Shown here: one piece after another, positions 1-34,275 of the stretch
Numbering within the stretch: position 1 is the stretch's first letter
Layout: each line of letters begins with the position of its first letter
NCBI GenBank assembly: GCA_028876655.1
Contig: JAGWRA010000065.1
Location: 1 to 34,275 of the forward strand
Source: Acidobacteriota bacterium
GTDB taxonomy: Bacteria > Acidobacteriota > Vicinamibacteria > Vicinamibacterales > CAVVIG01
DNA length: 34,275 nucleotides
Reading direction: 5' to 3'
Program-made: the position numbers and the translations under genes
The notes under the pieces: model-generated
Seen by the model: the letters and a program-made list of their open reading frames with translations, nothing else
Told to the model about the DNA's origin: nothing
Database searches by the model: none

Positions 1-133
1 CGTTCCGGTGCTCTATCCCGCCAACCTCACGCGGACGGTGCAGATCGTGCTGGGCAGCGTGGTCGTCCTCGTGAACGTGGGGATGTATTTGTACGCATGG
101 CGTAGGGATGTGGGATTCGGGATTCGGGATTAG
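1..133 (+). CDS. DUF2784 family membrane protein, C-terminal end (partial)
   Basis: Only the last 43 codons lie in the window, in frame from base 2 to a TAG at 131-133. The fragment reads VLYPANLTRTVQ, then a hydrophobic segment (IVLGSVVVLVNVGMYLYA), then WRR. From memory, DUF2784 proteins (about 120 residues, several membrane helices, function unknown) end in this way, with a YP-x-LTR-x-x-Q stretch before the last helix. The final residues VGFGIRD are encoded by a GGGATTC heptamer repeat that has run into the gene end. The gene converges on the cyclopropane synthase. The family call rests on a short stretch. Confidence 0.6.
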   Translation, partial: VPVLYPANLTRTVQIVLGSVVVLVNVGMYLYAWRRDVGFGIRD

Positions 134-194
134 CTGGGAGGACGAACCCACCCGACCCGAGTCCCCGATCCCCAATCCCAATCCCCAATCCCGA
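112..194. repeat. Inverted heptamer repeats between convergent genes
   Basis: Tandem GGGATTC units (112-131) are followed about 36 bases later by the complementary type, CCCAATC-like units (about 167-194). Transcripts from either strand could fold into a long, imperfect hairpin. The site lies exactly between the plus-strand DUF2784 gene end and the minus-strand cfa gene end, so a bidirectional terminator is a reasonable guess. There is no clear T tract. The repeat covers the DUF2784 stop codon. Confidence 0.55.
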
Positions 195-203
195 GAGGCA
201 GTG

Positions 204-1601
204 TCACCCCCGGTACCAGTCCGCCCGCGTGAGCGGCAGGCCGCTCGTCCCGTGCCGGGGCTTGGCCAGCAGCGTCTGATAGAGGTTGTAGTCGTTGATC
301 CGGAAGCGGTACGCCGCACCGGCCATGAACAGACGCCAGACGCGGCAGGCCGCCTCGCCGGCCAGGGCGCTCGCCTCGGCCCATCGCGCCTGCAGCCGCT
401 CCTGCCATCGCCGGAGCGTCAGTGCGTAGTGCTCGCGCAGGCTCTCGACGTCCCGTACCTCGAACCCGGCGGCCTCGGCTGCCGCGAGGGTCGTGGCGAT
501 CGACACGAGTTCGCTGTCCGGGAAGACGTACTGCTGGGCGAATGGCCCACGGTGGGCCAGGTCGGGTCGTGACGTGCCGATCCCGTGCAGCAGGAAGACG
601 CCGCCGGGTCGCAAGGCCTGCCAGGCGTGCGCACAGAAGTCGCCGAGACGGGTGGCCCCCACGTGCTCTACCATTCCGACGCTCACGATCTTGTCGTACC
701 GGCCGTCGGCGGGGAGGTCGCGATAGTCCCTCACCTCGACGCGGCACCGGCTCTCGAGACCGGCCTCCCGGATCCGCTCCGCGGCGACTGACGCCTGGGC
801 CTCGCTCAGCGTGATGCCGGTCGCGGTCGCACCCCACGCGCGCGCCGCGTGCACGATGAGGCCGCCCCACCCGCAGCCGATGTCGAGCAGTCGCTCCCCG
901 GGCCGCAGGCGCAGCTTGCGGCACAGGTAGTCCAGCTTGCGCGCCTGGGCGGTGTCGATGTCCTCGTCCGGCGAGGCGAAGTACGCGCACGAGTAGACCA
1001 TGGCGCGGTCGAGGAACAGCCGGAAGAAGTCGTTCGAGAAATCGTAGTGGTAGGTCACGGCCGATCGGTCGCGCGCGCGACTGTGCGTGTGGCCGCGCAG
1101 CGAGGCCGTGGCGAAGGTGGCGCCACCCGAGCGATCGGCATCGGGCAGATGGTTGAGGAGGCGCCGGAGCGCCAGCCGGTCGCGCCAGGTGAAGTGGCGC
1201 GTCATCAGGTGATCGGCCAGCCGGAAGGCGGCTTCGAGGTCGCCTTCGATGTCGAAGTCGCCCGCCACGAAGCACTCGCCGAGCCGCCCTTCGTCGCGGT
1301 TCGCGAACATCCGGCGCAGCGCGCCGGCGTGAGTCAGGATCAGGGTGAACCGGGGCCGGCCCTCCGGCGAGGCCCACAGCGAGCCGTCCCAGAACCGGAC
1401 GTCGAAGTCACGTGGATCGTACTGGCCGAACAGCAGGCTCAGCAGAGCCACGGCGTGGCGGACCTCGGGGGTGTGCGTCGGCGCGGTTTCCGGCCGTGTC
1501 GTGGTGGCGGTGCGAGCGGGCGCAGGCGGGGCGGGACGAACGGAGGCGGCGGTGTCGGGGACGCTGACGGCCGCTCCGTGACCGGATCGCTTCATCAGCA
1601 T
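204..1601 (-). CDS. cfa: Cyclopropane-fatty-acyl-phospholipid synthase
   Basis: This enzyme transfers a methylene group from S-adenosylmethionine to the double bond of membrane phospholipid acyl chains. The 465-residue protein has a Pro/Ala/Thr-rich extension (about 1-45), a helical region, then the methyltransferase domain with LLDIGCGWGG at 238-247. Residues corresponding to the bicarbonate-binding site of E. coli Cfa are visible: Cys205 (YSCAYF), Glu312 (VEHVG), His339 (LLHGIG) and Tyr392 (REHYALTL). The region matching the non-essential E. coli Cys354 reads LFMAGAAYRF and has no cysteine. The start is ATG at 1601-1599, with GGAGG about 7 bases upstream. The gene is divergent from the menaquinone block. 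A related acyl-chain methyltransferase is possible. Confidence 0.9.
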   Translation of the reverse strand: MLMKRSGHGAAVSVPDTAASVRPAPPAPARTATTTRPETAPTHTPEVRHAVALLSLLFGQYDPRDFDVRFWDGSLWASPEGRPRFTLILTHAGALRRMFANRDEGRLGECFVAGDFDIEGDLEAAFRLADHLMTRHFTWRDRLALRRLLNHLPDADRSGGATFATASLRGHTHSRARDRSAVTYHYDFSNDFFRLFLDRAMVYSCAYFASPDEDIDTAQARKLDYLCRKLRLRPGERLLDIGCGWGGLIVHAARAWGATATGITLSEAQASVAAERIREAGLESRCRVEVRDYRDLPADGRYDKIVSVGMVEHVGATRLGDFCAHAWQALRPGGVFLLHGIGTSRPDLAHRGPFAQQYVFPDSELVSIATTLAAAEAAGFEVRDVESLREHYALTLRRWQERLQARWAEASALAGEAACRVWRLFMAGAAYRFRINDYNLYQTLLAKPRHGTSGLPLTRADWYRG

Positions 1602-1767
1602 GCGGACTCCTCCCGGGCGCGGTCCGCACTGCCGCCGTGCAGCAGGGATGCGCGACCCGGTGCACTACCGCCACTTTGACGGCTGCCGGTCCGCAGGTCA
1701 AGCTCAGGCGGACCCGCGCCGCGCAGCGGCGGGTTCCGCGGGCCCCCGGCCGCCTCGCACGATTGAG

Positions 1768-1780
1768 TACAATACCCGCA
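1768..1780 (+). promoter_or_regulatory. -10 element giving a leaderless transcript for the MqnE-like gene
   Basis: TACAAT at 1768-1773 is followed seven bases later by the A of the ATG at 1780. That is the usual distance from a sigma-70 -10 box to the transcription start. The mRNA would therefore begin at or next to its own start codon. No convincing -35 hexamer and no Shine-Dalgarno sequence is visible. Confidence 0.5.
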
Positions 1781-2658
1781 TGGACGTGCTGGCCGAAATC
1801 GCCCGCCGCGTCGAGGCGGACGAGCGCCTCTCCGACGAGGATGCCTACGAGCTGATGTCGACGCACGACATCGTCGGCCTGGCCGGCCTGGCCGACGAGG
1901 CCCGGCGCCGGCGCCACGGCCGCCGGACGACCTTCGTGCGGGTCCTGGACGTGGGGCTGACCGGACCGCTCCCGGGGGTGGTGTCCGCCGGGGAACTCCG
2001 GCTGTCGGGGACGCCGGCCACGCTGGATTCGGCGATCGCCCGCGTGCGCCAGCTCCGATCGGTGGCGGGCGACGTGCCGGTGTCCGGCTTTGACCTCTCC
2101 GATCTCGACGCGCTCGCGGCTGACGAAGGGCTGCCGCTGCGCACGCTGCTCGAGCGGCTGCAGGAGGCGGGCCTCGAGCTGGTCGCCGAGGCGCCGGTCG
2201 ATGCGCTGGCGGAGCCACGGGCGGCCATCGAAGCGGTCAACATGGCGGGGCTGACCCTGGCGCGCCTCGTGCTGCGGACCGTTCCCCGCGACGGGCTGGT
2301 GCACGTCCTGCGCGACGTCGCCTCGCTCCAGCGGGCCGTGGGTGTCCTGCGGACCTTCCAGCCGCTGCCGCGCCGCCTGCAACCGCAGGCGCCGACGACG
2401 GGGTACGCCGACACCCGTCAGGTTGCGCTGGCGCGGTTGCTGGTCGACAATATCGAGTCGATTCAGGTCGACTGGGGCCTCTACGGGCCGAAGCTCGCGC
2501 AGTTCGCGCTGGCGGCCGGCGCCGACGACGTGGATGGCGTGGCGGCAGGGGCGGGGCCGCGGGGCGGCGACGCGGGCGACGAGGTGCGGCGTCAGATCGC
2601 CGCGGCGGGCCTGGAGCCGCACGAGCGGACCGGCCGCTTCGATGCGGTGCCGGCCTGA
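1780..2658 (+). CDS. MqnE/MqnC-like protein lacking the radical SAM cluster
   Basis: This 292-residue protein resembles aminofutalosine synthase (MqnE) and MqnC at both ends. The N-terminus has the ALELY...LG.LAD..R-type pattern (residues 20-47: DAYELMSTHD, LAGLADEARRR). The C-terminus has VALARLLVDN and GPKLAQFALAAGADDVDG (215-253), the family's end-of-barrel signature. The part that should carry CX3CX2C is missing: HGRRTTFVRVLDV (46-58) runs straight into later barrel elements, and the protein has no cysteine at all. The GGGAE SAM-binding motif of MqnC is also absent. It is about 100 residues shorter than active members. It sits directly before mqnC, where mqnE might be expected. It cannot bind a Cys-ligated 4Fe-4S cluster, so I infer a partner, scaffold or regulatory role. 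The function is unknown. Confidence 0.75.
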   Translation: MDVLAEIARRVEADERLSDEDAYELMSTHDIVGLAGLADEARRRRHGRRTTFVRVLDVGLTGPLPGVVSAGELRLSGTPATLDSAIARVRQLRSVAGDVPVSGFDLSDLDALAADEGLPLRTLLERLQEAGLELVAEAPVDALAEPRAAIEAVNMAGLTLARLVLRTVPRDGLVHVLRDVASLQRAVGVLRTFQPLPRRLQPQAPTTGYADTRQVALARLLVDNIESIQVDWGLYGPKLAQFALAAGADDVDGVAAGAGPRGGDAGDEVRRQIAAAGLEPHERTGRFDAVPA

Positions 2659-2683
2659 GGGCGCCGGCGCGGGTGGAGCAGGC

Positions 2684-3904
2684 ATGACAACGATCGACAC
2701 GCTGGCGCAGAAGGTGGAGGCAGGGGAGCGGCTGTCGGGCGCCGAGGCGCTCGAGCTGTACCGGCACGCGCCCCTCCACCGGCTGGGGCGGCTCGCCGAT
2801 CGGGTGCGCGCGCGGAAGCACCCCGAGGGGATCGTCACCTACATCATCGACCGCAACGTCAACTACACCAACGTGTGCGTGGCGAAGTGCAGCTTCTGCG
2901 CCTTCTACCGCGAGGTCGGCGCCGCGGACGGCTACGTGCTCGGGTTCGACGAGATCTTCCGGAAGATCGACGAGACGATTGCCGTGGGCGGCGTGCAGCT
3001 GCTGCTGCAGGGGGGGCACAACCCCGACCTGCCGCTCACCTGGTACGAGGATCTGTTCCGGGCGGTGAAGGAACGCTATCCCGCCTTCAAGCTGCACGCC
3101 CTGTCGCCGCCCGAGGTCATCCACCTGTCGCGCCTCTCGCGCCTGCCGGTTCCGCAGGTGGTCGACCGGCTCGTGGCGGCCGGGCTCGACAGCATTCCCG
3201 GCGGGGGCGCGGAGATCCTCGTGGATCGCGTCCGGAAGCTGCTGCACTGCTACGGCAAAGCGACGGCCGACGAGTGGCTCGGCGTGATGCGGCACGCGCA
3301 CCGCGCCGGCCTGCGGACGACGGCCACGATGATGTACGGGACCGTCGAGACCGACGAGGAGCGGATCGAGCACATGCTGCGGCTCCGCGACCTGCAGGAC
3401 GAGACCGGCGGCTTCACGGCGTTCATCACCTGGAGCTTCCAGCCGTCGCACACCGAGCTGGGCGGCCAGGAGGCCACCGGCGTCGACTACCTGCGGACGC
3501 TGGCCCTCGCGCGACTGGTGCTCGACAACTTCGACAACCTGCAGGCCTCGTGGGTCACGCAGGGCGGGAAGGTCGGCCAGCTGAGCCTGGCCTTCGGCGC
3601 CAACGACATGGGCTCGGTGATGATCGAGGAGAACGTCGTGCGAGCCGCCGGTGCCGCGTACTGCATGGACGAGGTCGAGATCGTCCGGAACATCGAGGAT
3701 GCCGGCTTCGTGCCGCGCCGCCGCACCATGCACTACGAACTGCTCGGCGGCCCCGTGTTCCGCGAGCGCGACGTGCCGCGCATGCTGAACCTGGCGCAGG
3801 CGCGCCGCGAGGGCGATCGATCCGTGCCGGCCGAGCTCGTCAACTATCCCGCGCGCAGCCGGGCCGGCCGGCAGCAGCGCGAGGGCCAGCGGTCGGATGC
3901 CTGA
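2684..3904 (+). CDS. mqnC: Cyclic dehypoxanthinyl futalosine synthase
   Basis: This radical SAM enzyme of the futalosine menaquinone pathway cyclises dehypoxanthine futalosine to the spiro compound cyclic DHFL. The 406-residue protein carries the cluster motif CVAKCSFC (Cys65, Cys69, Cys72), then LLLQGGHNPDL (typical of MqnC rather than MqnE), PGGGAE, a conserved TATMMYGTVET stretch and GKVGQLSLAFGANDMGS near the C-terminus. The start is ATG 2684, 25 bases after the MqnE-like gene, with a modest GGAGCAGG before it. The length fits the family (about 370-400). It is probably transcribed with its upstream neighbour. Confidence 0.92.
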   Translation: MTTIDTLAQKVEAGERLSGAEALELYRHAPLHRLGRLADRVRARKHPEGIVTYIIDRNVNYTNVCVAKCSFCAFYREVGAADGYVLGFDEIFRKIDETIAVGGVQLLLQGGHNPDLPLTWYEDLFRAVKERYPAFKLHALSPPEVIHLSRLSRLPVPQVVDRLVAAGLDSIPGGGAEILVDRVRKLLHCYGKATADEWLGVMRHAHRAGLRTTATMMYGTVETDEERIEHMLRLRDLQDETGGFTAFITWSFQPSHTELGGQEATGVDYLRTLALARLVLDNFDNLQASWVTQGGKVGQLSLAFGANDMGSVMIEENVVRAAGAAYCMDEVEIVRNIEDAGFVPRRRTMHYELLGGPVFRERDVPRMLNLAQARREGDRSVPAELVNYPARSRAGRQQREGQRSDA

Positions 3905-3931
3905 CGCCGGCCCCCGACCCGCCACGTCGTC

Positions 3932-5176
3932 TTGATCAAGTACCGCGCGTCCTGGATCCTGCCGATCGCCGACCCGCCGCTCCGCGACGGGTGGGTGGTG
4001 ACCGATCGCGGCCGGATCGTGGCGTGCGGCCACCGTGCCGGCGACCCGGAGCCGCCCGGGATCACCCGCGAGGTCGATCTCGGCACCGCCGTCATCCTGC
4101 CCGGCCTGGTCAACGCGCACACCCACCTCGAGCTGTCGTACCTGCGCGGGACCATCGCCCCCCGCACGGCGTTCGTGCCCTGGGTACGCGACGTCATCCG
4201 CGCGCAGCGCGAGCGGAGCGACCCGCGCGCCCCGGGCATCCTGGCCGCCATGTCCGATGCCATCGTCGAGGCACAGCGGACCGGGACGGTGGCTGTCGGC
4301 GACATCAGCAACACGCTGGCCGGCTTCGACCGCCTCGCCGCCAGCGGCCTGCGGGGTGTCGTCTTTCGCGAGCTGATCGGATTCCACCCGGCCGATCCCG
4401 AGGCGCTCGTCCGAGAGACCTGCGACGCGATCGACGCGTGCGACCGGACGGCGCCCGTGCGCATGAGCCTGGCGGCGCACGCCCCCTACTCGGTGTCGCC
4501 GCTGCTGTTCCGGGCGATCCGGCAGGCGATCGACCGGCGTCCGTTCGTGCCGGGCAGCGTGCACGTGGCCGAGTCGCCCGAGGAGGTCGAGTTCGTCCGG
4601 ACCGGCCGGGGCCCCTGGCGCGTGCTGCTCGAGGAGATCGGCGCCTGGGATCCCGACTGGGTGGCGCCCGGCGTGACGCCGGTCGCGTACCTGGCCGATG
4701 CGGGCTTCCTCGATCAGCGCGTCCTCGCCGTGCACGCCGTGCAGGCCGGCCGCGGCGATCTGGACCGATTGGCGGCGCGCGGTGTGACCATCGTCACCTG
4801 CCCGCGCAGCAACCGGTACACCGGCGTCGGGAACCCGCCGGTCGCGGCCTTCTATGCGTCGGGCGCGCGCGTGGCGATCGGCACCGACAGCCTGGCCAGC
4901 GCGCCGGATCTGAACCTGTTCGAGGAACTGGCGGCGCTGCGGCAGCTCGCGCCCGGCGTGCCGGCCCGCGCGCTGCTCGACAGCGCGACGCGGCAGGGGG
5001 CTCGCGCGCTGGGGTTCGAGGCCGAACTGGGTGCGATCGTCCCCGGGCGGGCCGACGCCCTGATTGCCGTGCGCATTCCGCCCGGCACGACGGATGTGGA
5101 AGAATATCTGGTGCACGGGGTCCGCGCCGACCAGATCGTGCGGCTGGAGGCGGGCGCCGGAGAGGTGGAGGCGTAG
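3932..5176 (+). CDS. mqnX: Amidohydrolase, probable aminodeoxyfutalosine deaminase
   Basis: This 414-residue metal-dependent amidohydrolase belongs to the cytosine/guanine deaminase type (COG0402). Metal and catalytic residues are visible: His63 and His65 in NAHTHLELS, His183 in HAPYS, His211 in HVAESPEE, His268, and Asp319 in GTDSLAS. Some members of this family deaminate 6-amino-6-deoxyfutalosine to futalosine. The position between mqnC and the UbiA prenyltransferase makes that the best assignment, although the fold alone could serve other aminopurines. The start appears to be TTG 3932; no ATG or GTG fits better near the family's N-terminus. It abuts the next gene with no gap. Confidence 0.75.
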   Translation: MIKYRASWILPIADPPLRDGWVVTDRGRIVACGHRAGDPEPPGITREVDLGTAVILPGLVNAHTHLELSYLRGTIAPRTAFVPWVRDVIRAQRERSDPRAPGILAAMSDAIVEAQRTGTVAVGDISNTLAGFDRLAASGLRGVVFRELIGFHPADPEALVRETCDAIDACDRTAPVRMSLAAHAPYSVSPLLFRAIRQAIDRRPFVPGSVHVAESPEEVEFVRTGRGPWRVLLEEIGAWDPDWVAPGVTPVAYLADAGFLDQRVLAVHAVQAGRGDLDRLAARGVTIVTCPRSNRYTGVGNPPVAAFYASGARVAIGTDSLASAPDLNLFEELAALRQLAPGVPARALLDSATRQGARALGFEAELGAIVPGRADALIAVRIPPGTTDVEEYLVHGVRADQIVRLEAGAGEVEA

Positions 5177-6085
5177 GTGGCAGAGCAGGATGTGATCCCG
5201 CAGCCGGGCTCGATGGGCGGGCCGCTGCCGGCGGCGGCCGGCCGGTTGCGGACGTACGCCTCGTTCGTCCGGTTCAGCCACTCCGTCTTCGCGTTGCCGT
5301 TCGCCCTGACCGGTGCCCTGCTCGCCTCGCGGCACCATCCGGTCACCATCGGCACCCTCGTCTGGATCCTCGTGGCGATGGTGGCGGCGCGCAGCGCCGC
5401 GATGGGATTCAACCGGCTGGCCGACGCCCGGTGGGACGCGATGAACCCGCGCACGGCGATGCGCGAGCTGCCGCGGGGTGCGATGTCGCGGCGCGAGGCC
5501 ACGATCTTCGTCGTCGCGGCCTGCACGGTCTTCATCGGCGCCGCGTACCTGCTCAATCCGATCTGCTTCGCGCTGTCGCCGGTGGCGCTGGGCATCGTCT
5601 TCTGGTACTCGCTGGCCAAGCGTTACACGACCTGGACGCAGCTCTTCCTCGGCCTGGCGATGGCCGTGGCGCCGGTCGGCGGGTGGCTCGCGGTCGGCGG
5701 GCGCGGCGGCTGGGAGCCCTGGCTGCTCGGCCTCGCCATCGGCACCTGGGTGGGCGGCTTCGACATCCTCTATGCCTGCCAGGACCTGTCGTTCGACCGG
5801 GCGCACGGGCTGCGATCGATTCCCGTGCGCTTCGGCGTGCCGGCGTCGCTCTGGATGTCCCGTGCGCTCCACGTCGTCGCGGTTGCGTGCCTGGCCGGGC
5901 TGGCGTGGATCGCCCCGATGGGGCCGCTCTACCTGCCGGGCGTCGCGCTGGTCGCGGCGCTGCTGGTCTACGAGCAGTCGCTGGTGTGCGCCGACGACCT
6001 CTCACGGGTGAAGCAGGCGTTCGATCTGAACGGGTACGTCGGCATCCTGTACCTGATCGTGACCGCGGTGTCGCTGTATGTCTGA
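5177..6085 (+). CDS. mqnP: UbiA-family prenyltransferase of menaquinone synthesis
   Basis: This integral membrane enzyme attaches a polyprenyl chain to the aromatic acid of the pathway. The 302-residue protein has the first Asp-rich motif NRLADARWDAMNPRT, the second motif DLSFDRAHGLRSIPVRFG, and about eight or nine hydrophobic segments. The start is GTG 5177, directly after the deaminase stop, with GGAGG five bases upstream inside the previous gene. In a futalosine cluster next to ubiX, the substrate is probably 1,4-dihydroxy-6-naphthoate (MqnP) rather than 4-hydroxybenzoate. This is inferred from context. Confidence 0.85.
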   Translation: MAEQDVIPQPGSMGGPLPAAAGRLRTYASFVRFSHSVFALPFALTGALLASRHHPVTIGTLVWILVAMVAARSAAMGFNRLADARWDAMNPRTAMRELPRGAMSRREATIFVVAACTVFIGAAYLLNPICFALSPVALGIVFWYSLAKRYTTWTQLFLGLAMAVAPVGGWLAVGGRGGWEPWLLGLAIGTWVGGFDILYACQDLSFDRAHGLRSIPVRFGVPASLWMSRALHVVAVACLAGLAWIAPMGPLYLPGVALVAALLVYEQSLVCADDLSRVKQAFDLNGYVGILYLIVTAVSLYV

Positions 6086-6692
6086 GGCCCCGGGCATCGT
6101 CGTGGCGATCACGGGCGCCAGTGGCGCACTGTACGCGGTCCGCACGCTGGCGGCCCTCCTGGCCGAAGGCTGCCGGGTCGAGCTGGTCGTCAGCGACTTC
6201 GGCCGGCGTCTGCTGCGCGACGAGCTCGGCGAGGAGGCGGCCGTCGACCGGCTGGGCGCCTGGCTGGAAGGGAAGTACGGCGAGGCGGTCCGGCGCGGCA
6301 CGCTGCAGGTCTACAGCAACCGGGATCTCGGCGCGCCGATCGCCAGCGGCAGCCACGGCAGCCGCGGGATGGCGATCGTGCCGTGCTCGATGAAGACGCT
6401 GGCCGGCGTCGCCAACGGACTGTCGCGCAGCCTGGTCGAACGGGCCGCCGACGTCATGTTGAAGGAGCAGCGGCGGCTGGTCATCGTCCCGCGCGAGACC
6501 CCGATGAGCCTGCCGCAGCTGCGGAACCTGGTCCTGTGCGCCGAAGCCGGCGCGATGGTGCTGCCGGCCATGCCCGCCTTCTACCAGCAGCCGAAATCGC
6601 TGGACGACCTGGCCGATTTCATGGCGGGGAAGATCCTGAGCGCCCTCGGCTTCGATCACGCGCTCTACCCGATGTGGACGGGATCGGTCTGA
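6078..6692 (+). CDS. ubiX: UbiX flavin prenyltransferase
   Basis: UbiX makes prenylated FMN, the cofactor of UbiD-type decarboxylases. In the futalosine route a UbiD homologue removes the carboxylate after prenylation. The 204-residue protein shows the N-terminal flavin site ITGASGALYAV, then SHGSRGMAIVPCSMKTLAGVA and PRETPMS, all typical of UbiX. The ATG at 6078 overlaps the prenyltransferase stop by 8 bases. No ubiD homologue lies in the window, so the decarboxylase must be elsewhere. Confidence 0.9.
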   Translation: MSEAPGIVVAITGASGALYAVRTLAALLAEGCRVELVVSDFGRRLLRDELGEEAAVDRLGAWLEGKYGEAVRRGTLQVYSNRDLGAPIASGSHGSRGMAIVPCSMKTLAGVANGLSRSLVERAADVMLKEQRRLVIVPRETPMSLPQLRNLVLCAEAGAMVLPAMPAFYQQPKSLDDLADFMAGKILSALGFDHALYPMWTGSV

Positions 6693-6700
6693 CCTCTCGC

Positions 6701-7426
6701 ATGGAACTCGACGATCGGCTGCGCGCCAAGGACCCCGCCCGCATCGCGGGGATGTTCGACGCGATCGCCTCCCGCTACGATCTCCTGAATCACCTGCTCA
6801 GTGCCGGCATCGATCGCTACTGGCGGGCGCGGGCGATCCGCGCGCTCCGCCTGACGGGGCGCGAGGCGCTGCTCGACCTGTGTACGGGGACGGCCGACCT
6901 CGCCATGGCGGCGGCCCGTCCCGGCCGGGCGGCCCGCGTCGTCGGCCTCGACTTCGCCGCGGCCATGCTGGACATCGGCCGCCAGAAGGTCGCCCGGGCC
7001 GGCCTGGCGCGCGTCGTCCATCTGGTGCGCGGCGACGCGATGGTGCTCCCGCTGCCCGACCGATCCGTTGATGCCGTGACGATCGCCTTCGGCATCCGGA
7101 ACGTTGCCGATCCGCTGAAGGCCGGCCGCGACATCCGCCGTGTGCTGCGCCCGGGCGGGCGCCTGGCCATCCTGGAGTTCGGCCTGCCGCCGAGCCGGCT
7201 CGTCCGGGCCGTCTATCTGTGGTACTTCCGGCACGTGCTGCCGCTCATCGGCCGGCTGGTGTCGCGCCACTCGCTCGCCTACAGCTACCTGCCGGCCTCG
7301 GTCGGCACCTTCCCGCCCCCGGACGAATTCGCCGGCCTGCTCCGGACCGCCGGGTTCAGTGACGTCCGCGCCACCCCGCTGACCTTCGGCATCGTCTATC
7401 TGTACGAAGGGACGGCCGCGTCGTAA
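6701..7426 (+). CDS. menG: Demethylmenaquinone methyltransferase (UbiE/MenG family)
   Basis: This enzyme catalyses the last step of menaquinone synthesis, SAM-dependent C-methylation of the demethylated quinone. The 241-residue protein begins MELDDRLRAKDPARIAGMFD. It contains the UbiE signatures ASRYDLLNHLLSAGIDRYWR, LLDLCTGTADLA (SAM motif I), AFGIRNVADP and SYLPASVGTFPPPDEF. The start is ATG 6701, 8 bases after ubiX. It closes the menaquinone gene block; a promoter for the next unit follows at about 7593. Confidence 0.92.
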   Translation: MELDDRLRAKDPARIAGMFDAIASRYDLLNHLLSAGIDRYWRARAIRALRLTGREALLDLCTGTADLAMAAARPGRAARVVGLDFAAAMLDIGRQKVARAGLARVVHLVRGDAMVLPLPDRSVDAVTIAFGIRNVADPLKAGRDIRRVLRPGGRLAILEFGLPPSRLVRAVYLWYFRHVLPLIGRLVSRHSLAYSYLPASVGTFPPPDEFAGLLRTAGFSDVRATPLTFGIVYLYEGTAAS

Positions 7427-7592
7427 ACGGCCCGGCGCCCCGGTGGGTATCTTCAGGCAGACGGGGGAGCCTCCGGACCGGGCACGAAGGGTGCATCCAT
7501 CAGCTGAGCCGCACCCGGCCACCGCGGGTCTGTCATCCGCCAGCTTCAGCCGGTGTCATCGGAATGTGACGGCCTGCGTCCCCCAAAGTTGC

Positions 7593-7610
7593 TATAATTC
7601 AAGGGTTTAA
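7593..7610 (+). promoter_or_regulatory. -10 element with a near-leaderless start for the TonB-like gene
   Basis: A perfect TATAAT lies at 7593-7598. The predicted start of transcription (about 7605) is only about five bases before the ATG at 7610. No -35 hexamer close to consensus is visible at 16-18 bases, and there is no Shine-Dalgarno sequence. The 183-base gap from menG (7427-7609) holds no other feature I can support. Confidence 0.55.
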
Positions 7611-8581
7611 TGTACCTCGACATCGACGGCCGCGGCGAAGACGATCACCTGATCGACAGCGCCATTTCGTGGCGTGATGGCCTGCTGCTCGCACTGGTGG
7701 CGCATCTTCTGCTGGCCGGGTTGATCATTTTCGCCCCACGCTTCCTGCCAGCTCCCGCGCAGCCGACCCAGGTGGTCGCCCAGCGGCAGGAGCCGCCGCT
7801 GAAGTTCGTCTTCATCCAGCCGCGACTCGATCTCACGACGAAGACGCCCAAGCCGGATGCGCCGGCTTCCGACAAGGATCGCCTGGCGCAGTCGCCCGAG
7901 CGCGCCCAGCATCCGCTGAACTTCGAGCCCCGGATGCGGGGGAACTCGCCGAACCAGGTGATGGCCGACCGGGCGGCGCGGGCGCGGGGGAAGGGACCGA
8001 ACCCCGAGCCGCAGCGGGCGCAGCCGCAGCCGCCGAAGCAGCTGGCCGAGAACCAGCAGTCGTGGAACGTCCCGATCGAGACGCCGCGAAGCTCGGCCGG
8101 CCGGGCGCTGCCGCCCGATCCGGCGCCGGCCGTGGCGCCGCCGGAAGTCGGGCGTGCGGCCACGCCCGGCGGCCTGCTGGGCGACGCGCTGGCCAACCTG
8201 AAGCAGTACGTCCAGAAGGATCAGTTCGACAACCCGTCGGGCGACACGGGGAAGTACGGCCCCGCGTTCCAGTTCGACTCGAAGGGAGTCGACTTCGGGC
8301 CGTGGCTCCAGCGGTTCATCGCGCAGATCCGGCGCAACTGGTTCATCCCGTACGCCGTGATGGGGATGAAGGGGCACGTCGTGCTCACGTTCAACGTGCA
8401 CAAGGACGGCCGGATCACCGACCTGCAGGTGGCGGGGCCGTCCGACGTCAGCGCGTTCAACAACGCGGCCTTCAACGCGCTCGTCACGTCGAACCCGACG
8501 CAGCCGCTGCCGGCGGCGTATCCGTCCGAGCACGCGTTCTTCACGGTCACCTTCTACTACAACGAGACGCCGGGGCGGTGA
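7610..8581 (+). CDS. TonB/TolA-like energy transducer protein
   Basis: The 323-residue protein has a short cytoplasmic N-terminus, one membrane helix (about residues 23-43), a long Pro/Gln/Ala-rich periplasmic spacer (about 45-180), and a C-terminal TonB-type domain (about 230-320). In that domain are IAQIRRNWFIPY, GHVVLTFNVHKDGRITDL and FTVTFYYNE. This is the layout of TonB and TolA C-terminal families, which link inner-membrane proton-motive complexes to the outer membrane. No exbB or exbD lies alongside, so the partner is unknown. The ATG at 7610 is near-leaderless. Confidence 0.75.
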   Translation: MYLDIDGRGEDDHLIDSAISWRDGLLLALVAHLLLAGLIIFAPRFLPAPAQPTQVVAQRQEPPLKFVFIQPRLDLTTKTPKPDAPASDKDRLAQSPERAQHPLNFEPRMRGNSPNQVMADRAARARGKGPNPEPQRAQPQPPKQLAENQQSWNVPIETPRSSAGRALPPDPAPAVAPPEVGRAATPGGLLGDALANLKQYVQKDQFDNPSGDTGKYGPAFQFDSKGVDFGPWLQRFIAQIRRNWFIPYAVMGMKGHVVLTFNVHKDGRITDLQVAGPSDVSAFNNAAFNALVTSNPTQPLPAAYPSEHAFFTVTFYYNETPGR

Positions 8582-8661
8582 GGCCGACGCGCGCGCAGCA
8601 GCTCGGCCTGCTGGTTCTCGCGTCGCTGCTGGGGCTCTACGCGCTCGGCCGCCTGTTCTGA
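8578..8661 (+). CDS. Possible 27-residue single-helix membrane peptide
   Basis: A GTG at 8578 overlaps the TGA of the TonB-like gene (GTGA junction) and opens a frame of 27 residues. It starts VRPTRAQQLG, continues as an uninterrupted hydrophobic helix, and ends GRLF at a TGA (8659-8661), 11 bases before miaA. Positive charges at the N-terminus followed by one helix is a normal small-membrane-protein layout, and GTGA coupling is used elsewhere in this window. The evidence is only reading frame, junction and hydrophobicity, and it could be spurious. Confidence 0.4.
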   Translation: MRPTRAQQLGLLVLASLLGLYALGRLF

Positions 8662-8672
8662 TCCGACTTCCC

Positions 8673-9608
8673 GTGTCCACGCTGCTCGCGCTCCTCGGGC
8701 CGACCGCCAGCGGCAAGACCGCGCTCGGGCTGGCGCTCGCCGAGCGGCTCGGCGGCGAGATCGTCAGCTGCGACTCGACGGCGGTCTACCGCGGCTTCGA
8801 CATCGGCACCGACAAGCCGCCGCTGGCGGCGCGGCGGGGCATCCCGCACCACCTGATCGACGTCGCGGATCCCGAAGAGGAGTACACGGCGGCGCGCTAC
8901 GCGCGCGAGGCGGCGGCGGCGATCCGCAACATCGCGGCGCGCGGGCGGCTGCCGATTCTGGTGGGCGGCACGGGGTTCTACTACCGGGCGCTGACCCGGG
9001 GGCTGTTCCCGGGGCCCGGCCGCGACGCGGCGCTGCGCGCGCGGCTCGAGGCGATTGCCAGGCGGCGCGGGCCGGCGTTCCTGCACCGGATGGTCGGCCG
9101 GGTCGACCCGGCGTCGGCGCAGCGGATCCAGCCGCGTGACGTCAAGCGACTGGTGCGCGCGCTCGAGGTGTTCTTCCTGACGGGCAAGCCGCTGACGGCG
9201 CACTTCGCCGAGACGGTCGCGCCGCTCGACGGGTGGCGCATCGTGCCGATCGGCCTGCGGCTGCCAGCGGCCGAGACGGCGGCGCGCGTGGCGCGCCGGG
9301 TCGACGAGCAGTTCGCCGGCGGCCTTGTGGACGAGGTGCGCGGCCTGCTGGCGCGCGGCGTGCCGGAGGCGGCCCGGCCGTTCGGCGGCCTGGTGTACCG
9401 GCAGGTGATGGAGTTCCTGCACGGCGTGCGCGACGAAGCGGCCACGCGTGCGTTGATCGTGCAGGAGAACCGCCGGTACGCGCGGCGCCAGTTGATCTGG
9501 TTCCGCAAAGAGCCTAACCTAGAATGGTTCGACGGTCCCGGAGAGTGCGCCGGTACGAGAGCATCCGTGGAAGGGCGGCTCGCCGAACGTCTCCAGGAGG
9601 CATGCTGA
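8673..9608 (+). CDS. miaA: tRNA dimethylallyltransferase
   Basis: MiaA adds a dimethylallyl group to A37 of tRNAs that read codons starting with U. The 311-residue protein has the P-loop GPTASGKT (9-16), the SCDSTAVYRGFDIGTDKP segment, LVGGTGFYYRALTRG and the C-terminal RRYARRQLIWFRKEP motif. The start is GTG 8673. Its TGA (9606-9608) overlaps the hfq start, which keeps the widespread miaA-hfq pairing. Confidence 0.94.
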   Translation: MSTLLALLGPTASGKTALGLALAERLGGEIVSCDSTAVYRGFDIGTDKPPLAARRGIPHHLIDVADPEEEYTAARYAREAAAAIRNIAARGRLPILVGGTGFYYRALTRGLFPGPGRDAALRARLEAIARRRGPAFLHRMVGRVDPASAQRIQPRDVKRLVRALEVFFLTGKPLTAHFAETVAPLDGWRIVPIGLRLPAAETAARVARRVDEQFAGGLVDEVRGLLARGVPEAARPFGGLVYRQVMEFLHGVRDEAATRALIVQENRRYARRQLIWFRKEPNLEWFDGPGECAGTRASVEGRLAERLQEAC

Positions 9609-9868
9609 TGTCGCCGGCGTCCGACGCGAAATCCGGTGTCCCCAACATCCAGGACATCTTCCTGAACTACGCGCGCCGCGAGCGGCTCACCGTCTCCATC
9701 CGCATGATGGACGGCCGGGACTTCGAGGGGCGTATCAAGAACTTCGATCGGTTCGCGGTGGTGGTCGAGCAGAGCGGCGCCGACTACATGATCTTCAAGC
9801 ACGCCATCGCGGCCATCAAGACGCCGCGCCCGGTCACCAACTACCTCTCCTCGTCGCACCAGAGCTGA
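9608..9868 (+). CDS. hfq: RNA chaperone Hfq
   Basis: Hfq is a hexameric Sm-like protein that pairs small RNAs with mRNAs. The 86-residue protein contains NIQDIFLNYARRER, the Sm1 segment GRIKNFDRFAVVVE and the Sm2 segment YMIFKHAIAAIKTPRP. In E. coli the Sm2 core is YKHAIST. Two ATGs are possible (9602 and 9608). The AGGAGG ends one base before the first and seven before the second, and the second forms a TGATG junction with miaA, so 9608 is chosen. Confidence 0.92.
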   Translation: MSPASDAKSGVPNIQDIFLNYARRERLTVSIRMMDGRDFEGRIKNFDRFAVVVEQSGADYMIFKHAIAAIKTPRPVTNYLSSSHQS

Positions 9869-9916
9869 CGCGTCCGCTCCCCGGGTGTCCGGCCGGCGGC
9901 CGCACGCCGATCTCTC

Positions 9917-11092
9917 ATGCCGTCTCCGTTCCGTCGGGTCATCGTCATCGTGCTGGATGGCGTGGGGATCGGCGCGCTGCCGGATGCGGCCGCCTGGGGC
10001 GATGCGGGCGCGGACACGCTGCAGCACGTCGCCGATCGCGCCGGTCTCCGCGTCCCCGCGTTGCGGGCCCTCGGTCTCGGCCGGCTGGTCGCGCTGGGCG
10101 GGGGAGCGGCGGAGGGGGCCGAAGGGGCCGTCGGCCGGATGGCCGAGGTCTCCGCGGGCAAGGATTCCGTGACCGGCCACTGGGAACTCGCGGGCATCGT
10201 CCTCGACCGCCCGTTCCGCGTCTATCCCGACGGCTTTCCCCCGGCGTTCATCGATCGCTTTGCCGCGCGCGCCGGCCGCGGCGTGATCGGCAACTGCGTG
10301 GCCTCCGGGACCGCCATCATCGAGCAGCTCGGGCCCGAGCAGGCACGCACGGGATCGCTCATCGTCTATACGTCGGCCGACAGCGTGTTCCAGATCGCCG
10401 CGCACGAGTCGATCGTGCCGCTCGACGAGCTCTACCGGGCGTGCGAGATCGCCTACGAGACGGCCGTGCCCGAACTGCGGGTGGCCCGCGTGATTGCCCG
10501 GCCCTTCACCGGCGAGCCGGGCGCGTACCGGCGCACGGCGGCACGCCGCGACTTCGCGGTGCCGCCGCCGGCGCCGACGCTGCTCGACCGCCTCACCGCG
10601 CGGGGCATTCCCGTGACCGCAATCGGGAAGATCGAGGACCTGTTCGCCGGGCGCGGCATCACGCGCGCCATCCACACCAGGAACGACGAGCACGGCATGG
10701 ATGAGGTCGATCGCGCCGTCGCCGGCGGCGTGGAGGGGCTGATCTTTGCGAACCTCGTCGATTTTGATACGGTCTACGGGCATCGCAACGACGTGGCCGG
10801 CTTTGCCGCCAACCTCGAGCGGTTCGATGGGCGGCTGGCGCGGCTGCGGCCCGCGCTGCGCGACGACGACCTGCTGGTCGTGACGGCCGATCACGGCAAC
10901 GACCCGGCGTTTCCCGGGACGGACCACACGCGCGAGTACGTCCCGATCCTGGCGGCGGGCGTGCACGTGCGGGCGGGCGCCGACCTCGGCACCCGCGCCA
11001 CGTTCGCCGACCTGGGCCAGACGGTGGCCGCGATCTTCGGCGTCGAACCGCTGGCGCACGGCACCGGGTTCCTGGAACTCCTGACGACGTAG
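9917..11092 (+). CDS. deoB: Phosphopentomutase
   Basis: DeoB interconverts ribose (or deoxyribose) 1-phosphate and 5-phosphate in nucleoside salvage. The 391-residue length is normal for the family. Alkaline-phosphatase superfamily features are visible: Asp14 in VLDGVGIGALPDA, Thr86 in GKDSVTGHWE (the phosphorylated threonine position), NLVDFDTVYGHRND, and TADHGNDPAFPGTDHTRE (metal ligands). The start is ATG 9917, 48 bases after hfq. It is followed 7 bases later by dgt, which suggests a nucleotide-salvage pair. Confidence 0.94.
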   Translation: MPSPFRRVIVIVLDGVGIGALPDAAAWGDAGADTLQHVADRAGLRVPALRALGLGRLVALGGGAAEGAEGAVGRMAEVSAGKDSVTGHWELAGIVLDRPFRVYPDGFPPAFIDRFAARAGRGVIGNCVASGTAIIEQLGPEQARTGSLIVYTSADSVFQIAAHESIVPLDELYRACEIAYETAVPELRVARVIARPFTGEPGAYRRTAARRDFAVPPPAPTLLDRLTARGIPVTAIGKIEDLFAGRGITRAIHTRNDEHGMDEVDRAVAGGVEGLIFANLVDFDTVYGHRNDVAGFAANLERFDGRLARLRPALRDDDLLVVTADHGNDPAFPGTDHTREYVPILAAGVHVRAGADLGTRATFADLGQTVAAIFGVEPLAHGTGFLELLTT

Positions 11093-11099
11093 GTTCCCT

Positions 11100-12155
11100 T
11101 TGACGATCCGCGAAGAGCTGGAAGCGCGTGAGGCGGAGATCCTGGCGCCGGCCGCGGCCCGGAGCGCGCAGACGCGCGGCCGGTTGCGCCCCGAGCCCGA
11201 CGACGACGTCCGTCCCGCGTTCCAGCGCGATCGCGACCGCATCATCCACTGCAAGGCGTTCCGCCGCCTCAAGCACAAGACCCAGGTCTTCTTCTCGCCG
11301 GCCGGCGATCATTACCGGACGCGGCTGACGCACACGCTCGAGGTGTCGCAGATCGCCCGGACGATTGCCAAGGTGCTGCGGCTGAACGAGGAACTCACCG
11401 AGGCGATCGCCCTCGGCCACGATCTCGGCCATACGCCGTTCGGCCACGCAGGCGAGCGCGTCCTGCAGGCGCTCGTGCCCGGCGGCTTCAATCACTACGA
11501 GCAGAGCCTGCGGATCGTCGATCGCCTCGAGCACGACGGCGAGGGACTGAACCTCACCTGGGAGGTCCGGGACGGCATCGCGAAGCACTCCAAGGGGAAG
11601 GACGGCGCGCCCGTGGGCGTCCCCGCGGACAAGCGGGCCGCCACACTCGAGGGGCAGATCGCCCGCGTCGCCGACCTCATCGCCTACGTCAACCACGACA
11701 TCGACGATGCCGTGCGGGCCGGCCTGTTCGAGCCGGCAGATCTCCCGCAGGGGCCGGTGCAGCGGCTCGGCGCGACACCGTCGGCGCGCATCGCCACGAT
11801 GGTCAAGGACGTGGTCGTGGCCACGATGGCGGGCGGTCTCGCAGAGGCGCGGATGGGGCCCGGCGTGCTGGACGCGACGCTGGCGCTCCGCCGGTACCTC
11901 TTCGAGGCGGTCTACGAGAACGAGCGCTCGACGGCGGAGTTCCGGAAGACCGCCGGCATCCTGGGCGGTCTCTGGGAGAAGCTCCGGGAGCGGCCCGGCG
12001 ACTTCCTGGACCGCGGCACGATCGAGACGGAAGGGCTGGACGCCGCGGCGCGCGACTTCCTGGCCGGGATGACGGACCGGTATGCCGTCCGGCTCTACGA
12101 AGAGCTCTTCATTCCGAAGCCCTGGGTGGGGCCCGAGATCGCCGGCTGGGACTGA
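11100..12155 (+). CDS. dgt: Deoxyguanosinetriphosphate triphosphohydrolase-like protein
   Basis: This HD-domain hydrolase probably cleaves dNTPs to deoxynucleoside plus triphosphate. The 351-residue protein has HCKAFRRLKHKTQVF, TRLTHTLEVSQIAR (His78), and LGHDLGHTPFGHAGE with the HD pair His107-Asp108; a later VADLIAYVNHDIDD supplies the last metal-binding Asp. The length matches the dGTPase-like type 2 subfamily rather than E. coli Dgt (about 500). The start appears to be TTG 11100, since MTIREELEARE matches the family's N-terminus and no ATG is available. Confidence 0.88.
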   Translation: MTIREELEAREAEILAPAAARSAQTRGRLRPEPDDDVRPAFQRDRDRIIHCKAFRRLKHKTQVFFSPAGDHYRTRLTHTLEVSQIARTIAKVLRLNEELTEAIALGHDLGHTPFGHAGERVLQALVPGGFNHYEQSLRIVDRLEHDGEGLNLTWEVRDGIAKHSKGKDGAPVGVPADKRAATLEGQIARVADLIAYVNHDIDDAVRAGLFEPADLPQGPVQRLGATPSARIATMVKDVVVATMAGGLAEARMGPGVLDATLALRRYLFEAVYENERSTAEFRKTAGILGGLWEKLRERPGDFLDRGTIETEGLDAAARDFLAGMTDRYAVRLYEELFIPKPWVGPEIAGWD

Positions 12156-12186
12156 TGGCTGGACCCGGACGGACGGGCTGCCGTGG

Positions 12187-12192
12187 TATACT
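12187..12192 (+). promoter_or_regulatory. Possible -10 box upstream of the DUF177-rpmF unit
   Basis: TATACT lies in the 82-base gap between dgt and the DUF177 gene and would place the transcription start near 12199, about 39 bases before the ATG at 12238. No good -35 hexamer is seen. Confidence 0.4.
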
Positions 12193-12237
12193 CGTGGGTC
12201 TGGCCCGAGCGTGGAATTCCGGGCCGTCGGACGGCCG

Positions 12238-12774
12238 ATGCTCCTGAACCTCCGGAAGATCCACGGTGCGCGGGCCCACGAGACGGTGACCCGCCAGTAC
12301 GAGCCGGCGGCCTTCGAAGGGGCCGACGAGTCGTACGCCGTCATCGCGCCGGTCGACCTCGCGTTCGAGCTCGACAAGGACGCCGAGCGGTTCCGGCTGG
12401 CCGGCCGGGTGCGGACGACGCTGGAGCTGCCGTGCAGCCGGTGCCTGGAGCCGTTCGCGCTGCCGGTCGACGCGGCCTTCGACCTGCGGTACCTGCCCCA
12501 CAGCCAGAACACCGGTGAAGGGGAGGTCGAGATCGAGGACGAGGATCTCGCGACGGCGTACTACGACGACGAGACGATCGATCTGGGGCAGCTGATGCGC
12601 GAGCAGTTCTACCTCGCGCTGCCGATGAAGCCGCTCTGCAGCGACGCGTGCCGGGGCCTGTGCCCGGTCTGTGGCGCGAACCTGAACCGGACGACGTGCG
12701 CGTGCGACCGGACCTGGCAGGACCCGCGGCTGGCGGGCCTCCGGGCGATTGCGAAGAAGGACGACGATGCCTAA
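12238..12774 (+). CDS. yceD: DUF177 (YceD) family protein
   Basis: The 178-residue protein is of the type almost always found just before rpmF; in E. coli and plants, members are linked to 23S rRNA accumulation. It shows MLLNLRKI at the start, the ELPCSRCLEPF segment, an acidic stretch (EGEVEIEDEDLA), IDLGQLMREQFYLALPMKPLC, and a C-terminal zinc-ribbon-like set of cysteines (CSDACRGLCPVCG...CACD). The start is ATG 12238; an in-frame GTG at 12211 would add nine residues. It overlaps rpmF by 8 bases. Confidence 0.88.
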   Translation: MLLNLRKIHGARAHETVTRQYEPAAFEGADESYAVIAPVDLAFELDKDAERFRLAGRVRTTLELPCSRCLEPFALPVDAAFDLRYLPHSQNTGEGEVEIEDEDLATAYYDDETIDLGQLMREQFYLALPMKPLCSDACRGLCPVCGANLNRTTCACDRTWQDPRLAGLRAIAKKDDDA

Positions 12775-12949
12775 TCCCAAGCGCCGACACTCGAAGACGC
12801 GCACGGCCAAGCGCCGGACGCACGACACCCTCAAGCCGGTAGCCCTGGGCGAATGCCCGCAGTGCCACGAGCAGAAGCCGCCGCACCAGGTCTGTCCGCA
12901 CTGCGGGTACTATCGCGGGCGCCAGGCGCGCGCGGTGAAGGAAGTCTAG
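12767..12949 (+). CDS. rpmF: 50S ribosomal protein L32
   Basis: The 60-residue basic protein begins MPNPKRRHSKTRTAKRR and carries four zinc-binding cysteines in two CX2C pairs (CPQC and CPHC), ending GYYRGRQARAVKEV. This is the zinc-binding (C+) form of L32. It overlaps the upstream DUF177 gene and precedes plsX, a widespread bacterial order. The 213-base gap that follows contains the 81-bp repeat array. Confidence 0.95.
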   Translation: MPNPKRRHSKTRTAKRRTHDTLKPVALGECPQCHEQKPPHQVCPHCGYYRGRQARAVKEV

Positions 12950-12955
12950 ACGCCC

Positions 12956-13160
12956 GCGAGGTGCAGGCGCCCGGCGGGCTCTGGCGGCGGTCGCTGAAAG
13001 CGGATCGCTGGTGGATGAGCGCCGAGCGCCAACGGCGCGAGGTCGCGGCGCCGGGGCTGGCCCGCCGTCTGCGGCTGAAAGCGGATCGCTGGTGGATGAG
13101 CGCCGAGCGCCAACGGCGCGAGGTACAGGCGGCGGGGGTGGGGCCCCGCCGCACATTGAA
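12956..13160 (+). repeat. Array of 81-bp units leading into plsX
   Basis: GCGAGGT recurs at 12956, 13037 and 13118, an exact 81-base period. A 51-base block is identical at 12993-13043 and 13074-13124. TGAA falls at the same offset (+39) in all three units, and in the third unit it lies just before the plsX ATG. The second and third units contain the arms of the leader hairpin; in the second the 5' arm GCGCCGGGG survives but the 3' arm has decayed. The rpmF-plsX gap (12950-13162) consists almost entirely of this array. Confidence 0.85.
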
Positions 13161-13162
13161 TA
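13129..13162 (+). promoter_or_regulatory. Leader hairpin element upstream of plsX
   Basis: The arms GCGGCGGGG (13129-13137) and CCCCGCCGC (13144-13152) form a perfect 9-bp stem around the loop GTGGGG. ACATTGAATA then leads to the ATG at 13163, 10 bases after the stem. The same loop with different but still complementary arms occurs upstream of the EtfB and ETF-quinone oxidoreductase genes. The GAAT is a poor ribosome-binding site, so the hairpin may control initiation. The role is inferred. Confidence 0.55.
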
Positions 13163-14173
13163 ATGCTCCGCATAGCCGTGGACGCGATGGGCGGCGACTA
13201 CGCCCCCGGCACCGTCGTGGAAGGGGCGCTGGCGGCCGCGCGGCACCTCGACCTCGGCGTCCTGCTGGCCGGTCCGCGGGCGCGGCTCGAAGCCGAACTG
13301 GCCCGGTACCCGGATGCGGGCGATCTCGACGTCGGCATCCTGGACGCGACTGACGTCATCGACATGGCCGAGCCGCCGACGGCGGCGCTGCGGCGCAAGC
13401 CGCGGGCGTCGATCCGGGTGGCGGCCGAGGCGGTGGCGCGCGGCGAGGCGGCGGCGCTGTTCAGCGCCGGCCACACGGGGGCGTCGGTGGTCACGGCGCA
13501 CGCCGTGTTCGGGATGCTGGCCGGGGTCGACCGGCCGGCGCTGGCGGCGGCGATTCCGACGCGGCACCGACCGGCCATCCTCCTGGATGCCGGGGCGAAC
13601 GTCGAGTGCCGGCCGGCCCACCTGCTGCAGTTCGCCGTGATGGGGGGCATGTACGCGCGGGTGGCCTTCGGGCTGGAGCAGCCGCGCATCGGCCTGCTGT
13701 CGATCGGCGAGGAAGAGACCAAGGGCAACGAGCTGACGCGGGAGGCGCACCGGCTGTTGAAGGCCTCCCGGCTGCACTTCATCGGCAACATCGAGGCGCG
13801 CGATGTCTACACCGGCCAGGCCGACGTCATCGTCTGCGACGGCTTCACCGGAAACGTCGCGCTCAAGATCAGTGAAGGGCTCGTCGAGGTCGTCGAGGAA
13901 CTGCTGCGCGACGAGCTGTCGAGCACGGTAACCATGCGGGTCGGATCGCTGCTGACACGCCGGGCGCTGCGGCACTTCCGCAAGCGCGTCGACTACTCCG
14001 AGTACGGCGGGGCGCCGCTGCTCGGGGTCAACGGGCTGTGCATCGTCGGCCACGGCCGGTCGTCGGTGAAGGCGGTCCGCAACGCCGTGGCGATGGCGTA
14101 CCGCTTCGCCACCAACCGGTTCATTTCGCGGATCGAGCAGGAGATCGCTGCGGCCGCCGTCTCTCACCCTTGA
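13163..14173 (+). CDS. plsX: Phosphate acyltransferase
   Basis: PlsX converts acyl-ACP to acyl-phosphate, the acyl donor for PlsY in phospholipid synthesis. The 336-residue protein begins MLRIAVDAMGGDYAPG, the family hallmark. It continues with RKPRASIRVAAEAV, SAGHTGASV, LLDAGANVECRP, GLLSIGEEETKGNEL, IEARDV, DVIVCDGFTGNVALK and YGGAPLLGVNG. Its TGA (14171-14173) overlaps the TTG start of fabD. The usual fabH between plsX and fabD is missing here. Confidence 0.95.
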   Translation: MLRIAVDAMGGDYAPGTVVEGALAAARHLDLGVLLAGPRARLEAELARYPDAGDLDVGILDATDVIDMAEPPTAALRRKPRASIRVAAEAVARGEAAALFSAGHTGASVVTAHAVFGMLAGVDRPALAAAIPTRHRPAILLDAGANVECRPAHLLQFAVMGGMYARVAFGLEQPRIGLLSIGEEETKGNELTREAHRLLKASRLHFIGNIEARDVYTGQADVIVCDGFTGNVALKISEGLVEVVEELLRDELSSTVTMRVGSLLTRRALRHFRKRVDYSEYGGAPLLGVNGLCIVGHGRSSVKAVRNAVAMAYRFATNRFISRIEQEIAAAAVSHP

Positions 14174-15096
14174 TTGCCTTCATCTTTCCCGGACAGGGTT
14201 CACAGAAAGTCGGCATGGGCCGGGCGCTCGCGGACGCGTTCCCGATCTGCCGCGACACGTTCGCCGAGGCCGACGAGGCCCTGGGCGAGCCGATCAGCCG
14301 GCTCTGCTTCGACGGGCCCGAGGACGAGCTGACGCTCACGCGCCATGCGCAGCCGGCCATCCTCGCCGTCAGCATCGCGGCGTACCGGCTGCTCGCCTCG
14401 CGCGGCCTCTCGCCGGACTTCGTGGCCGGCCACAGCCTGGGCGAGTACTCGGCCAACGTGGCGGCCGGCACGTTCGCCTTCGCCGACGCGCTGCGGATCG
14501 TCCGCCGGCGCGGCCAGTACATGCAGGAGGCCGTGCCCGTCGGCACCGGGGCGATGGCGGCCGTGCTCGGTCTGGACGCGGCGCTGGTGGCCCGGGCGTG
14601 CGAGGAGGCGGCGGCCGGCGAGGTCGTCAGCCCGGCGAACCTCAATGGCGCGGGGCAGGTGGTGATCGCCGGCGCGCGGGACGCGGTCGCCCGGGCGGGC
14701 GAGCGGGCGAAAGCCCTGGGCGCGAAGCGGGTGGTGCCGCTGCCCGTGAGCGCACCGTTCCACTGCGCCCTGATGCAGCCGGCCGAGGCGCGGCTGGCGC
14801 CCGAGCTGCGCGCGCTGCCGGTCGCGACGCCGCGCGTGCCGATCGTGGCCAACGTCGACGCCGAGCCGAAGCGCGACGCGGCGGCGGCGATCGAGGCGCT
14901 GGTGCGGCAGGTGTCGGCGCCCGTGCGCTGGGAAGCGGTCGTGCAGCGCCTTGCGTCGGAAGGCGTCCACGCGTATGTTGAAGTGGGTCCGGGCGCGGTC
15001 CTGAGCGGGCTCGTGCGGAAGATCGATCGCGAGGCGTCGGTCGCCAGCGTCGACGGCCCGGACGGCGTCGAGAAGGCCGAAGCGCTGGCGCGCTGA
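14170..15096 (+). CDS. fabD: Malonyl-CoA:ACP transacylase
   Basis: FabD loads malonate onto acyl carrier protein to supply the two-carbon donor for fatty acid elongation. The 308-residue protein starts IAFIFPGQGSQKVGMG. The nucleophile is Ser89 in VAGHSLGEYSA and the catalytic histidine is His198 in SAPFHCALMQPA; near the end is VEVGPGAVLSGLVRKID. The start is TTG 14170 in a TTGA overlap with plsX; the family's N-terminal IAFIFPGQGSQ follows immediately, so a longer upstream start is unlikely. Confidence 0.94.
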   Translation: MIAFIFPGQGSQKVGMGRALADAFPICRDTFAEADEALGEPISRLCFDGPEDELTLTRHAQPAILAVSIAAYRLLASRGLSPDFVAGHSLGEYSANVAAGTFAFADALRIVRRRGQYMQEAVPVGTGAMAAVLGLDAALVARACEEAAAGEVVSPANLNGAGQVVIAGARDAVARAGERAKALGAKRVVPLPVSAPFHCALMQPAEARLAPELRALPVATPRVPIVANVDAEPKRDAAAAIEALVRQVSAPVRWEAVVQRLASEGVHAYVEVGPGAVLSGLVRKIDREASVASVDGPDGVEKAEALAR

Positions 15097-15099
15097 ATC

Positions 15100-15840
15100 A
15101 TGCCACGATTCGAGGGTAAGATTGCCATCGTCACGGGCGCGTCGCGGGGCATCGGCCGCGCGATTGCGCTGCAGCTCGCCGCGGGCGGTGCCACGGTGGT
15201 CGCGGCGGCGCGCGGCGAGAACGCCCAGGACACCGTGGCGGCGATCGCGGCGGCCGGCGGCCGCGCCGAGGCCGCGTCGCTGGACGTCACCGATCCGGCG
15301 AGCGTCGAGGCGCTCGTCGCCGGCGTGCTCGAGCGGCACGGCCGGATCGACATCCTGGTGAGCAACGCCGGGATCGCACGCGACCAGCTGCTCATGCGGA
15401 TGAAGCGGGCCGACTGGGACGCGGTGATCGACACGAACCTCACGGCCGCCTTCACGTGCGCGCAGGCCGTGCTGCGGCCGATGCTGAAGCAGCGCGGCGG
15501 CCGCATCGTCGCCGTGGCCTCGGTGGTCGGGCAGATGGGAAATGCCGGCCAGGCGAACTACGCCGCGTCGAAGGCCGGCTTGATTGGATTCACGAAGGCA
15601 CTGGCGCGCGAGGTCGCGTCGCGGCACATCACCGTGAACGCGGTGGCGCCGGGCCTGATCGAGACCGACATGACGAAGGCGATCACGAGCGACGCCCGTC
15701 AGTCGTGGGCGGACCAGATCCCCCTGGGGCGCCCGGGGACGCCGGAGGACGTGGCGGCGGCGGTCTGCTTTCTTGCGTCGGACGAGGCATCGTATATTAC
15801 TGGGCATGTGCTGGCCGTGAACGGCGGGATGTACATGTAG
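15100..15840 (+). CDS. fabG: 3-oxoacyl-[acyl-carrier-protein] reductase
   Basis: This NADPH-dependent short-chain dehydrogenase performs the first reduction of the elongation cycle. The 246-residue protein has the cofactor motif TGASRGIG (12-19), NAG (89-91), and the catalytic Ser141, Tyr154 and Lys158 (YAASK). The C-terminal AVNGGMYM is typical. The start is ATG 15100, three bases after fabD. Confidence 0.95.
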
Positions 15841-15850
15841 GGAGGATGGC

Positions 15851-16093
15851 ATGGCGGTAACGGACAAGGTGAAGAGCATCATCGTGGAGCAGCTGGGCGT
15901 CGACGAGGAAGAAGTGACGCCGGATGCCTCGTTCGTGGACGATCTCGGCGCCGACTCGCTCGACACGGTCGAGCTGGTGATGGCGTTCGAGGAGGAGTTC
16001 GGGATCGAGATCCCCGACGAGGACGCGGAGAAGATCACGCGCGTCAAGGAAGCGGTCGAGTACATCGAATCGCACGCGAAGAGCAAGAAGTAG
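15851..16093 (+). CDS. acpP: Acyl carrier protein
   Basis: The 80-residue acidic helical protein carries growing acyl chains on a phosphopantetheine arm attached to Ser36 in [11 protein letters not shown] strong Shine-Dalgarno sequence (GGGAGG) lies 7 bases before the ATG at 15851, consistent with very high expression. It follows fabG by 10 bases. Confidence 0.96.
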
Positions 16094-16106
16094 CGCGTCA
16101 GCCCAG

Positions 16107-16141
16107 CCGCCGGCCGTGCCCGTCGCGTCGAGCGCCGGCGG
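16107..16141 (+). other. Stem-loop between acpP and fabF
   Basis: CCGCCGGC (16107-16114) and GCCGGCGG (16134-16141) are perfect complements separated by 19 bases, in the 87-base gap between acpP and fabF. There is no T tract. It could stabilise the acpP mRNA end or reduce read-through into fabF, but GC-rich DNA yields such stems often. Confidence 0.4.
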
Positions 16142-16180
16142 CCGGCGTCGCGCACCACGGGCAGGGCCCTTACGGGAGGC

Positions 16181-17425
16181 ATGTTGAGCAGACGGGTGGT
16201 CGTCACGGGCATCGGGCTGGTGTCCTCCCTCGGTGTCGGCACCGAGGCCAACTGGCAGGCACTGTGCGCCGGTCGAAGCGGGATCGGCCGGATTACCCGC
16301 TTCGACGCGAGCCAGTACGCCTGTCAGATCGCCGGCGAGGTCCAGGGGTTCGATCCGCTGCAGTTCCTGGAGAAGAAGGACGTCAAGAAGATGGACGTCT
16401 TCATCCAGTACGCCATCGCCGCCTCCCAGTTCGCGATGGACGACGCCGGACTGACGATCACGCCGGAGACGAGCACCCGCGTGGGGGTCTTCATCGCCTC
16501 GGGCATCGGCGGGTTCACCACGATCGAACGCGAGCACAAGGCGCTGCTCGAGGGCGGGCCGCGCCGCATCTCCCCGTTCTTCATCCCCTCGGCCATCATC
16601 AACCTGGCCTCCGGGCAGGTCTCGATCCGGTTCGGCGCCAAGGGCCCGAACTCCGCCACCTGCACCGCGTGCGCCGCCTCGGCGCACGCCCTCGGCGAGG
16701 CCTACGAGATCATCCGCCGCGGCGACGCCGACGCGATGATCGCCGGCGGATCGGAAGCCGCCATCACGCCGATGGGGGTCGGCGGGTTCGCCGCCATGCG
16801 GGCCCTGTCGACGCGCAACGACGATCCGCAGCGGGCCAGCCGGCCCTTCGACGTGGATCGCGACGGGTTCATCGTCGGCGAGGGCTCGGGCGTGCTCGTG
16901 CTCGAGGAACTCGACCAGGCGGTCCGGCGTGGCGCCCGCATCTATGCCGAACTGGTCGGCTACGGCATGTCGGCCGATGCGTTCCACGTCACCGCCCCTC
17001 CGGACGATGGCGACGGGGCGCTGCGCGCCATGCGCCGCGCCCTCGAGACCGCGCAAACCGGGCCGACCGCCGTCCAGTACGTCAATGCCCACGGCACCTC
17101 GACGCCGGCCGGCGACCGGATCGAGACGATCGCCCTCCGGCGCTGCTTCGGCGACCACGCCTACCGCCTCGCCGTCTCGTCGACCAAGTCGATGACCGGG
17201 CACCTGCTCGGCGCGGCCGGCGGGCTGGAGGCCGGGATCACGGCGCTGGCCGTCTACCACCAGACGGTCCCCCCGACCATCAACCTCGAGCAGCCCGACC
17301 CGGAGTGCGACCTCGACTACGTCCCGGGCCACTCGCGGGCGCTGGCGATCGACTACGCGCTGTCGAACTCGTTCGGCTTCGGCGGGACCAACGCGGCCCT
17401 CCTGTTCCGCCGGTATCAGGGTTAG
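16181..17425 (+). CDS. fabF: 3-oxoacyl-[acyl-carrier-protein] synthase II
   Basis: FabF condenses malonyl-ACP with acyl-ACP during chain elongation. The 414-residue protein has the N-terminal RRVVVTGIGLVSSLG, the nucleophile Cys164 (TACAAS), His304 in NAHGTSTPAGD, Lys336 in SSTKSMTGH and His341, and the C-terminal SNSFGFGGTNA. The usual TSTPLGD reads TSTPAGD. GGGAGG ends one base before the ATG at 16181 and four before an in-frame TTG at 16184, so the exact start is uncertain. No rnc follows. Confidence 0.95.
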   Translation: MLSRRVVVTGIGLVSSLGVGTEANWQALCAGRSGIGRITRFDASQYACQIAGEVQGFDPLQFLEKKDVKKMDVFIQYAIAASQFAMDDAGLTITPETSTRVGVFIASGIGGFTTIEREHKALLEGGPRRISPFFIPSAIINLASGQVSIRFGAKGPNSATCTACAASAHALGEAYEIIRRGDADAMIAGGSEAAITPMGVGGFAAMRALSTRNDDPQRASRPFDVDRDGFIVGEGSGVLVLEELDQAVRRGARIYAELVGYGMSADAFHVTAPPDDGDGALRAMRRALETAQTGPTAVQYVNAHGTSTPAGDRIETIALRRCFGDHAYRLAVSSTKSMTGHLLGAAGGLEAGITALAVYHQTVPPTINLEQPDPECDLDYVPGHSRALAIDYALSNSFGFGGTNAALLFRRYQG

Positions 17426-17634
17426 TCGAGCGAGTCGGTGGGCCGGGCCCGGGTGACGGCCAGGCCCGTCTCGTGACACAATAAGCCGTTTGCCGATCCG
17501 GCCGGGCCTCGCCCGGTTCCGCGTATGCGGAGGCCGCGCGTCCGTCCGCCCGCCGGGCGCACCAGGGCTCCATACCTGCCAGTCCAAGCGGCAACGTCGC
17601 GCCTCGCACGATCCGGAGCGTGAGCGACGGCCGT

Positions 17635-17670
17635 GCATGGGGGTGGGGCCCCATGCGAACTGAAGGATGA
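17635..17670 (+). promoter_or_regulatory. Leader hairpin element upstream of etfB
   Basis: The arms GCATGGGG (17635-17642) and CCCCATGC (17649-17656) form a perfect 8-bp stem around the loop GTGGGG, followed by ACTGAAGGATGA (17659-17670). The AAGGA can serve as ribosome-binding site for etfB. The ATG inside this segment (17667) opens a four-codon frame, ATG-ACC-ACA-CGA, whose TGA overlaps the etfB ATG (ATGA junction). Further small stems lie upstream in the 252-base gap, including CCGGGC/GCCCGG. A CACAAT at 17477-17482 is a weak promoter candidate. Confidence 0.55.
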
Positions 17671-17677
17671 CCACACG

Positions 17678-18439
17678 ATGAAAATCGCCGTCTGTATCAA
17701 ACAGGTGCCCACTCGCGAGTGGCAGCCCCGCCTGAACGACACCAAGACCTGGATCCGCGATCAGGATGCCAGTTACGAGATGAACGAGCCTGACGCCTAC
17801 GCCCTGGAAGAGGGGCTGCGGCTGAAGGAGAAGCACGGCGGCGAGGTCGTCGTCTGCAGCGCCGGGCCGGCGCGCGCCGCACAGGTGCTGCGCGAGGCCC
17901 TGGCCCGCGGGGCCGATCGCGCCATTCACGTCGAGGACGAGCAGATCGGCGCGGCCGACGCCTTTGTGGTCACCGAGGCCCTGGCGGCCGCGATGCGCGA
18001 GGAGCAGTTCGACCTGGTGCTCACCGGGCTGCAGTCCGACGATCAGGGCTTCGCGCAGACCGGCGTCATCCTGGCCGAGCGCCTGGGGATGCCGCACGCG
18101 ACCATCATCATGGAAGTGCAGGCCGCCGACGGCCGCCTGCGCGTGAAGCGCGAGCTCGAGGGCGGCTGGTTCCAGTGGATTGCCATGTCCCTGCCGGCCG
18201 TGCTGACCATCCAGAGCGGCATCAATCAGCTGCGCTACGCGACGCTGAAGGGGATCATGGCCGCCAAGAAGAAGGAGATCCGCAAGGTGGCGGCCCCCGC
18301 CGGGCTTTCGGCGCGGCAGCGGATCCTGAAACTGGACTTCCCCGAGAAGGGGAAGAAGACGCAGATGATTGCCGGCGGCCCCGAAGAAGCGGCGCGCGAG
18401 CTGGTGCGGCGTCTGCGGGAGGAGGCGCGCGCGCTATGA
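17678..18439 (+). CDS. etfB: Electron transfer flavoprotein, beta subunit
   Basis: EtfB pairs with EtfA to accept electrons from acyl-CoA and related dehydrogenases and pass them to ETF-quinone oxidoreductase. The 253-residue protein starts MKIAVCIKQVPTREW. It has NEPDAYALEEGLRLKEKHGGEVVV, the nucleotide-binding LVLTGLQSDDQGFAQTGVILAE (quoted here in two parts, LVLTGLQSDDQ and GFAQTG), PHAT and a RELEGGW segment. The start is ATG 17678, preceded by AAGGA at 17663-17667. Its stop overlaps the etfA start (ATGA). Confidence 0.92.
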   Translation: MKIAVCIKQVPTREWQPRLNDTKTWIRDQDASYEMNEPDAYALEEGLRLKEKHGGEVVVCSAGPARAAQVLREALARGADRAIHVEDEQIGAADAFVVTEALAAAMREEQFDLVLTGLQSDDQGFAQTGVILAERLGMPHATIIMEVQAADGRLRVKRELEGGWFQWIAMSLPAVLTIQSGINQLRYATLKGIMAAKKKEIRKVAAPAGLSARQRILKLDFPEKGKKTQMIAGGPEEAARELVRRLREEARAL

Positions 18440-19401
18440 TTCTCGTCATTGCCGAACAGAAGAACGGCACGCTGAACCGGGCGAGCTGGGAGACGATCGC
18501 GATCGCGCAGCAGATGGCCGGGGGGCAGCCGGTGAAGGTGGCCATCCCGGGCGGCGCGGTCGGTCCGGTGGCGCAGGAGCTGGCGGCGGCGAAGGTCGCC
18601 GAGGTCGTCAGGATCGAGCACGAGGCGCTCGAGCCCTACACGCCCGACGGCTTCACGCTGGCGCTGAGCGCCGTCATCGGGCAACTGGCGCCGCAGTACG
18701 TGCTGCTGCCGCACACCTACCAGACGCGCGACTTCGTCCCGAAGCTCGCCGCCCGGATGGGGCGCGCGCTCGTCACCGACTGCACGGCGTTCCGTCCCGA
18801 GGGGGGCGCGCTGGCCTTCGCCCGGCCGATGTTCCAGGGGAAGCTGGTGGCGCAGGTGGTTCCCGAGGGCGACGCGCCGCACTTCGTCACCTTCCAGATC
18901 GGCGCGGCGCGGGCCGACGCGGTGGTGAAGGGCGACGCGCCGGCGGCCGTGACGACGGTCCCGGTGACGGTCGCTCGGGCGGCCATCCGCCAGCAGCCGG
19001 AGGCGCCGTTCCAGGAGGCGAAGCAGGCGGTCGACCTGTCGCAGGCCGAGCGGATCGTCGCCGTCGGCCGCGGGATCAAGAGCCAGGAGAACCTCGAGCT
19101 GGCGCGGAAGGTCGCTGCGGCGTTCGGCGCCGAGCTGGCCGCCTCGCGGCCCATCTGCGACGCCGGCTGGCTGCCGATGGAGCGGCAGATCGGCAGCTCG
19201 GGGCAGACCGTGGCGCCGAAGCTGTACGTGGCGCTCGGGATCTCGGGGGCGATCCAGCACCTGGTCGGCATGAAGGGGTCGCGCACCATCGTGGCGATCA
19301 ACAAGGACGCCGAGGCGCCGATCTTCGAGGTGGCCGACTATGGCATCGCCGGCGACCTCTTCGAGATCGCCCCGGCGCTGATTGCCGAACTGGGCAAGTA
19401 G
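18436..19401 (+). CDS. etfA: Electron transfer flavoprotein, alpha subunit
   Basis: EtfA binds the redox-active FAD of the heterodimer. The 321-residue protein starts MILVIAEQKNGTLNRASWE. The C-terminal FAD domain shows AVGRGIKSQENLELA, LAASRPICDAGWLP, IGSSGQTVAPKLYVALGISG and AIQHLVGMKGS, with INKDAEAPIFEVADYGI near the end. In the conserved SRP.VD.GW motif the valine position is Cys-Asp here. The ATG at 18436 overlaps the etfB stop. Confidence 0.93.
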   Translation: MILVIAEQKNGTLNRASWETIAIAQQMAGGQPVKVAIPGGAVGPVAQELAAAKVAEVVRIEHEALEPYTPDGFTLALSAVIGQLAPQYVLLPHTYQTRDFVPKLAARMGRALVTDCTAFRPEGGALAFARPMFQGKLVAQVVPEGDAPHFVTFQIGAARADAVVKGDAPAAVTTVPVTVARAAIRQQPEAPFQEAKQAVDLSQAERIVAVGRGIKSQENLELARKVAAAFGAELAASRPICDAGWLPMERQIGSSGQTVAPKLYVALGISGAIQHLVGMKGSRTIVAINKDAEAPIFEVADYGIAGDLFEIAPALIAELGK

Positions 19402-19402
19402 A

Positions 19403-19420
19403 CCCGTCCCGCGCGACGGG
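19403..19420 (+). terminator. Short stem-loop after etfA
   Basis: CCCGTC (19403-19408) and GACGGG (19415-19420) can pair around CCGCGC two bases after the etfA stop. There is no T run, so at best it is a weak terminator or mRNA end structure. Confidence 0.3.
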
Positions 19421-19507
19421 CAACCGGGTATTGTGAGAAACGCCAGCGCCTGCGGCCACGCCGAGCCGAGGAGCTGGCAATCCGAGGCGAGGCGTCGGCG
19501 TCAGCTC

Positions 19508-19543
19508 GCGCCGGGGGTGGGCCCCGGCGCCACTGAAGGATGA
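19508..19543 (+). promoter_or_regulatory. Leader hairpin element upstream of ETF-quinone oxidoreductase
   Basis: The arms GCGCCGGGG (19508-19516) and CCCCGGCGC (19522-19530) form a perfect 9-bp stem around the loop GTGGG. It is followed by CACTGAAGGATGA, with the start ATG at 19540, nine bases after the stem. It matches the elements before plsX and etfB in loop, spacing and the ACTGAAGGATGA tail, while the arm sequences differ and stay complementary. An upstream TATTGT (19429-19434) could be a -10 box. Confidence 0.55.
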
Positions 19544-21213
19544 TGACAAGCACTGTCGAACGCGAAACCCTGGATGTCGACGTCCTGATCGTCGGCGGCG
19601 GCCCGGCGGGTCTCTCGGCGGCGCTGAAGCTCTCGCAGCTGCAGAAGCGGACCGGCGGCGAGCCGCTGTCGATCGCCGTCCTGGAGAAGGCGCGCGAGAC
19701 CGGCGCCCACATGATGTCGGGCGCCGTGCTCGACGTGAGCGCCCTCAAGGAACTCGTGCCGGACTTCCTGGACCGGCAGGCCCCGCTCGCCAGCGAGGTC
19801 CACGAGGACCACATCTACTTCCTCACGCCCGGCGGCAAGCTCCGCTTCCCGATCACGCCGGCGCCGTTCCGGAACCACGGCAACTACATCATCTCGCTCA
19901 ACCGCTTCGTGAAGTGGCTCTCGGAGCAGGTCGAGGCCGAGGGGATCGACATCTTCTCGGGCTTCGCCGGCCGCGAGGTGCTGTACGACGGCGATCGGGT
20001 GATCGGCGTCCGGACCGGCGACCGCGGCATCGACAAGCACGGGCAGCCGCGCGACAACTTCGAACCGGGCGTCGACATCCACGCGAAGGTCACCATCTTC
20101 GCCGACGGCGTGCGGGGCAACCTCACCAAGGAGCTGCAGCGCCGCTTCCAGCTCGGCGCCGGCCGCGAGCCGCAGAGCTTCGCCATCGGCATCAAGGAGC
20201 TGTGGGAGGTGCCGGCCGGGCGGATCAGGCCGGGCACCGTCATCCACACGATGGGCTACCCGCTGAACACCGAGGAGTTCGGCGGCGGCTTCGTCTACGC
20301 GATGCCCGACAACCGCGTGTTCGTCGGCTTCGTCAGCGGGCTCGACTACGTCGACCCGATGTTCGACCCGCACGTCGCCTTCCAGCGCTTCAAGCTGCAC
20401 CCGCTGGTCCGCGGGATCATCGAGGGCGGCCAGATGATCCGCTACGGCGCCAAGGCGCTCCCCGAAGGGGGCTGGAACACGATCCCCCGTCCCTACCTCG
20501 ACGGCGCCCTCATCGTCGGCGACGCCGCCGGCTTCATGAACTCCATGCGGCTGAAGGGGATCCACCTGGCGATGCGCAGCGGGATGCTCGCCGCCGACGC
20601 CGCCTTCGAGGCCGTGAATGCCGGCGACGCCTCGGCCGCCCGGCTGAAGCGCTACGAGACGCTGATCAACGCCAGCCCGATCCGCAAGGAGCTCTACCCG
20701 GTGCGCAACGTGCACCAGGCCTTCGGCCACGGCTTCGTGGCCGGGTTCCTCTACGCCGGCATCGCCATGGTGACCAACGGCTGGTGGTTCGACCGGATGA
20801 CGGGACATGCGGGGCAGGACCGGATCCAGACGATCGCCCGGTACTACACGCGGCGGGGCCGGCAGGTGCCCGAGGGGGCGACCCAGGCCGTGAAGCCCGA
20901 CCGGCAGGTGACGTTCGACAAGCTGACGAACGTCCACTATTCCGGGACGCGCCACGACGAGGATCAGCCGGTGCACCTGCTGGTGCACACCGAGGTCTGC
21001 GAGTCGATCTGCGGGCCGGAGTACAACTATCCGTGCCAGCGCTTCTGCCCGGCGAACGTGTACGAGATCGTCACCGAGGCGGTGGGCAACCGGCTGCAGA
21101 TCAACGCCTCGAACTGCGTTCACTGCAAGACCTGCGACATCATGGATCCGTACCAGGTGATCACGTGGGTGCCGCCCGAGGGCGGCGGCGGTCCCCAGTA
21201 CGACGGCATGTGA
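19540..21213 (+). CDS. etfD: Electron transfer flavoprotein-quinone oxidoreductase
   Basis: This membrane-associated flavo-iron-sulfur protein takes electrons from reduced ETF and gives them to the quinone pool, here presumably menaquinone. The 557-residue protein has the FAD motif VDVLIVGGGPAGLSAA (about 13-28), HMMSGAVLD, IVGDAAGFMN, and a C-terminal ferredoxin-like domain. Its cluster ligands match Cys503 (FCPANVYE) and Cys526, Cys529, Cys532 (NCVHCKTCD), ending WVPPEGGGGPQYDG. Two adjacent ATGs (19540 and 19543) are possible starts; the second sits better behind GAAGG. The stop overlaps the GTG of the next gene. Confidence 0.94.
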   Translation: MMTSTVERETLDVDVLIVGGGPAGLSAALKLSQLQKRTGGEPLSIAVLEKARETGAHMMSGAVLDVSALKELVPDFLDRQAPLASEVHEDHIYFLTPGGKLRFPITPAPFRNHGNYIISLNRFVKWLSEQVEAEGIDIFSGFAGREVLYDGDRVIGVRTGDRGIDKHGQPRDNFEPGVDIHAKVTIFADGVRGNLTKELQRRFQLGAGREPQSFAIGIKELWEVPAGRIRPGTVIHTMGYPLNTEEFGGGFVYAMPDNRVFVGFVSGLDYVDPMFDPHVAFQRFKLHPLVRGIIEGGQMIRYGAKALPEGGWNTIPRPYLDGALIVGDAAGFMNSMRLKGIHLAMRSGMLAADAAFEAVNAGDASAARLKRYETLINASPIRKELYPVRNVHQAFGHGFVAGFLYAGIAMVTNGWWFDRMTGHAGQDRIQTIARYYTRRGRQVPEGATQAVKPDRQVTFDKLTNVHYSGTRHDEDQPVHLLVHTEVCESICGPEYNYPCQRFCPANVYEIVTEAVGNRLQINASNCVHCKTCDIMDPYQVITWVPPEGGGGPQYDGM

Positions 21214-21917
21214 CGACCAGGCCCGACTGGCGCGCGTCGCGGGCGAAACGCGTCGAGGCGGCGCTCATCGCCCGTCTCGGCTACCGGGCGATCGCGCTGC
21301 TGGGGGCCACGCTCCGCTGGCGGGTCGAGGGGCTGGCGCACCTCGAGACCATCCGGGCGAGCGGCCGCCAGCCGGTGATGGCCTTCTGGCACGGCCGGAT
21401 CCTGCCCGCCACCTACTACTTCCGCCGCCGCGGCATCGTCGTCATCACCAGCGAGAACTTCGACGGCGAGTGGATTGCCGGCATCATCGAACGGTTCGGC
21501 TACGGCACCGCGCGGGGATCGACGTCGCGCGGCGGCGCCCGCGCGCTGCTCGAACTGAAGCGGGCGATGGCCGAGGGGCGGGCGGCCGGCTTCACGGTGG
21601 ACGGGCCCCGCGGCCCGGCCCGATCCGTCCAACCCGGCGCGGTCTGGCTGGCGAAGGCCACCGGCAGTCCCGTGCTGCCGTTCCACTGCGAGGCGGAGGC
21701 CTTCTGGAGCGCCCGCAGCTGGGACCGGACGCAGGTGCCCAAACCGTTCACCACCGTGGCCCTCGCCATCGGCGACCCGATCGAGGTCCCGCCGGACGCC
21801 GACGAGGCGGGCGTCGAGCAGAAGCGGGTCGAGCTCGGACGGGCCCTCGAGGCCTGCCGGGCGAGGGCGCTGGAGATGGTGGGGAGAAGGGCGCCGGCAA
21901 TGAGCAATGAGCAATGA
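21210..21917 (+). CDS. DUF374 lysophospholipid acyltransferase-like protein
   Basis: The 235-residue protein resembles the DUF374 (COG2121) branch of acyltransferases related to lipid A and phospholipid acylation. It has PVMAFWHGRILPATYYFRRR (the His-containing catalytic region is FWHGR), TSENFDGEWIAGIIERFGYG, RGSTSRGGARAL and FTVDGPRGPARSVQPG, a hallmark of the group. The start is GTG 21210 in a GTGA overlap with the ETF-quinone oxidoreductase gene. The last residues (AMSNEQ) come from a GCAATGA heptamer repeat that covers the stop codon. The acyl acceptor is unknown. Confidence 0.82.
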   Translation: MTTRPDWRASRAKRVEAALIARLGYRAIALLGATLRWRVEGLAHLETIRASGRQPVMAFWHGRILPATYYFRRRGIVVITSENFDGEWIAGIIERFGYGTARGSTSRGGARALLELKRAMAEGRAAGFTVDGPRGPARSVQPGAVWLAKATGSPVLPFHCEAEAFWSARSWDRTQVPKPFTTVALAIGDPIEVPPDADEAGVEQKRVELGRALEACRARALEMVGRRAPAMSNEQ

Positions 21918-21989
21918 GCGATGGGTGTTGAACGGCCGCCCCGGGATCGGACTGGCTACAATCCCCATTGCCCATTGCCCATTGCTTTT
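21897..21989 (+). terminator. Inverted heptamer repeats with T tract, likely terminator
   Basis: Three GCAATGA units (21897-21917) and a GCGATGG are followed about 40 bases later by three CCCATTG units (21964-21984) and CTTTT. The two sets can pair through most positions to form a long stem ending in a T run, which fits an intrinsic terminator for the etf unit. The design repeats the GGGATTC/CCCAATC arrangement at 112-194. The remaining gap to 22020 shows nothing further that I can support. Confidence 0.55.
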
Positions 21990-22020
21990 CACCGTCGTGA
22001 TAGATTGATCTGATTCACCC

Positions 22021-23310
22021 ATGTCCTCCCGCCTGACGCTCATCGACGAGACCATCGCCCGTCATCCCTCCCTGCCGCGCGAGGCCATTGTCAAGGAAGA
22101 CATCCTGCGCACCGGCATCGCCTTCAGCCCCGAGGCGCTGGCGCTGGCGGCCGACGCGAAGGCCAAGGCCTATTTCATCTTCTCGTTCGACTACGTGCCG
22201 CTGGCCGACATGCCGCAGGGCGAGCATTGGAAGGCGCCCGAAGAGGTGTGGCTCGAGGGCGGGCCGTGGGGCTTCCGGCCGACGATCATCTCGGTCCGGC
22301 TGAACCCGCAGTCCCCCTACCGCGTGGAGGTGGACGAGGGGAAGCCCGTGCTGCGGGTCGAGGGGACGACGCTGACCGGGGTCGGCCTGCCGCCGGTCCC
22401 CGAGTACTACACGCGGAAGCTCTCCAACGGCAAGCGCGTGATCGAGATCGCCCCGACGATCGAATGGGGCTATCTCGTCTACCTCACGGTCTTCCGCATC
22501 TGCCAGTACTTCGGCAAGGCGGAGGAGTGCCAGTTCTGCGACATCAACAACAATTACCGGCAGCAGATCGAGGCGGGCCGGCCGTACACGGCGGTGAAGT
22601 CCATCGACGAGATCCTGGAGGCGCTCCAGATCATCGCCGACACCGACACGGTGAGCCACGCCTACACGATCACCGGCGGCAGCGTGACGACGCGGCTGAA
22701 GGGGCTGTCGGAGGTCGACTTCTACGCGCAGTACGCCGAGGCGATCGAGCGGAAGTTCCCGGGGCGCTGGATCAGCAAGATGGTCACCCAGGCCCTGCCG
22801 AAGGACGAGGCCCGCAAGTTCAAGGACGCCGGGGTCCAGATCTATCACCCCAACTTCGAGGTGTGGGACGAGCGGCTCTTCTCGATCATCTGTCCGGGCA
22901 AGGAGCGCTACGTCGGCCGGCAGGAGTGGCACCGGCGGATCCTCGACGCCGCCGACCTCTTCGGGCCGTCGCACGTGATTCCCAACATGGTCGGCGGCAT
23001 CGAGATGTCCAGGCCCCACGGGTTCACCGACGTCGAGGAGGCGATCCGGTCGACGGGCGAGGGGCTCGACTTCTTCATGTCCCACGGGGTCTGCCCGCGC
23101 TTCACCACCTGGTGCGCGGAGCCGCTCACCACGCTCGGCCGGACCACCCCGGGCGGCGCCCCGCTCGAGTACCACGCCCGGCTCCTCGAGACCTGGCGTG
23201 ACACGCACGCCAGGTACCAGCTGCCCGTCCCGCCCGGCTACGGCGATCCGGGCAGCGGCCGCGCCGTCTTCTCGGTCAGCGCGTTCATGGACGTGATCGC
23301 GCCGAACTAG
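22021..23310 (+). CDS. Radical SAM protein with CX8CX2C motif, function unknown
   Basis: The 429-residue protein has an N-terminal region of about 150 residues with no recognised domain (FSFDYVPLADMPQG, LEGGPWGFRP). A barrel follows whose only plausible cluster motif is CQYFGKAEECQFCD: Cys161, Cys170 and Cys173, that is CX8CX2C instead of the usual CX3CX2C. TITGGSVTT (about 219-227) fits the SAM-contacting GGE-type strand. Later parts (YHPNFEVWDERLF, NMVGGIEMSRPHGF, MSHGVCPRFTTWC) look like substrate-side strands. It lies two bases before a saccharopine-dehydrogenase-like gene, so the two probably share a pathway. No function is assigned. Confidence 0.75.
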   Translation: MSSRLTLIDETIARHPSLPREAIVKEDILRTGIAFSPEALALAADAKAKAYFIFSFDYVPLADMPQGEHWKAPEEVWLEGGPWGFRPTIISVRLNPQSPYRVEVDEGKPVLRVEGTTLTGVGLPPVPEYYTRKLSNGKRVIEIAPTIEWGYLVYLTVFRICQYFGKAEECQFCDINNNYRQQIEAGRPYTAVKSIDEILEALQIIADTDTVSHAYTITGGSVTTRLKGLSEVDFYAQYAEAIERKFPGRWISKMVTQALPKDEARKFKDAGVQIYHPNFEVWDERLFSIICPGKERYVGRQEWHRRILDAADLFGPSHVIPNMVGGIEMSRPHGFTDVEEAIRSTGEGLDFFMSHGVCPRFTTWCAEPLTTLGRTTPGGAPLEYHARLLETWRDTHARYQLPVPPGYGDPGSGRAVFSVSAFMDVIAPN

Positions 23311-23312
23311 GC

Positions 23313-24407
23313 ATGCCCCGGATCCTCGTCCTCGGCGCGGGGCTGGTCGGACGGGCCATCGTCTACGACCTCAGCGCGGCAGGCGAGGTGACCGTCGTCG
23401 ACCGCTCGCCCGGGGCGCTGGCGTCGCTGCCGGCGCAGCGTCCGATCCGCACGGTGACGGCCGACGTCCTGGAGGGGGGCCTCCTCGCCGGCCTCGCGGA
23501 GTCGGCCGACCTCATCGTGTCCGCGGTGCCGGGGCATATCGGCTGCCGGACGCTCGAGACGGCCATCCGCACCCGCCGCCCCATCGTCGACATCTCGTTC
23601 TTCCCCGAGGACGCGCTCGCGCTCGACGGCCTGGCGCGCGAGCACGGCGTGACGGCGGTCGTCGACTGCGGGGTGGCGCCCGGGATGAGCCACATGCTGG
23701 CCGGCGCTGCCGCCCGCGAGATGACCATCGAACGCTACGAGTGTCTCGTGGGCGGGCTGCCGAAGGCGCGTACCTCGTTCGGGGAGTACAAGGCGCCGTT
23801 CTCGCCCCGCGACGTGATCGAGGAATACACCCGTCCGGCGCGCTACGTCTCGGGCGGTCAGGTGGTGACCGTCCCGGCCCTGTCGGACGTCGAGCCGGTG
23901 GCGTTCGCGCGCGTCGGCCGGCTCGAGGCGTTCAACACCGACGGCCTCCGCACGCTGATCCAGACCACGGCCATCCCGGAGATGCGGGAGAAGACCCTCC
24001 GCTATCCGGGGCATGCGGACCTCATGCGCCGCCTGCGCGACGAAGGGGCGTTCGCCCCGGGGCGGATCGACGCCACCTGTGCGCGGCTGTTCGACGAGTG
24101 GGCGCTCCGGCCCGGTGACGAAGAGTTCACCGTGATGCGCGTGACCATCCAGGGGCGGCGGGACGGGCGGCCGCGGTCCATCGTCTGGGACCTCTACGAC
24201 GAGACCGATCGGGCGACCGGGCTCTCGTCGATGGCGCGGACGACCGGCTTCACGGCGACCGCGGCGGTGCGCCTGATCCTGGACGGGCGGGTGGCCCGCC
24301 CCGGCATCTGGCCGCCCGAGCGCGTCGGCGGGGAACCGGGCTGCCTCGACGCCGTCCTCGACCACCTGCGCGCCCGCGGCGTCCGCTACCAGCGGCAGGA
24401 CGCCTGA
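23313..24407 (+). CDS. Saccharopine dehydrogenase-like NAD(P) oxidoreductase
   Basis: The 364-residue protein starts MPRILVLGAGLVGRAIVYDL, a Rossmann nucleotide-binding motif, followed by TVVDRSP and ADLIVSAVPGHIG, as in the saccharopine/carboxynorspermidine dehydrogenase family. The middle has VDCGVAPGMSHMLAGAAA and FNTDGLRTLIQT, and further on YPGHADLMRRLRDEG, also family features. The substrate cannot be told: lysine catabolism, polyamine synthesis or a product of the neighbouring radical SAM enzyme are all open. The ATG at 23313 follows the radical SAM stop by two bases. Confidence 0.8.
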   Translation: MPRILVLGAGLVGRAIVYDLSAAGEVTVVDRSPGALASLPAQRPIRTVTADVLEGGLLAGLAESADLIVSAVPGHIGCRTLETAIRTRRPIVDISFFPEDALALDGLAREHGVTAVVDCGVAPGMSHMLAGAAAREMTIERYECLVGGLPKARTSFGEYKAPFSPRDVIEEYTRPARYVSGGQVVTVPALSDVEPVAFARVGRLEAFNTDGLRTLIQTTAIPEMREKTLRYPGHADLMRRLRDEGAFAPGRIDATCARLFDEWALRPGDEEFTVMRVTIQGRRDGRPRSIVWDLYDETDRATGLSSMARTTGFTATAAVRLILDGRVARPGIWPPERVGGEPGCLDAVLDHLRARGVRYQRQDA

Positions 24408-24420
24408 TCGCCCGCCCGTA

Positions 24421-24461
24421 TTTACTTCAGCCGACAAATAGTTTATATAACAAATTATTTG
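24421..24461 (+). promoter_or_regulatory. AT-rich promoter with palindromic operator for the exporter operon
   Basis: TTTACT (24421-24426), a 17-base spacer and TATATA (24444-24449) make a good sigma-70 promoter. Inside it, CAAATA (24435-24440) and TATTTG (24456-24461) are inverted repeats around a TTATATAA core. This is the most AT-rich spot in the window. The fourth gene of the operon is a MarR regulator, so this is its likely binding site, repressing when bound. The regulator-site link is inferred. Confidence 0.6.
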
Positions 24462-24495
24462 GCTGGCTCACGGCCGGCCCGGAGGACGGAGACTC

Positions 24496-25557
24496 ATGAA
24501 GCGGAGGCGGATCCTGCTCGTCGTGCTGCTCCTCGCCGCCATCGGCGGGAGCGCCTATTACCTCCTCTCCGGTCCGCCACGGACGCTGCGGCTCACGGGC
24601 ATCGTGGACGGCAACGAGGTGGTCGTCTCGGCGAAGATCACCGGGCGCATCGAGCGGATGAAGGTGCGCGACGGCGACCGCGTGACGGCCGGCGAGGTCG
24701 TGGCCGTGCTGGATCACCGGGAACAGGCCGCCGCGGTCGACGCCGCCAGCGCCGCGGCCGCGCAGGCGCAGCAGGTGGCCCTCCAGGCGGCCGATCAGGT
24801 GGCGCTCACCCGGGCGTCGATTGCCGCGCGCATCGCGCAGGCGCAGGCGCAGGTGCAGCAGGCAGCGGCCCAGGAGGCGCAGGCGCGGGCCACGCTCGAC
24901 CAGGCGGAGTCGAACTACAAGCGGACGCTGCCGCTCTATGCGGAGGGGCTGGTGACGGCGCAGGATCGCGACAACGCCAAGGCGTCGCGCGACGGCGCCG
25001 AAGCCGGCGTGCAGGTGGCGGTCCGGGCGCTGGCGGCCGCCCGGGCTGCGCTGGCCGACGCCCGGGCCCAGCAGCGCCAGATTGCCGTCCAGGAGCGGCA
25101 GGTGGAGGCCTACCGGGCCGCCGCCGCGCAGGCGCAGGCGGCGCATCAGGAGCAGGTTGCCATGCTCGACCAGTCGGAGATCGTCGCCCCGATCAGCGGC
25201 GTGGTCACGCTCCGGGCCGCGCGCGAGGGAGAGGTCGTCAAGCCGGGCGATCCGATCATCACGATCTTCGAGCTGAGCGACACCTGGGTGCAGGCCGACG
25301 TGGAGGAGACCTACGCCGACCTGGTGCGGCTGGGCGAGACGGTTACCGTCCAGCTGCCGTCGGGGGCCGAGGTGCAGGGGCCGATCATCTACAAGGCGGT
25401 CGAGGCGGGCTTCGCCACGCAGCGCGACGTCAGCCGCACGAAGCGCGACATCAAGACGGTGGCGATCCGCGTCCGCGTCGACAACGCCGACGAACGGCTG
25501 GCGCGCGGCATGACGGCGTGGGTCGTCCTGCCGCTGCGGCCGAAGGGGAAGGCATGA
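24496..25557 (+). CDS. HlyD-family membrane fusion protein
   Basis: This periplasmic adaptor links an inner-membrane exporter to the outer membrane. The 353-residue protein has one N-terminal membrane helix (about 5-24), a first half-lipoyl segment (GRIERMKVRDGDRVTAGEVVA), and a long Ala/Gln-rich coiled-coil hairpin (about 75-225). The second half-lipoyl region follows (IVAPISGVVTLRAAREGEVV), then a beta-barrel (WVQADVEETYADLVRLGE). GGAGG lies upstream, and the stop overlaps the ATPase start (ATGA). No outer-membrane factor gene is adjacent. Confidence 0.9.
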   Translation: MKRRRILLVVLLLAAIGGSAYYLLSGPPRTLRLTGIVDGNEVVVSAKITGRIERMKVRDGDRVTAGEVVAVLDHREQAAAVDAASAAAAQAQQVALQAADQVALTRASIAARIAQAQAQVQQAAAQEAQARATLDQAESNYKRTLPLYAEGLVTAQDRDNAKASRDGAEAGVQVAVRALAAARAALADARAQQRQIAVQERQVEAYRAAAAQAQAAHQEQVAMLDQSEIVAPISGVVTLRAAREGEVVKPGDPIITIFELSDTWVQADVEETYADLVRLGETVTVQLPSGAEVQGPIIYKAVEAGFATQRDVSRTKRDIKTVAIRVRVDNADERLARGMTAWVVLPLRPKGKA

Positions 25558-26600
25558 AGAGCGCGCCGCACGCGGCGGCGGCGCCGGCCGGCTCCGGCGC
25601 GGCCGGCACGGGCAGCCTCATCGTCGAGGTCGAGCAGATCTCCAAGCGCTTCGGCAGCCTGCAGGCGGTCGATCGGGTCTCGTTCGCCGTGAAGCGGGGG
25701 GAGATCTTCGGCCTGCTCGGGCCGAACGGGGCGGGGAAGTCGACGCTCATCCGGATGCTGACGACGCTCGTCCCGCCGACGGGCGGGACGGCGCGCGTCG
25801 ACGGTCACGACGTCGTGCGCGAGCAGGAGGCGGTCCGGATGGCCATCGGGGTCATTCCGCAGGCGATGACGAGCGATCCCGACCTCACCTGCGAGGAGAA
25901 CCTCACCGTCCACGCCCGCCTCTACGGCATGCGGCCGGCGAGCCGGCGTCTCGAGGTCGCGGCCTCGCTGCTCGAAGCCGTGGATCTGCTGGACCGCCGG
26001 ACGGCGCTCGCCAAGACGCTGTCGGGCGGCATGCGGCGGCGGCTCGAGATCGCCCGCGGGCTCGTGCACAACCCGCAGATCCTCTTCCTCGACGAGCCGA
26101 CCACCGGCCTCGACCCGGTGTCGCGCATGTCGGTCTGGACGCTCATCTCGAAGCTGCGCGAGACGCAGGGGCTCACGCTCTTCCTGACGACCCACTACAT
26201 GGACGAGGCCGACAAGCTGTGCGATCGGCTCGCCATCGTCGATCGCGGGCGGATCGTCGTGCTCGACACGCCGGCCGCCCTCAAGGCGTCGGTGCCGGGC
26301 GCGGCCGTCATCGAGGCCCGGATCGATCCCGACTGGCCGGAAGCCGCGGCCGAGTTCGGGCGGCTCGACGGCGTCCGCACGGTCACCGCGCAGGGCGAGG
26401 CGCTGTACCGGATCGTGACCGACCGAGGGCCGCAGGCGGCCGTCGGCCTGGTCGAGTTCGCGCGCGCCCGCCACGTGGCGCTGCAGAGCCTGTCGGTGCA
26501 GAGCACCAGCCTGGACGACGTGTTCGTCCACTTCACCGGCCGGGGGCTGGCGGAAGCCGAGGCGAGCGCCCCGGCCGCGCCGGCGCGGCCCGGCCACTGA
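25554..26600 (+). CDS. ABC transporter ATP-binding protein (DrrA-like)
   Basis: The 348-residue ATPase has an Ala-rich N-terminal tail (1-20), Walker A GPNGAGKS (56-63), signature LSGGM (about 155), Walker B ILFLDEPTTGLDP (about 178-190), and the H-loop TTHYMDEAD. A C-terminal extension after about residue 240 ends LSVQSTSLDDVFVHFTGRGL, as in DrrA-type drug and ABC-2 exporters. It is translationally coupled to the HlyD gene (ATGA) and powers the permease that follows. Confidence 0.93.
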   Translation: MKSAPHAAAAPAGSGAAGTGSLIVEVEQISKRFGSLQAVDRVSFAVKRGEIFGLLGPNGAGKSTLIRMLTTLVPPTGGTARVDGHDVVREQEAVRMAIGVIPQAMTSDPDLTCEENLTVHARLYGMRPASRRLEVAASLLEAVDLLDRRTALAKTLSGGMRRRLEIARGLVHNPQILFLDEPTTGLDPVSRMSVWTLISKLRETQGLTLFLTTHYMDEADKLCDRLAIVDRGRIVVLDTPAALKASVPGAAVIEARIDPDWPEAAAEFGRLDGVRTVTAQGEALYRIVTDRGPQAAVGLVEFARARHVALQSLSVQSTSLDDVFVHFTGRGLAEAEASAPAAPARPGH

Positions 26601-26619
26601 CGGCAGGAACGGAGATGTC

Positions 26620-27732
26620 ATGACCCGCGCACTGGCCATCGTCGAGCGCGACCTGCGGAAGTTCTTCCGCAGCCCGATGCTGCTGTTCGCCTCGCTGTTC
26701 CTGCCCCTGGTGCAGCTCGTCATCCTCGGGAACGCCTTCGGCGGGAACATCAAGAACGTCCAGATCGGCGTCGTCAACGAGGACCGCGGTCCCGAGGCGG
26801 TCGGCGTGCTGGAGAAGCTGAACGCCGTGGAGGCCAACGCCCGCACGTTCGTGGTCGATCGCTACGCCGACCGGGCCACCGCGCTGCACGACCTGCGCGA
26901 GGGCGCGATCGGGGCCGTCGTGATCATCCCCGAGCACTACTCGCGCGACCTGCTGTCGCACCACGACCCGAAGCTGGCGGTTGTCACCGACAACAGCGAT
27001 CAGTTCGTCAGCAACAGCGTGACGGCCACGATGAGCGCTCTCGTCAGCGCCATCAACATGCCCGACGTGGCCCCACGCGATCCGACGGCGCTCAATCTCG
27101 ACGTCGTCGAGCTGTACCCGTACATCAACTACATGAAGTACCTGCTGCCGGGCTCGATCACGCTGTCCATCTTCGTGACGGCGATGATCGGCGGCGGGAT
27201 CATCTACCTCGACGACAAGTCGCGCGGCGTGCACGAGGGCTACCTGGTGACGCCGATCACCAAGTTCGAGCTGATCCTCGGCTTCAATCTCGCCGGTGTC
27301 ACCAAGGGGATCCTCTCGGGCCTCGTCGTCCTGATTCTCGGTGCGCTGCTCGCCGGCATCCCTGGCCTGTTCGAGCCGCTGCGGCTGTTCAACCTGCTGC
27401 TGCTCACCGTGGTGACGGCGACGGCGCTGATCGCGATGATGTTCTTCATCGTGGCCCGCATGAACGATCCGCTGACGCCCAGGGCGATCTTCGGCGTGCT
27501 CAACACGCTGCTGTTCTTCCCGAGCGGGGCGGTCTACCCGATCGCGGCCTTTCCGCCGTGGATGCGCGTCATCGCCCGGGTCGACCCGTTCTCGTTCGCC
27601 GTGCACGGCTACCGCAGCCTGCTGCTGACGCAGGCCGGCCTGGCGGGCGTCTACAGCGACATCCTGATCCTGATCGGGATCTCGATCACCATGCTGCTCG
27701 GCGCCACGCTGCTGTTCAGGAGGACGTTCTGA
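26620..27732 (+). CDS. ABC-2 type transporter permease
   Basis: The 370-residue membrane protein has one N-terminal helix (MLLFASLFLPLVQLVILG), a large extracytoplasmic domain (about 45-165, GVVNEDRGPE to YINYMKYLLPG), and five C-terminal helices. These include the ABC-2 signature region GYLVTPITKFELILGFNLAG and FFPSGAVYPIAAFPPWM. It forms the channel of the tripartite exporter with the HlyD protein and ATPase. Its TGA overlaps the MarR start (TGATG). Confidence 0.9.
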   Translation: MTRALAIVERDLRKFFRSPMLLFASLFLPLVQLVILGNAFGGNIKNVQIGVVNEDRGPEAVGVLEKLNAVEANARTFVVDRYADRATALHDLREGAIGAVVIIPEHYSRDLLSHHDPKLAVVTDNSDQFVSNSVTATMSALVSAINMPDVAPRDPTALNLDVVELYPYINYMKYLLPGSITLSIFVTAMIGGGIIYLDDKSRGVHEGYLVTPITKFELILGFNLAGVTKGILSGLVVLILGALLAGIPGLFEPLRLFNLLLLTVVTATALIAMMFFIVARMNDPLTPRAIFGVLNTLLFFPSGAVYPIAAFPPWMRVIARVDPFSFAVHGYRSLLLTQAGLAGVYSDILILIGISITMLLGATLLFRRTF

Positions 27733-28292
27733 TGGGGGAGGGAACGGCCAGGGGGCCGCGGCTGACCACGCGGACGCGGACGAACCGGACCGGCCGGGGC
27801 CGGGGACGGGCGGGAACGCCGCGCCGGCTCTCGATCGAAGCCGCCATCTTCGACGGCCTGCCGCCGATGTTGTCCGACCGCCCGGGCTACCTGTTGTGGC
27901 GGATTGCCGTCCGCTCGCGGGAGCTGCTCGACCGCGCGCTGGAGCCGCTCGGCATCCGGGCGAAGACCTTCGGCCTGCTCGCGTTCCTCGCGCACGTGGG
28001 GCCGATTTCGCAGCAGGCGCTGGGCCAGTACGCCGGCGTGGACGCCAGCACCATGGTGGCGCTCATCGACGGCCTGGAGGCGCTCGGCGTGGCCGAGCGG
28101 AAGCGCGACCCGCGCGATCGGCGCGCCTACCTCCTCCACCTCACGAAGGCCGGCGAGCGCCTGCTCGAGAAGGCGGGGCGGCTCACCGGCGACCTCGAGG
28201 ACGACCTGCTGGCGCCCCTCAAGCCGGCCGACCAGCAGCGGCTGGTGAAGCTGCTGAAGGCGCTGGCCGCCGCAGGCCCCCCGCGCCGGTGA
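27732..28292 (+). CDS. MarR-family transcriptional regulator
   Basis: The 186-residue protein has a basic, low-complexity N-terminus (about 1-35, rich in Arg, Thr, Gly) before a MarR winged-helix domain. YLLWRIAVRSRELLDRALEP is the dimerisation helix, then ISQQALGQYAGVDASTMVALIDGLEALGVAERKR (in parts) forms the recognition helix region, and DPRDRRAYLLHLTKAGERLL is the wing. It probably controls its own operon through the palindrome at 24435-24461. The true start may be internal, since the basic tail is unusual. Confidence 0.88.
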   Translation: MGEGTARGPRLTTRTRTNRTGRGRGRAGTPRRLSIEAAIFDGLPPMLSDRPGYLLWRIAVRSRELLDRALEPLGIRAKTFGLLAFLAHVGPISQQALGQYAGVDASTMVALIDGLEALGVAERKRDPRDRRAYLLHLTKAGERLLEKAGRLTGDLEDDLLAPLKPADQQRLVKLLKALAAAGPPRR

Positions 28293-28299
28293 TCCCATC

Positions 28300-29376
<1,077 letters not shown>

Positions 29377-29491
29377 TCAGGATCGGCCGTTGAATCCCTC
29401 AGCGACGGCGCCGGCCCGCGCACGGCCGGACGCCAATCCCGGGCCCGTCCGCCCGCCGGATCCGCCACCCGCACCCGGAGTCAGAGAGACC

Positions 29492-32019
<2,528 letters not shown>

Positions 32020-32020
<1 letters not shown>

Positions 32021-32604
32021 TGAGGACGCGGCGCGGACAGGGATCGATCGGGCGGCGGGCGGCTGCGGCGCGGCGGTGGCTGGGCGCGCTCGCGGTGGTC
32101 GTCGCGGCAGCCAGCCTGACCGGCTGCGGCTACTCGCTGGCGGGACGAGGCACGTTCCTGCCGTCGTACATCAAGACCGTCGGCATCCCGACGTTCACCA
32201 ACCACACGAGCATCTTCGACGTCGAGCAGATCCTGACGGCGAAGGTCCGCTCGGAGTTCATCGGCCGGGGGAACTACACGGTGACGCCGACGACCACGGG
32301 CGTCGACGCCATCCTCACCGGCACCGTGAACTCGATCACCCTGACGCCCGCCAGCTTCACGAACCAGCAGCAGGCCTCACGGTACGTGATGACCGTGGTG
32401 GCCAGCATCCAGTTCCTGGACACGCATACGAACAAGGTGCTCTGGCAGAATCCGTCGATGACGTTCCAGGAGGATTACGAGGCCTCGAGCGGCACGAGCG
32501 CGCTCGACCCGGCGGCGTTCTTCAGCCAGCAGACCCAGGCGCTCGACCGGCTGGCCACCGACTTCGCCCAGAGCGTGGTCAGCGCGATTCTCGAAGCCTT
32601 CTGA
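32020..32604 (+). CDS. lptE: LPS-assembly lipoprotein LptE-like
   Basis: LptE plugs the LptD barrel that inserts lipopolysaccharide into the outer membrane. The 194-residue protein has a basic N-terminus, a hydrophobic signal (about 20-33) and a lipobox LTGC with Cys36 as the lipidated residue, then GYSLAGRGTFLPSYIKTVGI. This matches the family start CGY.L.G.....P..I..i.I. The position between leuS and holA is the standard lptE place. The ATG overlaps the leuS stop (TGATG). It implies a Gram-negative envelope with an LPS-like layer. Confidence 0.85.
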
Positions 32605-32625
32605 GGCGGCGCCTCCGGCGCCGTC
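32605..32625 (+). other. Stem-loop between lptE and holA
   Basis: GGCGGCGCC (32605-32613) and GGCGCCGTC (32617-32625) pair over nine positions with one G-T wobble around TCC, directly after the lptE stop. There is no T tract, and holA starts 13 bases later. It could be an mRNA processing or attenuation structure. Confidence 0.35.
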
Positions 32626-32637
32626 TCGTCACTGCAC

Positions 32638-33594
32638 ATGGCGGAGCTTTCACCATCGGCCTTCCGGCAGCAGATCGCCCGCGGCACGCCGCAGCCCCTG
32701 TACCTCATCGCCGGCGACGACGAGGTGGAGAAGGGACAGCTGGCGGCGGCGCTGGCCGGGCTCGTCGACGAGGGGCTCCGGGCGTTCAACGTCGAGCGGC
32801 TGCACGCCGGCGAGACGAGCGTGGGAGCGCTGCTCGATGCCGCGCGGACCCTCCCGTTGATGGCCGACCGTCGCGTCATCGTCGTGCTGGAGGCCGAGCG
32901 TCTGCTCGTGCCGAAGCGCGAGGGCGAGGCGGCCGAGCGCGATGCCGGGGCCCTGCAGGCGCTCTTCGAGGAGCCGCCCGCGCACGCGGTCCTCGCCTTT
33001 GTCGCCGGCCAGCTCGACGAGCGGCGGAAGAGTGTGAAGGCCCTGTTGAAACATGGCGTGGTGGTCCGCTGCGGTGGGCTGGAGACGCCGGCCGACGCCA
33101 GGCGCTGGCTCGAGGCGCAGGCCGAGGCCGCCGGCGTCCGGATGGAACCGGCCGCCGTGAACCTGCTCGCCGATCAGATCGGCCCGAACGTCGCCCGCCT
33201 GCGCGGCGAACTGGAGCGGCTGCTGCTGTTCGCCGACGGCGGCCGGACGGTCACGGCCGACGACGTGCGGGAGACGGTGGGGGCGCCCAGCCTGCAGGAC
33301 GAGTGGGCTCTGGCACGCGCGATCGAGCACGGCAATGCCGCCGCGGCGTTGCGCGAGCTGGCGCTGATGCTCGAGGAAGGCCGGGTCGCACCGATGATCC
33401 TCGGTCAGCTCGGCTGGGTGGCGCGGACCAGGCTGCCGCCCGCGAGAGTGCGTCAGGCGGTCGAGGCGCTGTTCCGGACGGACCTCGACCTCAAGCGCTC
33501 CGCAGGCGACACGCGCGTCCTGCTGGAGCGGCTGGTGGTCGAGTTGTGCGGGTCGGGAAGAACGGGAACGGCGAGCGTCAGGCGCTCGCCCTGA
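32638..33594 (+). CDS. holA: DNA polymerase III, delta subunit
   Basis: HolA is the clamp-loader subunit that opens the beta clamp. The 318-residue protein starts MAELSPSAFRQQIARGTPQP, then LYLIAGDDEVEKGQLAAALA (the family's LY.l.G.e..l), VIVVLEAERLL, and the C-terminal collar region LARAIEHGNAAAALREL and LGWVARTR. Its stop overlaps the 3' end of convergent rpsT by 17 bases. Confidence 0.88.
   Translation: MAELSPSAFRQQIARGTPQPLYLIAGDDEVEKGQLAAALAGLVDEGLRAFNVERLHAGETSVGALLDAARTLPLMADRRVIVVLEAERLLVPKREGEAAERDAGALQALFEEPPAHAVLAFVAGQLDERRKSVKALLKHGVVVRCGGLETPADARRWLEAQAEAAGVRMEPAAVNLLADQIGPNVARLRGELERLLLFADGGRTVTADDVRETVGAPSLQDEWALARAIEHGNAAAALRELALMLEEGRVAPMILGQLGWVARTRLPPARVRQAVEALFRTDLDLKRSAGDTRVLLERLVVELCGSGRTGTASVRRSP
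33570..33590. terminator. Hairpin in the holA/rpsT convergent overlap
   Basis: GGCGAGCG (33570-33577) and CGCTCGCC (33583-33590) are perfect complements around TCAGG. The hairpin spans the stop of rpsT and the last codons of holA, so it could end transcription from both sides. There is no T tract on either strand. Confidence 0.4.
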
Positions 33595-33841
33595 GGCGCT
33601 TGGCGATCCGCGACTTGTACCGGCCGGCGGTGTTGCGGTGGATGATGCCCTTGGTCGCCATCTTGTCGATGAGCGACACCGTCTGATTCAGCATCTCCTT
33701 GGCGCCGTCGACGTCGTTCTTGTCGAGGGCGGCCCGGATGGCCTTGAGCCCGGTCCGCAGCCGGCTGCGGAGCTGCCGGTTGTGCTCGCGGCGCTTGATG
33801 CTCTGGCGGTACGCCTTCATCGCGGAAGCGTGTGAAGCCAC
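33578..33841 (-). CDS. rpsT: 30S ribosomal protein S20
   Basis: The 87-residue basic helical protein begins (M)ASHASAMKAYRQSIKRREHN and ends IIHRNTAGRYKSRIAKRLRA, typical of S20. The start is GTG (33841-33839), ten bases after GAGGAG. An internal ATG would lose the conserved first residues. S20 genes with a non-ATG start are known in E. coli (TTG), where it takes part in autoregulation; the GTG here may work in a similar way. The leader is about 65 bases. Confidence 0.92.
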   Translation of the reverse strand: MASHASAMKAYRQSIKRREHNRQLRSRLRTGLKAIRAALDKNDVDGAKEMLNQTVSLIDKMATKGIIHRNTAGRYKSRIAKRLRASA

Positions 33842-33911
33842 GTTCTGAACTCTCCTCGTGAAACGGCAGCCGGCCGCCCCGCTCGGGCGCCGGCGCACTC
33901 GCGAAACCCCG

Positions 33912-33920
33912 ATTTTAGCA
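33912..33920 (-). promoter_or_regulatory. Extended -10 promoter of rpsT
   Basis: Read on the minus strand, TGCTAAAAT gives an extended -10 (TGC plus TAAAAT at 33917-33912). Transcription would start near 33905, about 64 bases before the GTG. Confidence 0.5.
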
Positions 33921-33934
33921 CAGGTTGGCCGATT

Positions 33935-33961
33935 CGCCGCCGGGCAGGCGGCCCGGCGGCG
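33935..33961. repeat. Perfect 11-bp inverted repeat in a divergent promoter region
   Basis: CGCCGCCGGGC (33935-33945) and GCCCGGCGGCG (33951-33961) are exact complements around AGGCG. The palindrome lies at the -35 side of the rpsT promoter, in the 181-base gap between rpsT and the histone-like gene. It could be an operator or an insulating hairpin. Confidence 0.45.
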
Positions 33962-34009
33962 AGCGGCCCCCAGGACCGCCTCCGGCTGGATTGCCCCCCG
34001 GAGCCGTGC

Positions 34010-34023
34010 CATACTCCGCCCCA
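34010..34023 (+). promoter_or_regulatory. -10 box with leaderless start for the histone-like gene
   Basis: CATACT (34010-34015) precedes the ATG at 34023 by seven bases, so transcription would start at or next to the start codon. There is no Shine-Dalgarno sequence and only a weak -35 (TGGATT at 33987-33992). Confidence 0.35.
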
Positions 34024-34275
34024 TGACCAATCCCATCGATCCGCTCGATCTCGGGGACACCGGGCCGCTCGACATGGTGATCGACCAGCTGGGGGGCGGG
34101 GCGCCGCCCGAGCCGAGGCCGATGCCCGAGCCGCCGGCGAAGCGACGGCCCGCGAAGCGGGCCCGGAAGGCCGCCCGGCCCGCGAAGCGGGCGGCCGGCG
34201 GAGCCCGGAAGGCCCGGAAGGGAGCGCGCAAAGCGGCTCGCAAGCCGGCCGCGCGGAAGGCCGCGGGGCGCAAGC
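34023..34275 (+). CDS. Lys/Ala/Arg-rich histone H1-like protein (partial)
   Basis: The frame starts MTNPIDPLDLGDTGPLDM and runs off the window after 84 codons. The first 30 or so residues are acidic to neutral and Pro-rich (GGGAPPEPRPMPEPP). From about residue 38 it becomes a basic tail of AK-R and KAA-type repeats (AKRRPAKRARKAARPAKR). Such tails resemble the C-terminus of histone H1 and bacterial H1-like DNA-binding proteins. DNA binding is inferred from composition only. The repeat-coding DNA contains two CCCGCGAAGCGGG hairpins (34149-34161 and 34179-34191). Confidence 0.65.
   Translation, partial: MTNPIDPLDLGDTGPLDMVIDQLGGGAPPEPRPMPEPPAKRRPAKRARKAARPAKRAAGGARKARKGARKAARKPAARKAAGRK

Follow-up and report, generated by a model that had tools for sequence, protein, structure and literature searches.

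A cysteine-free putative pseudoenzyme of the MqnE family in the menaquinone operon of the Vicinamibacterales

Gene content of the locus

The window (the whole 34,275-nt stretch of DNA that was analyzed) contained a set of plus-strand genes associated with menaquinone (vitamin K2) synthesis by the futalosine pathway, which is used by acidobacteria (PMC3914697). The gene of interest, here called X, was an intact ORF with an ATG start that encodes a protein without a single cysteine. The features considered were as follows.

1768 to 1773, plus strand: TACAAT, a -10-like hexamer 6 nt upstream of the ATG of X (not conserved)
1780 to 2658, plus strand: X, cysteine-free MqnE-like putative pseudoenzyme, 292 amino acids (profile matches, alignment with MqnC, predicted fold)
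2684 to 3904, plus strand: mqnC, cyclic dehypoxanthinyl futalosine synthase with the canonical Cys motif (487.6 bits versus a cut-off of 428.1 bits)
3932 to 5176, plus strand: mqnX candidate, amidohydrolase of the aminofutalosine deaminase type (under the curated cut-off)
5177 to 6085, plus strand: mqnP candidate, UbiA-like polyprenyltransferase
6078 to 6692, plus strand: UbiX-family flavin prenyltransferase
6707 to 7426 (start approximate), plus strand: MenG/UbiE-type quinone methyltransferase

The stop codon of X and the start of mqnC (position 2684) were separated by 25 nt. A preliminary description of this DNA had assigned X its own leaderless promoter. The hexamer is present in the window, but a comparable motif preceded X in only 2 of 79 orthologues, was absent in the sister species, and occurred before approximately 1% of ATGs in related loci; a leaderless promoter for X is possible and weakly supported by the sequence. 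The divergent neighbor on the minus strand (204 to 1601) read like a cyclopropane-fatty-acid synthase-type methyltransferase, and the sister species had a similar methyltransferase-like gene next to X (L199:8577-9917). The viral collection contained no relative of the window's MqnC.

In profile searches, X matched TIGR03700 (MqnE) with 79.8 bits (E = 1.8e-22), below the curated cut-off of 434.55 bits, and TIGR03699 (MqnC) with E = 6.1e-21, far under the cut-off of that model. The match to TIGR03551 (CofH) was weaker (40.3 bits), and the Pfam family CofH_C (PF19288) was matched above its cut-off (32.5 versus 27 bits). Alignment with the neighboring MqnC gave 27% identity end to end (E = 7e-16), with the Cys loop as a gap. 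These scores place the homology of X to the MqnE/MqnC/CofH family far above what chance would produce. The Radical_SAM profile (PF04055) did not match X.

The alignments indicated deletion of the TNVCxxxCxxC loop, the GGLHP segment, the PGGGAEIF segment, and adjoining parts, with a gap and substitution at PGGGAEIF, the SAM-binding GGGAE-type segment that follows strand 4. What remained comprised the N-terminal helices, the strands of the barrel, and the C-terminal half with the CofH_C region. Profiles and alignment thus agreed with the preliminary description, in which MqnE/MqnC-type N- and C-terminal parts were kept and the CX3CX2C region was gone. The cluster is the defining feature of the very large radical SAM superfamily, and the reaction known for MqnE begins from a 5'-deoxyadenosyl radical. 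Because X contains neither CX3CX2C nor the SAM segments, it should be unable to catalyze this reaction by the known route. Judged in this manner, X falls outside the definition of the MqnE family and is a putative lineage-specific pseudoenzyme of the MqnE/CofH family.

Distribution, conservation, and origin of X

X orthologues were present in most of the 60 relatives searched and in 80 listed loci, of 209 confirmed places, in the GTDB collection; 79 orthologues were compared. Among 396 genomes sampled across the phylum, strong X scores were confined to the window's order, Vicinamibacterales; matches outside the order were MqnE proteins (about 93 to 105 bits) of normal length except for one short frame. 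Genomes of the order that lacked the pathway also lacked X, and no genome of the order was found with a fully assembled mqnA-mqnC operon but no X (in an apparent exception, G002, the contig end falls inside mqnA). Five genomes of the same order that were at least 91% complete (G036, G046, G056, G433, and G052) had no mqnE or mqnC match at an E value of 1e-20, and mqnA and mqnD were likewise missing in the three of these that were tested, which suggests that the futalosine pathway was lost in some lineages of the order.

X was immediately upstream of mqnA in 75 of the 79 loci, with a 4-nt overlap in 40, and the usual gene order was X-mqnA-mqnC-mqnX-mqnP (UbiA type)-ubiX, often with ubiD upstream. 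The adjacency of X and mqnC noted in the preliminary description therefore holds in the window, but across the order X is normally coupled to mqnA rather than to mqnC. Three genomes of the same class outside the order (G264, G376, and G121) carried a canonical mqnE with the Cys motif in the arrangement mqnE-mqnA-mqnC, so that the slot of X is the ancestral place of mqnE, as its description as a gene at the mqnE position had implied. Canonical mqnE with CX3CX2C was located at a separate locus in all 20 relatives that were fetched, within the context yjbQ-like-mqnE-nadA-sod in the family members compared, and was found above the cut-off in 92 of 106 genomes of the order that were at least 90% complete.

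The CX3CX2C motif occurred in none of the 79 X orthologues, which were 263 to 318 amino acids in length with intact frames; all 79 matched CofH_C (E ≤ 0.01), and none matched PF04055. Together with the absence of cysteine, this bears out the earlier statement that excluded X as a normal radical SAM enzyme. GC contents by codon position were of the coding type (0.84/0.50/0.92 in X and 0.72/0.44/0.95 in mqnC). The dN/dS ratio of X in close pairs was 0.11 to 0.32, similar to the range of mqnA in the pairs compared (0.07 to 0.34), and 55 alignment columns were at least 90% conserved, 50 of which were kept in the window. Residues R43, V55, R74, P197, P205, D231, and V254 were near-invariant in X and absent from MqnE, and charged conserved residues were found at strand ends (e.g., R74, D231, D250, D252, R261, and R262). 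X diverged much faster than MqnC, with median pairwise differences of 0.54 and 0.24, respectively. Its pairwise distances were correlated with the MqnA and MqnX distances (partial r, 0.40 and 0.42, respectively), which may be explained by the fast evolution of all three proteins. The preliminary description had argued for selection rather than decay and had named an intact CX3CX2C in relatives or neutral codon-level decay as findings that would count against its reading; both came out negative. Frame, composition, dN/dS, and order-wide conservation indicate that X is maintained by purifying selection and is not the product of an error or of gene decay.

An AlphaFold2 model of X, computed from an alignment of the 79 family members, had a mean pLDDT of 96.2, a pTM of 0.92, and eight predicted barrel strands. 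The top four Foldseek matches in the PDB were Pedobacter heparinus MqnE chains (6xig/6xi9; TM, 0.82; best E value, 2.5e-18), followed by biotin synthase, PylB, and HydE (TM, about 0.6 to 0.67). Structure prediction against MqnE, which had been proposed as a check, thus returned an MqnE-type barrel, and by this model X is predicted to be an MqnE barrel minus the radical SAM apparatus. When mapped on the predicted secondary structure, conserved positions made up 19% of the barrel mouth and the same share of the helices; the mapping did not tell a scaffold from an active site.

In a phylogenetic tree without X, mqnE of the order was sister to mqnE of the class (support, 94), as expected for vertical descent. 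X formed a single clade (support, 100) with a long stem, which makes long branches meet, so that the tree does not fix its branching point and its placement was not used as evidence. At G77, G208, D211, P237, and K238, X kept the class or phylum MqnE residue that was changed in the relocated mqnE of the order. The X family appears to have one origin, in a single order, in the slot before mqnA. Most simply, mqnE would have been duplicated in the ancestor of the order; the copy now beside nadA would have stayed catalytic, and the operon copy would have shed the loop with CX3CX2C and the segments that bind SAM, retained the barrel and the CofH_C half, and become fixed as a radical SAM pseudoenzyme.

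Changes in the genus of the window

Neither the genome of the window (G000) nor the sister genome (G001) had mqnA between X and mqnC. The mqnA-family gene of G000 lay elsewhere (L196 [G000:C44], 1628 to 2431, minus strand), adjoined unrelated genes, and was clearly unlike operon mqnA in sequence, with its product of the LGHILYSNCFPVHAG type versus the LGAVGYLNARPLVYG type in the operon mqnA of relatives; it is possibly a horizontal replacement. G001 had two members of the mqnA Pfam family. The search for a canonical mqnE elsewhere, which succeeded in most relatives, did not find one in G000 (97% complete) or G001 (82% complete). An mqnA-family gene, mqnC, mqnX, mqnP, and mqnD were kept in the genus.

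The old mqnE locus of G000 (L195, G000:C70, 9205 to 12421) was gap-free and contained permease and ABC genes, a cobalamin riboswitch, nadA, and sod; tblastn searches of this locus for mqnE, yjbQ, and btuB gave no match. As the locus was assembled without mqnE, the loss from it is real and not an assembly gap. The riboswitch (RF00174; L195:10132-10305, minus strand) was between the ABC gene and nadA. A copy of mqnE acquired elsewhere could be absent from the 97% complete draft, and about 5 of 101 pathway-bearing genomes that were at least 90% complete had no clear mqnE match, so that absence alone is weak evidence.

Futalosine hydrolase (MqnB; TIGR03664) had no match above the cut-off in G000, a result that neither proves nor excludes X as a replacement of MqnB. 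Two weak matches to TIGR03664 were found at contig ends (L197, 2214 to 2702, and L198, 1436 to 1729); judging from a neighboring hopanoid gene, they look like two pieces of one hopanoid-type nucleosidase split by assembly.

The dN/dS of X in the window's genus was 0.38, compared to 0.13 to 0.29 in the other pairs examined alongside it (up to 0.32 in the close pairs above), and that of mqnC was unchanged at 0.15. R262, an otherwise invariant arginine, was replaced in X of this genus. These values point to mildly relaxed constraint on X. In this genus X would either serve a replacement enzyme, for which no candidate was found, or keep a residual role. The loss of mqnE in this genus points to a missing or replaced pathway step.

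Possible roles of X and comparison with known systems

X is real and lineage-specific, and it probably does a different, nonradical job in menaquinone synthesis. X is retained with MqnA, is homologous to the enzyme acting on the MqnA product, and shows the distance correlations described above; together, these observations suggest that it may serve as a partner or ligand binder around the MqnA-MqnE-MqnX steps. The specific proposal that X is a radical SAM pseudoenzyme from the operon mqnE, acting as a noncatalytic partner or ligand binder at the MqnA-MqnE step, is given about an even chance. X would be coproduced with MqnA, often by translational coupling, and would bind the MqnA product 3-[(1-carboxyvinyl)oxy]benzoate or aminofutalosine; it may hand the intermediate between MqnA, MqnE, and the deaminase or hold these enzymes together. 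The conserved residues of X were not concentrated on helices, as might be expected of a pure scaffold, nor at the barrel mouth, and a genus with X but neither operon mqnA nor detectable mqnE fits poorly with a strict helper of MqnA and MqnE.

Because some invariant residues are peculiar to X, the chief alternative is a barrel derived from MqnE and repurposed as a cofactor-free enzyme or ligand sensor for another reaction or for regulation within the pathway. This explanation, less probable than the partner model, would account for the near-invariant X-only residues, for conservation that reaches charged residues at strand ends, for a dN/dS close to the values of mqnA, which encodes an enzyme, and for the one step left without an assigned gene in G000, where no futalosine hydrolase exceeded the cut-off; it is weakened by the lack of enrichment of conservation at the barrel mouth and by the presence of candidate genes for the remaining mqn steps expected in the operon. 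A bolder reading, in which the futalosine pathway requires X as a subunit or uses it as a cofactor-free enzyme and a variant pathway in the window's genus makes aminofutalosine or an equivalent without canonical MqnE, is improbable. Participation of X in replacing the MqnE reaction in that genus, e.g., with another protein, is more doubtful still: G000 and G001 lack canonical mqnE while keeping other mqn genes and the old locus is assembled without it, but X has neither cluster nor SAM site for a reaction that needs the radical, and a horizontally gained mqnE could have escaped both drafts.

Descent into a decaying remnant of mqnE that survives only through translational coupling to mqnA is unlikely, if marginally less so than the variant pathway. 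The faster evolution of X relative to MqnC and, in the window's genus, its raised dN/dS and replaced R262 are what such decay would produce; order-wide retention of intact frames under constraint, 50 of the 55 conserved columns in the window, and persistence of X where mqnA no longer lies downstream oppose it. The window derives from a draft assembly of 281 contigs, and a sequencing or assembly error in a normal mqnE was also considered; with the same Cys-loop deletion in 79 of 79 orthologues from independent assemblies and X of the sister species matching at 62 to 64%, this explanation is regarded as refuted.

X makes the handover of futalosine-pathway intermediates a testable question. It is also a clear natural example of how an enzyme of vitamin K2 synthesis can become a pseudoenzyme: cluster and SAM site have both been discarded, yet the protein is conserved throughout an order where the operon once held the active enzyme. 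Annotation by gene position would mislabel X as mqnE. A partial literature search found no description of X or of any radical SAM pseudoenzyme of the futalosine pathway, and novelty is accordingly unproven.

Among known systems, X is most like MqnE (TIGR03700; 6xig/6xi9), with which it shares the fold, the N-terminal helices, CofH_C, the slot before mqnA-mqnC, and the conserved residues R219, W232, Q241, D250, D252, and R283; unlike MqnE, it has neither CX3CX2C nor the GGGAE-type segment and is about 80 residues shorter. MqnC (TIGR03699) belongs to the same superfamily and operon and is 27% identical over the retained parts, but it is a complete radical SAM enzyme, and X is nearer to MqnE by fold and gene slot. 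CofH of F420 biosynthesis has CofH_C (PF19288) in common with X, but its pathway is different and the match is weaker. The way of working proposed for X, that of a dead paralogue partnering an active enzyme, is the one known from pseudoenzymes generally.
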